From NCBI GenBank assembly GCA_023511795.1, contig JAIMAU010000005.1:62001-126000 (forward strand): a DNA stretch of 64,000 nt. Direction: 5' to 3'. The first letter of the stretch is position 1, and each line of letters begins with the position of its first letter. The DNA comes from Armatimonadota bacterium. Lineage in GTDB: Bacteria; Armatimonadota; UBA5829; DTJY01. The notes under the pieces are model-generated. The model did no database searches and was not told where the DNA came from. It worked only from the letters and a program-made list of their open reading frames with translations. Positions 1 through 64,000 of the stretch are shown in pieces. A program made the position numbers and the translations under genes.

Positions 1-6
1 GTTGGA

Positions 7-1476
7 ATGCCTATTCTTGTCGGAGGCGACCGCATTGCATATGTATCAGCAGATTTGGCTGAAAAATATAAGCCAGGGGACCAGCTGATAATTCTGAGAG
101 AAACGGGCGATATACTGCTTATCCCAAAGGAGATCCATGATTTGGTAACTTTAGCTGTTGACAAGGCGCTAGAAGCCTTCGAAGCTCTCAGGCTAGTTTC
201 CGATGAACAAATAACCCAATTCTACACCAATTTTGCCGAGCGATTGGCAGATGATGCTACATGGGCAAAAATTGCTCAGGCAAATGAAGCTGACGTGGCA
301 CGTGCAAAGGAAAAGGGGCGCTCAACCACTCGACTTGTAGCAGACGAAAAGATGCGGCGAACTATGATTGCTGGTCTACAACAATGGCGTGATCTCCCCT
401 CCGGGCGCGAAAAGGTGATACGAACCTATCAGCATGAAGGTTGGAAGCTTGATGAAGTCCAAAGCCCCTGTGGAGTTGTCGCCTTTGTGTTTGAAGGACG
501 CCCAAACGTCCTTGCTGACGCAACCGGCGTACTAAGAACAGGAAATACTGCTGTGTTTCGCATCGGAAGCGATGCATTGGGTACAGCACAAGCAATGATG
601 AAAACTGCTGTCAAGCCAGCTCTAATATCTTCTGGTTTACCTGAACACTCAGCCATCCTGCTTGAAAGCACAGAGCATTCAGCCGGGTGGGCGCTATTTG
701 CAGATCCCAGATTGGCACTTGTAGTTGCTAGAGGTTCAGGCAGGGCAACTGAAGTTTTAGGAGCAATTGCGCGCCAGGCTGGGAATGTTGCAAGTCTTCA
801 TGGTACTGGCGGCGCATGGATTATAACTGATGAAACCGCAGACCCTGCAAAGTTCGAGCTGGCAGTTTATAACTCAATTGACAGAAAAGTATGCAATACT
901 CTAAATGTTGTTTGCATACATCGCTCTCGGGCAGCCGACCTCATAGAAAGTATGTTAAATGCGCTCAAAAGACGAAGTGAGAAGCTAGGCCATGGATACC
1001 GAATCCACGTCGTCGAGAAAAGCGAGAATTTCATACCAAAAGAGTTGTTCGAGACGGAAACCGAAGTTCTTAGGGCAGATGGAATTCATCGCGAACCCAT
1101 CGCCACCATCTTGCCCCAAAACAAACTAGGGTATGAATGGGAATGGGAGCAAACGCCCGAGGTAACTGTGACAATTATTTCAAACCTAGCGGAGGGCATT
1201 CAGCTTTTCAATGAGCAAAGCCCTCTTATGGTTGCCTCACTGATTAGCGAAGATCCAACTGCTCACGAACGCTTTTTTGCAGAAATCAATGCCCCATTCG
1301 TAGGGAACGGATTCACTAGGTGGGTTGACGGCCAATATGCTCTCAGACGACCAGAGTTGGGGATATCAAATTGGCAAAATGGCCGCCTACTAGCTCGCAG
1401 CGGCATATTAACTGGCGACGGAGTCTATACCATCCGTCTTCGAGCACATCAAACGGACGCCGATGTTCATAGGTAG
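7..1476 (+). CDS. ProA-like aldehyde dehydrogenase superfamily protein
   Basis: Residues from about 60 onward read as a glutamate-5-semialdehyde dehydrogenase (ProA)-type NAD(P)-dependent aldehyde dehydrogenase. The segment VVAFVFEGRPNVLADATG matches the ProA region with the ENRPNV-like motif, and Cys296 in DRKVCNTLNVVC sits where the catalytic thiol lies. ProA makes glutamate 5-semialdehyde from glutamyl phosphate in proline synthesis. This protein has 489 residues against roughly 415-420 for ProA, with an extra N-terminal segment of about 60 residues, and its C-terminal part (NGFTRWVDGQYALRRPELGI) departs from the usual ProA end. It could therefore be a paralogue with another substrate. The frame is open to base 1, so the true start may lie outside the window. 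No kinase (proB) partner is visible. Family sure, substrate unsure. Confidence 0.75.
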   Translation: MPILVGGDRIAYVSADLAEKYKPGDQLIILRETGDILLIPKEIHDLVTLAVDKALEAFEALRLVSDEQITQFYTNFAERLADDATWAKIAQANEADVARAKEKGRSTTRLVADEKMRRTMIAGLQQWRDLPSGREKVIRTYQHEGWKLDEVQSPCGVVAFVFEGRPNVLADATGVLRTGNTAVFRIGSDALGTAQAMMKTAVKPALISSGLPEHSAILLESTEHSAGWALFADPRLALVVARGSGRATEVLGAIARQAGNVASLHGTGGAWIITDETADPAKFELAVYNSIDRKVCNTLNVVCIHRSRAADLIESMLNALKRRSEKLGHGYRIHVVEKSENFIPKELFETETEVLRADGIHREPIATILPQNKLGYEWEWEQTPEVTVTIISNLAEGIQLFNEQSPLMVASLISEDPTAHERFFAEINAPFVGNGFTRWVDGQYALRRPELGISNWQNGRLLARSGILTGDGVYTIRLRAHQTDADVHR

Positions 1477-1514
1477 AAAGAATAATTATTTTGTAAAGGA
1501 CAGCGATTCAAATT

Positions 1515-3758
1515 ATGCGAATTTTATTTTTGTTGCTCATATTAGCAACAGCTAGCCCTTGCTTACCAGCTCCAGTTGCTACGTGGATTCCCAACCAACC
1601 GGCAGGACTTAACGTCGTTTCGGTGCCAGACGGCCAGTGGGAAGCTTGCGTAGTAACCAATCGAGATGCAATTCGATTAAAGAAGGGCACCCAACCAAAA
1701 AGCAACTATTTGTACTTTAAGCTTTCCCCAGACTTAAGGGCAAAATTTGGCTTCGACGCTTGGCTGATTGTTGAATTCTTCGACAATGCACTATCGCATG
1801 TAGGAGTTCAATACAATTCTAGCCAGGCGTATACCAATGCTAAAGGTTTCCTTCTTACAGCTACTGGTGAATGGCAAAAAGCTATGATATATCTGCCAAA
1901 TGTGAAGTTTGCTGGTCTCCAAAACGGCGGCGCAGACTTTAGGCTTTCGCATTCCGGAAGTTCGCTCACTGTCTCAAAAGTTGAAATATATGCTGAGAAA
2001 CCATACGTACAAATACCGTCGGACAAGGAGCGTGTCATGAAAAACTTAAAGTTTAATCCCGCACCAAAAGGTATGTTTTACACTTTTGGCGTGAACGAAA
2101 TCGATGAACCATCAGCGCTCTTTTATAGGTCGCTTGGTGTAACTAGCATCGAAAGTTATGTCACATGGGAGACGTGTGAGCGCGAAGCTGAAGGAAAATG
2201 GGATTGGTCCTACTGGGATAAGCAGGTCCAAGTGCTCAAGGACACAGGTTTAAAATGGGTACCATTTATAATTCTTGGGCCGGCATACTCAACGCCTGAT
2301 TGGTTTAGAGCAAGCAAAGAACATTTCCCCTGCCGTTGTCTTGAACATGGAATTGATAGCAAAATTGAATCGCTTTGGAATCCAAATTTACCAAAGTGGA
2401 TTGAGCGCTTCATTGCCGAGTTTGCAAAGCGATACCTCGACTCAAACATAATTGAATCCGTTCTGCTCGGTATCCAAGGTGACTTTGGCGAGGCAATTTA
2501 CTCAGTAACTGGTGGCGGCTGGACCTTCAAAATTCCTGGAGAGTATCACAACCATGCAGGCTACTGGTGTGATGACCCCTATGCTCTCTCTGATTTCCAA
2601 AAGTTTGTTGAGAGAAAATATAAGACAATCCAATCGGTCAATAAAGCATGGGGTTGCTTATTTGATTCCTTCAATAAGGTTGATTTTCCCGGGAGAAAGG
2701 ACGAACTAACAGCTTTCCAAGCGAAGGCTAAATCAGGCGACCCTAAAGCACGCCGCAGGTGGCTCGATTTTATTGAGTGGTACCGTGAGGCAATGACCCG
2801 ATGGGCAGACTGGTGGATAAAAATAACAAGAAAGTATTTTCCTACAGCACCGATTTATTTATGCACCGGCGGCGATGCCGAACCTAGGCATGGTTCAAAT
2901 TTCGCCGAACAATGCCGAATTGCCGCAAAATACGATGCCGGAGTGCGCATCACAAATGAAGCATCCGATTATGCCACCAATTTTGTGATTACACGATGGG
3001 TGGCTTCAGCGGCGAAGTATTATGGCGCGTACTATGGTTTCGAACCTGCTGGAGCCGAGGACGAGAAAGGTATAGTTGCTCGTATATACAACGCCACAGC
3101 TTCGGGTGCAAATCAACTTCACGACTACGCAGGTAACGTTACCCAATCGCAAGAGCGAATCGACACACAGCGCAAACATTTGAAATACCTTTTCCATGTC
3201 GAGGAACCAATTGTTCCAATCGCACTTTGGTATCCCAACGTCCACATGACCATTCATTGGGGCGAGGGCTATTTTGGTAAGGCAGCAACTTTTAGGGACT
3301 ACACGGACTGGGATTATATAGATGAGACAATGCTTAGGAACAGAGCGCTAGAAAGGTACAAATTGCTTGTAATCCTCCATGGAAGGATTATCGAGACGGA
3401 TGACGCTCGGCGAATTGCAGATTGGATAAAAAAGGGCGGCAAAGTATTAGTCATGGATATAGAAAAGTTTGAAAGCGTAGAAGGCACAAATGAACCTGAG
3501 CAAGTCTTGACACAGGCTGGAATTACCCGAGTGAATGGCTGGAATGAGTTAATTTCGGAGCTTCGCAAGGCATTGGCAAGCTTTGGCTATCCGGTTTACG
3601 ACCTGAAAAAGGATGGAATTTTTGGCACTCAAATTAGCAATAATAGATTTCTTTTCCTAAATACTTCTAAAGCTCAAGCGCAAATTGAGATTGAAAATCT
3701 GGGGAAGAAATACAAGGCTTTCCTACCTGCTGAGACAATAACGGAGGTTGACCTTTAA
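1515..3758 (+). CDS. Exported GH14/GH42-like glycoside hydrolase
   Basis: The 747-residue protein starts with a clear signal peptide (MRILFLLLILATASPCLPAP) and is predicted to be secreted. Residues of about 20-170 look like a beta-sandwich accessory domain. From about 180 a TIM-barrel begins (SIESYVTWETCEREAEGKWD, WVPFIILGP), typical of beta-amylase/beta-galactosidase-type clan A enzymes. The acidic segments GIQGDFGEAIY and RITNEASDY are candidates for the catalytic acid and nucleophile. A C-terminal alpha/beta domain (LLVILHGRIIETDDARRI, GGKVLVMDIE) resembles the glutamine-amidotransferase-like domain of GH42 enzymes. The gene is followed after four bases by the creatininase-family gene and is probably cotranscribed with it. 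The exact GH family is an inference; the glycosidase fold is well supported. Confidence 0.75.
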   Translation: MRILFLLLILATASPCLPAPVATWIPNQPAGLNVVSVPDGQWEACVVTNRDAIRLKKGTQPKSNYLYFKLSPDLRAKFGFDAWLIVEFFDNALSHVGVQYNSSQAYTNAKGFLLTATGEWQKAMIYLPNVKFAGLQNGGADFRLSHSGSSLTVSKVEIYAEKPYVQIPSDKERVMKNLKFNPAPKGMFYTFGVNEIDEPSALFYRSLGVTSIESYVTWETCEREAEGKWDWSYWDKQVQVLKDTGLKWVPFIILGPAYSTPDWFRASKEHFPCRCLEHGIDSKIESLWNPNLPKWIERFIAEFAKRYLDSNIIESVLLGIQGDFGEAIYSVTGGGWTFKIPGEYHNHAGYWCDDPYALSDFQKFVERKYKTIQSVNKAWGCLFDSFNKVDFPGRKDELTAFQAKAKSGDPKARRRWLDFIEWYREAMTRWADWWIKITRKYFPTAPIYLCTGGDAEPRHGSNFAEQCRIAAKYDAGVRITNEASDYATNFVITRWVASAAKYYGAYYGFEPAGAEDEKGIVARIYNATASGANQLHDYAGNVTQSQERIDTQRKHLKYLFHVEEPIVPIALWYPNVHMTIHWGEGYFGKAATFRDYTDWDYIDETMLRNRALERYKLLVILHGRIIETDDARRIADWIKKGGKVLVMDIEKFESVEGTNEPEQVLTQAGITRVNGWNELISELRKALASFGYPVYDLKKDGIFGTQISNNRFLFLNTSKAQAQIEIENLGKKYKAFLPAETITEVDL

Positions 3759-3762
3759 AGCT

Positions 3763-4437
3763 ATGAGATATGAATACATGAAGCCAGAAGATTATCGCCG
3801 TGCGAAAGAGACCGCTCCAATAGCATATCTACCTTGGGGAGCTCATGAATGGCATGGAGTGCATAATCCGCTTGGATTGGACACACTCAAGGCACATGCC
3901 CTTTGCTTGGAACTCTGTGCTGAGACAGGAGGCATAGTTTTCCCAGCAGTCTACTGTGGTTTTCAGACGATGAAGCCTTACGCTGGATTCGACTGCACGC
4001 TAGAGTTCAGCCGTGAATTGGTGCAGGAGCATGTTCGGCAATATTTAGCAGAACTCGCTGCTGAGAAATTCAAGGTCATCGTGATTGTTATGGGTCATTA
4101 TGGTGGCGAACACCAAAAAGCAATTCAAGAAGTAGTTTCGGAATTTAACTCTAACCAACATTCAACAGTCGCGTGGGCTTTTCCAGACTATGAGCCCACG
4201 AAAAGCGAGGGATTTCCAGGCGACCACGCAGGAATTGGTGAAACTTCCTATATGATGTATTTCTACCCCCAGCTTGTTGACCTTTCAAAACTTCCAGAGC
4301 GAGAGTTAACCACAAGCGAAGATGGCATAATGGGAAACCCCCGACTTGCTTCCTCAAAACGTGGGCGTGACCAAACTAATATCTTTGTAAAGAATGCCGC
4401 TTTGAAGATTAAAGAACTACTCCAAAAGTCATTGTAA
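3763..4437 (+). CDS. Creatininase-family amidohydrolase
   Basis: The N-terminal LPWGAHEWHGVHNPLGLDT is the hallmark metal-binding region of the creatininase family (usual form G-x-x-E-x-H-G-x-H-L-P-x-x-T-D), and VIVIVMGHYGGEH corresponds to its NGHGGN motif. FPGDHAGIGETSYM supplies the conserved Asp-His-Ala-G-x-x-E-T segment. The family includes creatinine amidohydrolase and metal-dependent amidases acting on small ring compounds, so the substrate cannot be read from sequence. Length (224 aa) fits the family. An upstream TTG at 3748 is in frame, but a GGAGG ends directly before it with no spacer; ATG 3763 gives a workable spacing, so it was chosen. It follows the glycosidase gene by four bases. 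Confidence 0.85.
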   Translation: MRYEYMKPEDYRRAKETAPIAYLPWGAHEWHGVHNPLGLDTLKAHALCLELCAETGGIVFPAVYCGFQTMKPYAGFDCTLEFSRELVQEHVRQYLAELAAEKFKVIVIVMGHYGGEHQKAIQEVVSEFNSNQHSTVAWAFPDYEPTKSEGFPGDHAGIGETSYMMYFYPQLVDLSKLPERELTTSEDGIMGNPRLASSKRGRDQTNIFVKNAALKIKELLQKSL

Positions 4438-4470
4438 TTAAAGTTCAACCTTCCAACGGCGGTGGCTTAC

Positions 4471-4896
4471 ATGGCAAATGTTCATAAGGATTTCCATGGT
4501 TGCTTCAGCTATGCACTCAAGTTCCTTTATGAGGAATTTGGATTTAGTGAAGTGGAGGAATATCTTCGCAGAATAGCACGCAACGTGTATGCACCACTTA
4601 TCGAGTCACTTCGCAGTTTTGGGTTACCAGCCTTGAAGAAATACTTGGAAAACATAATGGCTTTAGAAGAAGCAGATTTTGATTTGCAATATAAAGATAG
4701 TAAATTGCTACTAATAGTTAAGAAGTGCCCCGCCCTTCACCATATGCGCGCACGCAGCTATGAAGTCTTTGAGCGATTCTGCGAATCTACACGAATCATA
4801 AACGAAGAAATTTGCCGACAGGCTGGGTACAAAGCAACCGTAAAATATGACCAGCTAAAGGGAACGTGTACGCAGTGCTTTCAAAAGGAAAAATGA
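4471..4896 (+). CDS. Small protein of unknown function, paralogue of next gene
   Basis: This 141-residue cytoplasmic protein has no signal peptide or membrane segment. It is helical in the first half and has conserved-looking cysteines in the second (KKCPALHHM, CESTR, KGTCTQCF). The pattern CP-x(n)-Y-x(n)-C-x(n)-G-Y-x(n)-G-x-C is shared with the gene at 4900, so the two are tandem paralogues. The architecture is reminiscent of the L-2-amino-thiazoline-4-carboxylic acid hydrolase-like family, but that is only a tentative suggestion. ATG 4471 was preferred to an in-frame GTG at 4462 because GGCGGTGG lies just upstream of the ATG. It belongs to the + strand gene run 1-6348. Confidence 0.6.
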   Translation: MANVHKDFHGCFSYALKFLYEEFGFSEVEEYLRRIARNVYAPLIESLRSFGLPALKKYLENIMALEEADFDLQYKDSKLLLIVKKCPALHHMRARSYEVFERFCESTRIINEEICRQAGYKATVKYDQLKGTCTQCFQKEK

Positions 4897-4899
4897 AAC

Positions 4900-5328
4900 A
4901 TGATTTCTTGCACTGAATTTGTTATGGCTTACAGTGAACTATTTGCTTTCATCGAAGATCGTCATGGAAAAGAAACATTATTGCGCTTTTGGGAGCAATT
5001 ATCTGATAAATTCTTATACAACCTTCGACAACTTGTAAGTGAGAAAGGCCTTGCCGGCATGTATGAGTATTGGACGCATACGTTAACCGAAGAGGGTGGC
5101 AAACATTCGCTAATTTTGACCAATGATGAATTCCGAATTGAAATGGAATGCTGTCCCTCGATCTCTATTCTACGCAATAATCAGCATCTAAAGCCCTACT
5201 ATGATTACTGCGAACACTGCAAGGTACTTTACAAAAGAGTAATTGAACCATTTGGTTACCACTGCGAGTTGTTAATCCATGACAGCACCACTGGAAAATG
5301 CACACTCAGGGTGAGAAGGAAAACTTAA
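4900..5328 (+). CDS. Small Cys-rich protein of unknown function, tandem paralogue
   Basis: This 142-residue protein has the same layout as its upstream neighbour: a helical N-terminal half (AFIEDRHGKETLLRFWEQL), then ECCPSISILRNN, YYDYCEHCKVLYKRV, GYHCELLIHD and a final TGKCTLRVRR. The ordered cysteines (CCP, CEHC, GKC) could bind a metal or form an active-site thiol. They recall L-2-amino-thiazoline-4-carboxylic acid hydrolase-like proteins, a weak match made from memory. It starts three bases after the upstream stop, with AAAGGA about ten bases before the ATG, and is surely in the same operon. Function unknown. Confidence 0.6.
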   Translation: MISCTEFVMAYSELFAFIEDRHGKETLLRFWEQLSDKFLYNLRQLVSEKGLAGMYEYWTHTLTEEGGKHSLILTNDEFRIEMECCPSISILRNNQHLKPYYDYCEHCKVLYKRVIEPFGYHCELLIHDSTTGKCTLRVRRKT

Positions 5329-5334
5329 ACTACC

Positions 5335-6348
5335 ATGAGAAGACTGGCAACCTGCTTAATTTTCATCAGCCTGCTTTCTTCGGCATATGGGTCCATCGAG
5401 TGGCAGAATGGTCCGATGTTGCCCACTGCACGCGATAGACTTGGCTCAGGAGTGGTAGGCAATCTGTTCATAATTGCAGGAGGAGCATATTGGAAAAAGA
5501 TGGAAAAATGGTACCACTCTGATACAATAGCTTACTCTTCAAAGACAGACAAATGGACTCGCCTGGCCTACCTTCCGAAAGCTGGTGCTTACGGAGCAAG
5601 CGCAGTTATGCAAGACAATCGTGGCAACGAACAGCTATTAATCGCAGGCGGCTCAAATGAAAGCGGCGCATACGCAAACTGCTTCCGACTGGTTAAAGAA
5701 AGAGGAAAATTTCAATGGAAGCAACTTCCCTCGCTGCCTAAACCGCTTGCCGGAGCCTCTGCCGCTGTTATTGAAAACAGGTTCTATGTGTTCGGTGGGG
5801 CATCGAGCATGAATGAAGAAGGAATCCGCACCGCTTGCCCTACTCTCCTCGAGCTCAGATTCGACAATCATATGGTCCCAGAAAATCGCTGGCGCGAAAT
5901 TATACTTCCAAATGCACCATCACCGAGAATAGGAGCAGCAGTTGCATCGTGTGGGAAGCAACTCTTTGTTTTTGGAGGATATGGCGTGCAAGCAGACGGC
6001 AAGCTTGGCAATTTTAACGATGCGTATGTTCTGGATTTATCCAAACCAGGGATTCGCTTGTGGAAGCGAATAGCTAATTTGCCAATTCCAGTCAGATGGG
6101 CAAGCGCAGTTGCGCTCGACTCAGATAACATTGGAATCTTTGGAGGATATGGCGAATATTTTCTCGACAAATCCTTTATTTACAATATAGAAAAAGACAC
6201 CTATCGCATTGATTCACCAATCCCCAAAGCAACAGCCATAATGGCATCAGGCATCAGTAGGGATGGAATAATTTTTCTGGCAGGCGGTGAAGACGAACCT
6301 AAGCATCGGACAGCATCGTTCTTTATTGGCCGATGGAAACCAGACTAA
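5335..6348 (+). CDS. Exported Kelch-repeat beta-propeller protein
   Basis: A signal peptide (MRRLATCLIFISLLSSAYGS) is followed by five to six Kelch blades. Each carries the Gly-Gly followed by spaced aromatic residues: LFIIAGGAYWKK, LLIAGGSNESG, FYVFGGASSM, LFVFGGYGVQ, IGIFGGYGEY and IIFLAGGEDE. The 337-residue length suits a single six-bladed propeller. Exported Kelch proteins include N-acetylneuraminate epimerase (NanM) and many glycan-binding or mutarotase-like proteins. NanM-like activity is possible here because sialidase-like genes lie nearby, but no specific catalytic residues were identified. The stop overlaps by four bases the stop of the convergent gene at 6345. Confidence 0.8.
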   Translation: MRRLATCLIFISLLSSAYGSIEWQNGPMLPTARDRLGSGVVGNLFIIAGGAYWKKMEKWYHSDTIAYSSKTDKWTRLAYLPKAGAYGASAVMQDNRGNEQLLIAGGSNESGAYANCFRLVKERGKFQWKQLPSLPKPLAGASAAVIENRFYVFGGASSMNEEGIRTACPTLLELRFDNHMVPENRWREIILPNAPSPRIGAAVASCGKQLFVFGGYGVQADGKLGNFNDAYVLDLSKPGIRLWKRIANLPIPVRWASAVALDSDNIGIFGGYGEYFLDKSFIYNIEKDTYRIDSPIPKATAIMASGISRDGIIFLAGGEDEPKHRTASFFIGRWKPD

Positions 6349-7733
6349 CGAAAGCATATTGAGTAGAGGTCAGCATCCATAAGTTTAAATCTCAAGCGCA
6401 CTGGCTTTCCTGCCAAGTGGGAAACATCCTTTTTACCGTTCCATGAAACTACTCGCATTATTTCATCGCCATAGATTGTTTGACAATCCTCCATAGCAAA
6501 TCCCGGAATAGGCTTGCCATCCTTATCCTGTATTTCAACCTTGACTTCACCAATTGCTGAAGTTGAGTAATTTATCACTAGTTCCTTGCCGCTAAAAATG
6601 AGAGCTTTTGTAAGCATTTCACCACCATTTGCGTCGGCATGCAGCGAAACAAAACCGTCTTTGCGAATTGTTGTCCTCATCAAACCATTGGTAGCATGAC
6701 GGTAGTGCTGTGAATAATAAATTGTCAGCTCACCTGATTTGAGCTCAAGAATTCCCCATGCCGCCATTACATTACGGTCCGTCCAATTCTCTTGGTCGAG
6801 CCCTGGACGCACGAACGCCTCCCGCCATCGCTTGAACTTCAACCCATCTCTGCTGCTAATAAAAACCCCATCTGAGATACCCATTATAGGATGAGATTCA
6901 ACCGCTTTTCGATTTGGCACAAAACGCTTTGGGAAGCCAACATAAATATGTGGCGCATACGGATATGGCATGATTGCATTAGTGTAAAGATGCTCAGCAG
7001 GAGTCTCACCCCAATCCAGCCATTCTCCTGCGGTCCAATGAATAAAATCATCCGAGGTCGCGCGTTTGACATCGCGAACTTGATTTCGAAAATCCCTGTA
7101 GTAGCAAACATATTTCTTTAGATTGGCATCCCAGAAAGCAACGTTTTGAGAATCAAAAGCACCGTCGGTGATAATAGCATTGTCGCTAAGCTGCTTCCAA
7201 CGATAGCCATCTTGAGATACAAATGCGTAGAGAACACTTCGTCCATCACCCGATCCCGGCGCAACCGCCTTGTATAGCTGGTCAGACTTCGCAGTGGGAT
7301 TGGTATCTTTAAAAGGAACAAACGCATGGCTGCCTTTTGAAAACCAAACAATATTGTTGTCTTTCGACCCATTGAATTCATATATTCCAAGCTTGGGCCT
7401 TTCCCAATGTATTCCATCTGTGCTTTCGGCAACACAAGCTACCTCAGGGTGGCTATTCTCGCCATTCGAACCTCTGTAATACATTTTGTACTTGTCGCCG
7501 TCGCGGAAAATTGTCACGTAAGCGCTAGTATCTCCTTCCCATGGAGCATCGAATGTAAAAACAGCACCCTGTGGGATAGGATGATGTAACTCGAGTGAAA
7601 CTCCCTTCATATGCTCGATTAAGTAATCATCGATAAAAAGCTCTAGTCGTGTTCCGATATTCAAAGCCTCTTCTCCTAGCGCTGCCTTTAGCATGAAAAC
7701 AAGCATCATGCCAATACAAACTAATATTCTCAT
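6345..7733 (-). CDS. Exported beta-propeller glycosidase-like protein
   Basis: This is a 462-residue protein with a signal peptide (MRILVCIGMMLVFMLKAALG). Residues 30-400 hold repeated strands of the type seen in five-bladed GH32/GH43/GH130-like propellers: RLELFIDDYLIE, KYKMYYRG, CVAESTDGIHWERP, AFVSQDGYRWKQL and GVFISSRDGLKFKRW. The C-terminal 90 residues form a beta-sandwich (KALIFSGKELVINYST). The family is known only as 'glycosyl hydrolase-like' in many environmental genomes and no catalytic residues can be named. It is a paralogue of the protein at 8958-10460. An in-frame TTG lies 18 bases upstream, but ATG 7733 has AAGAGG seven bases before it and makes the signal peptide start properly. 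It is the last gene of a four-gene operon. Confidence 0.7.
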   Translation of the reverse strand: MRILVCIGMMLVFMLKAALGEEALNIGTRLELFIDDYLIEHMKGVSLELHHPIPQGAVFTFDAPWEGDTSAYVTIFRDGDKYKMYYRGSNGENSHPEVACVAESTDGIHWERPKLGIYEFNGSKDNNIVWFSKGSHAFVPFKDTNPTAKSDQLYKAVAPGSGDGRSVLYAFVSQDGYRWKQLSDNAIITDGAFDSQNVAFWDANLKKYVCYYRDFRNQVRDVKRATSDDFIHWTAGEWLDWGETPAEHLYTNAIMPYPYAPHIYVGFPKRFVPNRKAVESHPIMGISDGVFISSRDGLKFKRWREAFVRPGLDQENWTDRNVMAAWGILELKSGELTIYYSQHYRHATNGLMRTTIRKDGFVSLHADANGGEMLTKALIFSGKELVINYSTSAIGEVKVEIQDKDGKPIPGFAMEDCQTIYGDEIMRVVSWNGKKDVSHLAGKPVRLRFKLMDADLYSICFR

Positions 7734-7744
7734 TTTTAACCTCT

Positions 7745-8965
7745 TTACCAAATTAAATCATGTAATCCAACCCACCTATGATCTCTAAAAGGTTTATTAT
7801 GGATTCCTAGCCAAATATCGGCAAGATTACTTTCCGCTTTCAGAAGAGCTATGAGGGCATAAGATGTTGTGCGCATATTCATACACCTTCGCCCAAGTTT
7901 TTGTTCCTCCTTGCCTTCGTAAACTCCATAAAACGCGCCATCGAGGCGAGGATCCCCAGTATCAATCCACTGCATTTCAAGCAACTTTTTCAAACTAATA
8001 TCGGCATGCTTGAGAAGCAGTTCGTCGCCGAGAATCTCGCCAATATCTCGAAATATCATCTCACTTACCGGCACTGCTGAAGGTATTTCGCCTTCAGCAA
8101 AACTCCCGTCACCTTCTTGAACTGATGCAAGCCAATGAGCAAATTTACGAGCCTTCTCAATAAAGGAGGAGTCTTCGAAAAACCTAGACGCAGCTATCAT
8201 CATCGCCGCACCGAAATCATCATTGTAAGCATGTTGAGGTAGCTTCGTTTGGCCTGGCTGTGGCGACATTACCTTTCCTGTGAATGGGTCGATATCAAGA
8301 TTAAGACTGCCATCATCCCGAATAAACTCGTCTCTATAGATGATTGCAATTGGAAGCAATCCCTTCTCGATATATCGTTGGTCACCTGAAAACCGAAAAA
8401 TATCGTAAAAGAATAACCCAGTACCTGAATGGAAGGAACCACGAGAATAAAAGTTCTCAAGTTTTGGGTCCATGTAAATTGCATACAAAGGCCATCCTCT
8501 ATACATTCCCCTATCGATTAGCCAATCAGCAAATAACCTAGCCCTATCCAGATAAAGCGCCTCACCAGTAGCCTCGTAGAGCCATGCTAACCCCCACGCG
8601 GCAGAAACAGCATCACGAGGTGCGAATTCGATAGATTGAGGCGTCAGTTCTCTGATTGCGCCAAAATATTGGTCTGAACGGTCCATTACCTGCAAAGACA
8701 ATATATATCGCCCGGCAAGCTCAGCAGAACGGAGATATCTAGCATCGCCCGTCCTCTTCCAAAGCGCAAGAAGACCCATTAACATTGTTCCAGTCATCCA
8801 GTTGCCGGTAAGCACAAGCTCCTTCGTATCTGCATCATAGCTTCGAATTCCCCGACCACGGTTTGCGTCCTGTCGGTCAGTAATTTGATTTCGTACCATC
8901 CATTCTCCACACAAGATAGCCCGTTCAAGAAGCAACGATGACTCAATCATTTTCCCATCACTCAT
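7745..8965 (-). CDS. Six-hairpin (alpha/alpha toroid) glycosidase-like protein
   Basis: This 406-residue protein lacks a signal peptide and shows repeated helical hairpins with the spacing of an (alpha/alpha)6 barrel: LLALWKRTGDARYLRSAELAG, GLAWLYEATGEALYLDRARLF, YDIFRFSGDQRYIEKGL and KKLLEMQWIDTGDPRLDG. Folds of this kind occur in N-acylglucosamine epimerases, unsaturated glucuronyl hydrolases (GH88/GH105) and GH127-like enzymes, and the subfamily cannot be fixed by eye. ATG 8965 was chosen over the ATG at 8998: AGAGG lies eight bases upstream, and its ATGAGTGA overlaps the stop of the preceding gene, typical of translational coupling. It sits between two paralogous propeller genes and probably acts on the same glycan fragments. 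Confidence 0.65.
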   Translation of the reverse strand: MSDGKMIESSLLLERAILCGEWMVRNQITDRQDANRGRGIRSYDADTKELVLTGNWMTGTMLMGLLALWKRTGDARYLRSAELAGRYILSLQVMDRSDQYFGAIRELTPQSIEFAPRDAVSAAWGLAWLYEATGEALYLDRARLFADWLIDRGMYRGWPLYAIYMDPKLENFYSRGSFHSGTGLFFYDIFRFSGDQRYIEKGLLPIAIIYRDEFIRDDGSLNLDIDPFTGKVMSPQPGQTKLPQHAYNDDFGAAMMIAASRFFEDSSFIEKARKFAHWLASVQEGDGSFAEGEIPSAVPVSEMIFRDIGEILGDELLLKHADISLKKLLEMQWIDTGDPRLDGAFYGVYEGKEEQKLGRRCMNMRTTSYALIALLKAESNLADIWLGIHNKPFRDHRWVGLHDLIW

Positions 8966-10460
8966 CGGCAAGACCTCTTTCACCAGGATACACGGCATAT
9001 AGTTTCGTGCTCCGACTTCGAATCATGAGCCTGATTTTTCTACCAATTAGATGACTAATGTTGCTCTTTTTGCGCCAACTTAGAACCCAATCGGTATCAT
9101 TTCCTTGGATTCGGTCTGAATCTTCTAGACCATATCCTTTAATTACAGAACCATTCTCATCAAGAAGAGCCGCATGTGCAACACCACTTGCAGATGTGTC
9201 AACATTAATCCTGAGCACTGGTGCTTCAAGCACAAAAGGCTTAGTAATTAACATTCCACCTGTATACGCACTATCGGCAGAAACGAAGCCATCCAATCGT
9301 TGTTCAACTCGATAAACCATTGGATCTCCAATTTGCGGAGGACGCTTAGCATTAACGGAAGGTTTTGGCTGAACATCGTCTGGTACTCTTCCCTCACCGT
9401 GACTGCGACGGCTTCCGATATAATACTGGCTAATGCGATATCCGTACGGAACCATACCGACAAGCATGTGCATCATTTTCGTACATGGGCCGTCAGGCAA
9501 ATCAAGCCGGACGTAAGACCCCCGAAAATCACGTCGCCAGTTTATTCCATCCCTGCTTGCTGCAAATTGCAGGTCAAGATATCCATCATTTATGAAACCC
9601 TCTGGATACCATGGATGGTGGTAGTAAAGCGATGGAAAAACGAAATAGACATCTTTAAGATATTGAACAGCCGCTGCTTGGTAGATATCTGCTTCTTGAG
9701 GGTCGAGCTCATCGGGAAAGATTACTGACGGAAGCTCTTTGTTGACACGGCGCATATTTTCATGTCCAAGGCCTTCCCACTTCTTCGACATCGGCCAAGG
9801 GTCTGGCGCATTTTCGTCCCATGGAACGGGTGAGAGCAAGTCATCAGTCTCAATCCGAATAACAGTCCGACTTCCTGCCATCGGTGGTATTGGGCGGTCT
9901 CTATCCCATCCTCTGGAGTAAATTACATACTTCCCGATGCGTGTATCATAGAAAGAGGAATTGTGGTTGTCCAAAATAAAGGGAAGCAGATTTCCAGGAT
10001 TGCGTTTGAATCTCAGGCCATCGGGTGAAGTCATTACATACATTCCGCCTTCTTCTTGGGCATGTCCCACAAGTTTGAATCTCTGTTCCTCTGGAGCACT
10101 TGGATCAACGAATATACACCCCTCATTCTGGCGGCAACCTTCAATGCTAACCAGATTGTTTGCCTTCGAACCTTTGTACTCCACCACGCCAAGCTCGGGT
10201 CGTTCCCAATTAATGCCATCTTTACTGACAACAAATGCCAGTGTTGTTTCTCCCTCATTAAGGCGCACATTGTAGTACAAGCGATATTCACTGCCAACGC
10301 GCACAATGCACATTGGACGGGTGCCCCCAAGCTCCCATTCCTTCTCAACTTGCAGACACGCACCACGCTTTTCGGGAGGATTCAAAACAAGACTTACGCC
10401 TTCGCACGACTCAATATCGCAATCATCAAAGAAGAGAAGACGCCTATCATTGAAAACCAT
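8958..10460 (-). CDS. Beta-propeller glycosidase-like protein, cytoplasmic paralogue
   Basis: The 500-residue protein repeats the layout of the gene at 6345: RRLLFFDDCDIES at the N-terminus, then EYRLYYNVRL, AFVVSKDGINWERPELGVVEY, YVMTSPDGLRFKR and LQFAASRDGINWRR, ending in a beta-sandwich with KPFVLEAPVLRINVD and LSWRKKSNISHLIGRKIRL. The last part lines up with the paralogue's SWNGKKDVSHLAGKPVRL. Unlike the paralogue it has no signal peptide, so the pair appears split between cytoplasm and outside. The start has AAAGGATG upstream. It lies between a sulfatase and the six-hairpin gene. Glycosidase activity is inferred from fold and context only. Confidence 0.65.
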   Translation of the reverse strand: MVFNDRRLLFFDDCDIESCEGVSLVLNPPEKRGACLQVEKEWELGGTRPMCIVRVGSEYRLYYNVRLNEGETTLAFVVSKDGINWERPELGVVEYKGSKANNLVSIEGCRQNEGCIFVDPSAPEEQRFKLVGHAQEEGGMYVMTSPDGLRFKRNPGNLLPFILDNHNSSFYDTRIGKYVIYSRGWDRDRPIPPMAGSRTVIRIETDDLLSPVPWDENAPDPWPMSKKWEGLGHENMRRVNKELPSVIFPDELDPQEADIYQAAAVQYLKDVYFVFPSLYYHHPWYPEGFINDGYLDLQFAASRDGINWRRDFRGSYVRLDLPDGPCTKMMHMLVGMVPYGYRISQYYIGSRRSHGEGRVPDDVQPKPSVNAKRPPQIGDPMVYRVEQRLDGFVSADSAYTGGMLITKPFVLEAPVLRINVDTSASGVAHAALLDENGSVIKGYGLEDSDRIQGNDTDWVLSWRKKSNISHLIGRKIRLMIRSRSTKLYAVYPGERGLADE

Positions 10461-10507
10461 ACAACCATCCTTTCATTCTATAAGAAGCAGTGAACCAATT
10501 ATTTGCC

Positions 10508-12013
10508 TTATGCTCCAGCAATTCTAGGCATACGTGTCGGCTCGCACTTAAGAGTAGCATCCATAAACTTCCTGAGAAGTTCAGCCTTCAAGCTGAGATA
10601 GGCGGGGTCATCCCAACTGTTGTAAATTTCACCTGGGTCCTCCTGCAAATCGAACAGCTCGCCATAATCATGATTCCGATATACGGTAATCTTATACCTT
10701 TCATCTACGTAGGTTCTTAAATGAACAAGCGTTGGCTCGTGGCGATTCTCCACAACAACATGCTCCCTAGCTGGTTTACCACCAAACCAGCATTCCAGCT
10801 GATTCACGCCCGTCATAAATCCGGGTATTTCAATGCCTGCAATAGCAAGAAATGTCGGCGCAAAATCAACGAGACTCTGGAGTGAAGAATTGACTGCATT
10901 TTGTGGCACATGACGCGGCCACCAAACAATCATTGGGATGCGAATCATATCTTCATAATGGAATGGGCCCTTCGCACGAAGCCCATGTTGACCCAGAAAA
11001 TGGCCGTGGTCAGTTGTGAACACAACGATTGTATTATCGGCAATTCCAAGTCGATCGAGCGAATCAAATATTCTGCCGATTTCGCGGTCCATTAGGCTAA
11101 TCATACCGTAGTATATGGCGATGTCTTTCTTCAGTTCCTGCTCATCGATAAGATGAGAATGAAAGCCGTGAGCACCAAACGTTTCACGATACATTGAGAA
11201 GTCTGGCTTAGGTTCCTGAGTTTTGCGAAAGTGCGGAGGATTTCTATCATGTTCGCCAGGAGTTAATTTGCCAGGCACCATATCCTCGGGGTCATACATC
11301 GATGCCCAAGGCTCTGGAACGAGATATGGTGGATGGGGATCTTGGAAACTACTCCATAGGAAAAACGGTTTGTCTTCTTTTATACATTTCTCCATGAATG
11401 CAATTGATCGCTCAGCAGTCCAGACGCTGTAGTGGTACTTTTCGGGAAGGTCCCAGTGGTGCTTTCGTTTCGGCGCATTCTCCGGCCACTTCCAAAAGTA
11501 GTCTTGCCAGTTTTTCAGACCTTTTTCCTCCATCCAGATAGCATAATGTTGGCCAACGTGCGATTCATCAGCATGATTTCTGGCTACTTCTACATGTTGA
11601 AAGCCATACCATGGTCCATGGAATTTCCTCCAAAATTCTAAATCACGAAGAATAGGTTGACATTCCAACGACTCACTTCCCGGCTTTGAGGCTAACGGCT
11701 GAAAATGTGCCTTGCCAATTAACCCCGTAGCGTACCCATTCTTTTGAAGAATATCACCCACTGTCGGCACATCTTCAGGCAGCTTGACTCCGATTGTCCA
11801 TGCACCATGCTGCGAAGGATATACCCCGGTGATGATGCTCGCCCGTGTAGGAGTGCACACAGGGTTTGGGCAGTAAGCCCTTGTAAATCTCGTCCCTTCG
11901 TATGCTAACCTATTCAAATTTGGCGTTCTGATGCGTGGATTCGTTACCCCAAGAGTATCATAGTGCTGTTGATCGCTTGTAATAAGGAGAATATTGGGCG
12001 CTCTTTTGCTCAT
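10508..12013 (-). CDS. S1-family sulfatase
   Basis: This is a type I sulfatase of 501 residues. NILLITSDQQHYD provides the N-terminal metal ligands, and CTPTRASIITG holds Cys53, the C-x-P-x-R residue converted to formylglycine. VVFTTDHGHFLGQHG supplies the second metal site, and the C-terminus carries the usual GELFDLQEDPGEIYN segment. It would remove sulfate esters from a sugar. No signal peptide is present, so it appears cytoplasmic. An in-frame TTG at 12049 was rejected because ATG 12013 has GAGGAAGAG upstream and starts at the expected point before the first strand. It is the first gene of the - strand operon and diverges from the BNR gene at 12161. Confidence 0.93.
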   Translation of the reverse strand: MSKRAPNILLITSDQQHYDTLGVTNPRIRTPNLNRLAYEGTRFTRAYCPNPVCTPTRASIITGVYPSQHGAWTIGVKLPEDVPTVGDILQKNGYATGLIGKAHFQPLASKPGSESLECQPILRDLEFWRKFHGPWYGFQHVEVARNHADESHVGQHYAIWMEEKGLKNWQDYFWKWPENAPKRKHHWDLPEKYHYSVWTAERSIAFMEKCIKEDKPFFLWSSFQDPHPPYLVPEPWASMYDPEDMVPGKLTPGEHDRNPPHFRKTQEPKPDFSMYRETFGAHGFHSHLIDEQELKKDIAIYYGMISLMDREIGRIFDSLDRLGIADNTIVVFTTDHGHFLGQHGLRAKGPFHYEDMIRIPMIVWWPRHVPQNAVNSSLQSLVDFAPTFLAIAGIEIPGFMTGVNQLECWFGGKPAREHVVVENRHEPTLVHLRTYVDERYKITVYRNHDYGELFDLQEDPGEIYNSWDDPAYLSLKAELLRKFMDATLKCEPTRMPRIAGA

Positions 12014-12098
12014 TTTGGCTCTTCCTCTTCGAGAAACTATTGCTAACAAACAGTTACTCGCAAAACTTGCAAGCTCCTTCTAAGAAAAATAACCGGCG

Positions 12099-12127
12099 TT
12101 GACAGTTTCCTCACATAGGTCTATGAT
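12099..12127 (+). promoter_or_regulatory. Near-consensus sigma70 promoter
   Basis: TTGACA at 12099-12104 is followed after exactly 17 bases by TATGAT at 12122-12127. That is a perfect -35 and a five-of-six -10 at ideal spacing, 33 bases before the ATG at 12161. It would drive the + strand operon 12161-19471. It lies in the 147-base divergent gap between the sulfatase at 12013 and the BNR gene. Confidence 0.75.
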
Positions 12128-12160
12128 TTATTAGGCTAGACAGCATTCTTGAGGCTGGCA

Positions 12161-13492
12161 ATGAGCAAAAACTTTACGAAAATTTACAACTTTCATGGCA
12201 AAAAATACAGCACTTGCATTGACGAGGATTTCATCACAATACATCAGCATGGAAAAGGCAGGGATATGACTAACCAACAGCCATGCTGTACGGTCCTAAG
12301 TAACGGCACTTGGATGGTTTGCTGGACACAAGCGAGCTACGAGGCTGCAAAGGATGAAAGTGTCGTCGGCGCAGTTAGCTATGATTATGGTAAAACATGG
12401 AGCAATCCATTTTACATCGAAGAAGCAAAGGATGAACGAACAGCCTCATGGGGAATGCTTTTTTTGGTCCCCCATACCCAACGTGTTTACTGCTTTTACT
12501 GGTGGAATGAGAATGCATATTGGCTTAGGGATGCGGGCACAATATATTTTAGGTTCACTGAAGACGAAGGAAAAACATGGAGCGACCGATACCGAATTCA
12601 GTTACCTCGCCATGAGAAAAACGGCCTTGACATTCCTGGCGAAGAACAGCACGGTTGGAATACTGGTTTTCCCATTCTTACCCCTGATGGCGCAATGCTG
12701 CTCGGTTTTACAAAGATATCGCCGCCGAGTATGGTTTGTGAAAAGCCTGGCCACCATTATGGAGACCCCGATCTTTGGCATACCGAAGTCTTCTTTCTTA
12801 GATGTACAAATATCCTAACAGAGGACGACCCTTCCAAACTTGAGTTTATTGTAACTCCTGAAGGTGATTCTGGGCTTTGGGCACCACATAATGATGAGCC
12901 AGAACGACGCTTCTGCCAGGAGCCCTATATGGCCGTGTTACCAAGTGGAAGAATAATTGCCACTATGCGCACGCGAACCGGCCATCCTTATTATTCAATA
13001 AGCGAAGATTATGGAATTACTTGGCGAAAAGCTGAGCCTTTTCGAATTCGCCCAGCAGGCGAAAAACTCAAACATCCATGCGGACCTTGCCCTATTACAA
13101 CAACAAGGGATGGACGCGTGCTTTTTTTCTACCGAAATGACAACACTCCGGTCCTAGGCTGGACAGATCGCCCGTGCTATTGGACAAATAGAGACCCATT
13201 CTATATTTCTGTTGGACGCGAGATGCCTAAATTTGCCCAACGATTTTGCTCCGAAGAAGACAACGCATGCATCTACTTCGATGCGCCGAAAATCATTCTT
13301 TCGGGCGTAGAAGCAAATCCTAGCGAACATCCCAATATCGCAAAAAATTACCCAAGACGTCATGCCCAATATCCACATTTCTTTCAATGCGCAGACCGCT
13401 TCTTCGTTGTATATTCAAATCACAAAATTGACATACGATTGAAAGAAATTCCAATAGAAATGTTTGCAGGTTACGGCTTGCCGATAACTTAG
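12161..13492 (+). CDS. BNR/Asp-box sialidase-family protein
   Basis: The 443-residue protein carries Asp-box motifs (S-x-D-x-G-x-T-W): SYDYGKTWS, TEDEGKTWSD and SEDYGITWRK. These mark six-bladed sialidase-type propellers. An arginine-containing MRTRTGHPYY segment and EPERRFCQEPYMAVLPSGR are consistent with a sialidase-like active-site face, but the full Arg triad was not established. Substrates in this superfamily range well beyond sialic acid. No signal peptide is visible, so it is probably cytoplasmic. ATG 12161, with GAGG six bases upstream, was preferred to an in-frame TTG at 12149. It heads an operon and is followed after eight bases by a sulfatase. Confidence 0.8.
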   Translation: MSKNFTKIYNFHGKKYSTCIDEDFITIHQHGKGRDMTNQQPCCTVLSNGTWMVCWTQASYEAAKDESVVGAVSYDYGKTWSNPFYIEEAKDERTASWGMLFLVPHTQRVYCFYWWNENAYWLRDAGTIYFRFTEDEGKTWSDRYRIQLPRHEKNGLDIPGEEQHGWNTGFPILTPDGAMLLGFTKISPPSMVCEKPGHHYGDPDLWHTEVFFLRCTNILTEDDPSKLEFIVTPEGDSGLWAPHNDEPERRFCQEPYMAVLPSGRIIATMRTRTGHPYYSISEDYGITWRKAEPFRIRPAGEKLKHPCGPCPITTTRDGRVLFFYRNDNTPVLGWTDRPCYWTNRDPFYISVGREMPKFAQRFCSEEDNACIYFDAPKIILSGVEANPSEHPNIAKNYPRRHAQYPHFFQCADRFFVVYSNHKIDIRLKEIPIEMFAGYGLPIT

Positions 13493-13500
13493 GAGCACAT

Positions 13501-15003
13501 ATGAACGCTAGAGCAAAACCAAATGTACTTTTTCTAATTGCTGACCAGCACAACCGGCGTATTGCTGGGTTTGCTGGAAATAAAACAGCTTGCACACCTA
13601 ACCTCGACCGCCTTGCCGCTGAGTCAATTTACTTTTCGAATGCATACTGTCAGGTGCCGCTTTGCACCCCTTCGCGTATTAGCATGTGGACTGGTCGAGT
13701 ACCTCACAAATGTGGTGCTTGGACGAACTACTCGCCGATATTCCAAGAATACCTAACAATGCCGGAGCACTTTGAAAAACATGGCTATATAACTTGCGGT
13801 ATTGGGAAAATGCACGTTGGCGGCACCCGGCCGATGAACGGTTTCCAATACCGACCTTACGGCGATTTGATTCCCAACCGGTTTTGCTGTCATCAACCTG
13901 ACCCACTTTGGACTGCAAAAGACCAGCAATGGACTCAGCACAGCATTGGCCATTTCCCCTTTGCAGGGGAGTCCGAAATTCCCGAAAGTTTACTGCAAGA
14001 AAATATTGTTACAAGGGAAACCCTGACCTTTATTCTCGACCACAATCAAAAAAATCCCAATCAACCGTGGTTTGTATGCGCTTCTTATTCGCGTCCCCAT
14101 CATCCCCTAACAGCACCCCCCCGTTTCTTTAGAAAGTACTGGCCGGATGCACCTGAGCTTCATCCATTACCAAAAGACTTTCCAGAGCAAATCCACCCGC
14201 ACGACAAGTTTATTGTAGATGATTATCAACTCACCAAGTTTTCTGAAAAAGAGCGTCGAAAGGGGCTATCAGCATATTATGCATCTGTCGAGTTTGTTGA
14301 TTCTTGCATAGGCGAATTGCTCAACAGTCTCGAAAGAAAAAACCTGCTTGAAAACACTGTCATTATCTATGTTTCAGACCATGGAGACTTGATGTCAGAA
14401 CATGGCCTTTGGTGGAAGCGAAGTTACTACGATGGATCGGCATCAGTACCGCTTTTAATCCGCATTCCGCCAACTCTGAAAGAAACAAAAGACCCTAGCA
14501 AAATGGAATCGCAAAAGATAACTGAAATCGTAGAATTGCTTGACCTTTTCCCCACCCTTTGCGATCTATGCGGCATTCCGAAGCCGGAAAATCTCGATGG
14601 GGAAAGTCTTTTGTCGTTCAATAAACAAAAAAGATTAAAATCAACCGCAAGGAGCGAGCTTATTGCAAGAAAAGAAACCACTTTCCGAATGATTCGAACG
14701 CCGGAGTGGAAATACGTGGAGTTCCCTGAATTCCCACCAGTTTTGTTTAATATGATTGAGGACCCCGAGGAGAATTACAATCTCGCACTAGAACCAAAAT
14801 ATTCGGCAATAGTAAATGAACTTCATGCCTGGTTATGGAAAGACGAACAATCTTGGGAAAGACTCTATGCCAAAAAGCAAGCTGACCGCGAGCGTGCCAT
14901 AAGAGAAGGCTGCACAGTTCACGATTGCTGCCCAAATCAATACTCGCTTCCAAACGGTGAGATTGTTCAGGCAGAAGAAATGCTCTACAAACAATTTTTA
15001 TAG
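13501..15003 (+). CDS. S1-family sulfatase
   Basis: This 500-residue type I sulfatase has the metal-binding NVLFLIADQHNRR near the N-terminus, CTPSRISMWTG with Cys55 as the formylglycine precursor, and YVSDHGDLMSEHG for the second half of the metal site. Near the C-terminus, FRMIRTPEWKYVEF and ENYNLALEPKY are typical of the sulfatase tail. There is no signal peptide. The ATG has AGGAG about six bases upstream. It is sandwiched between two BNR proteins, suggesting the three act on the same sulfated oligosaccharide inside the cell. No sulfatase-maturing enzyme gene lies in the window, so maturation must be encoded elsewhere. Confidence 0.93.
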   Translation: MNARAKPNVLFLIADQHNRRIAGFAGNKTACTPNLDRLAAESIYFSNAYCQVPLCTPSRISMWTGRVPHKCGAWTNYSPIFQEYLTMPEHFEKHGYITCGIGKMHVGGTRPMNGFQYRPYGDLIPNRFCCHQPDPLWTAKDQQWTQHSIGHFPFAGESEIPESLLQENIVTRETLTFILDHNQKNPNQPWFVCASYSRPHHPLTAPPRFFRKYWPDAPELHPLPKDFPEQIHPHDKFIVDDYQLTKFSEKERRKGLSAYYASVEFVDSCIGELLNSLERKNLLENTVIIYVSDHGDLMSEHGLWWKRSYYDGSASVPLLIRIPPTLKETKDPSKMESQKITEIVELLDLFPTLCDLCGIPKPENLDGESLLSFNKQKRLKSTARSELIARKETTFRMIRTPEWKYVEFPEFPPVLFNMIEDPEENYNLALEPKYSAIVNELHAWLWKDEQSWERLYAKKQADRERAIREGCTVHDCCPNQYSLPNGEIVQAEEMLYKQFL

Positions 15004-15015
15004 AAAGGGCTAGAT

Positions 15016-16305
15016 ATGAAAGAAGAATGGAAGCGCACTAATCCTGACTTAGTGGTATATCTTCCTAAAGGAATAGATGGACCAGACCATACGAATCAGC
15101 ATTTTAATGTCGTTGCAACACCCAGCGGCACATTTCTCGCCACCTGGACAAGTGGAACACGCGAAGCCGCTCCTGACCAACGAGTGGTTTTTAGCCGTTC
15201 AACAGACAGAGGCAAGACATGGTCGGAACCTGAAGTCCTGGACGGCGCAAAACCCAATGACCCGCCTGGTACAGGAATGGCAAGCTGGCAGTTTCCAATA
15301 ATCTGCCCTGGCGTTCTGCCTGGAGGTAGCACACGAATTTGGTGTTTCTACAACAAAAACATCGGTATTGATGATGCACGTGCGGCTGACACAGGTGTGT
15401 GTAGGGGCAGATATTCTGATGACGACGGAATAACTTGGTGTGAGAAGACGTATGACATACCAATTGAGCCGAATGCTATCAGCCATCCTGACCCAAAAGT
15501 TCCACCAACATGGATTGTTTATCAAACGCCAACCGTAACACCTGAGGGCGCAGTTCTAGCAGGTTTTACTAGGTGGGCAAGCAACGCAGTTGACCCAAAC
15601 GTCGGCATGTTTGAACGAGCATCTGAAGTATGTTTCCTTCGCTTTGAGAATATTTTGACCGAAGCTGATCCTGACAAACTTGTAGTTACAACATGGCCTA
15701 AAACACCCCATGGACTTTCAGCACCAAATCCTTTCCGACCCGGCATTAATACTGCTCAGGAACCCACAAATCCATCTCTCTCAGATGGCAGGCTAATCTG
15801 CGTTATGCGAACGTTGCTTGGGAGGATTTACTTCGCACTGTCTGAAGACGATGGCCGCACATGGGATGAACCGCGTCCACTTCTTTACGAACCTGGCGGA
15901 CAACCGTTATTAAATCCAATGGCTCCTTGTCCACTATACAAGCTCAAGGACGGACGATTCCTACTCGTCTACTTCAACAACGATGGCAGTGGACACGGAG
16001 GCAGTGGGCCAACAGACAGCAGGAACGTCAGAAACCCAGCTTGGATTACGATTGGAAGAGAAATACCTGGTGAAAAGAAACAACCAATCAGATTCGGCAA
16101 ACCCAAGGTATTTGCATCTACAGATTGGACGCCTATCTCAGGTACAGATACGGGAACACAAGTTGCGACATATACTAGCTTAGTAGAAGACAAAGGTGAA
16201 CGCATTCTTTTTTACCCAGACAGGAAGCATTTTTTGCTAGCAAAATATTTAACCGACGAATGGCTTGCGGATTGCGACCCAGACGTTGTGGGCGTTGGGC
16301 CATAG
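15016..16305 (+). CDS. BNR/Asp-box sialidase-family protein
   Basis: This 429-residue propeller protein has Asp-boxes SRSTDRGKTWSEP, YSDDDGITWCEK and SEDDGRTWDEP, and no signal peptide. It shares with the protein at 12161 the order of blades and phrases such as 'E-x-CFLRFENILTEADPDKL' against 'FFLRCTNILTEDDPSKL', so the two are paralogues flanking the sulfatase. A glycosidase of sialidase type is the likely role; the sugar is unknown. The start ATG has AAAGGG about six bases upstream and lies 12 bases after the sulfatase stop. Confidence 0.8.
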   Translation: MKEEWKRTNPDLVVYLPKGIDGPDHTNQHFNVVATPSGTFLATWTSGTREAAPDQRVVFSRSTDRGKTWSEPEVLDGAKPNDPPGTGMASWQFPIICPGVLPGGSTRIWCFYNKNIGIDDARAADTGVCRGRYSDDDGITWCEKTYDIPIEPNAISHPDPKVPPTWIVYQTPTVTPEGAVLAGFTRWASNAVDPNVGMFERASEVCFLRFENILTEADPDKLVVTTWPKTPHGLSAPNPFRPGINTAQEPTNPSLSDGRLICVMRTLLGRIYFALSEDDGRTWDEPRPLLYEPGGQPLLNPMAPCPLYKLKDGRFLLVYFNNDGSGHGGSGPTDSRNVRNPAWITIGREIPGEKKQPIRFGKPKVFASTDWTPISGTDTGTQVATYTSLVEDKGERILFYPDRKHFLLAKYLTDEWLADCDPDVVGVGP

Positions 16306-16340
16306 TCCATCTTAGACAAAATAAATGGAGGTTCCATGCA

Positions 16341-17156
16341 ATGGAAAAATTCCCTACCGTTCAGGAATTATTTGACCTGTCAGGCAAAGTTGCTTTCGTA
16401 ACCGGCGGGGCACGCAATTTAGGATTCGACATGGCTCTAGCTCTTGCGGAAGCCGGTGCGGATGTTTGCATTACATCGCGGAAACTCGAAGATGCAAAAG
16501 CCTCGGCAATCAAGATTCATGAAGCAACAGGAAGGCGCGTGCTCCCAATTCAACTAGATGTCAGACTTGAAGACCAGGTAATACGTGCAGTCGATGAAGC
16601 CCTGGCAGAGTTTGGGAAAATAGACATTCTAGTCAACAACGCTGGAAATGTCGTCGCTACTCCTGAAAGTGCTAAACTTGAAAACCGAACACTTGAAGAT
16701 TGGTATTACACCTTAGATGTCAACCTAACGGGCACCTTCCTTTGTTGCAAACACGTCGTTCGAAAAACCATGATGCCTCGGAAAACAGGTGTAATCATCA
16801 ATATTGGCTCAATAGCTGGAATGATTGGCAAAGACCGGCGACAATACCAAGGGACTAATATGGGTGGCTGGACGGCAGATTATTGCGCCGCCAAGGGTGG
16901 AGTCATAAATATGACTCGCGACCTAGCTTGCTACCTAGCACCTTACAATATTAGAGTCAACTGTATCAGCCCAGGTGGTTTTTGGCGAAATCAACCCGAA
17001 TCTTTCGTCAAAGCATTCAGCGAAAGTATTCCAATGGGCAGGATGGGACAGGACGGAAAAGATTTAAAAGGCGCTGTTGTCTTCTTTGCATCCGAAGCTT
17101 CAAGCTACTGCACAGGCCAAAACTTGGCAATTGATGGCGGCTTGACGGCTTGGTAG
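16341..17156 (+). CDS. Short-chain dehydrogenase/reductase
   Basis: This is a classical SDR of 271 residues. The nucleotide-binding TGGARNLG begins at residue 21, NNAG lies at 99-102, the catalytic Ser157 is in NIGSIAG, and Tyr181/Lys185 are in YCAAK. INMTRDLACYLAPYNIRVNCISPGGF follows as expected. It probably oxidises or reduces a sugar or sugar-acid hydroxyl with NAD(P) in the cytoplasm, as in gluconate or fucose dehydrogenases. The frame is open upstream, but ATG 16341 is preceded by GGAGGT with eight-base spacing and starts at the normal SDR N-terminus. It sits between the BNR gene and an oxidoreductase of the Gfo/Idh/MocA family. Confidence 0.92.
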   Translation: MEKFPTVQELFDLSGKVAFVTGGARNLGFDMALALAEAGADVCITSRKLEDAKASAIKIHEATGRRVLPIQLDVRLEDQVIRAVDEALAEFGKIDILVNNAGNVVATPESAKLENRTLEDWYYTLDVNLTGTFLCCKHVVRKTMMPRKTGVIINIGSIAGMIGKDRRQYQGTNMGGWTADYCAAKGGVINMTRDLACYLAPYNIRVNCISPGGFWRNQPESFVKAFSESIPMGRMGQDGKDLKGAVVFFASEASSYCTGQNLAIDGGLTAW

Positions 17157-17171
17157 TTCCCCATAAAAAAG

Positions 17172-18179
17172 ATGAACGAAATTAGAAACCTAAAAGTTTT
17201 AGTTGTGGGTTTTGGCTCAATCGGACGGCGACACACAAGAATACTGAGCGAACTAGGCATTGAAGACCTTAGGGTCTGCGATCCATTGCCTGAAATGCTC
17301 GCAAAGGCAAGAGATGAATTTAGCATTAAAAAAGTATACTCCGACTATGAAAAAAGCTTAGCGGACAAACCTGATGCTGTCGTTATTTGCTCGCCTACCG
17401 CACTTCACATCCCACAAGCCTTCGAAGCCATCGAAGCTAATGCTGATGTACTTACGGAGAAACCCCTTTCAGTTACTTTGGAAGGTATAGATGAACTTGA
17501 AAAGCTTGCAAAAGAAAAACAACACATCGTCATGGTTGCACACTGCTTCCGTTTCCACGAAGGACTGCTTCGCGCAAAGCAGTGGGTAGAAGAAGGACGT
17601 ATTGGACGTTTGATCTCCATTAGAGCACTTGTCGGAGAATACATCCCTGAAGTAATGCCTAATTACAAAAACATGTACATTTCAAAATATAGTGGCGTCT
17701 ATGAACTTATGCACGACATCGATCTTGCATTATGGTATGCTAGCCAGCGTCCTGTTCGAGTCTTTGGCATAGATGGCAACTTTAGCGATGTCGAGATGAA
17801 GTCACCGGATATGGTAGAAATGCTTATAGAATTTGAAGATCGCTGCGTTGCTAGTGTCCATCTAGATTTTTTTGAAAGAGCACGCCACCGCCAAATCGAA
17901 TTGTTAGGAACCGAAGGTACAATATTTGTAGAGTTTGCACGATGGGATAAATGCGTTCTTTCACTTTTTGAAGCCAAGGCAGGCAAGTGGCACATTGAAG
18001 AATTAGAGACTAACAGGGATGATATGTTTCGAGCGGAAGACAGAATATTTTTGGAAGCTGTGTTAAACCGCTCATCCATACCCGTTGATATTAGAGAAGG
18101 CCGCAAAGTAGTTGAAGTTATGCTTGCAGCCCAGGAATCTGCAAAAACAAAGACGTCAGTATTACTAAAATCTACCTAA
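17172..18179 (+). CDS. Gfo/Idh/MocA-family oxidoreductase
   Basis: This 335-residue NAD(P)-dependent sugar oxidoreductase has the Rossmann motif VLVVGFGSIGRRHTRIL (G-x-G-x-x-G) at the N-terminus and TEKPLSV, the EKP motif whose Lys takes part in catalysis. The typical C-terminal alpha/beta domain follows, with HDIDLALWYASQRP. The family oxidises inositols, glucose-fructose and related sugars; the substrate here is unknown. It is cytoplasmic, with no leader. It follows the SDR gene by 15 bases and probably acts in the same pathway. Confidence 0.9.
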   Translation: MNEIRNLKVLVVGFGSIGRRHTRILSELGIEDLRVCDPLPEMLAKARDEFSIKKVYSDYEKSLADKPDAVVICSPTALHIPQAFEAIEANADVLTEKPLSVTLEGIDELEKLAKEKQHIVMVAHCFRFHEGLLRAKQWVEEGRIGRLISIRALVGEYIPEVMPNYKNMYISKYSGVYELMHDIDLALWYASQRPVRVFGIDGNFSDVEMKSPDMVEMLIEFEDRCVASVHLDFFERARHRQIELLGTEGTIFVEFARWDKCVLSLFEAKAGKWHIEELETNRDDMFRAEDRIFLEAVLNRSSIPVDIREGRKVVEVMLAAQESAKTKTSVLLKST

Positions 18180-18190
18180 GGAGAAAACAA

Positions 18191-19471
18191 ATGCGTATGT
18201 TGCTTATCGTTTCTACGCTCATATTAATGGCAGTGCAGCTTCTCGCCCAGGAGAATGGAAACATGGAAGGAATTTTAAATGCAAAACAGTACGGTGCAAA
18301 GGCCGACGGTGTTACCGATGATACAGCTGTCGTCCAAAAAGCGCTTGATGAAGCCGCAAAATCCGGAGGGGTGGTTTACCTTCCACCAGGGAAATATCTC
18401 ATCAAGGGAAGCCTAAACATCCCACCAGGAGTCTCGCTTAAAGGCTGCGGCAAAGCACCGAGATACAATAATCCCCTTACAGGAACTGTAATTCTAGCAA
18501 CCGGGGGCCGAGATGACGAAAATGGTCCTGCTCTCTTCGAACTCCACGCATCAACTTCCGTAAGTGGCCTTACCGTTTATTACCCCGAACAGAAAGTAAC
18601 AGACATACATCCATACGCATGGACTTTTCATCTTCAAGGCGAAGACAACACCATTGAAAATGTTACTCTCATAAATAGCTATAATGGCATTCGTGTTGGT
18701 CCAGAGCCAAATGTTCGCCATCGCATCCGAAGCGTCTATGGTTGTGTCCTTCGTCGAGGGATATTTGTTGATGCCTGCACAGACATTGGCCGAATAGAAA
18801 ACGTCCAGTTTCACGGACATTGGTGGTGGGCAAAAGAGGTTGGCGGCGACATTGAAATAGTAAACAAGTATATGATAAACAACTGTGAAGCATTCATATT
18901 CGGCCGAACCGATTGGGAATACGTAACTAACACCTTTGTCTTCCCTGTAAAGATTGGCTACCATTTTATAAAAACACCTAGCGGCACATGCAATGGCCAA
19001 TTTTGTGGAATTGGCGCAGATTGGGCTCAAAGATGCGTTGTTGTAGAAGACATCCAATTCATGGGCCTCCTAATCACTAATGGTCAATTTGTTGCCTTTG
19101 CAGGTGACAACCCAATCGAAGTGGAAATTGCGCCCACATGCAATGGCTCCGTTCGCCTAGTAAACTGTGCATTCTGGGGGCCTTCAATCCAGAATGTCGT
19201 CTCTCATAATCAAGGCTTTACATCTCTCTCTGACTGCTACTTCAGCACTCCCCATAGTTCGCCAAATCCGGTCGTGGAGGCAGATAATGGACGCCTGCAA
19301 ATACGAGGATGCAGTTTCCAAGCAGGAAACAAGCCAAGCATTGCCCTCCGAAAAGGTTTAAAGAATGCCATCGTTACGGAAAACAATGGAGAACACGGGG
19401 TAGTCATAATCAACGAAATTGGCGACAAAGCAATTATTGCCAATAATGAACCACCCGAACAGCCACAATAA
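18191..19471 (+). CDS. Exported pectate-lyase-superfamily beta-helix protein
   Basis: A signal peptide (MRMLLIVSTLILMAVQLLAQ) precedes NAKQYGAKADGVTDDTAVVQ, the classic opening of the Pectate_lyase_3 (PF12708) right-handed beta-helix. GGVVYLPPGKYLIKGSLNIP and multiple short strand/turn repeats follow to the end of 426 residues. Members include polygalacturonases, tailspike-like lyases and epimerases, and a polysaccharide is the usual substrate. AAGGAG stands seven bases before the ATG. As the last gene of the operon it is the only exported member, so it may begin extracellular cleavage whose products are processed by the upstream enzymes. Confidence 0.85.
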   Translation: MRMLLIVSTLILMAVQLLAQENGNMEGILNAKQYGAKADGVTDDTAVVQKALDEAAKSGGVVYLPPGKYLIKGSLNIPPGVSLKGCGKAPRYNNPLTGTVILATGGRDDENGPALFELHASTSVSGLTVYYPEQKVTDIHPYAWTFHLQGEDNTIENVTLINSYNGIRVGPEPNVRHRIRSVYGCVLRRGIFVDACTDIGRIENVQFHGHWWWAKEVGGDIEIVNKYMINNCEAFIFGRTDWEYVTNTFVFPVKIGYHFIKTPSGTCNGQFCGIGADWAQRCVVVEDIQFMGLLITNGQFVAFAGDNPIEVEIAPTCNGSVRLVNCAFWGPSIQNVVSHNQGFTSLSDCYFSTPHSSPNPVVEADNGRLQIRGCSFQAGNKPSIALRKGLKNAIVTENNGEHGVVIINEIGDKAIIANNEPPEQPQ

Positions 19472-19521
19472 AGCAGTATAGACATTCAAAGCAATAATTT
19501 GTGTAAATCAATCGCGATAAA

Positions 19522-20763
19522 CTAGGCTTTAGGTTTATACACGCGCACTTTCATATGCTTTCCACCTTCTAGGGCAGATTTATGCGCAATTATCCCCGGT
19601 ACTGTATACGCAAGTGCTTCGTATATATCAATGGCTGGGGTGCGCTCATTAATAAGAGCATCTACAAACTCATGGGTCAAAAAAGGCTCGGCACCCTCAT
19701 GCCCACCGCCAACACGCAAAGGTTCCGGGAGGAGCAATTCAGCCCAATTAGGCGGCTCATATCTTTCGAATTCCGCTAGACCAACATCGTATCCTGCGCT
19801 GTCCTTTACATATTTATTCGTTGCTCTCCGTATTACCGCCCCCACTCCATTCGGATGCGGCTCGAATAAACTCATTTTGCTTCCATACCACTGCGCACGT
19901 TCGCATCCACCAAACGCACCCCGCCAGTTGATTGAGACTCTGAAAGCATGCCCTTTGTCAGTTTTAAATAGCGCAGTTTCATTCCAAAACTTGTTGTTAT
20001 ATGGATTACCATCCATAATTGGATCGCCATCGCCCCATCCAATACAAGTCACTTCGACCAACCGTTCGCCAGTGGTACCCACAAGAAAAGACGTACAGTG
20101 GGTAGGATATAGCATTGGAGGAAAACCCCACCGCCAAGTAGGTTTTCCCTCCGCGTCTTTCCATAGCGTATATTCCATCCCAGCATGATGATATTCCGCC
20201 TCGGTGTAATAAATGTCGCCAAACTTGCCTTCCATATAAAACTTCCGTGCCGATATTGCCACAGGGTGGTAATAACTAGTCTCAGCCATCATGTAAGTAA
20301 GACCAGTCTTCTGCTGAGTTTCCAACAATTCCTCAGCCTCCTCTAAAGACATACACGCAGGAACTGCCGAAATAACATGCTTACCAGCTTTCATGCAAGT
20401 TACACAGTGTTTTACATGGTCCGGTGCACCTGTAAACACGGCCACAGCATCGACATTCCTATCCTTAACAAGCTCCTCCAATGAATTGTAAGCCTTATCG
20501 CACTTATAAACGTTTTGGAGGTGCTTACGCCTATCTTCCCTCAAATCACTTACTGCTTCGACAATACAGTTTGGATGCAAATGCCAATGAAATGCAGCAC
20601 CGAATCCACCGCCAACGACCCCAATTCTGACTTTCTTTGACGACTTTTCCATTCTTTTCCCTCCAACCTCTTCCGAATCTGTCAATACCATGCTTGGCGT
20701 TAATGCGGCCCCTGCTAAAGCCATACCGCTCCAACGTAAAAAACTTCTTCTCGAGTAATCCAT
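19522..20763 (-). CDS. Tat-exported Gfo/Idh/MocA-family protein lacking EKP lysine
   Basis: The 413-residue protein begins with a twin-arginine signal (MDYSRRSFLRWSGMALAGAA), so it should be exported folded. IGVVGGGFGAAFHWHLHPN is the nucleotide-binding strand-loop. The position of the usual E-K-P motif reads S-A-V-P (residues 132-135: ISAVPACMS), so the catalytic Lys is absent, unlike in the other four family members in this window. Exported members with altered motifs include NAD-dependent glycosidases of GH109 type, an interesting possibility not proven here. AGGGGGAT precedes the start. The gene stands alone and diverges from the sulfatase operon. Confidence 0.88.
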   Translation of the reverse strand: MDYSRRSFLRWSGMALAGAALTPSMVLTDSEEVGGKRMEKSSKKVRIGVVGGGFGAAFHWHLHPNCIVEAVSDLREDRRKHLQNVYKCDKAYNSLEELVKDRNVDAVAVFTGAPDHVKHCVTCMKAGKHVISAVPACMSLEEAEELLETQQKTGLTYMMAETSYYHPVAISARKFYMEGKFGDIYYTEAEYHHAGMEYTLWKDAEGKPTWRWGFPPMLYPTHCTSFLVGTTGERLVEVTCIGWGDGDPIMDGNPYNNKFWNETALFKTDKGHAFRVSINWRGAFGGCERAQWYGSKMSLFEPHPNGVGAVIRRATNKYVKDSAGYDVGLAEFERYEPPNWAELLLPEPLRVGGGHEGAEPFLTHEFVDALINERTPAIDIYEALAYTVPGIIAHKSALEGGKHMKVRVYKPKA

Positions 20764-20816
20764 TAGCCATCCCCCTTTTTTTTTTTGCTAACTTACAAAA
20801 CCTGCTAACCGTCAGA

Positions 20817-20846
20817 ATAATGCCACCACCATGGATGAAATGTCAA
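20817..20846 (-). promoter_or_regulatory. Candidate sigma70 promoter for the Tat-exported Gfo gene
   Basis: On the minus strand TTGACA (20846-20841) is followed after 18 bases by CATTAT (20822-20817), a four-of-six -10. Transcription would start near 20810, about 45 bases before the ATG at 20763. An 11-A homopolymer (20786-20776) lies between the promoter and the ribosome binding site. Confidence 0.5.
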
Positions 20847-21006
20847 GAAGCGCTATCCTAATCGCAATTCTCCTCTTTTTTAAACCAAAAACCATTATGG
20901 AGGTTATCCGAAAGATTTTGGAGAACTTTCAATAGAGAACGTGATTCCCAAAGACTCAACTAAACAATAATTCCACCGCAATTATATGAAGGGGAATCAA
21001 AAAAGC

Positions 21007-22539
21007 ATGAAATCAACGCGGAGAGAGTTTATGAGAATTGTCGGCGCTGGACTTGCCGCCATTTCGAGTAGCAATGTTTTTGCAAGCGAAAATAAGAGCA
21101 GGCCCAATATTCTGTTTCTAATGACCGATCAACACCGATGGGACTGCTTAGGATGCATGGGCAGCAAGGCAATCAAAACCCCGAACCTGGATCGCATAGC
21201 ACGCGAAGGAGCGCTTTTCTTAAATGCTTATAGTTCGACACCAACCTGTACTCCTGCACGAGCAGCGCTCTTGACCGGCTTATCCCCTTGGCACCACGGC
21301 ATGATAGGATTCGGCCAAGTTGCCGAACGGTACACCTTCGAGATGCCGCGTGCACTTAATGATGCAGGCTACTATACATTCGCAATTGGAAAGCTCCACT
21401 ACCATCCTCAACGCAATTACCATGGCTTCCAAGGAGCCCTACTTGACGAATCAGGCCGCGTGTTTAGCCTGGATTTCATTAGCGACTACCGAAAATGGTT
21501 CAAGGAAAAAGCTCCAGACCTCAACCCAGATGCAACCGGCATTGGCTGGAATGACTACCGTTCAGGAGTTTATGCCTTGCCTGAAGAATTGCATCCAACC
21601 CGATGGACTGGAGATCAAGCTGTTAATTTCATTGAAAACTATCGACGCGACAAACCCTTCATGCTGAAGGTTTCATTCGCACGTCCCCATAGCCCCTACG
21701 ACCCACCTAAGCGCTTTTGGGAATCGTATAATGAAGACGATATGCCAGCGCCATATATCGGCGACTGGGCAGCAAAGTTTAGCGAGAAAGCCAACCCTAA
21801 AAACTACACTTTATGGTATGGCAACCTGGGCATCGAGCAAGTAAGACGCTCTCGGAGAGGCTACTATGGTTCAATTTCCTTTATTGATGAACAGGTTGGC
21901 CGCATCCTCAATACGCTTGAAAAAAGAGACATGCTGGAAAATACTCTGATATTGTTTACCTCCGACCACGGCGATATGCAAGGTGACCACTACCACTGGC
22001 GAAAGTCATATCCATACGAAGGCTCCGCAGCCGTGCCAATGCTTATCCGATGGCCAGAAAGCCTGAGCATTGCAACAAAGCGCGGCATTAGGTTGACCCA
22101 AGTCGTAGAACTTAGAGACGTACTGCCAACATTTCTGGATGCTGCAGGTGCAACTATTCCAAATAATCTTGACGGCCACAGCCTGCTTGAGCTCATACGA
22201 GGCAACGCGAACAGCTGGCGTGAATATCTTGACTTAGAACATGATGTCTGCTACAGCCCAACGAACAATTGGTATGCGCTGACAGATGGACGCTGGAAGT
22301 ACATATTTAATGGCTTCGACGGAAGCCAAGAACTCTTTGACCTTAAAGAAGACCCCGGCGAGGAACACAATCTCGCTAATGACCCTGCTTACTCAAGAAC
22401 GCTCAAATTCTGGCGACATCGGCTTATAAAGCACCTTTCAGAAAGAGATGAGCGCTTCATAGCAAATGGTGACCTAGTTTTACGAAAAGAGAAAATCTTG
22501 TATGGTCCAAATTATCCAACCAAACCGCAAAATGAATAA
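21007..22539 (+). CDS. Exported S1-family sulfatase with Tat-like signal
   Basis: This 510-residue sulfatase has a twin-arginine leader (KSTRREFMRIVGAGLAAISS), the metal-binding NILFLMTDQHRWD, Cys81 in CTPARAALLTG as formylglycine precursor, and LFTSDHGDMQGDH. The C-terminal QELFDLKEDPGEEHNLAND is typical. It is the only sulfatase in the window with an export signal and probably desulfates the polymer outside the cytoplasm. An ATG seven codons upstream (20986) lacks a ribosome site; ATG 21007 has AAGGGG about 12 bases upstream and gives a compact Tat n-region, so it was preferred. It heads the + strand operon that runs to 29649. Confidence 0.9.
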   Translation: MKSTRREFMRIVGAGLAAISSSNVFASENKSRPNILFLMTDQHRWDCLGCMGSKAIKTPNLDRIAREGALFLNAYSSTPTCTPARAALLTGLSPWHHGMIGFGQVAERYTFEMPRALNDAGYYTFAIGKLHYHPQRNYHGFQGALLDESGRVFSLDFISDYRKWFKEKAPDLNPDATGIGWNDYRSGVYALPEELHPTRWTGDQAVNFIENYRRDKPFMLKVSFARPHSPYDPPKRFWESYNEDDMPAPYIGDWAAKFSEKANPKNYTLWYGNLGIEQVRRSRRGYYGSISFIDEQVGRILNTLEKRDMLENTLILFTSDHGDMQGDHYHWRKSYPYEGSAAVPMLIRWPESLSIATKRGIRLTQVVELRDVLPTFLDAAGATIPNNLDGHSLLELIRGNANSWREYLDLEHDVCYSPTNNWYALTDGRWKYIFNGFDGSQELFDLKEDPGEEHNLANDPAYSRTLKFWRHRLIKHLSERDERFIANGDLVLRKEKILYGPNYPTKPQNE

Positions 22540-22563
22540 TCTATAAAGCTGGGCCTTTAAGAA

Positions 22564-24021
22564 ATGACAAAACAATCTAGAAAGCTTAATATCCTTATCC
22601 TTTGTCCAGACCAACTCCGTGCGGACTACCTGTCATGCTACGGACATCCAACGATTGGCACGGCGAACATTGACCGCCTAGCCGCGGAAGGCGTTAGGCT
22701 AAACCGCGCTTACTGCGCCGCTCCTCTATGCGGGCCAAGTCGAATAAGCTTCGTAACATCAACCCGCATGTCCGAACACAACCATCGTAATTACGGTTCA
22801 ACAATTGATTATGCCGTCCCAAACCTTGTTCGCTCACTTAAGGCCGCAGGTTACAAAACAGCAATGTTTGGCAAAAACCACTGCTTCAATGTTGAACAAC
22901 TCTCCGAGATTTGGGACGAGCTAGATCATGTGTGCGCAGGCAACTACGACGATCATCCAAAATACAAGCGTTCGTTCGATGCGTTCCCAATGGAAAATAA
23001 TTACCATTTCAACCTAACCGCCCGACTTGGAAACGAAGCTGTCAACTTTATCAAGCGACAAAGGAGCAGCGGCGAGCCTTATTTACTATGGGTCAATTGG
23101 CAGGACCCACACCCTGCATACACCTGCCCAGAACCCTACTTTTCCATGTTCGACCGAAATTCCATACCACTGCCGCCGAAGTACCGTAAAGGAGGTGGCT
23201 TGGGAAAGCCAAAGCGGCTCAAAAATTGGCAAATCAACTGCCAAGCCGCTGAAGCAACAGATGACGAAATTCGCGATGCACGCGCCGCCTATATGGGCCA
23301 GATAAGATATGTGGATGACTGGGTTGGCAATATACTCGAAACCCTTGACGAAACAGGTCAGGCGAACAATACTCTCGTCATTTTCCTTTCAGACCACGGA
23401 GAGCTTCTCGGCAATCAAGGCGCATGGCATAAGATTGGTGTCTTCTATGAATGCTTGGTCCGCATTCCAGTAATCATTCGTCACCCGGAAGGTTTATATA
23501 ATGGAATATATGAAGGTCTAGTTGAAGAGGTTGACCTCGCTCCCACAATTCTAGATGCCTGCGGAATCCCCAAACCACTTAGTTTTGTCGGAGATAGCAT
23601 CCATGATCGACTCATCGAGGGAAAGCTTGGATTTGAATATGGAAGGCCTGATGCGTTAGTTGAAACAGGAATGCTCGCCCCTACATGGCCTGGACCGTTT
23701 GGCAAACCACAAAAAGCGCCATTTTCTCCAAACCAATTTGGGCCCGGCGCCATGATTACCGATGGGCGATTCAAGCTCTCCATATATTACGATGATACAC
23801 CCGAACTCTATGACCTTGAGAATGATCCCGAAGAATTGGAAAACCAATTTGAAAACCCAAAACTGAGGGAAGTCCGCGAACGCCTGATGCTCGGCTTATG
23901 TCGGCGAATATTGGGAGCTGGTGTAAGAGACATTGGCGATATCCATTGGCCCGAAGAATATGACGATCCGCGGGATTCACCGCTAGAAATTGCTTCGAAA
24001 AGGAAAAATCCTTCAAAATAA
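22564..24021 (+). CDS. S1-family sulfatase
   Basis: This 485-residue sulfatase without a leader has NILILCPDQLRADYLSCYG, then CGPSRISFVTS with Cys56 in the formylglycine position, and IFLSDHGELLGNQG. The tail PELYDLENDPEELENQFE is typical of the family. The segment after the C-x-P-x-R box ends S-F-V-T-S rather than the commoner L-x-T-G, a small deviation. It follows the exported sulfatase by 24 bases and is probably cotranscribed. It would act on imported sulfated oligosaccharides in the cytoplasm. Confidence 0.92.
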   Translation: MTKQSRKLNILILCPDQLRADYLSCYGHPTIGTANIDRLAAEGVRLNRAYCAAPLCGPSRISFVTSTRMSEHNHRNYGSTIDYAVPNLVRSLKAAGYKTAMFGKNHCFNVEQLSEIWDELDHVCAGNYDDHPKYKRSFDAFPMENNYHFNLTARLGNEAVNFIKRQRSSGEPYLLWVNWQDPHPAYTCPEPYFSMFDRNSIPLPPKYRKGGGLGKPKRLKNWQINCQAAEATDDEIRDARAAYMGQIRYVDDWVGNILETLDETGQANNTLVIFLSDHGELLGNQGAWHKIGVFYECLVRIPVIIRHPEGLYNGIYEGLVEEVDLAPTILDACGIPKPLSFVGDSIHDRLIEGKLGFEYGRPDALVETGMLAPTWPGPFGKPQKAPFSPNQFGPGAMITDGRFKLSIYYDDTPELYDLENDPEELENQFENPKLREVRERLMLGLCRRILGAGVRDIGDIHWPEEYDDPRDSPLEIASKRKNPSK

Positions 24022-24030
24022 ACAGTAGCT

Positions 24031-24051
24031 TAATTGAACATTCTTCAATTA
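24031..24051. other. Small perfect stem-loop between sulfatase genes
   Basis: TAATTGAA at 24031-24038 is the exact reverse complement of TTCAATTA at 24044-24051, with a five-base loop. It lies in the 62-base gap between two sulfatase genes. It has no trailing T-run, so it is not a standard terminator; it might stabilise or separate message segments. Confidence 0.4.
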
Positions 24052-24083
24052 GACATTAAATAAGTTAAGCTGGAGAAGAACTT

Positions 24084-25478
24084 ATGCCAAATGATATTCT
24101 CGTACTAATGACTGACCAACACCGAGCGGATTGGATTGGTGCATTCGGCGGTAAACACGTCCGCACGCCAAATCTAGATAGCCTTGCATCTGAAGGAGCA
24201 ATATTCACACGGTGTCTAACAACTTCGCCAATCTGCATGCCTGCGCGGACATCCTTTCTTACCGGCCAATACCCTCACAATTTCGGCATGTGGGACAATA
24301 TAGGAAGGCTTCAAGATACATCGGAGAGCTGCCTCCATTCTTTAAAGAACGCTGGCTATCGAACATGCCACGTCGGAAAGAGTCATTTGTATCCCCATGG
24401 CGGCAAGGACCTCCGCGATGAAGAACCCTACATGCACGCACTGGGATGGGATGACGTCCTTGAGACCACAGGGCCTCTTTCAACTGTTACAACAAAGTCT
24501 ATTTTGACAGACTGGATGGAGAAAAACGGCATATACCAGACGTTTCTCGATGACTACCAAAAGCGCCGTGAGGTTGGCAACAGCCGTGCACTTTGGCCCT
24601 CACCGTTGCCCAATGGGATGCTTATGGACGATTTCATCGCCCAAACGGCTTTGGAGTATATCCAGCAGTCAGATTCGAGCAAGCCCCTCTACCTTTTTGT
24701 TGGTTTAGGAGGACCCCACGATCCTTGGGACCCTCCACAAAGCTGGGATACCTATCGCTTAGAAGATATGCCAATGCCTCTCGAACGCGACCCAACGCCC
24801 AATTGGCTCGCTGGCACAGCTCTTGAATACCAAGAAAAACTCTTCGGCAGGAATAAAGATCTAAACCACGAGCAGTGGGCAAGGATGCGAACCCTATATT
24901 CTGCGCGCGTCTCGCATTTGGATTATTTGATTGGAAGAATAATCGACACTTGGCACAAAGTCAGAGGCAAAAGCTCTTGGATAATCTTTTGGAGCGACCA
25001 TGGCGAGATGTTGGGCGATAAAGGCAGAACAGGCAAATGCGTATTTTTCGACCCTGTCGTGCGAGTTCCAGCGATAATTCGACCACCTAATGGGACTGCC
25101 GGCCCCATCCAATGCAACAAACTAGTTTCGCTTCCCGATTTAACAGCTACTATCCTTGATGTAGCAGGGTGTGAACCAGGTCGAAATGTTTTCGGAAAGT
25201 CGCTTATCCCTGTGTTCGGCGATTCCAACCAAGTGGGCCGCAACCTCGTTGTCAGCGAACTCTTTGACCTAACTATGGTTTACGACGGCAGATGGAAGCT
25301 TGTGTTAAATAGCCAAAACGAGGTAGTTCAACTATTTGACACCGTGCAAGACCCTACCGAATCTCTCAATCTCGCATGCCATGAGAAAAGCGCTGATATA
25401 ATAAATCATCTTCGCCATGAACTCCTGCAATTTCTCCTTAGCACAAATGACCGCCAATATAGGGAGGTAAACGGCTAA
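24084..25478 (+). CDS. S1-family sulfatase
   Basis: This 464-residue sulfatase without a leader starts MPNDILVLMTDQHRADWIG, carries Cys51 in CMPARTSFLTG as formylglycine precursor, and has IIFWSDHGEMLGDKG for the second metal site. The C-terminal VVQLFDTVQDPTESLNLA is the usual tail. GGAGAAG stands about seven bases before the ATG. It is the third consecutive sulfatase of the operon; the three differ in the residues surrounding the active site, so they may remove sulfate from different ring positions. Confidence 0.93.
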   Translation: MPNDILVLMTDQHRADWIGAFGGKHVRTPNLDSLASEGAIFTRCLTTSPICMPARTSFLTGQYPHNFGMWDNIGRLQDTSESCLHSLKNAGYRTCHVGKSHLYPHGGKDLRDEEPYMHALGWDDVLETTGPLSTVTTKSILTDWMEKNGIYQTFLDDYQKRREVGNSRALWPSPLPNGMLMDDFIAQTALEYIQQSDSSKPLYLFVGLGGPHDPWDPPQSWDTYRLEDMPMPLERDPTPNWLAGTALEYQEKLFGRNKDLNHEQWARMRTLYSARVSHLDYLIGRIIDTWHKVRGKSSWIIFWSDHGEMLGDKGRTGKCVFFDPVVRVPAIIRPPNGTAGPIQCNKLVSLPDLTATILDVAGCEPGRNVFGKSLIPVFGDSNQVGRNLVVSELFDLTMVYDGRWKLVLNSQNEVVQLFDTVQDPTESLNLACHEKSADIINHLRHELLQFLLSTNDRQYREVNG

Positions 25479-25553
25479 AAGTTGCAGTAAAATTAAAATA
25501 AAGATAGCTTTTCCATTTAGGCAATTGAAAAACAAATAAATGGAGGACGATTC

Positions 25554-26645
25554 ATGAGCATAATTCCCTGCAACGCCCTCGCTTCGCTTACTCTCGCGAA
25601 GGATTTCCTTCCGGCAAGAATCAGCAGTTATGATACAAGCGGTGGCAACACAGACTGCTGGGTCATACAACCTGGCGAAACAAAAACACTCGCCGACATC
25701 AAAGGTCCCGGCGTCATCAGCCACATTTGGTTTACTATCTCCTCGCCTGACCCGCTCTACCTCCGCAAACTCCTCCTCCGAATGTATTGGGATGAAGAAA
25801 CCAATCCATCGGTAGACTCACCAGTCGGCGACTTCTTCGGGCTTGGCCATGCGCGCGCCTACTCCTACCAGTGCGCTCCGTTCAACACAAGCAATTATGA
25901 GCGCGGCAAACTAGGCGGCGGCGTTGCTATGAATTGTTGGTTCCAAATGCCCTTCAATAAAAACGCACGCATCGAAATCGTAAACGAACAGCAGGAACCA
26001 GTTCATGCCTTCTACTTCTATATTGACTATCAGAAGCACCGCGCCCTCGGCGAGGACGTCCTCTACTTCCACGCCAAATGGCGAAGAGAGAATCCTTGCG
26101 ACGGTTGGACTGGGGACGGAAGCTGGTGGTTCTCCGAGGCATGGAAAAGGCGCCATGCTGGCCCCGAAGGAAAAAACCTAACCGACGAAGGAAACTATCT
26201 CATCCTTGAAGCTGAAGGAAGGGGACACTATGTCGGCGTAAACTTCTCAATCGACCACCAAGCCAAGGGATGGTGGGGCGAAGGCGACGACATGATCTTT
26301 ATTGACAGAGACGGTGAGCGCCTGTGGCCTCCTGATATGCACGGCACGGGAAGCGAAGACTACTTCGCTCACGCCTGGGGTATGCAGAACAACGCTCATC
26401 TCTATAATGGCCAAGCTTGGGCTGAGCTTGACCAAGGTTGGAATGAGTGGGGCAAAGTGTGCGTATACCGCTACCACATCCTAGACCCCATTACGTTCAC
26501 AAAAAACATTCGGGTTTCCATCGAACATGGGCATGCGAACGACCGAAGTGACGACTACAGCTCGGTTGCATATTGGTACCAAACCGAACCACACAAGGAC
26601 TTTGCACCAATGCTGCCTGTGGAATTGCGGCTGCCAAATCCGTAG
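25554..26645 (+). CDS. DUF2961/GH172-family glycoside hydrolase
   Basis: This 363-residue protein matches the DUF2961 family, now GH172, known for difructose-anhydride and arabinofuranoside-active enzymes. Seen here are ARISSYDTSGGNTDCWVIQPG, KGPGVISHIWFTI, YWDEETNPSVDSPVGDFFGLG and the hallmark GTGSEDYF at residues 264-271, whose Glu268 lies in the region of the catalytic acids. No signal peptide is obvious, so it may act in the cytoplasm. GGAGG stands about seven bases before the ATG. It is embedded among sulfatase genes; a fucose- or arabinose-type furanoside substrate is only an inference. Confidence 0.88.
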   Translation: MSIIPCNALASLTLAKDFLPARISSYDTSGGNTDCWVIQPGETKTLADIKGPGVISHIWFTISSPDPLYLRKLLLRMYWDEETNPSVDSPVGDFFGLGHARAYSYQCAPFNTSNYERGKLGGGVAMNCWFQMPFNKNARIEIVNEQQEPVHAFYFYIDYQKHRALGEDVLYFHAKWRRENPCDGWTGDGSWWFSEAWKRRHAGPEGKNLTDEGNYLILEAEGRGHYVGVNFSIDHQAKGWWGEGDDMIFIDRDGERLWPPDMHGTGSEDYFAHAWGMQNNAHLYNGQAWAELDQGWNEWGKVCVYRYHILDPITFTKNIRVSIEHGHANDRSDDYSSVAYWYQTEPHKDFAPMLPVELRLPNP

Positions 26646-26732
26646 AAACTCCGAAGAAAGCAGGTGGAGAAATTCCAAAAGTACTAGGCTTTTCATGACT
26701 TCTCCGCCAACACCAGAGCAAAGGAGACTCGT

Positions 26733-28139
26733 ATGAATATCGTTCTTGTCGTTTTTGACTCGCTAAGGAAAGACTGTGTAGGCTGTTACGGCAAGCCCTT
26801 CTGGGGGGAGGTCCAAACTCCACACCTCAACAAACTAGCAGATGAATCCCTCATAATGGATCGAGCATTCCCCGAATCGCTCCCCACCCTGCCTACCCGT
26901 CGTGCACTCTACACCGGCCAGCGTGTCTACCCCTTCCACAACGGCGATTTCCGCCTAAAGGGAGATTTCGTTGGCGCGCCAGGCTGGGGTCCCATACCCG
27001 AAGACCAACCAACGCTCGCCGAAATCTTAAGCGAGTATGACTACAGAACGGCTCTCATCTCCGATGTCTATCATATGTTTAAGCCCTCCAAAAATTACTG
27101 GCGCGGCTTCGACCAATGGCTATTCCTGCGCGGTCAAGAACAAGACAAATACCGAAGCGGCCCCAAGCCATCAAAGGAAGATATTGACTACTGGCTGCCC
27201 AAGGAGCTCCAAAACGAAAGAAAAATTGAGTTCATCACATACTGCCTCATGAACATGCATGACCGCGTTAAGGAGGAAGATTACTTCAATGCGCGCGTCA
27301 TGCTTGAGTCCGCCAGATGGCTCGAACAAAATAGGGACGCCGATAAGTTCTTCCTAACCGTCGAAAGCTTCGACCCCCACGAGCCTTGGTTCGTGCCCGA
27401 ACACTACCGAAGGATGTACGACCCGTCTGATGGCCCCGAGCAGGTAATTTCAGGCTATGCGGATACCGATAAAATGAATCCCCAGCTTCTTCGCCGAACT
27501 CAGGCAAACTATAGCGGCCTTGTTACCATGTGCGACCGCTGGTTTGGCCATCTTTACGAGACTCTCCGCACTCTCAGCCTGCTCGACAACACCCTGCTCA
27601 TCGTAACCGCCGACCATGGACACTCCATCGGCGACAAAAACTACATCGGCAAGAGAGGTTACCCTTCCGACAGGGCTGTTTACGACGTCCCGCTCATTAT
27701 TCGCCACCCCGACGGCGTCGGCGCACGAAGGAGAAGCAACGTCCTCGTGAATCATACAGACATTTCTGCCTTCATCCTCGAAGCCGCCGGCGTTCCGGTG
27801 CCCGATGCCTTCGACGGCGTCTCCTTCTGGAAGGCCGCTCTCGGCGAGGAAGAGCCCGCCCGCAACCATGTTACTGTCGCTTGGGGAACTGCTATCACTG
27901 TCATCGACGACCGGTGGTGGCTGAATATTAAGATAGATGGAACTGGCGGATTCCTCTACGATTTGAAAAACGACCAGAACCTTGAGAACAACGTCGCTGA
28001 CCTCAACCACAGCGAAGTAAAGCGCCTCTACCAGCTTGGCGTCAGTGATGCGCGCGGCGGCTTCCCCGACTATCTCGTGGAGCTTTGCGCCAAACATGCT
28101 GATGCGCCGGGCTGCAGTTCCCTCGTCGCCAGGGAATAA
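26733..28139 (+). CDS. Sulfatase-fold hydrolase with Thr at the nucleophile position
   Basis: This 468-residue protein of the alkaline phosphatase/sulfatase superfamily has NIVLVVFDSLRKDCVGCYG at the N-terminus and LLIVTADHGHSIGDKN for the distal metal site. The activation box reads ESLPTLPTRRALYTG: where sulfatases have Cys or Ser (C-x-P-x-R) there is Thr52. A formylglycine cannot form, whereas Thr is the nucleophile in phosphodiesterases, phosphoglycerol and phosphoethanolamine transferases of this superfamily. It may therefore act on phosphate rather than sulfate esters, or be catalytically altered. It has no leader. The start has GGAG upstream. It lies between GH172 and another sulfatase. 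Confidence 0.85.
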   Translation: MNIVLVVFDSLRKDCVGCYGKPFWGEVQTPHLNKLADESLIMDRAFPESLPTLPTRRALYTGQRVYPFHNGDFRLKGDFVGAPGWGPIPEDQPTLAEILSEYDYRTALISDVYHMFKPSKNYWRGFDQWLFLRGQEQDKYRSGPKPSKEDIDYWLPKELQNERKIEFITYCLMNMHDRVKEEDYFNARVMLESARWLEQNRDADKFFLTVESFDPHEPWFVPEHYRRMYDPSDGPEQVISGYADTDKMNPQLLRRTQANYSGLVTMCDRWFGHLYETLRTLSLLDNTLLIVTADHGHSIGDKNYIGKRGYPSDRAVYDVPLIIRHPDGVGARRRSNVLVNHTDISAFILEAAGVPVPDAFDGVSFWKAALGEEEPARNHVTVAWGTAITVIDDRWWLNIKIDGTGGFLYDLKNDQNLENNVADLNHSEVKRLYQLGVSDARGGFPDYLVELCAKHADAPGCSSLVARE

Positions 28140-28194
28140 GACCAACCTAAAACGTTTTGAATAAGCAAAAATATAATCGGATTTGGAGGTAAAA

Positions 28195-29649
28195 TTGAGA
28201 ATTGTATACTTTGACCTAGATACTTTACGCCCAGATCATCTCGGGTGCTACGGCTACCACAGAAATACATCGCCAAACATAGACAGCATCGCCGCCAGGG
28301 GCATCCGATTCGAGAACTACTACACTTCCGATGCCCCGTGTCTGCCTTCTAGGTCGGCTCTTTTCACGGGAAGATTCGGCATACATACAGGAGTAGTGGG
28401 CCATGGAGGAACCGCCGCCGACCCTTACATCGAAGGAGCAGACCGCCGATTCAAAAGCGCCGCCTCTGCAACCGCTTGGATGAGCATGCTTAGAAAAGCG
28501 GGCTTCCGAACAATCTCAATCAGCCCCTTTGCCGAACGCCACTCAGCTTGGTGGTTTTATACAGGCTTTTGTGAAATGATTAACACAGGCAAATCAGGCT
28601 TGGAGAGAGCCGATGAAATAACGCCGTTCGCATTGGATTGGATTAAGAGGAACGGAACAAAAGACAACTGGTTCCTCCAAATCAATTTCTGGGACCCACA
28701 CACGCCGTACAGAACCCCACTGAACTACGGCAACCCTTTTGAAAACGAATCGCCACCCTCATGGATGACCGAGGAGATTATACAAACACATCGCGCAAGC
28801 TATGGACCCCACAGCGCCTGCGAGCCAATTCACTTCGACGAGCCTCGAGACTACCCATTCCCGCGCGTGCCGACTTCCATACGCTCCCTTTCCGATTGGA
28901 AGCGCTGGATAGATGGCTACGACGTCGGTATAAAATATATGGACGACCATATAGGCCAAATCCTCGATTGTCTATCACATTTGGGAGTGCTTGACGAAAC
29001 AATAGTAATCGTTAGCTCCGACCACGGAGAAAGTCTGGGAGAGTTGAACGTCTATGGCGACCATCAAACCGCTGATTTAACAACGTGCAGAATCCCGATG
29101 ATTATCAAGTGGCCAGGAATGAAAGAAGGAGTTGTCGATCGCGAACTTCACTACAACCTAGACTTGCCGTCCACAATGATGGAAATACTTTCCGAGGACC
29201 CACCACCCATCTGGGACGGCCAAAGCTATGCGTCCACCCTAAAAACCGGAGCGCCCGCAGGCCGTCCATACCTCGTGTTGAGCCAATGCGCTTGGAGCTG
29301 CCAGCGCGCAGTGAGGTTCGGCCCATGGCTTATGATTCGCACATACCACGACGGAATGAAGAACCTTTCGCCAAGAATGTTGTTTAACGTTGAAAACGAC
29401 CCGCACGAACTGCACAACCTGGCAGACAAGCGCCCCGAAATCGTAAACGAGGCACAAAAAATCTTAGACGAATGGCATGCGGAAATGATGACCTCGGCAA
29501 CTCATCCCGTAGACCCTCTTTGGACTGTTATGAAAGAAGGCGGACCGTTCCACACAAGAGGGGAGCTTTCAAACTACTGCCGCAGACTTCGCGAGACTGG
29601 GAGGGAAATGCACGCGGAAAAGCTGGAAAAGCAGTATGGAAGCCAATAG
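28195..29649 (+). CDS. S1-family sulfatase
   Basis: This 484-residue sulfatase has RIVYFDLDTLRPDHLGCYG, Cys49 in CLPSRSALFTG as formylglycine precursor, and IVIVSSDHGESLGELN. The tail MLFNVENDPHELHNLAD is standard. The start appears to be TTG 28195: GGAGGT ends four bases before it, whereas the other TTG at 28183 has no ribosome site. The first strand then begins at residue 2, as in its neighbours. It has no leader and is therefore probably cytoplasmic. It is the last gene of the sulfatase operon, ahead of the 500-base hairpin-rich gap. Confidence 0.9.
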   Translation: MRIVYFDLDTLRPDHLGCYGYHRNTSPNIDSIAARGIRFENYYTSDAPCLPSRSALFTGRFGIHTGVVGHGGTAADPYIEGADRRFKSAASATAWMSMLRKAGFRTISISPFAERHSAWWFYTGFCEMINTGKSGLERADEITPFALDWIKRNGTKDNWFLQINFWDPHTPYRTPLNYGNPFENESPPSWMTEEIIQTHRASYGPHSACEPIHFDEPRDYPFPRVPTSIRSLSDWKRWIDGYDVGIKYMDDHIGQILDCLSHLGVLDETIVIVSSDHGESLGELNVYGDHQTADLTTCRIPMIIKWPGMKEGVVDRELHYNLDLPSTMMEILSEDPPPIWDGQSYASTLKTGAPAGRPYLVLSQCAWSCQRAVRFGPWLMIRTYHDGMKNLSPRMLFNVENDPHELHNLADKRPEIVNEAQKILDEWHAEMMTSATHPVDPLWTVMKEGGPFHTRGELSNYCRRLRETGREMHAEKLEKQYGSQ

Positions 29650-29799
29650 CTTTCAGACTATCAGCGAACATATAACGGCAATTAACGAGCGCAAAAAGCA
29701 AGCTTGCCAGCCGATTTGCAAGCATGTACCTCAAAAGCCGAGGCACTGCACAGCCAATTCGCTCTGCCAACAACTATTGTAGAGAATATGCGATTGATT

Positions 29800-29822
29800 T
29801 TCTTTGTTCTATCAACAAAGAA
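29800..29822. other. 9-bp perfect stem-loop
   Basis: TTCTTTGTT (29800-29808) pairs exactly with AACAAAGAA (29814-29822) across a five-base loop. A second small stem, AGCCTT/AAGGCT with a three-base loop (29826-29840), follows at once. Neither is followed by a T-run, so a terminator is not proven; they may protect the 3' end of the sulfatase message. Confidence 0.5.
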
Positions 29823-29851
29823 GAAAGCCTTAACAAGGCTGTTGAAAGGCA

Positions 29852-30019
29852 GAACAAAAATGTTGCACAACTCTGCAACATTTTTGTACTGCAGTACAAA
29901 AGTGTTGTACCGAAGTACAAAAATGTTGTACCGAAGTACAAAAGTGTTGTACCGCGGTACAAAAGTGTTGTACCAAAGTACAAAAAGATTGCACAACCGT
30001 ACAAAACTTTTGTACCAGA
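29852..30019. repeat. Eight 21-bp tandem repeats with internal palindromes
   Basis: Eight consecutive 21-base units fill this stretch. The four central ones (29894-29977) are nearly identical, built as GTACAAAA, one variable base, TGTTGTACC and a variable three-base end; the outer ones are diverged. Each unit contains GTACAA and TTGTAC, so stems can form within a unit (loop AAGTG) or across the junction (TTGTAC-CGAA-GTACAA). At the left edge a perfect 14-bp inverted repeat (29854-29867 with 29874-29887) and a perfect 20-bp palindrome centred on CTGCAG (29882-29901) occur. No unique spacers separate the units, so it is not a CRISPR. Confidence 0.9.
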
Positions 30020-30149
30020 GCCCAAGGATGTTTGAAAAACGCCAAAAGAAATCAGCAAATCCTCGGAAAGCTTACGCAAGCTAATATTGCGCGAAGTCAG
30101 CTTTGCATATAAAATGCAAGCAACCGCAAAGAAAGGAGACCCTTAGTAA

Positions 30150-32219
30150 ATGTTGGACAAAAAGTGGCTTGCAACCATACTAACAATCTCTTTGGCATTA
30201 ATTCTTTTCACTTCTATTGATTGCCCCGCTAAAACAACCCTAAGCATTACTGGAAGCGCCCTACATCTCGATAAGCACTTTCCTCAATATGCGCATCTCT
30301 GGCACGAAGGATGGTCCCTCAAAGATGACAATGGAAACGTTCTAATTTATGCCAAGCCAGACATGCCTCTTGGAGGGTACCTCTTCGTTTACTATCAGAA
30401 CACTGGCGGCAAAGCCATCACGATAGAAGATCTTGCCATTGAGGGCATCAAACTCTCAGAAGGCATTGGAATAACCCATGCCACTAAGAATCCTGAGGAG
30501 AAATTTGGCGCAAGTATTCTTTTGTCAAAGCTCCCAAAAGAAAAGCTGAACAGCCTTCAAGCCGCAGGCGCGCCCGTTTGGTGGAAGCCCGAACCCCGAG
30601 TAGTGCCCCCTGGAGGAATGGGTGAGATTGTCGTCCGTCTAAAGAAGAAGCCGATGATTCGACAAATCAAGGTTGACATCATAAGCGACGGGGGAAACGC
30701 AAGCACAATAGTTTCCACCACAAAGGAATACCCGCGCTTCACGACAATTGCCTTCACTCCCGACCTTGGTAAGGTCTACCTTTATGTTAGACATCCGAAG
30801 GGAAACGTTAGACTTGGGAAGATATACCTTGACAAGGTTGACATAACCCCAAGGGCAAAAATCGCCCCGGGTCAAGCGGGGGAGATAACCCCAATCATCC
30901 TTAACCTCGACAAACCGCTTAAGTGGATGTCGTACCACAACTTCACGGCAGTTTTCCAAGACGGCTCGGAAGCGACTGCTGGAATACGCGCATGGGGTCG
31001 TGAGATGGTGTACGGAATGTGGGGAGCGGGCTTCGTTGAAGGAGAACCCAGGGAAGCCGCTCGCAAGTTTTTGATGGATTGGAAAGAACACAACATCAAC
31101 GTCCTAATGGGCCACATCTCCGGCAATGCGGGCGACTACGTAAAAAGCGACGAAGGCTGGGAACTTACGCAGTCCTTGGGCTTCGATAGAATGACTACTT
31201 GGGACAGTGGTAAGTATAAGCCTGTTTTCTTCTTCCTGCAGGACGAGCCTGATGCACATGATGCGGCGAATGATGCGCTTAAGCCAGCCGACCGCCTTGG
31301 GTCGCTCGGCCAATGGCTCGTCAAGTGGCAGGAGGTACTCAGGCGGCATGACCCTGATGTGCCGGTGCTTCTCAACATTGACAACACCTACAAGCCAGAG
31401 AACTGGTATATGTATCATCAGCTCTCAGACATCCCGTGCATTGACCCCTACTTCCCCGAACAGCAGGACTACTGCTTCAACAAACACCCTGGCGCATTTT
31501 TTGCCCACACTAAGCCAACTTATGTCTATGCCGTGAGCGCCATTTCCCAGTCCTCCGCCCAACCAAAACCGCTCCACACGATTCTTTGCTCGACGAGGTA
31601 CCGAGATGGAAAAGGCTACGAAGGACGTTTCCCCACGCCGGAGGAAAAGCGCATGGAAGTGTACTACACCATCTCGGCGGGCGCAAAAGGTATCTCTTAT
31701 TGGTGGTTTAGTCCAGACGTGTACTGCATTGGTGTTGGGAAGGACGAACCGGCTGCACACGCCCTCTGGAAAGAAATAGGGCTTCTTGGCGCCGAAGTTC
31801 GGACAGCCGGTCCTGTTATAACGGTCAGCACGCCGGTTAGCCTGCCCATAAAATCTGATAGGTACCTTTGGGTTCGCTCGCTCCTATCGGGCATCGACAC
31901 TGTAGCCGTCATAATCGTCAATGATGACGTTGCCTGCGACCGCGTTGGCACCGTGTTCAAGCCTGTCCAGAATGCGCACGTTTCCATTGAGCTCCCGAAA
32001 TGGATTAGACCCACTGACGCATTCGAAGTCACTTATGAGGGAATCAAAGACATTGCATGGAAGAAGGAAAGAGACAGGGTTGCCCTGGACCTAGGGACTG
32101 TGAACATCAGCCGATTCGTCATAATAACTGCGGATTCGACGTTGAAGGCGAACCTTAAGAAGCGCTATGAGACCATGTTTGCCGCCAACGTCGCTAAACT
32201 GCTTGCGCAGGAGAACTGA
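30150..32219 (+). CDS. Exported TIM-barrel glycosidase-like protein, unknown family
   Basis: This 689-residue protein has a long signal peptide (hydrophobic LATILTISLALILFTSI). Residues 30-290 look like beta-sandwich domains (GYLFVYYQNTGGKAITIEDL, KKPMIRQIKVDIISDGG). From about 290 a barrel follows: AAGKF-like helices, HNINVLMGHISGN, PVFFFLQDEPDAHDAAND, VLLNIDNTYKPENWYMY and YYTISAGAKGISYWWF. The acidic EPD and the aromatic-rich strand end recall clan-A glycoside hydrolases or DUF4091-type proteins, but no catalytic pair could be fixed. It is a clear paralogue of the gene at 33286. AAAGGAG lies about 11 bases upstream of the ATG. It is probably cotranscribed with the fucosidase gene. Confidence 0.65.
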   Translation: MLDKKWLATILTISLALILFTSIDCPAKTTLSITGSALHLDKHFPQYAHLWHEGWSLKDDNGNVLIYAKPDMPLGGYLFVYYQNTGGKAITIEDLAIEGIKLSEGIGITHATKNPEEKFGASILLSKLPKEKLNSLQAAGAPVWWKPEPRVVPPGGMGEIVVRLKKKPMIRQIKVDIISDGGNASTIVSTTKEYPRFTTIAFTPDLGKVYLYVRHPKGNVRLGKIYLDKVDITPRAKIAPGQAGEITPIILNLDKPLKWMSYHNFTAVFQDGSEATAGIRAWGREMVYGMWGAGFVEGEPREAARKFLMDWKEHNINVLMGHISGNAGDYVKSDEGWELTQSLGFDRMTTWDSGKYKPVFFFLQDEPDAHDAANDALKPADRLGSLGQWLVKWQEVLRRHDPDVPVLLNIDNTYKPENWYMYHQLSDIPCIDPYFPEQQDYCFNKHPGAFFAHTKPTYVYAVSAISQSSAQPKPLHTILCSTRYRDGKGYEGRFPTPEEKRMEVYYTISAGAKGISYWWFSPDVYCIGVGKDEPAAHALWKEIGLLGAEVRTAGPVITVSTPVSLPIKSDRYLWVRSLLSGIDTVAVIIVNDDVACDRVGTVFKPVQNAHVSIELPKWIRPTDAFEVTYEGIKDIAWKKERDRVALDLGTVNISRFVIITADSTLKANLKKRYETMFAANVAKLLAQEN

Positions 32220-32220
32220 A

Positions 32221-33252
32221 ATGTCTTGCAGTGTTCCATCCTACCTAACAGGATACGAAGACCTTTATAGAAAAAACCCCAGGGAGGCGGCAATCCAGTG
32301 GTTTAGGGATGCAAAATACGGCTTATTCCTCCACTACGGATTGTACTCAATTCTCGGGCGGCACGAGTGGGTTCAATACTTTGAGAAGATACCTGTTAGG
32401 GAATACGAGAAGCTGATTGAACGGTTCACGGCGGAGAGATTCGATGCGGAATATATAGCATCGTTCGCCGTAGATTGTGGAATGAAATACGTTAACATAA
32501 CAACGCGGCATCATGAGTCATTTTGTCTTTGGGATACCAAGCAAACGTGGTTCAACAGCATGAATTCGCCGGCGCGCCGTGATTTAATAGCGGAGTTAGC
32601 CGAAGCATGCAAGAAGGCAGGGCTAGGATTGTTTTTCTACTATTCACACGGTAGGGACTGGAGGCATCCACACGCGCCCAACAACGACCTATGGAAAGGG
32701 GCCCCAAGACCGCAGTATGATCCCCCAGAGCCAACATACGCCTACGGCGAACAACACAACTTGCAGATTTACATAGACTTTGTGGCGGCACAGATAACCG
32801 AGTTGTTAACGAATTATGGGCCGATTGCCGGCATATGGCTTGATGGGATAGGCGTTCCATTATCATACAACCGCGAAGCGTTCCGCTGTCAGGAGCTGTA
32901 CGACATGATACACCGCCTGCAACCGCAGGCGCTCGTCGCATACAAACAGGGTCTGCTTGGGACGGAAGACTTTCTTGCGCCTGAGTACAAGCCGGTAGAA
33001 AGCACGAAACCCGTAGAGATATGCGACACAATGATGCCCGACAAGGCTTGGGGATATACAGCATCGCTTAAAGGAAAACACAAGACTGCGGACGAAGTTT
33101 GGGAGCTACTCCGAAATGCTAGAAAGCATGGATGCAACCTCCTCCTCAATACCGCTCCTTTGCCAGACGGGAGCATCGACCCTCATGACGATATGGTTCT
33201 TCGTAAGGTTGGGGAGCGACTGCGCAGGGAGGGCTTCCCCGGCGAGCAGTAA
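32221..33252 (+). CDS. GH29 alpha-L-fucosidase-like protein
   Basis: This 343-residue GH29-type enzyme shows WFRDAKYGLFLHYGLYSI (family WF-x-x-A-K-F-G-x-F-x-H-W-G), YVNITTRHHESFCLWDTK (family KHHDGFCLW), AGLGLFFYYSHGRDW, and Asp208 in IAGIWLDGIG as the expected nucleophile. NLLLNTAPLPDGSI closes the barrel. It would release alpha-L-fucose from glycans with retention. There is no signal peptide and no C-terminal beta-sandwich, so it is short and probably cytoplasmic. The frame is open upstream into the previous gene, but AGGAG stands seven bases before ATG 32221, one base after the upstream stop. It is flanked by two paralogous exported proteins. Confidence 0.92.
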   Translation: MSCSVPSYLTGYEDLYRKNPREAAIQWFRDAKYGLFLHYGLYSILGRHEWVQYFEKIPVREYEKLIERFTAERFDAEYIASFAVDCGMKYVNITTRHHESFCLWDTKQTWFNSMNSPARRDLIAELAEACKKAGLGLFFYYSHGRDWRHPHAPNNDLWKGAPRPQYDPPEPTYAYGEQHNLQIYIDFVAAQITELLTNYGPIAGIWLDGIGVPLSYNREAFRCQELYDMIHRLQPQALVAYKQGLLGTEDFLAPEYKPVESTKPVEICDTMMPDKAWGYTASLKGKHKTADEVWELLRNARKHGCNLLLNTAPLPDGSIDPHDDMVLRKVGERLRREGFPGEQ

Positions 33253-33285
33253 TTCTCAAACTTAGCTGGAGGAAAACTGAAAACA

Positions 33286-35316
33286 ATGAGAAGAACAAAC
33301 CACATTCTTGGGCTATCTTGTCTAATATTGCTTTTGTCTACCGTTTTTGCTTGCAATGCTACGCCCGAAATAATCGGAAGCTTTTATCGCGCTGACAAAC
33401 CGTTCCCAGAGTTTGCCTACTTCTGGAAAGAAAGTCCAAAGCCAGAAAACGAGATTGACTACCCTCCGCAAGCCCTTGGCGGCTCAATCCACGTATTTAT
33501 TAGAAACACTGAAAATGAAGCAATTGACATTAAGGACGTCATGCTCAACGACGTCAGCCTAACTCGCGCAGTTGCTTTTTCAGATAAGCGGAAGTTCAAA
33601 GGCGGCAAAATCTACGCCGCGCATGTATTCTTCTCCAACATCTCGGAGGAGGAGCGCAAACGCCTGGACTCTGCGGGCGAACCGATATGGTGGCGGGTTG
33701 AGCCTCGTAGCGTCAAGCCGAGCGGAACCGCTGAGATTACGATTCGCCTTCGCAAGCCACCGTCAGCAAAGGAAGTCAAGGTTACTATTTTGACTAATGG
33801 CGACCAAATCCATACAGCGGTTTCTACCGAAAACAGCGTTCCTATGTTCGAAGGCATAGCTTTTTCAGCCGACCTGTGCAAAGCATATGCCTACGTTCGA
33901 AGCAATAACACACCGACAAAAATATTGTTGGACGGCAAAGACATCACAGCTTATTCGCAAATTGGGCAGACGAACGCTTCGGGCATTATCCCAATTGTTT
34001 GCGCGTTCCATGCCCCACTTGAGCGCGGGTCATTCCACACATTCCAAGCCATACTAGAAGACGGTTCAAAAGCCACCGCCGGAATTCGCGCTTGGGCGGA
34101 CGAGTTTAGGTATGGCATATGGGGCGGCAGACCTGGAAAGGAAACCGAACTAGAAATCGGCAAGGCGTGGGTTAATGAAATGGCCGCTCACAATATCAAT
34201 CTCCAGATGGACATGATTGGCTCGGCGGCCGTTGCGCAGTTCATGAAAACCGATGAGGGCAAGCAATTGATGCAAACATTAGGGATAAAGCGAATTGTCG
34301 GCGATGTCGGAAAAGCGGTTTCGCCTGCGGCATATTATCTCGCCGATGAGCCCGACGCTGCTGACTCGAGGGTCCCCGATGTCCCAGCGGCGTTGAAAGT
34401 TGGCAGTCTCGCGCAAGGGTTAGTCAAGCTTGCTGAAGGAATACGTTCACTTGACCCAAACACTCCGAACATGGTGAACGTAGATATGACATTTAAGCCA
34501 AACAATTGGTATATCTACGGTCAAATTGCTGACATATACGCAGCAGACCCATACTACCAAACACGTTTAGCGGAAGCATACTGGAAAAAACCCCACACCA
34601 TCTGGATGTATAAGAAAGCTACGTTCGTCTATGCTGTCGGCGCTATCTGCCAATCTGCATGTGCCCCAAGGCCTCTTCATTTGATACTAAACTGTACTCG
34701 CTTGCAGGAAGAAAATAGGAAGTTCAGATTTGGCACCCCACAAGAAAAGCGGATTGAAGTATATTACGCCCTTGGAGCTGGCGCAAAAGCAATTTCCTAT
34801 TGGTGGTTTCTTCCAATTTCCCCGAACGCAAAAGGCTCTTGTGGGTGTGGCGCAGATGAACCTGAAGCAAAGGCACTTTGGCGAGAGATTGGAATCCTTG
34901 GCGCAGAAGTCAGGACTGCTGGACCTCTCATTGTCCGTAGTTGTCCTGCCGACCTGCCGATAACATCCTCAAATAACATATGGTTGCGTTCGCTCCTTGC
35001 TGGATTGGACACAGTTATCATTCTCTGCGTGAACGACAACTACACAAACGATGACAAAGGAACGACATACAAGCCAGTGGAAAATGTAGAACTGAATGTA
35101 ACTTTACCTTCCTGGCTCAATCCCAAGATGGTATTTGAAATCAACTCAAAGGGAACGGAGGAATTAAAGTGGGAACGGTCAGGTGACAAACTTAACCTTC
35201 ATCTTGGAACGGTGGACATTACTCGGATGGTCGTGGTAACGTCTGATGAAAGCCTTCGCAACCAACTTCAGCAACTCTATCAGACCAGATTCGCGGCGAA
35301 CATGGAAAAATTGTAG
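33286..35316 (+). CDS. Exported TIM-barrel glycosidase-like protein, paralogue of 30150
   Basis: This 676-residue protein starts with a signal peptide (ILGLSCLILLLSTVFACNA); a Cys near the cleavage site leaves lipoprotein processing possible. The order of segments repeats the gene at 30150: DKPFPEFAYFWKE, HVFIRNTENEAIDIKDVML, PIWWRVEPRSVKPSG, TAGIRAWADEFRYGIWGG, AYYLADEPDAAD, YYALGAGAKAISYWWFLP, WREIGILGAEVRTAGPL and the end TRFAANMEKL. It differs by insertions near the acidic EPD segment. Glycosidase function is inferred from fold and neighbours. Its stop is four bases from the convergent gene's stop. Confidence 0.65.
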   Translation: MRRTNHILGLSCLILLLSTVFACNATPEIIGSFYRADKPFPEFAYFWKESPKPENEIDYPPQALGGSIHVFIRNTENEAIDIKDVMLNDVSLTRAVAFSDKRKFKGGKIYAAHVFFSNISEEERKRLDSAGEPIWWRVEPRSVKPSGTAEITIRLRKPPSAKEVKVTILTNGDQIHTAVSTENSVPMFEGIAFSADLCKAYAYVRSNNTPTKILLDGKDITAYSQIGQTNASGIIPIVCAFHAPLERGSFHTFQAILEDGSKATAGIRAWADEFRYGIWGGRPGKETELEIGKAWVNEMAAHNINLQMDMIGSAAVAQFMKTDEGKQLMQTLGIKRIVGDVGKAVSPAAYYLADEPDAADSRVPDVPAALKVGSLAQGLVKLAEGIRSLDPNTPNMVNVDMTFKPNNWYIYGQIADIYAADPYYQTRLAEAYWKKPHTIWMYKKATFVYAVGAICQSACAPRPLHLILNCTRLQEENRKFRFGTPQEKRIEVYYALGAGAKAISYWWFLPISPNAKGSCGCGADEPEAKALWREIGILGAEVRTAGPLIVRSCPADLPITSSNNIWLRSLLAGLDTVIILCVNDNYTNDDKGTTYKPVENVELNVTLPSWLNPKMVFEINSKGTEELKWERSGDKLNLHLGTVDITRMVVVTSDESLRNQLQQLYQTRFAANMEKL

Positions 35317-35320
35317 TCCA

Positions 35321-37342
35321 TCATGGCCAGGGAAACTCAGGCGTGGGAGCACCGGTCAAGGCACCTATCAACGTCCAAAATACAGCCATGCTAAACTCTC
35401 CCAGCACCATTCCAAGAAACCAAGGGCGCGCGCGAACATAAAGCCGCATGCCTCCATATCTTAGCAAAAGAACCTTTATAATCCAGGCTACAAGCGCAGA
35501 GAACCAAAATACGCTTATAGTCCAAGAGACACACAACGCATACCCTAATGGATGCAGAGGCCACCAATAGAACAATGATCTCATGTATGACAAGAATAAA
35601 GTAAAGATTACTCCCACACCAAAGAAAACTGGTGCTTGCCAATCCATGGGATTAGAACCAGCCATATGGCTTTCAAATTCGCGAAACGGTGCAAGATTTA
35701 ACCCTTGATAGACCGCTTGATAAAGCATGATGCCCCCACGTGAATATGGAATCACCATATGAAGAAATCCACCCACTATAAGCGCCGTGAGCGTACCAAC
35801 TGCAAGCATGGGAAGTAGAGCTCTTCTTCTAATATAAACGCCGTCAGACATTTTCAGGCTATCCAGGAACCCTGTAAAAAGTAATCCACGCTGGTCTCGA
35901 AGAAAAGCAACATCAAAAAAGGCAAGTAGCGTCATATTTGCCGCGCCAAGATTATGAACTGGTGCAAACATATGGTAAAGGTCAACCGGCCTAAAGGACG
36001 TCTCTGTCATTAACATTCCTGCTTCTGCTGTACTCCTTGCCATGACAAGCGCAATGACAAAGAGAAAAACGCCAAATTCGAAAAATGCAACCCAGAGTGA
36101 CATCCCAGCAAGCCATGACCAACCTGCAATTAGCGCAAAGCTGCCAAGCAATCCCCACACAGCTACACGATATGGCATCAACTCATTGGTATCATCCATC
36201 CGCTCTACACCCAAGGCAGTTCGAAATACGCGCCTAAGGTGGGGTAAAGAGACATAAATCAGGTATCCAACCAAAACAAAATACGCACCAGCAGTCTGAT
36301 ATGCCACAAAAAGATGCGTGCCATATACTGGCATGCGTTCCAGTTCCATTCCAAAGGACGCAGCTACTACGTCCTGGAAGCGCGCAAGAAGAGCAAAAAA
36401 CCAGAGCGAAAAAATAAGTTCAGATGGCAGGAGGAAGAAGAACCCTATCGCTGCAAAGGAGACGTAAATCCACCAGCAGTAAATTTTGTCCCATGGCGGA
36501 TTGACAAGATATGGATTGAGAAGTAGCTGGAGTGTTATTTCAGGAATGTTTGGAAACCAATTATGCAAGCCATTGAATGAAAATACAATAACAGGAAGCG
36601 CCATGCCGCCCCACAAGAGCTTATCCCTTAATATTGACCCGTCCTGCTCATCTTTAACAAGTTCAAGCGGCGGCTGAACCAATGGAAATGATAGCTTCTC
36701 ATTATCAACCCATTGGCGTCGCAGGATAGTAGCCATGCATAGAAAAGCAAAAATTACTAATAATACCAGCACACCCCATGCTAAAAGAGGTAACGACCAG
36801 GCATGCCAAGGAATCGTTTCACCTGCCCGAAGTCCTTCAAAGAAACGGATTGCGAGAGATTGACTTGGGCCCGATTCTGGGTCAAAAGGCACAAGCCACT
36901 TTTTAATATGTGGGTAGAAAAGATCATGCCACCTGTTACTTGGATTAGCAAAGTAATTTGGTGTCACTAGCAAAGGAATAATCTTCTCAAGAATCCCACG
37001 GGAGCAAACCATAGCGGCGACAATTATCATGCAGTAAATCATTATAAGCTCGGCTGCATTTAGAGCAAATCTGGCTGCTATCCTATGTAAACCCTTGTTC
37101 AACAAAACAACAAAGAAGAATATGCCAATAGCAGCCGGAGGCATTTGGAGAAAACCAACTTGGATTCGCCCAATTACCAATTCAGCGTATGATACGATAA
37201 AACACACAACTACAACGAAGAAAATGCCTATAAAAAGCGCACGTATCGATATGCTTGATTTTTCTACTTCAAGCGTTGAAACCTTTAAACTTGGGTTTTT
37301 GTTAGCTGATTTTTGAGAGCTAATTTGTGCTTTCCTGTTCAT
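35321..37342 (-). CDS. DUF6785-like polytopic membrane protein, possible transporter
   Basis: This 673-residue integral membrane protein has about 12-14 hydrophobic helices, starting with ALFIGIFFVVVVCFIVSYAEL and ending VLGEFSMAVFWTLIGALTG. Segments such as RWHDLFYPHIKKWLVPFDPES, NEKLSFPLVQPPLELV and FGMELERMPVYGTHLF are of the type seen in DUF6784/DUF6785 proteins, sometimes compared with oligopeptide transporters. The substrate is unknown. Its start overlaps the end of the symporter gene by 23 bases, so the two are translated together. The neighbourhood suggests uptake of sugars or small glycans, but no direct evidence supports this. Confidence 0.7.
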   Translation of the reverse strand: MNRKAQISSQKSANKNPSLKVSTLEVEKSSISIRALFIGIFFVVVVCFIVSYAELVIGRIQVGFLQMPPAAIGIFFFVVLLNKGLHRIAARFALNAAELIMIYCMIIVAAMVCSRGILEKIIPLLVTPNYFANPSNRWHDLFYPHIKKWLVPFDPESGPSQSLAIRFFEGLRAGETIPWHAWSLPLLAWGVLVLLVIFAFLCMATILRRQWVDNEKLSFPLVQPPLELVKDEQDGSILRDKLLWGGMALPVIVFSFNGLHNWFPNIPEITLQLLLNPYLVNPPWDKIYCWWIYVSFAAIGFFFLLPSELIFSLWFFALLARFQDVVAASFGMELERMPVYGTHLFVAYQTAGAYFVLVGYLIYVSLPHLRRVFRTALGVERMDDTNELMPYRVAVWGLLGSFALIAGWSWLAGMSLWVAFFEFGVFLFVIALVMARSTAEAGMLMTETSFRPVDLYHMFAPVHNLGAANMTLLAFFDVAFLRDQRGLLFTGFLDSLKMSDGVYIRRRALLPMLAVGTLTALIVGGFLHMVIPYSRGGIMLYQAVYQGLNLAPFREFESHMAGSNPMDWQAPVFFGVGVIFTLFLSYMRSLFYWWPLHPLGYALCVSWTISVFWFSALVAWIIKVLLLRYGGMRLYVRARPWFLGMVLGEFSMAVFWTLIGALTGAPTPEFPWP

Positions 37343-38939
37343 TACTTACAAATGGCGCTGGGAACAAAAGGCTAACAAGATAAGCAGCCACAATTGCGCC
37401 GACTAGCGAGAAGGGTAAAATAAACATAAAAGATACTTTGACTTCGTTACCGGTCAAAGCCTTAGAAATTTCCCCATAGTACGAGACAACTGCGCCTATT
37501 ACAAATCCCGAAAATATGGCCGCCCAAGCTCCCTGACGGTTTATTCTTTTAATAAAAAACGCCATGATAAATAGAGCTGCCATTGGAGCGATGAAGCAAC
37601 CATTTATTTTTTGTGCAACCTCCATGAAATTCCCTTTTATAAAATGCTGCACAAAACTAACTAAGATAGCGATTGCTCCCACAATGATTCCTATTAACTT
37701 TGCCTTTCTCACCCGTTGGCGCTCGTCGCTTGAACGAGAAAAGATTCTTGCAAAATCAACCATTATCACGGTCGTAATTGAGTTGACGCCAGATGATACG
37801 CTTGACATAGCGGCCGAGAAAAGTGCGGCAATCAAAACTCCCGAAAGGCCTGTTGGAAGCACATGCGCTATAAACCAAGGGAAGACATCATCAGCACCGC
37901 GTTTGAGCAAATAGAGCTTACCTTTAACTTCCCCCATCATCGACATCTTATGAACAACTTCGTCAAGCACACCCGGCTTCGCATTTAATAGAAGTTCATT
38001 AGCAGCAGGTATGGTGCTAGGATTGTGAATAAAGTAGCCCACTAAAGCTGCTCCACAAAAAGCCAAGACGCTAGCCACCATAGTATTTGCAAAAGCATTT
38101 GTGAGAAAACTTCTTCTTGCCATCCGGGCATCCCTAGTGCTTAGGTAACGTTGAATTGCAAGTTGGTCTGAGCTAGCTGTGCAAATCCACCAAACGATAT
38201 ACATAAAAATAATCCCTAAAACGGTTATTCGCTCTGTCAGGTCAAAGGAAAACAACTTTACATTTGGCCATGATAGCCCGCCTGCAATTACAGGGTCATG
38301 GAAGTTTGGCCACCAACCGGTTAGACTTCCTGAACTGTATATAGCAAATGCCACAACCGCCAGTGCACCACCAAAAAGAATGAACGCTTGAGTTACGTCA
38401 GTAATGATAACAGCGCGTATTCCACCCATCGTTGTGTAAGAAATCGTAATTATACCCACAGCAAGAATAACGCTTTCGAGCGGCCATCTAGTCATCTGAG
38501 AAACAGCGCGACTACAAGTATAAACAACAAGGCCTGTCCATGTAATGCGAGTAAGAATGAATAAAACCGCTGCGGCTTGACGTATACCCATCCCAAATTG
38601 TTTCTCGAGAAGTTGATACCCTGAGGTTATCTTATGCTCCATTATCTTTGGAATGACAAGGTATCCAATGAAGAAAAAGGAAAGCCAAACCGAGAGTTGA
38701 GACCACAAAACGCCAAAGCCATTGGCAATTACTTCGCCTGGCATGGTCAAATAAGTAATAGTACTAATAAGCGTAGCCATTGTGGAAATGCCCACAATAA
38801 ACCAATTCATGCTACGACGACCAAGGAAGTATTCATTTGTATCCGTCTGCCGCTTGGAATAATATATCCCGATGCCCAGCATCCACAGCATGTAAATTGC
38901 GACAACCAGTGCATCCCAATAGCTCAGGCTCTTACTCAT
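37320..38939 (-). CDS. Sodium:solute symporter (SSS family)
   Basis: This 539-residue membrane protein has about 13 helices and SSS hallmarks: EYFLGRRSMNWFIVGISTMATLIS near the N-terminus, TRITWTGLVVYTCSRAVSQM, YTTMGGIRAVIITDVTQAFILFGG (family G-G-x-x-A-V-x-x-T-D-x-x-Q), and ALFSAAMSSVSSGVNSITTV (family A-x-x-S-T-x-S-S). It would take up a sugar, sugar acid or related solute with Na+. GGAG lies nine bases before the ATG. It stands downstream of two oxidoreductase genes and an isomerase, and 61 bases separate it from the nearest of them; these are probably one operon for import and first oxidation of a monosaccharide. Confidence 0.93.
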   Translation of the reverse strand: MSKSLSYWDALVVAIYMLWMLGIGIYYSKRQTDTNEYFLGRRSMNWFIVGISTMATLISTITYLTMPGEVIANGFGVLWSQLSVWLSFFFIGYLVIPKIMEHKITSGYQLLEKQFGMGIRQAAAVLFILTRITWTGLVVYTCSRAVSQMTRWPLESVILAVGIITISYTTMGGIRAVIITDVTQAFILFGGALAVVAFAIYSSGSLTGWWPNFHDPVIAGGLSWPNVKLFSFDLTERITVLGIIFMYIVWWICTASSDQLAIQRYLSTRDARMARRSFLTNAFANTMVASVLAFCGAALVGYFIHNPSTIPAANELLLNAKPGVLDEVVHKMSMMGEVKGKLYLLKRGADDVFPWFIAHVLPTGLSGVLIAALFSAAMSSVSSGVNSITTVIMVDFARIFSRSSDERQRVRKAKLIGIIVGAIAILVSFVQHFIKGNFMEVAQKINGCFIAPMAALFIMAFFIKRINRQGAWAAIFSGFVIGAVVSYYGEISKALTGNEVKVSFMFILPFSLVGAIVAAYLVSLLFPAPFVSNEQESTN

Positions 38940-39000
38940 TAATAAAGCTCCAGGTTCTTAATAGTAAAAATTGATTAAAATCAAAGTCTGTAGACATATT

Positions 39001-39978
39001 TTATGCTATATTAAGCTTCGCCATTAAGTTAAGACAAAGTTGCAAGGTGTGCGCTGCCTCAGCAAAGCTAGTTCGCATTGGCGCACCACCGTCAATTGCC
39101 GCCAAGAACGCCCTTGCCTGTCTCCTGAGTGCATCCGCATAGTCAGCTCGCTCGACTTGCAAATCTTCCCAGTTTTTGTGAAAAATTTTGCACGTGAATT
39201 CTGGCTCGATTACACGCAAAAACCCCTCCACGCCAGCAAAATCTAGTATATTTTCATTAACTGGCTGGAATTGGTTGATATGCACCGTTCCCAGAGCGTC
39301 ATTCTCCTTAAACTTACAAGAAAGAGCTACCGTATCTTCAACTTCCACTCCCTCAAGCGCCAGATGTTCGACATATCCGCACATTTCTTCAATCGGTCCC
39401 ATATACCATTGGACAAGATCGAGAAAATGGGTTGCGCAGTCTAGTAGACAACCTCCACCTTGATCACGCCGCGCATAGTAAATTTCTCGGTAATCGGGCC
39501 TGTATGTTGTGAAAGGCTGGCCACCGTTTACGCGAGCGATAAGGACTTTCCCAAGCCTGCCTGATTTTACCAGCTCACGCGCCTTCTCATGAGCTGGGTG
39601 ATACCGGCGAACATATGCTACACCTGACGGCGGCGCTCCCGGTTTTTCTGCTAGCTTTAGAAGTTCCTCAACGGCAGCATAAGTATGAGAAAGAGGCTTT
39701 TCGGAAAGCACAGGCACTCCTTCAATCAGGCAACGAATCGAATAAGGAACGTGCGTAGGTGCAGGTGAACATATTACCACACCGTCAAACTGTTTAATGT
39801 CAATCGAATCCCAATCCTCAACCGAAATTTCTACACCAAACTCAGCGCGTGCCCGGGCCTTTGCCTCCTCTCGAGGGTCAATTACTGTTAAATGCGGTTT
39901 GGGGTTCTGAGAGCTGAAAGCCCTCAGTTGTTTCAGACCAATGCTACCTGCTCCGACAATCAGAATGCGCTTCGCCAA
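39001..39978 (-). CDS. Gfo/Idh/MocA-family oxidoreductase
   Basis: This 325-residue NAD(P)-dependent oxidoreductase has RILIVGAGSIGLKQLRAF at the N-terminus, LSEKPLSHT with the EKP lysine, and the C-terminal domain with GGGCLLDCATHFLDLVQWY. The frame is open for 40 codons upstream, which overlaps the isomerase gene. TTG 39978 is preferred because GGAGGAG ends seven bases before it and the Rossmann strand then begins at once. It lies 52 bases after the isomerase gene and is probably part of the same catabolic operon. The substrate is unknown; inositol or aldose oxidation is usual in the family. Confidence 0.88.
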   Translation of the reverse strand: MAKRILIVGAGSIGLKQLRAFSSQNPKPHLTVIDPREEAKARARAEFGVEISVEDWDSIDIKQFDGVVICSPAPTHVPYSIRCLIEGVPVLSEKPLSHTYAAVEELLKLAEKPGAPPSGVAYVRRYHPAHEKARELVKSGRLGKVLIARVNGGQPFTTYRPDYREIYYARRDQGGGCLLDCATHFLDLVQWYMGPIEEMCGYVEHLALEGVEVEDTVALSCKFKENDALGTVHINQFQPVNENILDFAGVEGFLRVIEPEFTCKIFHKNWEDLQVERADYADALRRQARAFLAAIDGGAPMRTSFAEAAHTLQLCLNLMAKLNIA

Positions 39979-40030
39979 ATTTATTCTCCTCCTCAAATTT
40001 TGAGAGTCTGACTGCCAACTTTTCGGCGCT

Positions 40031-40882
40031 CTAGCGTCCCAATATGGCATCCATTGCACGCGAAGTGTTTTCAATAAGAACCTCTGGGTAGTGTGCATAC
40101 GGAGGAATCATCTCAGCCGTAAGCGGTCCATCATATCCAACTTCTTTCAGTGCCTTAATTACCGCTGGCCAATCCACATCACCAGAAAGAAGGTCTACAA
40201 AACCAGAAGCTGTTCCTACGCTTCTTCGAAAATCTTTGAGATGCACGCGTCGAATTCGCTTCCCAAGGACAAGGATCCAATCTTGAGGGTAGCCGATATA
40301 AACACAGTTCCCAACGTCAAAATAAACAGCCACCCAGGGACTTCTGAACTGGTCCACAAAATTTGCCATTTCCATCGGACTAAGCAAGAACTTATTCCAC
40401 ACATTCTCGACACAGAGAGTCACGTCTGCCGCCTCAGCATCGCCAATGAGTTTGCCTATCTCCTCTGAGGCACGTTTGTATGCATCCCCATATTTGACAA
40501 CAGGTATGGAAGGATCCCATGGAACATCAACCGCACCAGGAACGACAAGCAAAGCATCCGTTCCGAGAGCATTGGCAGCAGCAATAGCCTTTTTATGAAT
40601 CTCAACCGCTTTAGCCCGAATGGAAGTATCATCCGACGTAAAAGGCCACTGAAAACCTAGTGCACAGGCAAGACTGGCAATCTCAATTCCAGTATCTGCG
40701 ATTGCCTCTTTTAATTGCTTAAGGTCATCCAATTTCGAATCGAGTGAAATTTCGCCGGTTACTGAGAAAGCTAGTTCTATAGCATCAAACCCAGCGACTT
40801 TTGCCTCCTTGCACGCCTGAACAGCAGGTTTTGATGCCTCTAAGCCGCCTGGAAATGCCCAGTAACTTATGCTCTTTATCAT
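40031..40882 (-). CDS. Sugar phosphate isomerase/epimerase-like TIM barrel
   Basis: This 283-residue xylose-isomerase-like TIM-barrel protein of the IolE/hydroxypyruvate isomerase/tagatose epimerase group shows AGFDAIELAFS, GIEIASLACALGFQWP, VTLCVENVWNKFLLSP with the metal-binding Glu, VAVYFDVGNCVYIGYPQDW with the metal-binding Asp, IRRVHLKDFRR and DGPLTAEMIPPY with the last Glu. These supply a divalent-metal site of Glu, Asp, His and Glu. It likely interconverts a keto-sugar or sugar acid produced by the neighbouring dehydrogenases. GGAGGAG stands shortly before the ATG. It is cytoplasmic. Confidence 0.88.
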   Translation of the reverse strand: MIKSISYWAFPGGLEASKPAVQACKEAKVAGFDAIELAFSVTGEISLDSKLDDLKQLKEAIADTGIEIASLACALGFQWPFTSDDTSIRAKAVEIHKKAIAAANALGTDALLVVPGAVDVPWDPSIPVVKYGDAYKRASEEIGKLIGDAEAADVTLCVENVWNKFLLSPMEMANFVDQFRSPWVAVYFDVGNCVYIGYPQDWILVLGKRIRRVHLKDFRRSVGTASGFVDLLSGDVDWPAVIKALKEVGYDGPLTAEMIPPYAHYPEVLIENTSRAMDAILGR

Positions 40883-40925
40883 AGCTTTACTCCTCCTAAA
40901 ATCTTATTGGTTCGCAAAACTAAGG

Positions 40926-41948
40926 CTATACGCTAACTGCTTGCCCAGTCTCTGCTGATTGCCGCGCAGCAAGACAAAGGCGTACAGCATAAGCAGCTTC
41001 CTCTGGTGTAATTATCTGTGGCATTAGACCTTTCTCGATGCAATCAAGGAAGTACACAATTTCGTTATAGTATCCTCCGAGCGAGGAAACGTTGCCGCCT
41101 GCGTCAGCCGAGCCTGCGGTCGGTTGAGGCACCTGAGGATACTCCTCAGGCTCACCTTCAGGCTGAAGAATTAGCGATGGAGAAGCGGTTGCATCGAAGA
41201 AAATGACACCTTTCTCACAAACAACCCTTATCTGGCTAGTAAATGGAAACCCTTCTGGCATTGCCAAACACCCAACCGCTTGGCTAGACATACCATTTTC
41301 GTGGCCTATTAGCATGGTAAGCGCCGAATCATAAGCGCCTTTAGCAGTTTTTATTCCATATGCAACAACCTGTTTTGGCCTTCCAAGAACCCAAACAAGG
41401 AAGTCAAGATCATGAATGTGGAGATCGAGTATTGCACCACCGCTTCTAACTGGGTCGGCAAGCCATCCCTGCCATGCCCAAGTAGCTGGGGCACTCAGCC
41501 TTTGAGCTGTAGCCCATAAAGGCCTTCCCAACCTGCCAGAATCAAGAATTGACTTTAGCACTTGGCACTCTGGCCAAAATCTTACTACATGACCTATCAT
41601 TAATTTGCTTCCGGACGCTTTCGCCGCAGATACCATTCTTTCACAAGAAACCATGCTCAAGGAAAGCGGCTTTTCGCAAAAAACGTCTTTTCCAGCATCT
41701 AGCGCTTTTAGAACATGTTCTTCATGCATATATGTGGGTGTACATACGTCAATTGCATCTACGTCTGACCCCTGAAGAAGGGCATCAATACTTTCGAATG
41801 CTTTACAACTAAGCTTGCTTGAAGCTTCAGCACGGCGATCTTCTTCAATGTCAGCAACAGCAACTACCTTGGCCTTTCCGCTAGCCTTGTAGCATTCAGC
41901 GTGCATTTTGCCCATAAAACCATAGCCTATTAGACCTATTCTCACCAT
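40926..41948 (-). CDS. Gfo/Idh/MocA-family oxidoreductase
   Basis: This 340-residue protein begins MVRIGLIGYGFMGKMHAECY, a strong G-x-G-x-x-G Rossmann start, followed by DVFCEKPLSLS with the EKP lysine and GGAILDLHIHDLDFLVWVLG in the C-terminal domain. This type resembles inositol 2-dehydrogenase-like enzymes, but the substrate is not defined. An upstream GTG at 41957 is in frame; ATG 41948 was preferred since GAGGTGG lies five bases upstream. It is the first gene of the - strand operon of two oxidoreductases, an isomerase and two transporters, and diverges from the gene at 42113. Confidence 0.9.
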   Translation of the reverse strand: MVRIGLIGYGFMGKMHAECYKASGKAKVVAVADIEEDRRAEASSKLSCKAFESIDALLQGSDVDAIDVCTPTYMHEEHVLKALDAGKDVFCEKPLSLSMVSCERMVSAAKASGSKLMIGHVVRFWPECQVLKSILDSGRLGRPLWATAQRLSAPATWAWQGWLADPVRSGGAILDLHIHDLDFLVWVLGRPKQVVAYGIKTAKGAYDSALTMLIGHENGMSSQAVGCLAMPEGFPFTSQIRVVCEKGVIFFDATASPSLILQPEGEPEEYPQVPQPTAGSADAGGNVSSLGGYYNEIVYFLDCIEKGLMPQIITPEEAAYAVRLCLAARQSAETGQAVSV

Positions 41949-42112
41949 TGAAACCACCTCTTAAGAAGGGATCTTCTAGTCTTACTAGCTTATTTCTTTT
42001 TAACGCCTCAACCGTCCTTCGTAGCAAATAAGAATTTACTACTTAGCAGAAGGTAGAAACCTCTAAGAGCTTGAAAATCATTGTGAATACAATTAACTGG
42101 AGGGCTAGGTCC

Positions 42113-43363
42113 GTGGGAATAAAACATAGTTTAGCAGTTTGTTTTGCACTTGTCTTTTTTCTCTTTTTCCAAGCAAATTCATACGCACAAGAAGGACAAA
42201 AAACAAACATTGATAAAGGAGTTAATAGGAAAACCTTGGCCCCTGAAACCGAGCTACCAAAGAACCGAAAGGATGCATTACAAGTGAGACGAATTGAATG
42301 GGAAAAGACTAAAATCGACGACGGAGCTTATGAATCTGCTTGCGCGTTCGATGTAAACAATGACGGCAAGCTTGACATCATATGTGGCGGCTTCTGGTAC
42401 GAGGCGCCGAATTGGACAAAACATAAGATTCGCGATGTCATGTCCGCTGGTGAGTATTTCGATGATTTTTCGACCATTCCAATGGACGTGAATGGCGATG
42501 GGTTCATGGATTTTATCACCGGCGGATGGTGGGGCAAAACCCTTTCATGGATTGAAAACCCCAAAGGACAGACAGTTGAATGGAAAAAACACGACATAGC
42601 AGAAGTTGGCTCAATTGAAACTACGCGCGCCTGGGATGTTGATGGGGATGGACAACTTGAAATTGTGCCCAATACTCCCGGCAATCCTCTGAGGGTTTTC
42701 AAGCTGGAAAACGGCATATTCAAAGAATATATTATAAGCAAGGAACCACAAGGGCATGGCTTGGGATTCGGAGACCTACTTGGCAATGGAAAGGGTTGCT
42801 TCATCACCCCAAATGGATGGCTTGAATCCATGGGCGACCCCCTCACCGGCGAATATGTCTTCCATCAGGAGTTCCAGCTTGGTAGCGCTAGTGTGCCAAT
42901 TATTGTAGCAGATGTTAACAAAGACGGCACAAACGAGCTGATTGTTGGCCAAGCACATGGTTATGGGCTCGATTACTACACACAAAAGATTGAAAATGGC
43001 AAACGTATATGGACCAAACATCCAATCGACCCATGGTTCTCGCAGTATCACGAGATGCAATGGGTAGATATTGACGGTGATGGAGAATGCGAACTTGTAA
43101 CTGGCAGCCGTTTCCGTGCTCATTGTGGCAATGAGGCAGGTGAGACGGATATTGTTGGCATTTGGTACTTCAAATGGAATGGAGAATCATTCACAAAATG
43201 TGTGATTGATTATGGGAAAAAAGGCGACCATTCTGGCACTGGCATCTTTATGTGGATAGGTGATATTGATAGCGATGGCAGACTCGACATAGTCGCACCC
43301 GGAAAAGAAGGATTGTTCCTCTTCAGAAACCTAGGGCCAGAAACCGCAGGAAATCAAAAATGA
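42113..43363 (+). CDS. Exported FG-GAP/VCBS-like repeat protein
   Basis: A signal peptide (HSLAVCFALVFFLFFQANSYA) is followed by repeated calcium-binding-like propeller motifs: FDVNNDGKLDIICGGFW, MDVNGDGFMDFITGGWW, WDVDGDGQLEIVPNT, ADVNKDGTNELIVGQ, VDIDGDGECELVTGS and GDIDSDGRLDIVAPG. This is the integrin-like FG-GAP/VCBS layout of a seven-bladed propeller. Such proteins bind carbohydrate or act as lyase-like enzymes; here the role is unknown. The frame allows a TTG start at 42071, but GTG 42113 has GGAGGG eight bases upstream and places the leader correctly (416 residues). It is followed by a GH5-like gene 40 bases downstream. Confidence 0.85.
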   Translation: MGIKHSLAVCFALVFFLFFQANSYAQEGQKTNIDKGVNRKTLAPETELPKNRKDALQVRRIEWEKTKIDDGAYESACAFDVNNDGKLDIICGGFWYEAPNWTKHKIRDVMSAGEYFDDFSTIPMDVNGDGFMDFITGGWWGKTLSWIENPKGQTVEWKKHDIAEVGSIETTRAWDVDGDGQLEIVPNTPGNPLRVFKLENGIFKEYIISKEPQGHGLGFGDLLGNGKGCFITPNGWLESMGDPLTGEYVFHQEFQLGSASVPIIVADVNKDGTNELIVGQAHGYGLDYYTQKIENGKRIWTKHPIDPWFSQYHEMQWVDIDGDGECELVTGSRFRAHCGNEAGETDIVGIWYFKWNGESFTKCVIDYGKKGDHSGTGIFMWIGDIDSDGRLDIVAPGKEGLFLFRNLGPETAGNQK

Positions 43364-43403
43364 TTGCCAATCGGATTTTGCCCACCGTAAAGGAATCTGG
43401 AAA

Positions 43404-44804
43404 ATGAAAGGTCTCCTGTGTCTAATTGGACTTGTCGCCATGATTACAAGAGCAGAAGCAGCAGACGGCGTAGCAATTCAAACATCGGAATCTGGTAAGC
43501 GCTATTTGGTTTATAATGGCAAGCCCCTTCTAGCCTTCGGACCTGGCGACGAAAAAATGCTAATTTCAATTAACAACCCCTCAGAAGTTCGCAAGTGGGC
43601 AAAATGGCAAAAAGATAATGGCATGTGTCTAATTCGAACCTACCCAACCTGTGTTCCAACGCCCGGCTGCCTTCATCCATTCAAATCGAAAAATGGAAAA
43701 TGGGATATAGACGCCTGGAACGACGAATACTTCAAGAATATGGAGCGCTTTTTTTCCATTCTGGAGGAATATGGCATTGTGGTTCATCTACAGCTTTGGC
43801 AAATTGTGTGGTTCAAAGAAGATAAACCTGATAGATGGGCGATGAACTATATTAATCCTGCCAACAATGCCAACGAGTGGACTCGCGCTTATCCGCACGG
43901 CGCCGACTATATGAACGCCCTAACAGATAGCCCTGGTGGAAGACACCGCAAAGAATGGGTAATGCGAATCCTTAACGCAGTAAATGGTCACAAGAATGTT
44001 TGGATTGACGTAATTAATGAACTTGGCAACGGCGGAATTGGGAATATGAAATGGGCACACGACGTGGTATCTTGGATTCGCGAATGGGAAAGAACTAACG
44101 GCCATAAGCTACTCGTCGGCGTAGATATGTGCAACTTCAATGCCGGTGCTTTTGAACCTTTTGAGAAAGACTATGACCTGCTAATATTCAATGAGCTTCA
44201 CAGAGATGAAGCTCTCCAAGCGGCAAAGCAATATAACAAACCGATGGTAAGTGTACGCTCAAGCGATGGAAGCAACAATCGTGAAGACTACCTTTTCATA
44301 GACGCCGAAAGCACCAGTCTTGAGCACCAAACTCGATATCGAACGCTATGTTATCGAAGTATATTCTCTGGACTGCAATCCATTGGTGCGTATTGGAAGT
44401 CCGAAATTCGGGAAGTAAACTACACCGACATGAAAGATTGGGCACAATATGCTCGTGCTTTGAGAAGATTTTGGGAAAAGATTAGCCATGCCTGGCCAAA
44501 TCTAGAAGTAGACGATTCAATCGTTTCCAAAGCAATAACTCCATTTGCTTACGGCATGAAATCCAATCAATTATATGCTGTATATCTTGAATGCGGTCCG
44601 CATACGGCAGGCAATCATTATCAATCTTCAATACTTGAAATTAAATGCCCGTTTGTCAATTATCATGTTGAGCTGTTTGACACTAAGAAAGGCGTATCCC
44701 AGCGTGTAGGCAGCTCACGCAGCAAAGACAAAATTGTCATCCAGCTTCCAGAATTCATAGATGATGTAGTGGTTCTTGTATGGCAAACCAGAAGCAAAGA
44801 ATAA
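43404..44804 (+). CDS. Exported GH5-like glycoside hydrolase
   Basis: A signal peptide (MKGLLCLIGLVAMITRAEAA) precedes a TIM-barrel of clan A. Seen are RYLVYNGKPLLAFGPGDE, a typical 'sugar-binding fold' opening, HLQLWQIVWFK, and Asn205-Glu206 in VWIDVINELGNGG, the usual acid/base of the clan. A later Glu for the nucleophile was not assigned with certainty, although KPMVSVRSSDGSN and FIDAESTS lie where it would be expected. A C-terminal beta-sandwich (IVIQLPEFIDDVVVLVW) ends the 466 residues. It probably hydrolyses a polysaccharide outside the cytoplasm. Confidence 0.75.
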   Translation: MKGLLCLIGLVAMITRAEAADGVAIQTSESGKRYLVYNGKPLLAFGPGDEKMLISINNPSEVRKWAKWQKDNGMCLIRTYPTCVPTPGCLHPFKSKNGKWDIDAWNDEYFKNMERFFSILEEYGIVVHLQLWQIVWFKEDKPDRWAMNYINPANNANEWTRAYPHGADYMNALTDSPGGRHRKEWVMRILNAVNGHKNVWIDVINELGNGGIGNMKWAHDVVSWIREWERTNGHKLLVGVDMCNFNAGAFEPFEKDYDLLIFNELHRDEALQAAKQYNKPMVSVRSSDGSNNREDYLFIDAESTSLEHQTRYRTLCYRSIFSGLQSIGAYWKSEIREVNYTDMKDWAQYARALRRFWEKISHAWPNLEVDDSIVSKAITPFAYGMKSNQLYAVYLECGPHTAGNHYQSSILEIKCPFVNYHVELFDTKKGVSQRVGSSRSKDKIVIQLPEFIDDVVVLVWQTRSKE

Positions 44805-44880
44805 AGATTAATAAATTTGGAGTTAGGGCCGTTGTGTTTAAATAATACATTTTTAAAACGCTGATAGGAGGGTTTTTCAA

Positions 44881-46299
44881 ATGCCAAAAATTGCAATGAT
44901 TGGTGCGGGAAGCGTCATTTTCACAAAAACACTCATGAACGACATAATGGCAACGCCCTCACTTCAAGAAAGTGAGTTTGCGTTGATGAGTCCAACGGAG
45001 ATCAAGCTTCGCAAGATGGAAGCCTTCGCAAAGGACGTAATTCGAGAAAATAACCTTCCAACTAAAGTTTGGGCAACCACCGACCGCAGGAAAGCCTTGG
45101 ATGGAGCCGACTATGTTGTCATTACAATCCAAATTGGCGGCATGGATGCCTTCCAAGCTGATTATGAGATTCCACTGAAATACGGAGTAGACCAATGTAT
45201 CGGAGATTCACTTGGGCCAGGTGGTGTTTTCCGAGCCCTAAGAACCATACCAGTGCTAATAGACATCGCTAATGATATGAAGGAACTTTGCCCTGATGCC
45301 CTCATGCTCAATTATGCTAATCCAATGGCAGCTAATTGCTGGGCTCTCGGTACTGTTCCTGGATTAAATTTCGTCGGCCTCTGCCATGGCGTCCAAACAA
45401 CCATGGATCTAATTGCCGGATATGTTGGAATACCAAAGGAACGTATTGACTTCCTAGCCGCCGGAATTAACCATATGGCGTGGTTCCTCAAACTCGAGGT
45501 AGACGGCAAAGACATTTATCCCATCCTAAGAGAAAAATTCGAGAAGCCTGAATACTACATGAATGAAAAGGTTCGCGGCGAAGTATTCAGACATTTTGGA
45601 TATTTTATGACAGAAAGCACTGGCCATCTTTCAGAATATGTACCATGGTTCCGCAAAAACAAAAAGGCGCTCGAACTTTACTGTGACCAACCTGACTTTG
45701 GAGGCGCTTCTGGAGCATACTACAAATACGGACGTATGCTGGAAGAAAAATTCCGTACAACCGATCCACTCAGCATTGAAAGCAAAAAACTTGAGCCGCG
45801 AAGCGCAGAATACTGCTCGTATATAATTGAAGCAAAAGAAACAGGAAATATCTTCCGACTAAACGGAAACGTGAGAAACGATGGGTATATAACCAATCTA
45901 CCCAATGGATGCTGTGTTGAGGTGCCAATCTACGTTGACAAAATGGGTTTGCATCCAACAGTCGTAGGAGAGCTTCCGCCACAGTTGGCGGCGCTGAATC
46001 TCACTAACATAATAGTGCAAGGCTTGACAGTTCAAGCAGCGCTGAAAGGTGACCCAGAGCTTGCGGCGCAGGCAGTGGCATTAGACCCACTCACCTCAGC
46101 AGTTTGCACTCTCTATGAAGCCCGCGAGATGACGCGCGAGATGTTTTCGGCAGAGGCAAAATGGTTGCCGCAGTTCGCAGGGAAGGAGCTTAAGCCGCTT
46201 CCAATAATTGAAATACCGCCCGATATTGTTCCAGCAGATGTCCCGCTAGACCCTGCATTGGCGATAGCAAATAGGTTTGGCAAGCTAGCGAGTGCATAA
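44881..46299 (+). CDS. GH4 NAD-dependent glycosidase, alpha-galactosidase-like
   Basis: This 472-residue GH4 enzyme uses an NAD- and Mn-dependent oxidation-elimination mechanism in the cytoplasm. MPKIAMIGAGSVIFTKTL is the NAD-binding start, and GDSLGPGGVFRALRTIPVL and NYANPMAANCWAL follow. Cys168-His169 in GLCHGVQ and His198 in GINHMAWF are the metal ligands. The resemblance is strongest to alpha-galactosidases (MelA/AglA type), but alpha-glucosidases and alpha-glucuronidases share the scaffold. GGAGGG lies about seven bases before the ATG. It is adjacent to an oxidoreductase of the Gfo/Idh/MocA family. Confidence 0.9.
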   Translation: MPKIAMIGAGSVIFTKTLMNDIMATPSLQESEFALMSPTEIKLRKMEAFAKDVIRENNLPTKVWATTDRRKALDGADYVVITIQIGGMDAFQADYEIPLKYGVDQCIGDSLGPGGVFRALRTIPVLIDIANDMKELCPDALMLNYANPMAANCWALGTVPGLNFVGLCHGVQTTMDLIAGYVGIPKERIDFLAAGINHMAWFLKLEVDGKDIYPILREKFEKPEYYMNEKVRGEVFRHFGYFMTESTGHLSEYVPWFRKNKKALELYCDQPDFGGASGAYYKYGRMLEEKFRTTDPLSIESKKLEPRSAEYCSYIIEAKETGNIFRLNGNVRNDGYITNLPNGCCVEVPIYVDKMGLHPTVVGELPPQLAALNLTNIIVQGLTVQAALKGDPELAAQAVALDPLTSAVCTLYEAREMTREMFSAEAKWLPQFAGKELKPLPIIEIPPDIVPADVPLDPALAIANRFGKLASA

Positions 46300-46368
46300 T
46301 TAACAGCGAATAGAAACGCTTTTCGCCAGGTGATATCGTCTAAAAATTCATAGTATGGAGATGAATCC

Positions 46369-47421
46369 ATGGAAAAAGTTCGCATAGGCTTTGTTGGCGT
46401 TGGTGGCATGGGGCAATGTGCACACCTGCGAAACTTTGTCACTGTGCCCGACTGCGAAGTTGTTGCAATAGCAGAAGTTAAAGAAAAACTTGGGAAGCTT
46501 GTGGGCGAGCGATATGGTATTCCCAAAGTGTATAGAAACCATGAAGATATGCTTGCATCAGAAAAGCTAGATGGTATTGTCGCATCACAACCGTTTAACC
46601 GTCATGGCACCCTAATTCCAGAGCTGGCTAAGGCAGGTATCCCAATTTTCACTGAGAAACCTTTAGCTGGGTCAATTGAAAACGGAGAGAAGATAATTCA
46701 AGCTCTTGAAAAAGCAAGGACTTGGCAAATGGTGGGATACCACAAGAGAAGTGACCCTGCAACAATGTACGCCAAGGCTGAAATTGACCGTCTCAAAAAT
46801 ACCGAGGAATTAGGCAAGTTGAGGTATGTACGAATCCTCATGCCTGCAGGTGATTGGGTTGCAAACGGCTTTATAGGCTTAATTACCTCTGACGACCCGC
46901 CTCCAGCACTTGAATGGGATCCTCCTGCTAGCGACATGGACGAGGAAACTTTTAAAGAATATACAGCCTTCGTAAACTATTACATTCACCAAGTAAATCT
47001 CATGCGCCATCTTTTGGGTGAATCGTACAAAATAATTTTCGCTGACCCATCTGGTGTTGTCCTCGTAGCCCAAAGTGAGAGCGGCGTTGCTGGCACAATT
47101 GAAATGTCGCCCTACCGAACAACAATTGACTGGCAGGAGTCAGCACTTGTTGCATTTGAAAAAGGCTGGATCAAGCTGGAATTGCCTGCTCCAATGGCAA
47201 CCCATCGTCCTGGCAAAGTAGAAATAATGCGCGACCCTGGAGGTGATGTGACTCCAACGACAATGTGCCCTATCCTTCCTTGGATTGGCGCCATGAGACA
47301 ACAAGCGATGAACTTTGTGGCGGCAATTAAAGGTGAGATTAAACCATTGTGCGAGGCACATGAGGCGCTGGAAGATTTGAAGGTTGCCAGAGAATACATT
47401 CGTTTACTAAGAGGTAAGTAA
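46369..47421 (+). CDS. Gfo/Idh/MocA-family oxidoreductase
   Basis: This 350-residue protein begins KVRIGFVGVGGMGQCAHLRNF, carries FTEKPLAGS with the EKP lysine at the end of the Rossmann domain, and continues with the usual C-terminal sheet, in which VNYYIHQVNLMRHLLG supplies the region that normally has the conserved His/Asp. GGAGAT stands before the ATG. It follows the GH4 gene by 69 bases; oxidation of the released sugar is a reasonable inference. It ends the + strand operon, and the opposing O-antigen-ligase-like gene follows after 79 bases with no strong terminator visible. Confidence 0.9.
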   Translation: MEKVRIGFVGVGGMGQCAHLRNFVTVPDCEVVAIAEVKEKLGKLVGERYGIPKVYRNHEDMLASEKLDGIVASQPFNRHGTLIPELAKAGIPIFTEKPLAGSIENGEKIIQALEKARTWQMVGYHKRSDPATMYAKAEIDRLKNTEELGKLRYVRILMPAGDWVANGFIGLITSDDPPPALEWDPPASDMDEETFKEYTAFVNYYIHQVNLMRHLLGESYKIIFADPSGVVLVAQSESGVAGTIEMSPYRTTIDWQESALVAFEKGWIKLELPAPMATHRPGKVEIMRDPGGDVTPTTMCPILPWIGAMRQQAMNFVAAIKGEIKPLCEAHEALEDLKVAREYIRLLRGK

Positions 47422-47500
47422 ATAACAGTCATGGTATTAGGGATGACACTCAAAGACAGCTAGGCTGGCATAAGGTATTTTCCATTCGGATAGATAATAA

Positions 47501-49303
47501 TTATGGATTTGTCATTTTTTCTGCTGCTTGTACTGCATTTCTAGCAGCCTCGGCCGCTTTGGATTCCTCACCAAGGGCATAGTAAACGCGAGAAAGGTAC
47601 TTCCATGTATCAGGCAAGCCGTCAATTTTTGCGGCACGTTCTAATTCTTTTTTTGCAAGGGATAAATTGCCTATTGTTGCATAAATCGTTCCCTTGTTAA
47701 AATGAATCCTTCCAATATCTGGCCAAAGCTTTTCCAAACGGGTGTAAGTTGACAGAGCAAAATTATATTCCTTTACTGCAGTATAGCAGATTGCCAAATT
47801 GTACATAGCACTTACATTGGTGGGGTTAATGAGAAGAACCTTGCGGTAGATAGGTATTGCCTCCTCCATTAGGTTTTGACCAAAGAGGCTGTCCGCCCTT
47901 TTTTGCCCGATGGAACCAATAAATGAACAAACTGCATGTACCGAACCGCAAATAAAAAGCAAAAATACAAGTGCAAAACACAAAATTGAAAGCAGACGTA
48001 TACTATTCCCTGCTTGAAAGTCTTTTGTGTGCGTTTTCCAACTTCCCAGTCCACTTAACAAGCCAAGAAATAGCCAAAAGTAAACACCACCAACGGAATA
48101 ACGCATTGCGACACCAACAAGATTGCACATAAGAAAACCTAATATTGCACCAACCAGTACACTTGATGTAAGCGTCTTTTCAAAAGACTTACGAACTGCA
48201 AAAACAACCGTCATTCCCAGCACCAATAAGAAAATTCCCAATCCTACGATGCCTATTTCTGCAGCAACCTCGATAAATTCGTTATGCGCATGTTCGGAAG
48301 CAGTAGCAATTCCGGTGTAAAAGAATGATGGTGTCAACTTATCCGGCATATAAACTTTCAGCGCACCTGGGCCAATGCCAATTATCGGATGTTCAAGAAA
48401 CACACGATATCCCGCCCGCCATTGCAGAACCCTTTGAATGTTAGAAAGATCTTTTGCATCAAGTGAAGTCTTTGCTCGCTCGAAAATCCCACCATTAAAT
48501 GATACTGACACTGTTACTCCAATGAGGACTGCTACTCCAGCACCAACCTTTCCTGCATCTTTAAGCGTGAAACTGCGCGTCCCAAGCATTATTGGCAAGC
48601 CGAATCCAATCACCAAGGCAAGCAATAGACCAAACCATGGACCGCGGGAGTAAGTCCATAAAAGACATGCGAGCTGCATTCCTGCTAGAACAAGTAGCCC
48701 CCATCTGCGCAAGGCGTTTTCTTCATCCAAATAAAGCATAAGCGTAATCGGAATAACAAGTACAAGATATGCGGCGAAGTAGGTTGGGTTGCCAAAGCTC
48801 GCCAAAACACGCTCATATGATGGGTAAGCCCACATGATGGGGTCGAGTCCAAAGCGCTGGATGATTGCATAAATGCAAGGAATTACCGATGAAAGCGCGA
48901 GTATTGAAAACGTATTGCGGATTTTATCGGCTTCTCCAAGATAACGCGAACCTAGAAAATAAACGAATACATACGACAATATTCGAATTGCTTCGGGCCT
49001 AGTCGCCCACTGGTATTCGGCGTTTAGGGCAGAAACTATATTCCATACAAGAAAGGCAAGTATTACAAAGTCAGGTGGCGTCCACTTTATCTTCAAATTC
49101 CTTTTGCCAATTAATCCAATAAGGATAACCGCAGCGGTTGCAAGAAGACCTAAATTCAGTATAAGGTTTTTAATCTCGGTAGGATCAGCGGTTACCGTTG
49201 TGAAAGCGGAAGGGAGAATTAAAAGCAGAGTATACGAGATAAATCTAATGGCGTTCGATATCGGTTCACGCTTTTTCATTTTCAGCGATCCCGGCTCTAA
49301 CAT
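47501..49303 (-). CDS. O-antigen ligase (Wzy_C) family protein with TPR tail
   Basis: This 600-residue membrane protein has about 12 helices (first AIRFISYTLLLILPSAFTT). The periplasmic loop has RGPWFGLL and the conserved-type AGYRVFLEHPIIGIGPGALK and EHAHNEFIEVAAEIGIVGL. This is the Wzy_C/O-antigen polymerase-ligase signature (R-G-x-x and H-x-x-N). The last 170 residues form tetratricopeptide repeats (GQNLMEEAIPIYRKVLLINP, AMYNLAICYTAVKEYNFAL). It likely joins or polymerises a glycan at the membrane. ATG 49303 and 49279 are both possible starts. It stands alone between the sugar island and the hydrogenase operon. Confidence 0.88.
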   Translation of the reverse strand: MLEPGSLKMKKREPISNAIRFISYTLLLILPSAFTTVTADPTEIKNLILNLGLLATAAVILIGLIGKRNLKIKWTPPDFVILAFLVWNIVSALNAEYQWATRPEAIRILSYVFVYFLGSRYLGEADKIRNTFSILALSSVIPCIYAIIQRFGLDPIMWAYPSYERVLASFGNPTYFAAYLVLVIPITLMLYLDEENALRRWGLLVLAGMQLACLLWTYSRGPWFGLLLALVIGFGLPIMLGTRSFTLKDAGKVGAGVAVLIGVTVSVSFNGGIFERAKTSLDAKDLSNIQRVLQWRAGYRVFLEHPIIGIGPGALKVYMPDKLTPSFFYTGIATASEHAHNEFIEVAAEIGIVGLGIFLLVLGMTVVFAVRKSFEKTLTSSVLVGAILGFLMCNLVGVAMRYSVGGVYFWLFLGLLSGLGSWKTHTKDFQAGNSIRLLSILCFALVFLLFICGSVHAVCSFIGSIGQKRADSLFGQNLMEEAIPIYRKVLLINPTNVSAMYNLAICYTAVKEYNFALSTYTRLEKLWPDIGRIHFNKGTIYATIGNLSLAKKELERAAKIDGLPDTWKYLSRVYYALGEESKAAEAARNAVQAAEKMTNP

Positions 49304-49376
49304 TTTACGAACTCTAGCTTTACAGTCTTCTTAGTCGAAACATCAACCTCCCAGGTAAGCATTAAAATTTGTTATT

Positions 49377-50012
49377 TTATACTTGCCGTGTCCTCAGCCA
49401 TTTCATCCAATTTTCTAAACCATCGCCTGAGCTACAAGATATCTTTATTAACCTACGGCCGATGTTTGCAACACTCTCCTCAAACTTGACAAGGTCAAAA
49501 GACACATAGGGAGAAATGTCAATCTTGTTCAAAACCACTACTGAAGCCGAACTAAAGATCGCTGGATACTTGAGAACCTTATCATCACCTTCAGGAATAC
49601 TGCACACTACTACTCGTGCTGTTTCCCCTAGGTCGAAGCTTACAGGGCAAACAAGATTGCCTACGTTCTCAATTATCAAAACATCAAGCGAAGTAACATC
49701 AATTCTGTCCAATGCCTTTCGCACCATGCTTGCATCAAGGTGACACGCTCCACCTGTGTTAATTTGCACAACTGGCACACCGTGCTTAGCAATTCGCTCA
49801 GCATCGAGAGAAGTCGCAAGGTCTCCCTCAACGACACCAATTTTCAAGTCTCCTGCCCGAGATAGGGTTTGCTCTATTAAACTTGTCTTTCCGGCGCCCG
49901 GTGAACCCATTATGTTAACAACAAAAAGCCCGAATTTTTCGAATTCGGCCCTCATTTCACTAGCAAGCAGGTCATTCGCTGCCAGAACTTTTTGCACTAC
50001 TGGAATCTGCAT
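49377..50012 (-). CDS. hypB: Hydrogenase nickel-incorporation GTPase HypB
   Basis: This 211-residue GTPase delivers nickel to the hydrogenase large subunit with HypA. The P-loop GSPGAGKT lies at residues 36-43, followed by VVEGDLATSLDAERI, TGGACHLDASMV with the metal-binding Cys-His, and ENVGNLVCP. NKID is the guanine-specificity motif. The N-terminal His-rich stretch or CXXCGC motif found in some HypB is absent; it begins MQIPVVQKVLAANDLLA. It overlaps hypA by 41 bases. No hypC-F genes are visible in the window, so those must lie elsewhere. It is the last gene of the hydrogenase operon. Confidence 0.95.
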   Translation of the reverse strand: MQIPVVQKVLAANDLLASEMRAEFEKFGLFVVNIMGSPGAGKTSLIEQTLSRAGDLKIGVVEGDLATSLDAERIAKHGVPVVQINTGGACHLDASMVRKALDRIDVTSLDVLIIENVGNLVCPVSFDLGETARVVVCSIPEGDDKVLKYPAIFSSASVVVLNKIDISPYVSFDLVKFEESVANIGRRLIKISCSSGDGLENWMKWLRTRQV

Positions 50013-50352
50013 TTTCTACCTCGATTGAATCAACAAACAATTCCCTTCCGGTGATTAGCTTTCCTTTGTGGCTAGAACAGCGAGGGCATGCGAACACGCT
50101 TACAAGAGGAATGTACTCATGACCACAATTTTCGCAAGCATATGCTACTGGCACTTGCTCAACGGCAACTTCTGCACCTTCTGCCAGCGTACCTTTTGCC
50201 AAAATTCCAAAGTAAAACCTCAAGCAGTCGGGCTCGACAGTTGACCATTCGCCTACCTTCAGGGAAACCTTAGTTACTCGAGATGCACGCGCTTTCGCAG
50301 CTTCTTTCAGCACAATAGAAAGTACGTTTTGGGTGATTCCTAACTCATGCAT
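49972..50352 (-). CDS. hypA: Hydrogenase maturation nickel metallochaperone HypA
   Basis: This 126-residue HypA starts MHELGITQNVL with the Ni-binding His2-Glu3 and has a zinc domain with Cys73/Cys76 (ACENCGHEY) and Cys89/Cys92 (ACPRCSS). The reading frame is open upstream, but the Met-His-Glu start is diagnostic, so ATG 50352 was chosen. The C-terminus is a Ser-rich tail (ENADSSSAKSSGSE) that overlaps hypB in another frame. It lies 39 bases after the antiporter-like subunit gene and serves the group 4 hydrogenase. Confidence 0.94.
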   Translation of the reverse strand: MHELGITQNVLSIVLKEAAKARASRVTKVSLKVGEWSTVEPDCLRFYFGILAKGTLAEGAEVAVEQVPVAYACENCGHEYIPLVSVFACPRCSSHKGKLITGRELFVDSIEVENADSSSAKSSGSE

Positions 50353-50391
50353 TAACAATATACTACCGCATGGAAGTTCAAAACTCAATCT

Positions 50392-51987
50392 TTAACATTT
50401 CTTTCGAACTTCTGTCATGTGGTTTCCCGACCTTCGGGTTTTCAGCAACCGCCACTTTTTATTAGATGTGTTGATTGTTTGGACATAAGATGCGGCTTCT
50501 TTAATTGGCGGGTAGACTGCCTTTGGGTAAAGCCCAACCCCCAAGCAAAGGATAGCAAGAATCAACATTGAAATCACAACAGTTAGAGGTGCTTCTCGAA
50601 CAGATGTATCAGCAACTGCTTCGCTTTCTTTACCCCAGAATATGTTTTTAGCAGCTTTCAAAAGCACCACAAGCGTTACCAAGCTAGCAGCTATACCAAA
50701 TCCAACAGCCCACCAGTTACCTGCATCTGCGCCAGCGACGAACAGCGCAAGCTTGCTATGGAAACCATTAAGAGGAGGAATACCAGAAACCGCCAGCGCT
50801 CCTATAAAGAAGCAAAAGCTTGTGATAGGCATTTTCTTTGCGAGGCCACCTAGCTGGGAAATATTTCGCATCCCAGTAGAGTAGATTACCGCACCCGCCG
50901 CAAGGAAAAGCAAAGCCTTTGCAATAGCGTGATTTACCATGTGAAAAAGTCCAGCATATATACCCAACTGCGTACCTATTCCAAATCCCATAAGTATATA
51001 GCCTATTTGGCTGACGGATGAATATGCAAGCATCCGCTTTAAGTCATCCTGTGCTAGAGCCATGAGATCTCCGATTACAAGCGTGAATACACCAAGTCCA
51101 AGTGCAAACATCGCGACAGGCGAGAAACTAGGATAGAAAATTGTAACTGTTCTCACAAGAGCATACATCGCGACCTTAATCATCACGCCCGAAAGAAGCG
51201 CCGAAACTGGTGTTGGCGCTTCTGCATGAGCATCTGGCAACCATGGATGAAATGGCGCAACTCCGGCTTTCGTTCCAAACCCAATAATCAGAAAAGCCGA
51301 GGCAAGAACTATTGTTGTAATGGGAAAGCTGCTGGCATGTAGTTTTAGTTCAGATATTAGCAATCCCTTGGCTCCCCCTACCCCAGGCAGGTTTGAGCCG
51401 GTGGCATATAAAAGCACGCAACCAAAAAGCGAGAAAGTTATGCCTACGGTAAGCAGCATTAGATACTTGTAACCAGCTTCCAGCGCTCGCTTATCCCAAT
51501 AAAATGCAACAAGAAGGCCACTTGCAATAGTGCTTGCTTCAACTGCCACATATAACATAATTATATTGTTAGAGAGGCATGCCCAGATCATGGTAGAAAT
51601 AAAAAGCATTAGCCAGCCGTAAAAAGCTGTTAATCTACCACTGGTGGTTGTATGCGGAAGCCCACCTTCTTTTACTTGATGCCGCATGTATTTAAGGGAA
51701 TAAACAACTGCCACAAAGCTAACAAGCGAGACCATGCTTATTAGCAAAGCGCTCAAAGAATCAGCATATAGCTGTGTTTCAAAGGAAGTTAAAATCTCGC
51801 CATGTAGTGTTTTATATCCAATTATCACGGACAATATCAAAGCAAAGGTAACGCCTGCAAAAGCCAGGGTCTCACGCAACCATGAAACAAATCTTCCGAA
51901 AGCAAATATTAGGAGCGCCGTTGCAGTCGGAACAAAAATTACTAACGCTGGCAATACCGAAGCCGTTTCTACAGCCGAATGATTCAT
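50392..51987 (-). CDS. hyfF: HyfF-like antiporter-type hydrogenase membrane subunit
   Basis: This 531-residue membrane protein of the NuoL/M/N-MrpA/D superfamily has about 14 helices, and its length fits HyfF of hydrogenase-4. Seen are NIIMLYVAVEASTIASGLLV with the TM5 Glu, FGTKAGVAPFHPWLPDAHAEAP, LMALAQDDLKRMLAYSSVSQIGY and GLFHMVNHAIAKALLFLAAGA with the conserved Lys and His. These are the proton-channel residues of complex I-type pumps. It would move H+ or Na+ when electrons pass to the hydrogenase. It lies nine bases after the HyfE-like gene. Confidence 0.9.
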   Translation of the reverse strand: MNHSAVETASVLPALVIFVPTATALLIFAFGRFVSWLRETLAFAGVTFALILSVIIGYKTLHGEILTSFETQLYADSLSALLISMVSLVSFVAVVYSLKYMRHQVKEGGLPHTTTSGRLTAFYGWLMLFISTMIWACLSNNIIMLYVAVEASTIASGLLVAFYWDKRALEAGYKYLMLLTVGITFSLFGCVLLYATGSNLPGVGGAKGLLISELKLHASSFPITTIVLASAFLIIGFGTKAGVAPFHPWLPDAHAEAPTPVSALLSGVMIKVAMYALVRTVTIFYPSFSPVAMFALGLGVFTLVIGDLMALAQDDLKRMLAYSSVSQIGYILMGFGIGTQLGIYAGLFHMVNHAIAKALLFLAAGAVIYSTGMRNISQLGGLAKKMPITSFCFFIGALAVSGIPPLNGFHSKLALFVAGADAGNWWAVGFGIAASLVTLVVLLKAAKNIFWGKESEAVADTSVREAPLTVVISMLILAILCLGVGLYPKAVYPPIKEAASYVQTINTSNKKWRLLKTRRSGNHMTEVRKKC

Positions 51988-51996
51988 ACCGCACCT

Positions 51997-52662
51997 CTAC
52001 CAGTGTAACTCTGAGAGTTTGAATGTATCTGTCGTGCCGAATTTCGACCGGATTCCGCCGATGATGTAAAGCAATAAGTAGACTGTCACTACTACTTCGG
52101 TGGCGATACCGGCAAGCGCCGTTTCGCGAATCGTAGGCGCAAGGCTAACCAAGCTCAGATGCACGCCATTCTCCAAAAGACAAAGGCCAATAACCGTCTT
52201 TATGGCATCACGCCTAGTCAAGATGGCATATAGTCCCAGCACAAATACAGTGAATGCTACAGCAAGGTTGGTATTGGCAATCTCCGCCAATTCCTGGGTC
52301 TGCGCTACAAACAAACTTGCATGCATATGAGTAAGTTTGTACATGACAGCGAGCAGCGCAATCAGTATAACCGCTGAAGGGCCAAAGCCAATGAGGGGTT
52401 TTGTTTCCTGCTCATGACCAGCGGTTGCATTCCAAAGAAACCATGGCACTAGTACCGCCTTTGTAATAAGTGCAGTAACCGCCCAGTAAAGCAATGCCGA
52501 GTTCTGAGTAGAATATGCAAAAAGTAGTCCACATATCAGCAATGCCTGTGCTAGATATGCAACGGTAGAATGGCGTAAATTCCTAGCTTCAACAGCTGCA
52601 AAGCTTGTTAGAATCATTAGCAAGCTTAGTGTATGAATTAATTCGGGACTAATGTGTGTCAT
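51997..52662 (-). CDS. hyfE: HyfE-like hydrogenase membrane subunit (NuoK-like domain)
   Basis: This 221-residue membrane protein with six to seven helices begins ISPELIHTLSLLMILTSFAAVEARNLR and has a NuoK-like second half: FVLGLYAILTRRDAIKTVIGLCLLENGVHLSLV. The Glu in LLENG corresponds to a proton-path acid in NuoK and HyfE. The length matches HyfE (about 216). It forms part of the membrane domain between the HyfC- and HyfF-like subunits, and the three genes are separated by only three and nine bases. Confidence 0.9.
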   Translation of the reverse strand: MTHISPELIHTLSLLMILTSFAAVEARNLRHSTVAYLAQALLICGLLFAYSTQNSALLYWAVTALITKAVLVPWFLWNATAGHEQETKPLIGFGPSAVILIALLAVMYKLTHMHASLFVAQTQELAEIANTNLAVAFTVFVLGLYAILTRRDAIKTVIGLCLLENGVHLSLVSLAPTIRETALAGIATEVVVTVYLLLYIIGGIRSKFGTTDTFKLSELHW

Positions 52663-52665
52663 TGT

Positions 52666-53568
52666 CTACACTCCAATTACCGCAAATGCTAGTGCTGCAA
52701 AAGCCACAAACAATACCCTAGCCATATAGTTCATTAATTGGTCAATCCTCAATCTAGGATTTACCACATCAATTACAGCAACCAGAATCAGAAGTATGAG
52801 GACTTTTACCAAGCCAATTAAGAAAGCAAGGATGTTTGACCCGACGACAGGCCAAGGAACAAACACTGATACAAAAAGAAACGAAAAAACGAGTTGTCGA
52901 ACGTAAAAAACTAATTTATATAAAGCAAGTCTTGGTCCGCTATATTCCATAAACGGACCTTCTACGATTTCTTGTTCGGCTTCAACTATGTCAAACGGCA
53001 ATCTTCCAAGATTTGCCTGCAATGCTAGAAAGAAAGCAATTCCTGCAAATATAAGAGAAACAGTAGGACCATTTATCGAGTTCCATCCTACCATATCAGA
53101 TATTAGAAGACTTTTGGCTTTGAAAGCTGCTGTTAGAAGCGATGCAATTACAATTGGCTCAACGGTAAGAAGCATCATCATTTCTCGGCTAGCGCCTTCA
53201 TAGGAAAAAGGATTACCAGAGGCAAATGCTCCCAACATAATCGCCACGGCAGCCAGTGAGACTATATATACCCATACGATTATGTCGCCTGCGACGCCGA
53301 GTGGGGGACCAAATCCCATGGGTGTTAAAGCTGCAACCGTAAGAAAAGCACCTAGCGCCACCACAGGGGCGATGCGGAATAGCAATCCATCGTTAGGTCT
53401 TAAATCTTCCTTGCCCAATAGCTTAAAAATATCAATGTATGGCTGAGTAATTGGAGGTCCTTTCCTTGAGTGAACTACCGCCTTTAGTTTCCTCATTACC
53501 CCTTCGAACAAAGGCGCCAACAAAAGAATTAAAATAACATTAACTAAAACTCCACCGACAACCGTCAT
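52666..53568 (-). CDS. hyfC: HyfC/NuoH-like hydrogenase membrane subunit
   Basis: This 300-residue membrane protein of the NuoH/EchB/HyfC family has eight helices. SRKGPPITQPYIDIFKLLGKEDL is the conserved Q-site loop after helix 1, and FDIVEAEQEIVEGPFMEYSG is the E-rich loop typical of NuoH (family F-D-x-x-E-A-E-x-E-L-V-x-G-F-x-x-E-Y-S-G). It connects the hydrogenase arm to the membrane pump modules. It lies 17 bases after the HyfB-like gene and three bases before the HyfE-like gene. Confidence 0.93.
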   Translation of the reverse strand: MTVVGGVLVNVILILLLAPLFEGVMRKLKAVVHSRKGPPITQPYIDIFKLLGKEDLRPNDGLLFRIAPVVALGAFLTVAALTPMGFGPPLGVAGDIIVWVYIVSLAAVAIMLGAFASGNPFSYEGASREMMMLLTVEPIVIASLLTAAFKAKSLLISDMVGWNSINGPTVSLIFAGIAFFLALQANLGRLPFDIVEAEQEIVEGPFMEYSGPRLALYKLVFYVRQLVFSFLFVSVFVPWPVVGSNILAFLIGLVKVLILLILVAVIDVVNPRLRIDQLMNYMARVLFVAFAALAFAVIGV

Positions 53569-53585
53569 TCTTTACCTCCAGTGGG

Positions 53586-55619
53586 TTAGCTTCTTATTAA
53601 TATGAACAGTATTGCGAAAGCTATGACTGCCCCTATTAGCTGCCAGATCATGTAGACATGGGGCACTCCGCTGTGTGTCCGGCTGACACGTTCAGTAAAG
53701 CGTGCCCCTACTTTCAGAATCGGACTGTAGAGCCAGCTATCAAGGTCAAGCACTTTTCTGAAACCCTGCAGCGCTGAGATTTTGGGTATGCTGATGCTTG
53801 GATATACTTTTGCAAATGCTGTTTTAAATGGTAAGCAAAAACCATGCGCCCGAAACCTAACTTCTTCAGGCTCGTGTTCCTCTCCACCATACCAATTTAC
53901 TGTCGAGCGAGATTGGGCACTTCCCAAACGTAGAATAACCAATGATGCCAGGGAACAAAATATCAAGGCAATTAGTGCGTAAATGGGGTTCCATAACCCC
54001 GCAACCCCGTTGCCAAAATTCAATGCAATTCCAGAAATGTTCGTACCAAAAAGGGTGGAGAACACCGGTACGTAATTATCCCCAAAGATGTCCTGCGCAG
54101 CTCGGTACAAAACAATCAGCGGTAGTATTGGAGCTATACCCAAGATAACGCAAACCACAGCTAAAGCAACTTGAGGGACTCGCATGGCAACTGGCACCTC
54201 TCCTCGGGCGCGGCGTGTGCATTCTGCAGGCTGGCCCAGGAAAATTGCGCCCAGCAACTTCATAAACGAGGCTAAAGTTGCAATTGAGATGAACATAGCA
54301 ATAAGCCCAAGGGCAAGGAATAATGGCATACGAATTCCACCTTGGAACGCAGACTGGTAAATTAACCATTTACTTGCAAAACCACTGAAAGGAGGAATTC
54401 CAGCTATCGAAAGCGAAGCAACGACGGCGGCCCCCATTGTTATAGGCATAATTGTGCCCAAACCACCCATTCTGTTTAAATCTCGCATGCCTGTAGCATA
54501 TTCTGCTGCACCCACGTTTAAAAACAGAAGCGACTTATAGCATGCATGGTTTACAACGTGGTACAACCCAGCTATTAGCGCAAGAACAGCCAAAATGGAT
54601 TTTGTTTGAATGAAATAGAAGCCTGTGCCTATTCCAAGCAACATATAGCCAATTTGACCAATTATGTGGAAAGAAAGAACTCTCTTTGAATCATCCTCCC
54701 TCAATGCAGTAAGCGTTCCAACAAATATAGAGATTGCCCCAAATATAGCAATCACTCCACCCCAGATCGTTAACAATCCAGAGTTGTTAAAGAATTCTAG
54801 AAAAGCTCTAACTATGCCGTAAATTCCTATTTTGGTCATACTGCCAGCAAACGCCGCCGATGCAGGACTTGGCGCAGCAGGATAAGCCTGAGGCAACCAA
54901 CCGCCTAGCGGGAACATGCCTGCTTTTGTTGCAAACCCAAGCATGAAAAGTGCCATAAGGATATGTACCAAGGCTCGGTTATTTTTAGCCATTATCCCAA
55001 TTGCTCTACTTATGTCTTCGAAAGCAAACGATCCAGACTCTCTGTAGATGACCAACATTGCAACCAAAATACACGCTGCCGCAACATGCGTAACTACAAA
55101 GTATGTCCAGGCAGCTTTGACCTTTTCTTCATTCTCCCGTTCAAACCACACCAGCGCCCAGGAAGCCAGGGTCATTATCTCCCAGAAGATAAAGAAGAAA
55201 AAGAGATCAGAGATTGTCACTACTCCAACTATCGCCAGAGCCAATAATAGCGCAAAAGGATAGTATCTAGCAGGGCTTCGCTCGCTGTAAACTTTTGCCA
55301 TAAATTCCACAGCGTATAGCAAGGTTAGCAAACCAACAAATGGAACCACCAGCAGAAACACCGCGCTAAGACTATCAATGTGGAAGGTCAGCGAAGCACC
55401 AATAAGATTGAGGCTCAAAATAGGCTGGATATCCTTCTGCCCAGATGCAAGGCAACGCAATGCCAAAACCCAAAGTGCCAGCGTCGCCACGCTCATAAAA
55501 AATACTGCCATGTAGCCCGACTTACGCCAATTACCCCGATACGCAATTAAAACAAGGAATCCAATAAAAAGCGAGCCACTGGCTATAAACAAAAGATTTC
55601 TTGACACCAAATCCATCAT
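53586..55619 (-). CDS. hyfB: HyfB-like antiporter-type hydrogenase subunit
   Basis: This 677-residue NuoL-type subunit has about 16 helices; HyfB of E. coli is of similar length (about 672). Seen are FFFFIFWEIMTLASWALVWFE with the TM5 Glu, GFATKAGMFPLGGWLPQAYPAAPSPASA, TLREDDSKRVLSFHIIGQIGYML, and GLYHVVNHACYKSLLFLNVGA with the conserved Lys. The last helix is VIAFAILFILIRS, after an amphipathic stretch that would fit the connecting helix. It pumps ions in the complex. It lies 18 bases downstream of another antiporter-like subunit gene. Confidence 0.9.
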   Translation of the reverse strand: MMDLVSRNLLFIASGSLFIGFLVLIAYRGNWRKSGYMAVFFMSVATLALWVLALRCLASGQKDIQPILSLNLIGASLTFHIDSLSAVFLLVVPFVGLLTLLYAVEFMAKVYSERSPARYYPFALLLALAIVGVVTISDLFFFFIFWEIMTLASWALVWFERENEEKVKAAWTYFVVTHVAAACILVAMLVIYRESGSFAFEDISRAIGIMAKNNRALVHILMALFMLGFATKAGMFPLGGWLPQAYPAAPSPASAAFAGSMTKIGIYGIVRAFLEFFNNSGLLTIWGGVIAIFGAISIFVGTLTALREDDSKRVLSFHIIGQIGYMLLGIGTGFYFIQTKSILAVLALIAGLYHVVNHACYKSLLFLNVGAAEYATGMRDLNRMGGLGTIMPITMGAAVVASLSIAGIPPFSGFASKWLIYQSAFQGGIRMPLFLALGLIAMFISIATLASFMKLLGAIFLGQPAECTRRARGEVPVAMRVPQVALAVVCVILGIAPILPLIVLYRAAQDIFGDNYVPVFSTLFGTNISGIALNFGNGVAGLWNPIYALIALIFCSLASLVILRLGSAQSRSTVNWYGGEEHEPEEVRFRAHGFCLPFKTAFAKVYPSISIPKISALQGFRKVLDLDSWLYSPILKVGARFTERVSRTHSGVPHVYMIWQLIGAVIAFAILFILIRS

Positions 55620-55637
55620 GAACTCTGACCTCCGGTG

Positions 55638-57143
55638 CTATTTCGGCATAATGCCCTGAACCAATGGGATGCCTACAATCGGTGCAGCAATACAAGCAAG
55701 AATTAGCAAAATGAGAATCAAAGACATAGTGTATGGCAAATTAACGTTACTCGCCGAAACCACTTGAACATTTTCAGGCTCATGGTCGGTTTCTGATTTC
55801 AGCCTAACACCTAGCCGCATAGGCTTTCCAAAAAAGATCTTTTGCCCAACCCATAAAAACCAAGCGAATGTTACTAAGCTTTCCGCTAGAACTAAAATCA
55901 ATACAATTGGCCCAAAGACTCCTTGTACTTGCAAAGCACCCGCAAGAACATAAAATTTACTCCAAAAGCATGCAAGCGGTGGAAATCCTGTTAAAGCTAG
56001 TGCGCCCACAAAAAATGCAACCGCAACCAACGGCATCGCTTGAGATAGTCCTGATAGCCTCGCCAAGCTTCGAGTTCCAGTAGCATAGGCTATTGCGCCT
56101 ACCGTTAAAAACAAGGTCGTCTTCGCTACGGAGTGCATTAGGATATGGAGTGCTGCCCCTTGGAATGCAATAATTGCACCTAACGAACCAAGGCCCAGAC
56201 CGAGCAAAATATAACCTAATTGGGCTATTGTCGAATATGCGAGGAGTCGCTTTAGGTCGTCTTGGAAGAAATACATATACAAAGCCGCAAACATTGTTAC
56301 AAGTGCAGCTATCGAAACAAGAAGCCCCATACCTAATGGCAGCCCCCAGCCTGCTGAAAGAAGTCTTGCGATTAGAAAAACTCCCGCCTTAACCATGGCG
56401 GCAGCGTGCAAATATGCGCTTATCGGCGTTGGAGCTGCCATTGCATCAGGTAGCCACGTGTGAAATGGCAATTGTGCGCTTTTTGCCCATGCAGCTATCA
56501 AGAAGAATGCAAACACTCCGGCACGCACACCTATAGGCATTTCTCCTAGGGCAGAGAATTTCATCGACCCTGTTGCGCTGAAAATCCAAACCAACCCTGT
56601 AATAAAAAAGAGGCCGCCGATTGATGTCATTACCAGCGCCTTCATTCCTGCTTTTAAGCTTTCAGTATTGTCATAAAATGATATCAGAGCCCATGAGGTA
56701 AGAGTCGTCATTTCCCAAAAAATTAGTAATTGAAGGAGCGTAGGTGAAACGGCAATCCCCACCATTGAGCCAACGAATACCAGTAGCCAAAAATAATACC
56801 TTGCATACCCACCCCCTAAGGGATGATCTGCATTTTCTGGTGACAAATATCCCGCAGAATAAATTGCTATAATTGCCCCAATTATCGTCGAGGCTAGCAA
56901 CATAATGAATGCCAGCGGGTCAAACTGGTAACCAAAAAGCCCCTTTGCCGACTCTCCAAGCCAGGGCATGCTACCAAATTGATATGTTTCATTCGGCATA
57001 TATACTGCCACTAAAACCGCAGTAATAGCCGTGAGCGCGGTTGCTAATATTGCAGTTGGTTTGGATGCCCGGTCCCTTACAGCAAGACATGCTACCGCGC
57101 CTAAAAACGGAATTGCGACTACCGCAACTGCCAAGGGTTGCAT
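55638..57143 (-). CDS. Antiporter-like (NuoM/HyfD-type) hydrogenase subunit
   Basis: This 501-residue NuoM/N-type membrane subunit has about 14 helices. LQLLIFWEMTTLTSWALISFYD includes the TM5 Glu, AWAKSAQLPFHTWLPDAMAAPTPIS the TM7 Lys, YFFQDDLKRLLAYSTIAQLGYIL follows, and ALHILMHSVAKTTLFLTVGA has the TM12 Lys. Length suggests HyfD (about 479) or MrpD. The gene order differs from E. coli hyf, where hyfD lies between C and E. Together with the subunits at 53586 and 50392 it makes three pump modules. It starts 18 bases after the small-subunit gene. Confidence 0.88.
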   Translation of the reverse strand: MQPLAVAVVAIPFLGAVACLAVRDRASKPTAILATALTAITAVLVAVYMPNETYQFGSMPWLGESAKGLFGYQFDPLAFIMLLASTIIGAIIAIYSAGYLSPENADHPLGGGYARYYFWLLVFVGSMVGIAVSPTLLQLLIFWEMTTLTSWALISFYDNTESLKAGMKALVMTSIGGLFFITGLVWIFSATGSMKFSALGEMPIGVRAGVFAFFLIAAWAKSAQLPFHTWLPDAMAAPTPISAYLHAAAMVKAGVFLIARLLSAGWGLPLGMGLLVSIAALVTMFAALYMYFFQDDLKRLLAYSTIAQLGYILLGLGLGSLGAIIAFQGAALHILMHSVAKTTLFLTVGAIAYATGTRSLARLSGLSQAMPLVAVAFFVGALALTGFPPLACFWSKFYVLAGALQVQGVFGPIVLILVLAESLVTFAWFLWVGQKIFFGKPMRLGVRLKSETDHEPENVQVVSASNVNLPYTMSLILILLILACIAAPIVGIPLVQGIMPK

Positions 57144-57161
57144 CTCCAGTCCTCACTTCCT

Positions 57162-57683
57162 CTACTTGCGGGTTACGACAGGTGTATCCTTCCAAGCTTC
57201 AAGATACTCATCTAGGTTGAATCCTGGCGGAAGATGGCTCTCATGCTGTGCACTCACTTTCTTGGGCACTAGACCCAAAGCCAGCGCCGCGCCATAAACT
57301 ATTGCTTCTGGCCTTGGAGGACATCCTGGGATGTACATGTGCACTGGCACAACCTTGTCTGCCCCACCGAGAACGTTATATGTATCAAACCAAATGTTTC
57401 CTCCAACAGCGCATGAGCCAACGGCTATTATGACCTTTGGATCTGGTGTTGCGTCATAGAGACGACGAAGTGCAGGTGCTACTTGCCTGCTAACCGAACC
57501 TGAAATCACTAAAGCATCTGCGTGACGCGGGCTTCCAACCAACTTCATGCCAAAACGTTCGACGTCGTAGTATGGCGTTAGGACATCAATGACCTCGATA
57601 TCGCAGCCATTGCATGCACCGCAGTTGGTGTGGAACAACCAAAGCGATTTTGGAAACATCTTCTTGCAAAGTCCTGCAATCAT
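57162..57683 (-). CDS. hyfI: [NiFe]-hydrogenase small subunit (HyfI/NuoB-like)
   Basis: This 173-residue protein binds the proximal [4Fe-4S] cluster next to the Ni-Fe site. Its ligands are Cys21 and Cys24 (in NCGACNGCD), Cys91 (in AVGSCAVGG) and Cys121 (in IPGCPPRPEA). This is the NuoB/HycG/HyfI pattern of group 4 hydrogenases and complex I. ISGSVSRQVAPAL and PRPEAIVYGAALALG are typical. It carries an additional Cys27 with no known ligand role. Its ATG overlaps the stop of the ferredoxin gene by four bases (ATGA), so translation is coupled. Confidence 0.95.
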   Translation of the reverse strand: MIAGLCKKMFPKSLWLFHTNCGACNGCDIEVIDVLTPYYDVERFGMKLVGSPRHADALVISGSVSRQVAPALRRLYDATPDPKVIIAVGSCAVGGNIWFDTYNVLGGADKVVPVHMYIPGCPPRPEAIVYGAALALGLVPKKVSAQHESHLPPGFNLDEYLEAWKDTPVVTRK

Positions 57684-58210
57684 ATTTTTTCCTCGCTTTC
57701 ACGCACAAGCGACATCCGCTGGACGAACTCAATCGGTGGTTTGACAGGAAATATGCCATGCTTGTTTTCCTCACCAGGACCTCTTCCTCGCCACCGCTTG
57801 CTTGGAAACTTATCAATTGCGTTCTCGGTCTCAAAGCACCGCCCACACCGTTGACAGGTTGACATCCATATTGTCATATCAGACCTCAAGTCGCTTTTGT
57901 CAGGTGTAGCCGTTTCAAATTCGTCAGTTGGCCAAATTGCTTTTTCAGGACAAACTTCATAACATCTTGCACATTGAATACACCTGTCGAGATAGAATGT
58001 AATCTTTGCAATCTCTCCTACATCCTCGATAACAATGCATCTTGGGGGACAAACATTTGCACATCCGCCGCATCCGATGCATTTTCGCGCATCAAATTCG
58101 ATTTTCCCGCGGAACTTTGGCGGTACTTTTACCGGCTCAAAAGGATATTTAAGCGTGACCCGGCCTGCCCCAAAGCATATCACTGCTTCCTTTAGCTTGG
58201 CTTTGAACAT
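57680..58210 (-). CDS. hyfH: HyfH/NuoI-like two-cluster ferredoxin subunit
   Basis: This 176-residue peripheral subunit has two [4Fe-4S] motifs: Cys44-47-50-54 (CIGCGGCANVCP) and Cys77-80-83-87 (CIQCARCYEVCP). These transfer electrons to the small subunit. A third cysteine set, Cys119-122-125 (CQRCGRC), lies in the C-terminal tail with no fourth partner, a possible extra metal site. The N-terminal AGRVTLKYPFEPVKVPPKFRGKI matches HyfH/EchF. It lies between the large- and small-subunit genes and ends in the ATGA overlap. Confidence 0.92.
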   Translation of the reverse strand: MFKAKLKEAVICFGAGRVTLKYPFEPVKVPPKFRGKIEFDARKCIGCGGCANVCPPRCIVIEDVGEIAKITFYLDRCIQCARCYEVCPEKAIWPTDEFETATPDKSDLRSDMTIWMSTCQRCGRCFETENAIDKFPSKRWRGRGPGEENKHGIFPVKPPIEFVQRMSLVRESEEKI

Positions 58211-58216
58211 TTGCCG

Positions 58217-59899
58217 TTACTCCTTTTCCCAGGTCTTTCGCTTGCACATTTCCTCAAGCTCTTCCCTGGTGTAAATGCGAATTTCTTTTGTATTTACATC
58301 AAGGGTTTCTACGCGCTCGGTGCATGAGAAACAAGGGTCATAGCTTCCAATGCTTATTGGCACATCTGCCAACTCTAAGCCCATGATCATCACACCAACT
58401 GCCTGAAGATTCGGATATGTAGGCGCTCTCACTCGCCACCTATAGGGTCTGTTTTCATCACCTGTAAGAACATAGTGATGAGATTCGCCTCTTGCAGCCT
58501 CAACCGAGCAAAGCCCTATTCGTCCAGACGGAAGCTCATGGTCAACTTTTGCCATCACAGGACCGCCTGGCATATCGTCTAAAATCTTGCGCACCAGGCG
58601 GATTGATTCGAAAAGCTCAAGGACCCTTACCATGGTCCTTGCCCACGAATCGCATCCGTCCTGAACTTGTATCTGCACATCTAAGTATTCATATGCAGCA
58701 TAAGGATGATCAACTCTACAGTCTATAGGAACGTTTGATCCCCTAGCTACTGGGCCTACTACCCCAATGGCGCGAGCATCTTCTTCGGTGAGTATTCCAA
58801 CGCCTTTGAGACGAGCCATCAAGGTTGTATCGATTGAAATTGCGTCAACAACAGCTTTTAATTCTTGCTCAACTTTATCCATAACTCGTCTGATGTCCTC
58901 AGCAGCTGTCTCATCAATGTCAAAGCGCACGCCACCAATCAAATTCGATGAGTAATGCTTGCGGTTACCAGTTACGCGTTCCATCAGCCACATAACAGGC
59001 TCACGGATTCGCCAAGCCTGCATTAATATCGTATCGAAGCCAATAATATGACCAGCAAGCCCAACCCAAAGCAAGTGACTATGTATGCGCTCTAGTTCTA
59101 GAAGAAGCGAGCGAATATATTTCGCCCTTATAGGAGTTTCAATCCCGCATGCATCCTCAACCGCCTGGGCATATGCACATGAATGGACTTGCCCGCAGAT
59201 ACCACATATTTGCTGTGCGACAAATGGAATTTGATTGTAATTGAGCTCACTATCACCTAGCTTCTCTACCGCCCGATGGTTGTAGAAACCACGATAATCA
59301 GACCCAACTACACGCTCGCCATCAAGAAATAGCCTGAAGTAGGCTGGCTCTTCCAATGTTGGGTAGAACGGGCCAAGGGGCACAACGGTTGTTCCTTCGG
59401 GCGCCGGCTTCCTAGGCGGCATATTTTGCTCTTGAGGGAAAATCTCATTATAAGCAAATTCTCGCCTTAAGGGATGAACTCCCTGTGGGAAGTCGTCTGG
59501 TAGAATAAGCCTTCGCGGGTCGGGATGCCCAACAGGCACTATGCCCATCACATCAAATGCTTCGCGTTCTGCCCAGCCTGCCGCAGGAATATCAGGGGTT
59601 ACGGAAGTTATCTTCATATCATCGGGAGGAACAGCCGACTGGAGCACAAGAAATTTCTTTTGTTTATCAAAAGCAAGAATGTAGGATATCCGATAGTCTC
59701 CAGTCTTTTGCCGCATATCAGTCGCAACAGTAATAACAAACCTAGCACCAAGTTGCTTGACAGCATGTTTCACTACTGCTGGCAATACTTCGCGAGGAAT
59801 CGTTGCTACATATTGATTCCGAACATGCTCTTGAAGATCTTGAAGCATGTCAGGAAAATGTGTCCATAGTTCCATTAGAAATTCTTGCTCTTTTACCAT
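58217..59899 (-). CDS. hyfG: Group 4 [NiFe]-hydrogenase large subunit, NuoC-NuoD fusion
   Basis: This 560-residue catalytic subunit is a fusion of a NuoC-like domain (about 1-150: WAEREAFDVMGI, LILPDDFPQGVHPLRREF) and the hydrogenase domain. The Ni-Fe ligands are all present: Cys232 and Cys235 in ICGICGQVHS, and Cys523 and Cys526 in DPCFSCTER. LGDSELNYNQIPFVAQQ and ELERIHSHLLWVGLAGH are family landmarks. Intact ligands mean true hydrogenase activity, unlike complex I NuoD. Only 34 residues follow Cys526, and whether the end is proteolytically processed is not clear from sequence. It lies 12 bases after the protease gene. Confidence 0.96.
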   Translation of the reverse strand: MVKEQEFLMELWTHFPDMLQDLQEHVRNQYVATIPREVLPAVVKHAVKQLGARFVITVATDMRQKTGDYRISYILAFDKQKKFLVLQSAVPPDDMKITSVTPDIPAAGWAEREAFDVMGIVPVGHPDPRRLILPDDFPQGVHPLRREFAYNEIFPQEQNMPPRKPAPEGTTVVPLGPFYPTLEEPAYFRLFLDGERVVGSDYRGFYNHRAVEKLGDSELNYNQIPFVAQQICGICGQVHSCAYAQAVEDACGIETPIRAKYIRSLLLELERIHSHLLWVGLAGHIIGFDTILMQAWRIREPVMWLMERVTGNRKHYSSNLIGGVRFDIDETAAEDIRRVMDKVEQELKAVVDAISIDTTLMARLKGVGILTEEDARAIGVVGPVARGSNVPIDCRVDHPYAAYEYLDVQIQVQDGCDSWARTMVRVLELFESIRLVRKILDDMPGGPVMAKVDHELPSGRIGLCSVEAARGESHHYVLTGDENRPYRWRVRAPTYPNLQAVGVMIMGLELADVPISIGSYDPCFSCTERVETLDVNTKEIRIYTREELEEMCKRKTWEKE

Positions 59900-59911
59900 C
59901 GTTCTCTCCCG

Positions 59912-60382
59912 TCAGCACTTGCATGCCAATATGCACTGCGAAAGCATATTGAAAATATTAATTGCGGAGCGCTTTACATCTTCGCTCATCGGTGCTCCAT
60001 ATCGAACACAAAAAGGTTGGATTGCTAGCAGACGGCATTTACAACCCAGCTCGCTTTCTAAATATTCCATTGTGAGTTTCAACGGCGCCCTATGGGTATC
60101 TAATCCTGAAGCGCTCAGCTCAGTAGAATGCAAAAGCGCAATATCACCAGGGGAACCACTGAAATCAACTGCATCAATAAATAGTACATTATCAGGCGCC
60201 ATCTCACGGATGCGCCACGTATCGAGTTCCGGCGCATTGCCACTTTCTATAACTTGCACGATGCCGCTTTCAGCAAGCATTCTTGCAACTAATATGCCTA
60301 CGCCGTCATCCCCATGACCTAACTGTCCAACGCCTACTACAACAGTTCTGCCAGATAATCCCGACGCCAGCTCTTCGATCAT
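59912..60382 (-). CDS. Hydrogenase maturation protease (HycI/HyaD type)
   Basis: This 156-residue endopeptidase cleaves the C-terminal extension of the hydrogenase large subunit after nickel insertion. VVVGVGQLGHGDDGVGILVARML contains the G-N-x-x-x-x-D-D-G-x-G-type motif with the Ni-sensing Asp, and VLFIDAVDFSGSPGDIALL holds the second Asp. LLAIQPFCVRYGAPMSEDV is typical of HycI, with Gln in place of the usual His. It is translated just before the large subunit. It ends in QCILACKC, a small Cys-rich tail. Confidence 0.9.
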   Translation of the reverse strand: MIEELASGLSGRTVVVGVGQLGHGDDGVGILVARMLAESGIVQVIESGNAPELDTWRIREMAPDNVLFIDAVDFSGSPGDIALLHSTELSASGLDTHRAPLKLTMEYLESELGCKCRLLAIQPFCVRYGAPMSEDVKRSAINIFNMLSQCILACKC

Positions 60383-60388
60383 TTTTGC

Positions 60389-61273
60389 CTACAATTTGAG
60401 CTCAAATAGTTCTTTCATCTGAGCATAAGTAAAAACAGGACCCTCTGTGCAGAGATAAACATGATTTATACAACAGTGGCCGCACTTCCCAACTCCGCAC
60501 TTCATATAGCGCTCTTGACTGGTAACAATTCTGTCTTCCGAGAATCCCATTTTTAGAAGCTCTAAAGTCACAAACTTAATCATTATAGGTGGGCCGCAGG
60601 TCAAGGCAACAGTATTCTCGCCATCAACTTTCATTTTATCAAAAAGGGTTGTAACGACGCCCACATTGCCCTTCCAGTTTTCATCTCCTACATCCACTGT
60701 CTCAAGGACTTGCATGTCATCCCTTTTCGCCCAAGCATCCAGGTCATATTTGTAATTTCTATCTGCGGGAGTACGAGCGCCGTATAGCAATAGGAAATTG
60801 CCGTATTCTTTCCTATTAGCTAGTATTTGCAAAATTGCAGGTCGAAGTGGCGCAAGACCACAGCCACCACTAACAATCAGGACATCCTTTCCTTTCATAT
60901 CCTCAAGTGGCCAACAATTGCCAAATGGCCCACGAATTCCCACTTTCTCGCCTTTTTTAAGAGCATGCATTGCCCTAGTTACCTTTCCGCGCTCGACCAC
61001 TGTAAGTTCGAAAAATGACCTCTCGTTAGGGTCGGAAGCAAATCCAATTGGGGCTTCGCCTGCACCAAAAACGGTTACTTCGACAAATTGGCCTGGCTCC
61101 CACTCAAAAGATTTGGCATATTCTTTATCTTCAAAAGCTAGGCGGAAGGTTTTTGTGTCGGGCGTCTCATCAATGATTTCTTGTACTATGGCAATCATTG
61201 GCACATATAGATTAGCACTTGGTTGATCTGTTACGCCCCACATTCTCCTAGGCTTTGCTGGAGTTAGAACCAT
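60389..61273 (-). CDS. HydG-like FAD/NAD(P)-binding electron-transfer subunit
   Basis: This 294-residue flavoprotein of the ferredoxin-NADP reductase fold resembles the gamma subunit (HydG) of sulfhydrogenases and anaerobic sulfite reductase B. EWEPGQFVEVTVFGAGEAPIGFAS is the FAD-binding strand, VLIVSGGCGLAPLRPAIL the NAD(P)-binding loop, and ALTCGPPIMIK the catalytic Cys-Gly-Pro-Pro motif. The C-terminal MKCGVGKCGHCCINHVYLC binds a [2Fe-2S] cluster. It probably exchanges electrons with NADH or NADPH. GAGGTG stands five bases before the ATG; it follows the HydB-like gene with a two-base gap. Confidence 0.92.
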   Translation of the reverse strand: MVLTPAKPRRMWGVTDQPSANLYVPMIAIVQEIIDETPDTKTFRLAFEDKEYAKSFEWEPGQFVEVTVFGAGEAPIGFASDPNERSFFELTVVERGKVTRAMHALKKGEKVGIRGPFGNCWPLEDMKGKDVLIVSGGCGLAPLRPAILQILANRKEYGNFLLLYGARTPADRNYKYDLDAWAKRDDMQVLETVDVGDENWKGNVGVVTTLFDKMKVDGENTVALTCGPPIMIKFVTLELLKMGFSEDRIVTSQERYMKCGVGKCGHCCINHVYLCTEGPVFTYAQMKELFELKL

Positions 61274-61275
61274 TT

Positions 61276-62355
61276 TTACACCTCGGCAGCCTTTTCTTTG
61301 GGCGGCAAGAATTCATGCATTTCTCGCCTGATGCGCTTCACTACATCCGGTAATCCAAGCTTAGTCAGGCATGCGGTTATGCAACGGCCGCAACCAACAC
61401 AACCATGCCGTCCATCGCGAATTATGTATTGGTATGACGTCTTATGGTAAAACCTTCGAGCCACTCGACTTCCAAATGTTGGCCTGGGATTGTGTCCACT
61501 TGCTTCTCTAGTAAAACCAGCGTACTGGCAGGAATCCCAGGACCGACATCTAGTAAAGGTCCCGTCGGGTTCTTCGCGGTCATCCACTGTAAAGCAAGTA
61601 CACACTGGACAAAGGTTCGTACAAGCACCACATCTAAAACAAGTTGAACCCAAATCCTCCCAGATTTTCGCCGGGACCTCATCAGCGGAGATAAAGTTTA
61701 TTGCTTTTGCCAAATAAGACACTGTTTGGAAGCGGGAGTCGGCTTGAAGTTCAATTTGGCGCCGTGCTTCGATATCAGCAGGCGTCGCCGGCAAAAGCAT
61801 ATATGCCCTTGGTTCGGTTGCCTTTTCTCCTTTGTCGGATCCTACCTCATAAAGAAAACGATCACCAAGGTCAGTCAATTGGACATCAAAACCTGATTCG
61901 AGCCATGGACCGGAATCACAACATATACAGAAGCATTCCTCTTTGGGCGGCGTATTACACACAAGATTGAAGAGGACTGTGTTGTTCAGACGTTCCTTAT
62001 AGTATGGGTCTACTATAGGATAGGAAAAGAAGTTCTCTTGAAACCTAATTGCCGCTACATCGCACGACCTGATTGCTACGATTGCCTGGGGCTGTGGATT
62101 ACATGTAGGCTCAATTTTAATCTGCTCGTCGCAAGTATAGCGGAACATGTCCTCAAAGTGTGGCAGTAAAAAGCGCTTTGGAGGATAAACTACATGGCCA
62201 TAGTCCCAATAAATGTCCTTATGTGATTGGATGACGTCGAAAGTTACATCACCTGCAAATAACTGCTTGGGACCAATAAGCTGCATTTCATTAGCCAAGC
62301 TTGCAAAAAAAGCTGGTACGTCAGATTTTTTTAAAATCGAGTAATCCTTTTTCAT
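61276..62355 (-). CDS. HydB-like [4Fe-4S] electron-transfer subunit
   Basis: This 359-residue iron-sulfur protein resembles sulfhydrogenase beta (HydB) and anaerobic sulfite reductase A. The first half (FAGDVTFDVIQSHKDIYWDY, AIVAIRSCDVAAIRFQENFF, CFCICCDSGPWLESGFDVQL) is the characteristic alpha/beta domain. The second half carries cluster motifs CFRCGACTNLCPVC and CVGCGRCITACLTKLG; the latter lacks the Pro usually following the last Cys. It passes electrons between the HydG-like flavoprotein and the hydrogenase or the molybdopterin subunit. It overlaps the upstream gene by four bases (ATGA). Confidence 0.9.
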   Translation of the reverse strand: MKKDYSILKKSDVPAFFASLANEMQLIGPKQLFAGDVTFDVIQSHKDIYWDYGHVVYPPKRFLLPHFEDMFRYTCDEQIKIEPTCNPQPQAIVAIRSCDVAAIRFQENFFSYPIVDPYYKERLNNTVLFNLVCNTPPKEECFCICCDSGPWLESGFDVQLTDLGDRFLYEVGSDKGEKATEPRAYMLLPATPADIEARRQIELQADSRFQTVSYLAKAINFISADEVPAKIWEDLGSTCFRCGACTNLCPVCTCFTVDDREEPDGTFTRCRSWDSCQYAGFTREASGHNPRPTFGSRVARRFYHKTSYQYIIRDGRHGCVGCGRCITACLTKLGLPDVVKRIRREMHEFLPPKEKAAEV

Positions 62356-64000
62356 CTCACCGCCTCAATCTTCACGGCATAAGCTTTGTATATCGGAACG
62401 CCCGAAACAGGATCGGTTTCATAAGAAGCCAACGCATTCGGCGAATCGCCTCCAAAAAAGTGAGGTACATGCACGCAACCTTTGGGTACTGATTCACTTA
62501 CCGACAGTACCCTTGTTAGGCTGCACGTTTCGGAAATGATTTTAATTGAACTTCCGGGTCTGATTCCAAGCCGTTCTGCATCAGCTTCGTTCATTTCGGC
62601 AAATGTCTCAGGGTATTCACGCGCCAGAACACTACTCCTTGCTGTCATTGTACCGGTCTGCTGATGGAAGTTAATTCGACTGGCAATTAAATAGAATGGA
62701 TATTCTCCCTCCGAATCCTTAGTAACAGTTTCTATCGGCGCCAACTTTGCTTCGTTTTCCGCAGGAACCCACGGCCGTCCCCATTCTTCATCTAGCTGGC
62801 GGAATGATTGCCCCTTGTAGATAGGAGCAGATGAAGAAATTTCAGCCATTACTTTCTCTGGGTCCGCTGACATTTTTGCACCAAGCGCAGCACCCAACAT
62901 GGCGATTATCTCGAGGTCAGACTTTGATTCTCCTATTCGCTCAAAAACCTTACGAACACGTTGAAGGCGGCGCTCAATGTTTGTAAACGTGCCATCTTTC
63001 TCCAAGAAGGAGCATGCAGGGAATACCACATCAGCAATGTTCGCCGTTTCTGTTAAATAAAGGTCAGAAACAGCAAGAAACCCCACCTTATTTAACGCTG
63101 AGAGTGTTGCCTGTGTGTTTGGCGCCGAGAGTGCAACGTTTTCGCCAAAGACCAATAATGCCTTCAGTGTACCCGACTCGCATGCTTTTAGCATCTCCAC
63201 GGCCGTCATCCCAGGTTCTGCAGGAAGCTGGCAGTTCCACACTAGTTCCCATACTTTTCTTGCAACAGGATCAGCTAGCTTCAGATAGCCCGGAAGCAGA
63301 TCATTCGTCAAGCCAACATCACATGCCCCTTGGGCGTTGTTTTGACCTCGGAGAGTCATAACTGACCCTCCCAAGAGTATGGCTATGTTCGCAAGTCCTT
63401 TCACAATTTCCGTAGAGTGAGGTTGCTGCAAAGCGCCAAGTCCAAACATCACGATAGTGGGAGGATTGCTTGCAACTAGTTCAACGGCCTTGTGTACCTC
63501 TGCCGGCTCAAGCCAGCACGAATATTTAAGCTGGCTTATTTCTATGCCTTCAAGAGAAGCACGAAGCTCTTCAAAGCCTGGAATCTCTGGAGCATTCTTC
63601 GTATAAAGCCTTTCGGCAATGATAATCTTTAGAAATGCTCTAATCCAAGCAAGGTCAGCTCCTGGTTTTGGATGGAGCCATAAACTAGTGTGTGGGGCAA
63701 GTCTGGTTTCCCGTGGGTCTATTGCCACTACCTTACACCCGTTGTCGGCTGCGTCCTCAATTCGCGAACCAACATGTGCAAGTTGTTCCATAACGTTTGA
63801 CCCGACGATTAGAATGGAGCCAGCCTTTGGAATGGCACTTAACTCTACCTGTGAACCAGGCGTTCCAGTCGTCTCAAGGAGCGCTGGTATTAAGGAGGCA
63901 TCATAAAAACGACATGCACCATCAATATTAGGGGTTCGTATTACACTCCGAGCAAACTTAACCAGCGAATAGCATTCCTCATTTGTGGTCTTCGCTGAGC
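62352..64000 (-). CDS. Formate dehydrogenase-like molybdopterin oxidoreductase, 5' partial
   Basis: The frame is open from its stop to the window edge, giving about 549 residues of a molybdopterin (FdhF/NuoG) protein. Landmarks are NEECYSLVKFARSVI, ILIVGSNVMEQLAH, GCKVVAIDPRETRLA, RGQNNAQGACDVG (63312-63350), DLYLTETANIADVVFPACSF and the C-terminal domain GTMTARSSVLAREYPE. The FDH-type RGQNN motif is kept, but the segment that normally holds the Mo-ligating Sec/Cys plus His reads CRFYDAS (63894-63914), with Tyr-Asp. It is not an in-frame TGA, so not selenocysteine. Formate as substrate is therefore doubtful. It heads the visible hydrogenase operon. Confidence 0.85.
   Translation of the reverse strand, partial: SAKTTNEECYSLVKFARSVIRTPNIDGACRFYDASLIPALLETTGTPGSQVELSAIPKAGSILIVGSNVMEQLAHVGSRIEDAADNGCKVVAIDPRETRLAPHTSLWLHPKPGADLAWIRAFLKIIIAERLYTKNAPEIPGFEELRASLEGIEISQLKYSCWLEPAEVHKAVELVASNPPTIVMFGLGALQQPHSTEIVKGLANIAILLGGSVMTLRGQNNAQGACDVGLTNDLLPGYLKLADPVARKVWELVWNCQLPAEPGMTAVEMLKACESGTLKALLVFGENVALSAPNTQATLSALNKVGFLAVSDLYLTETANIADVVFPACSFLEKDGTFTNIERRLQRVRKVFERIGESKSDLEIIAMLGAALGAKMSADPEKVMAEISSSAPIYKGQSFRQLDEEWGRPWVPAENEAKLAPIETVTKDSEGEYPFYLIASRINFHQQTGTMTARSSVLAREYPETFAEMNEADAERLGIRPGSSIKIISETCSLTRVLSVSESVPKGCVHVPHFFGGDSPNALASYETDPVSGVPIYKAYAVKIEAVR

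Follow-up and report, generated by a model that had tools for sequence, protein, structure and literature searches.

A formate dehydrogenase-like subunit without its metal-ligand pair at the head of an NAD(P)H diaphorase/[NiFe]-hydrogenase operon in Armatimonadota

It has long been asked why a dead molybdoenzyme (NuoG/NDUFS1) should be part of complex I, and Armatimonadota seemingly offer a separate case. In the window, i.e., the whole 64,000-nucleotide stretch of DNA analyzed, a formate dehydrogenase (FDH)-like gene with Tyr-Asp at the Sec/Cys-His site opens a hydrogenase operon (Table 1). Does its product still bind a metal-pterin cofactor, and if not, what does it do beside a hydrogenase?

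The former metal site

The FDH-like ORF spans 650 residues (source genome G000, contig C5; G000:C5:124352-126304) and is cut by the window edge; the [4Fe-4S] cysteines C8, C11, C15, and C43 as well as Lys45 lie outside the window. The full protein contains the Pfam domains Molybdop_Fe4S4, Molybdopterin, and Molydop_binding, its N-terminal [4Fe-4S] site reads CGFCSCGC...LCIKGW, and its closest relatives of solved structure are FDHs. The predicted structure of an ortholog (G012, pLDDT 91.7) is an intact, ordinary FDH fold, with TM values of 0.93–0.96 to the closest FDHs. The protein begins directly at the MopB Fe4S4 domain, the N-terminal [2Fe-2S]/[4Fe-4S] ferredoxin-like region of NuoG being absent, and the NuoG model scores its window fragment at 75 bits against a cut-off of 470 bits. 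An earlier note on this DNA had suggested that it may be a NuoG-like subunit rather than a formate oxidizer; the likeness is supported for a FDH-derived, Mo-free protein and does not extend to the N-terminal NuoG clusters.

Alignment of the complete protein with E. coli FdhF pairs Tyr134 with Sec140, Asp135 with His141, Arg319 with the catalytic Arg333, and Lys45 with Lys44, which bears out the same note on both the Tyr-Asp replacement and the intact R-G-Q-N-N segment. The YDAS motif is common to six genomes, namely the source and five orthologs (59–96% identity), the latter assigned to Armatimonadota (SKW42, A05DMB-I-24) by a genome-collection scan. In all six YD proteins Tyr replaces the Sec/Cys metal ligand, Asp replaces the catalytic His beside it, and R319 is retained, as are the N-terminal cluster cysteines and the relay Lys; the sister clade has lost R319. 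The ortholog in G003 (L008:1501-3456) reads RAQNN instead of RGQNN. Further changes in the FDH-like protein are the deletion of the G-N-x-G-x-P-x-x-G loop immediately preceding the Arg333 counterpart and the replacement of Thr579 (T579) of the C-terminal cofactor domain by Ala. Every YD protein retains 48 of the 69 positions that do not vary among 28 canonical FDHs, and another 14 are lost throughout the group. The canonical reference sets were chosen or checked for Sec/Cys-His and thus define this comparison rather than prove it; in open homology searches, the great majority of FDH matches carry Sec/Cys-His, the exceptions being other MopB types.

The loss of catalytic residues could also reflect a decaying gene or an assembly artifact, a reading that the orthologs refute and that can practically be dismissed. 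At identities as low as 59%, all six genomes retain YDAS, which excludes sequencing error or chance, the ORFs and operons are intact, and dN/dS values of 0.06–0.11 denote purifying selection on the FDH-like gene, a weaker constraint than that on HycE (0.004–0.011).

Cofactor genes and the loss of molybdenum

The FDH-like protein is the only MopB protein in five genomes that are 97–99% complete (G000, G001, G003, G012, and G019), in none of which model searches found fdhD, moaC, moaA, or moeA. The MopB search of the source genome found no second FDH. In control genomes, the models for MoaC, MoaA, and MoeA each matched 11/14 and that for FdhD 8/14. MoaC is present in G016, G017, and G024, which belong to the same class and have Sec/Cys FDHs, and in most genomes with canonical FDHs reached via other loci. 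Both molybdopterin and tungstopterin synthesis are impossible without MoaA and MoaC, and FDH or nitrate-reductase-like chemistry is therefore very unlikely. As the sole MopB protein of five near-complete genomes without these genes, the FDH-like protein almost certainly holds neither a Mo nor a W pterin and is not a formate oxidizer. Cofactor loss is established by genomics, and the missing pterin genes, together with scattered ligand losses in sister operons (see below), are the strongest new evidence for the original suggestion of a FDH that lost its Mo ligand.

Some observations count against a Mo-free relay. The YD clade keeps R319 and the 48 invariant FDH positions, a degree of conservation beyond what a purely structural relic would require, and one exceptional genome, G027 (67% complete, low-quality), carries a second MopB fragment as well as moaC, moeA, and fdhD beside its YD copy. 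The G027 contigs (L005/L135, L136, and L137) have similar G+C, and the additional genes may stem from contamination or from a real second FDH.

It is very improbable that the protein still binds Mo/W-bisPGD via Asp135 or Tyr134 and reduces CO2 to formate for the Wood-Ljungdahl genes, or has some other substrate. Such a role would suit a genome with no other FDH, in which the operon adjoins (as it does in G001) a Wood-Ljungdahl cluster with a complete-looking CODH/ACS, methyl-branch genes, and formate-THF ligase; R319 is kept, and the Asp135 column, which is that of FdhF His141 and lies one residue past the ligand column, is shared by NarG Asp223 in one alignment of very low identity. Against it stand the absence of moaA, moaC, moeA, and fdhD from the five near-complete genomes, the deleted loop, the lost T579, and the free variation of residues at the site among sister clades. 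Asp ligation of Mo as in nitrate reductases, which the note had also entertained, is not supported and was set aside because the cofactor cannot be made and the site is heterogeneous in the sister clades. Just past the window end (L002:4421-18214) lie genes for formate-THF ligase, MetF/MetV, CODH, AcsB, AcsC, AcsD, and AcsE, in a genome without a working FDH.

The operon and its sisters in the phylum

Table 1. Features of the FDH-like/hydrogenase locus in window coordinates, genes in operon order
Feature	Position	Strand	Evidence or remark
FDH-like subunit	62352..64000	(-)	Residues ~102-650 of 650 inside window; Molybdopterin/Molydop_binding/Fe4S4 Pfam domains
C-R-F-Y-D-A-S, Tyr134-Asp135 at Sec/Cys-His site	63894..63914	(-)	Translation; FdhF alignments; invariant in 6 orthologs
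R-G-Q-N-N, R319 = counterpart of catalytic Arg333	63336..63350	(-)	Translation, alignment
HydB/AsrA-like subunit, two 4Fe-4S motifs	61276..62355	(-)	NF040833 E 3e-45; P. furiosus SHI beta 9nez_B E 1.6e-38; 4-bp overlap with FDH-like gene
HydG/AsrB-like FAD, NAD(P), [2Fe-2S] diaphorase subunit	60389..61273	(-)	SHI gamma 9nez_C E 1e-57
HycI-type hydrogenase maturation protease	59912..60382	(-)	
HycE/HyfG-type large subunit (NuoC-NuoD fusion), Ni-ligand motifs CGIC + DPCFSC	58217..59899	(-)	7z0s_E E 9.7e-126
HyfH/NuoI-like 2x[4Fe-4S] subunit	57680..58210	(-)	
NuoB/HyfI-like small subunit (proximal cluster)	57162..57683	(-)	
HyfD antiporter-like membrane subunit	55638..57143	(-)	PRK06525 above cut-off
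HyfB antiporter-like membrane subunit	53586..55619	(-)	
HyfC/NuoH-like membrane subunit	52666..53568	(-)	
HyfE-like membrane subunit	51997..52662	(-)	Position and conservation in related operons
HyfF antiporter-like membrane subunit	50392..51987	(-)	
HypA nickel metallochaperone	49972..50388	(-)	
HypB nickel-insertion GTPase	49377..50012	(-)	

Of 14 genes, the FDH-like one comes first; those after it encode an NAD(P)H diaphorase of sulfhydrogenase type (HydB, HydG) and a membrane [NiFe]-hydrogenase of Hyd-4 type. A single operon is indicated by the 4-bp overlap of the FDH-like gene with hydB and the gap of 2 bp before hydG. The hydrogenase belongs to group 4 and is of Hyd-4/FHL type, as judged from its CGIC and DPCxxC Ni ligands, HycE-type large subunit (a match to E. 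coli HycE), antiporter-like membrane subunits, and maturation genes, and the "fully equipped" operon of the earlier description is borne out by this content. HydB and HydG score below the strict equivalog cut-offs and are identified by homology and by their FAD/NAD/[2Fe-2S] and 2x[4Fe-4S] motifs. On electron bifurcation, one option of the earlier note, the analysis gives evidence neither for nor against; HydG, which carries the flavin, is akin to the sulfhydrogenase gamma/DHOD reductase family. No counterpart of the HycB/HyfA polyferredoxin, a component of known formate hydrogenlyases, is present in the operon. As far as contigs extend, the six genomes keep the order FDH-like-HydB-HydG-HycI-HycE-HyfH-NuoB-HyfD-HyfB-HyfC-HyfE.

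A phylum-wide search with reading of gene neighborhoods yields ten further similar operons (G034, G048, G061, G071, G080, G096, G259, G261, G262, and G263), some truncated by contig ends. The ligand pair is missing from all ten FDH-like subunits, with HS, QC, YS, DA, EW, or QR in its place, and Arg333 is gone, yet the four cluster cysteines are retained. Several of these genomes encode a separate canonical FDH. G072 (L177) has the same hydrogenase with a Cys-His FDH and no detected HydBG, the arrangement of an ordinary formate hydrogenlyase.

A 100/98 branch in the larger, careful tree separates the canonical FDHs from both the YD and the other ligandless groups, which is compatible with, and not proof of, a single ligand loss; rooting and long branches would allow one or two losses. 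A direct sister relationship between the YD clade and the remaining ligandless ones was set aside, being weakly placed in a small quick tree. Hydrogenase large-subunit trees are mostly unresolved, and one is distorted by split NuoC/NuoD genes. Other proteins vary at the same site: two FDH-like subunits without Arg333 (L168:12613-14583 and L169:13576-15528) have Asp exactly in the Sec/Cys ligand column (RLDALP), and another Armatimonadota MopB type (L030:1501-3090 and L031:1501-3090) lacks the ligand pair (HRLEPNQ).

Probable role and relation to known systems

The FDH-like subunit is probably a Mo-free FDH descendant that serves as an iron-sulfur adaptor or relay in a [NiFe]-hydrogenase that is bound to the membrane and linked to NAD(P)H, a parallel to NuoG. 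Electrons would pass from NAD(P)H to the FAD and [2Fe-2S] cluster of HydG, to the [4Fe-4S] clusters of HydB, then probably through the [4Fe-4S] cluster of the FDH-like subunit to HyfH, the NuoB-like small subunit, and the NiFe site of the HycE-like subunit. In the simplest mechanism, electrons would be exchanged reversibly between NAD(P)H and H2, coupled to ion movement via HyfBCDEF, with the FDH-like protein as a Fe-S bridge or docking piece. Assembly of the complex, the direction of electron flow, ion pumping, and activity are all inferred. On general energetic grounds, the reaction from NAD(P)H to H2 leaves little energy for pumping, so the complex may draw on the ion gradient instead, or operate in the direction of NAD(P)H formation.

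The balance tilts slightly towards a FDH-like cluster on the electron path rather than parked beside it. Because the HycB/HyfA polyferredoxin is absent, the cluster may lie off this path, the situation of N7 in complex I, and an unlikely but by no means negligible reading makes the Mo-free subunit purely structural, its [4Fe-4S] cluster parked like N7 of NuoG while electrons run directly from HydG through HydB to HyfH. FDH-HydB-HydG enzymes (L038-L050) have their FDH on the donor side of HydB, so that its death would turn it into a side branch, and the FDH-like subunit diverges faster than HycE (about 30% between clades vs about 50–58%). A drifting relic, however, would hardly keep all four cluster cysteines in 16/16 ligandless proteins and the relay Lys in 14/16, with Arg in the other two. 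It is improbable that electrons come mainly from ferredoxin or another donor, with the FDH-like/HydBG part doing something else, for example sulfur or sulfite chemistry. HydB and HydG are also related to AsrA/AsrB and sulfhydrogenase, but the solved structure nearest to HydG is that of the SHI gamma subunit, from an NADPH-linked enzyme, gene order links the HydBG part to the hydrogenase, and no AsrC-like gene was found among the identified operon genes.

As an adaptor or relay, the subunit shares features with several known systems. Like NuoG/Nqo3/NDUFS1 of complex I, it is, judging from gene context and cofactor genes, a FDH-derived, Mo-free MopB subunit that accompanies an NAD(P)H flavoprotein within an enzyme of the complex I superfamily; unlike NuoG, it has no N-terminal ferredoxin-like clusters and is partnered by HydB/HydG instead of NuoE/NuoF. 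E. coli formate hydrogenlyase (FdhF-HycBCDEFG) and Hyd-4/FHL-2 have in common with it a FDH-fold subunit, a HycE/HyfG-type hydrogenase, Hyf membrane subunits, and the HycI protease, whereas the Armatimonadota operon has a dead FDH site, no HycB/HyfA, and an extra NAD(P)H diaphorase. Both diaphorase subunits recur in Pyrococcus furiosus soluble hydrogenase I (SHI, sulfhydrogenase), where the beta and gamma subunits carry electrons between NADPH and the hydrogenase; in contrast to the membrane operon, SHI is a soluble group 3b enzyme without a FDH-like subunit.

The three-gene FDH-HydB-HydG unit is common outside Armatimonadota with Cys-His. In FDHs of this kind from Dehalococcoidia, Methanothrix, and Omnitrophota, Cys/Sec-His is present, and no adjacent hydrogenase genes are seen in the stretches examined. 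Among the best matches in 193 Omnitrophota genomes there is no ligandless FDH; they comprise Cys-His FDHs, most of which neighbor HydB and HydG, and other MopB types. One Clostridia locus (L051) holds in a row Wood-Ljungdahl genes, a Cys-His FDH, HydB, a MobA-like gene, fdhD, and then a second HydB, HydG, a HycB-like ferredoxin, and a group 4 hydrogenase; here, Mo-cofactor genes adjoin a live FDH. A Syntrophaceae FDH-like protein (L077:17703-19667) has GLANGSS at the Mo site, lies near NuoI/HyfC-like genes, and is possibly another ligandless case.

QrcB is another Mo-free MopB protein; it, ActB, and FhcB have the MopB fold without Mo in common with the present subunit and differ in lineage and complex. 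That Mo-free MopB proteins exist is already known (Nqo3, ActB, FhcB; PMC10100899), as is a very similar operon in Saganbacteria RX5A, whose group 4 hydrogenase is accompanied by an unclassifiable molybdopterin oxidoreductase and asrA/asrB (PMC6349859). Likened by description rather than sequence, it is apparently of the same type, and the available part of that account does not report cofactor loss. New are the genomic evidence for cofactor loss and a contrast between live and dead FDHs that seems to track the diaphorase.

A FHL-type ancestor of complex I has been raised as a possibility for E. coli formate hydrogenlyase (PMC9474812). Tentatively, Armatimonadota may have re-enacted the origin of the NADH-input arm of complex I, a FHL-type complex having gained an NAD(P)H diaphorase before its FDH lost Mo and stayed on as a bridging Fe-S subunit. 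G072 (Cys-His FDH and hydrogenase, no diaphorase) and L051 (Cys-His FDH and HydB with a HydB-HydG-group-4 cluster) are possible surviving intermediates. With living relatives that have or lack the diaphorase and have or lack the Mo site, the order of events becomes testable.

Such operons can be misread when they are annotated automatically as FDH, anaerobic sulfite reductase, or partial complex I, with consequences for metabolic reconstructions of Armatimonadota. Sulfite reduction has been inferred from "Asr" in such MAGs (PMC10290634), and this assignment may rest on AsrA/AsrB-like genes of hydrogenase operons. In a Hebobacteria genome (L088:12079-13928 and L174:6260-8109), the AsrA/AsrB-like genes are part of such a hydrogenase operon.
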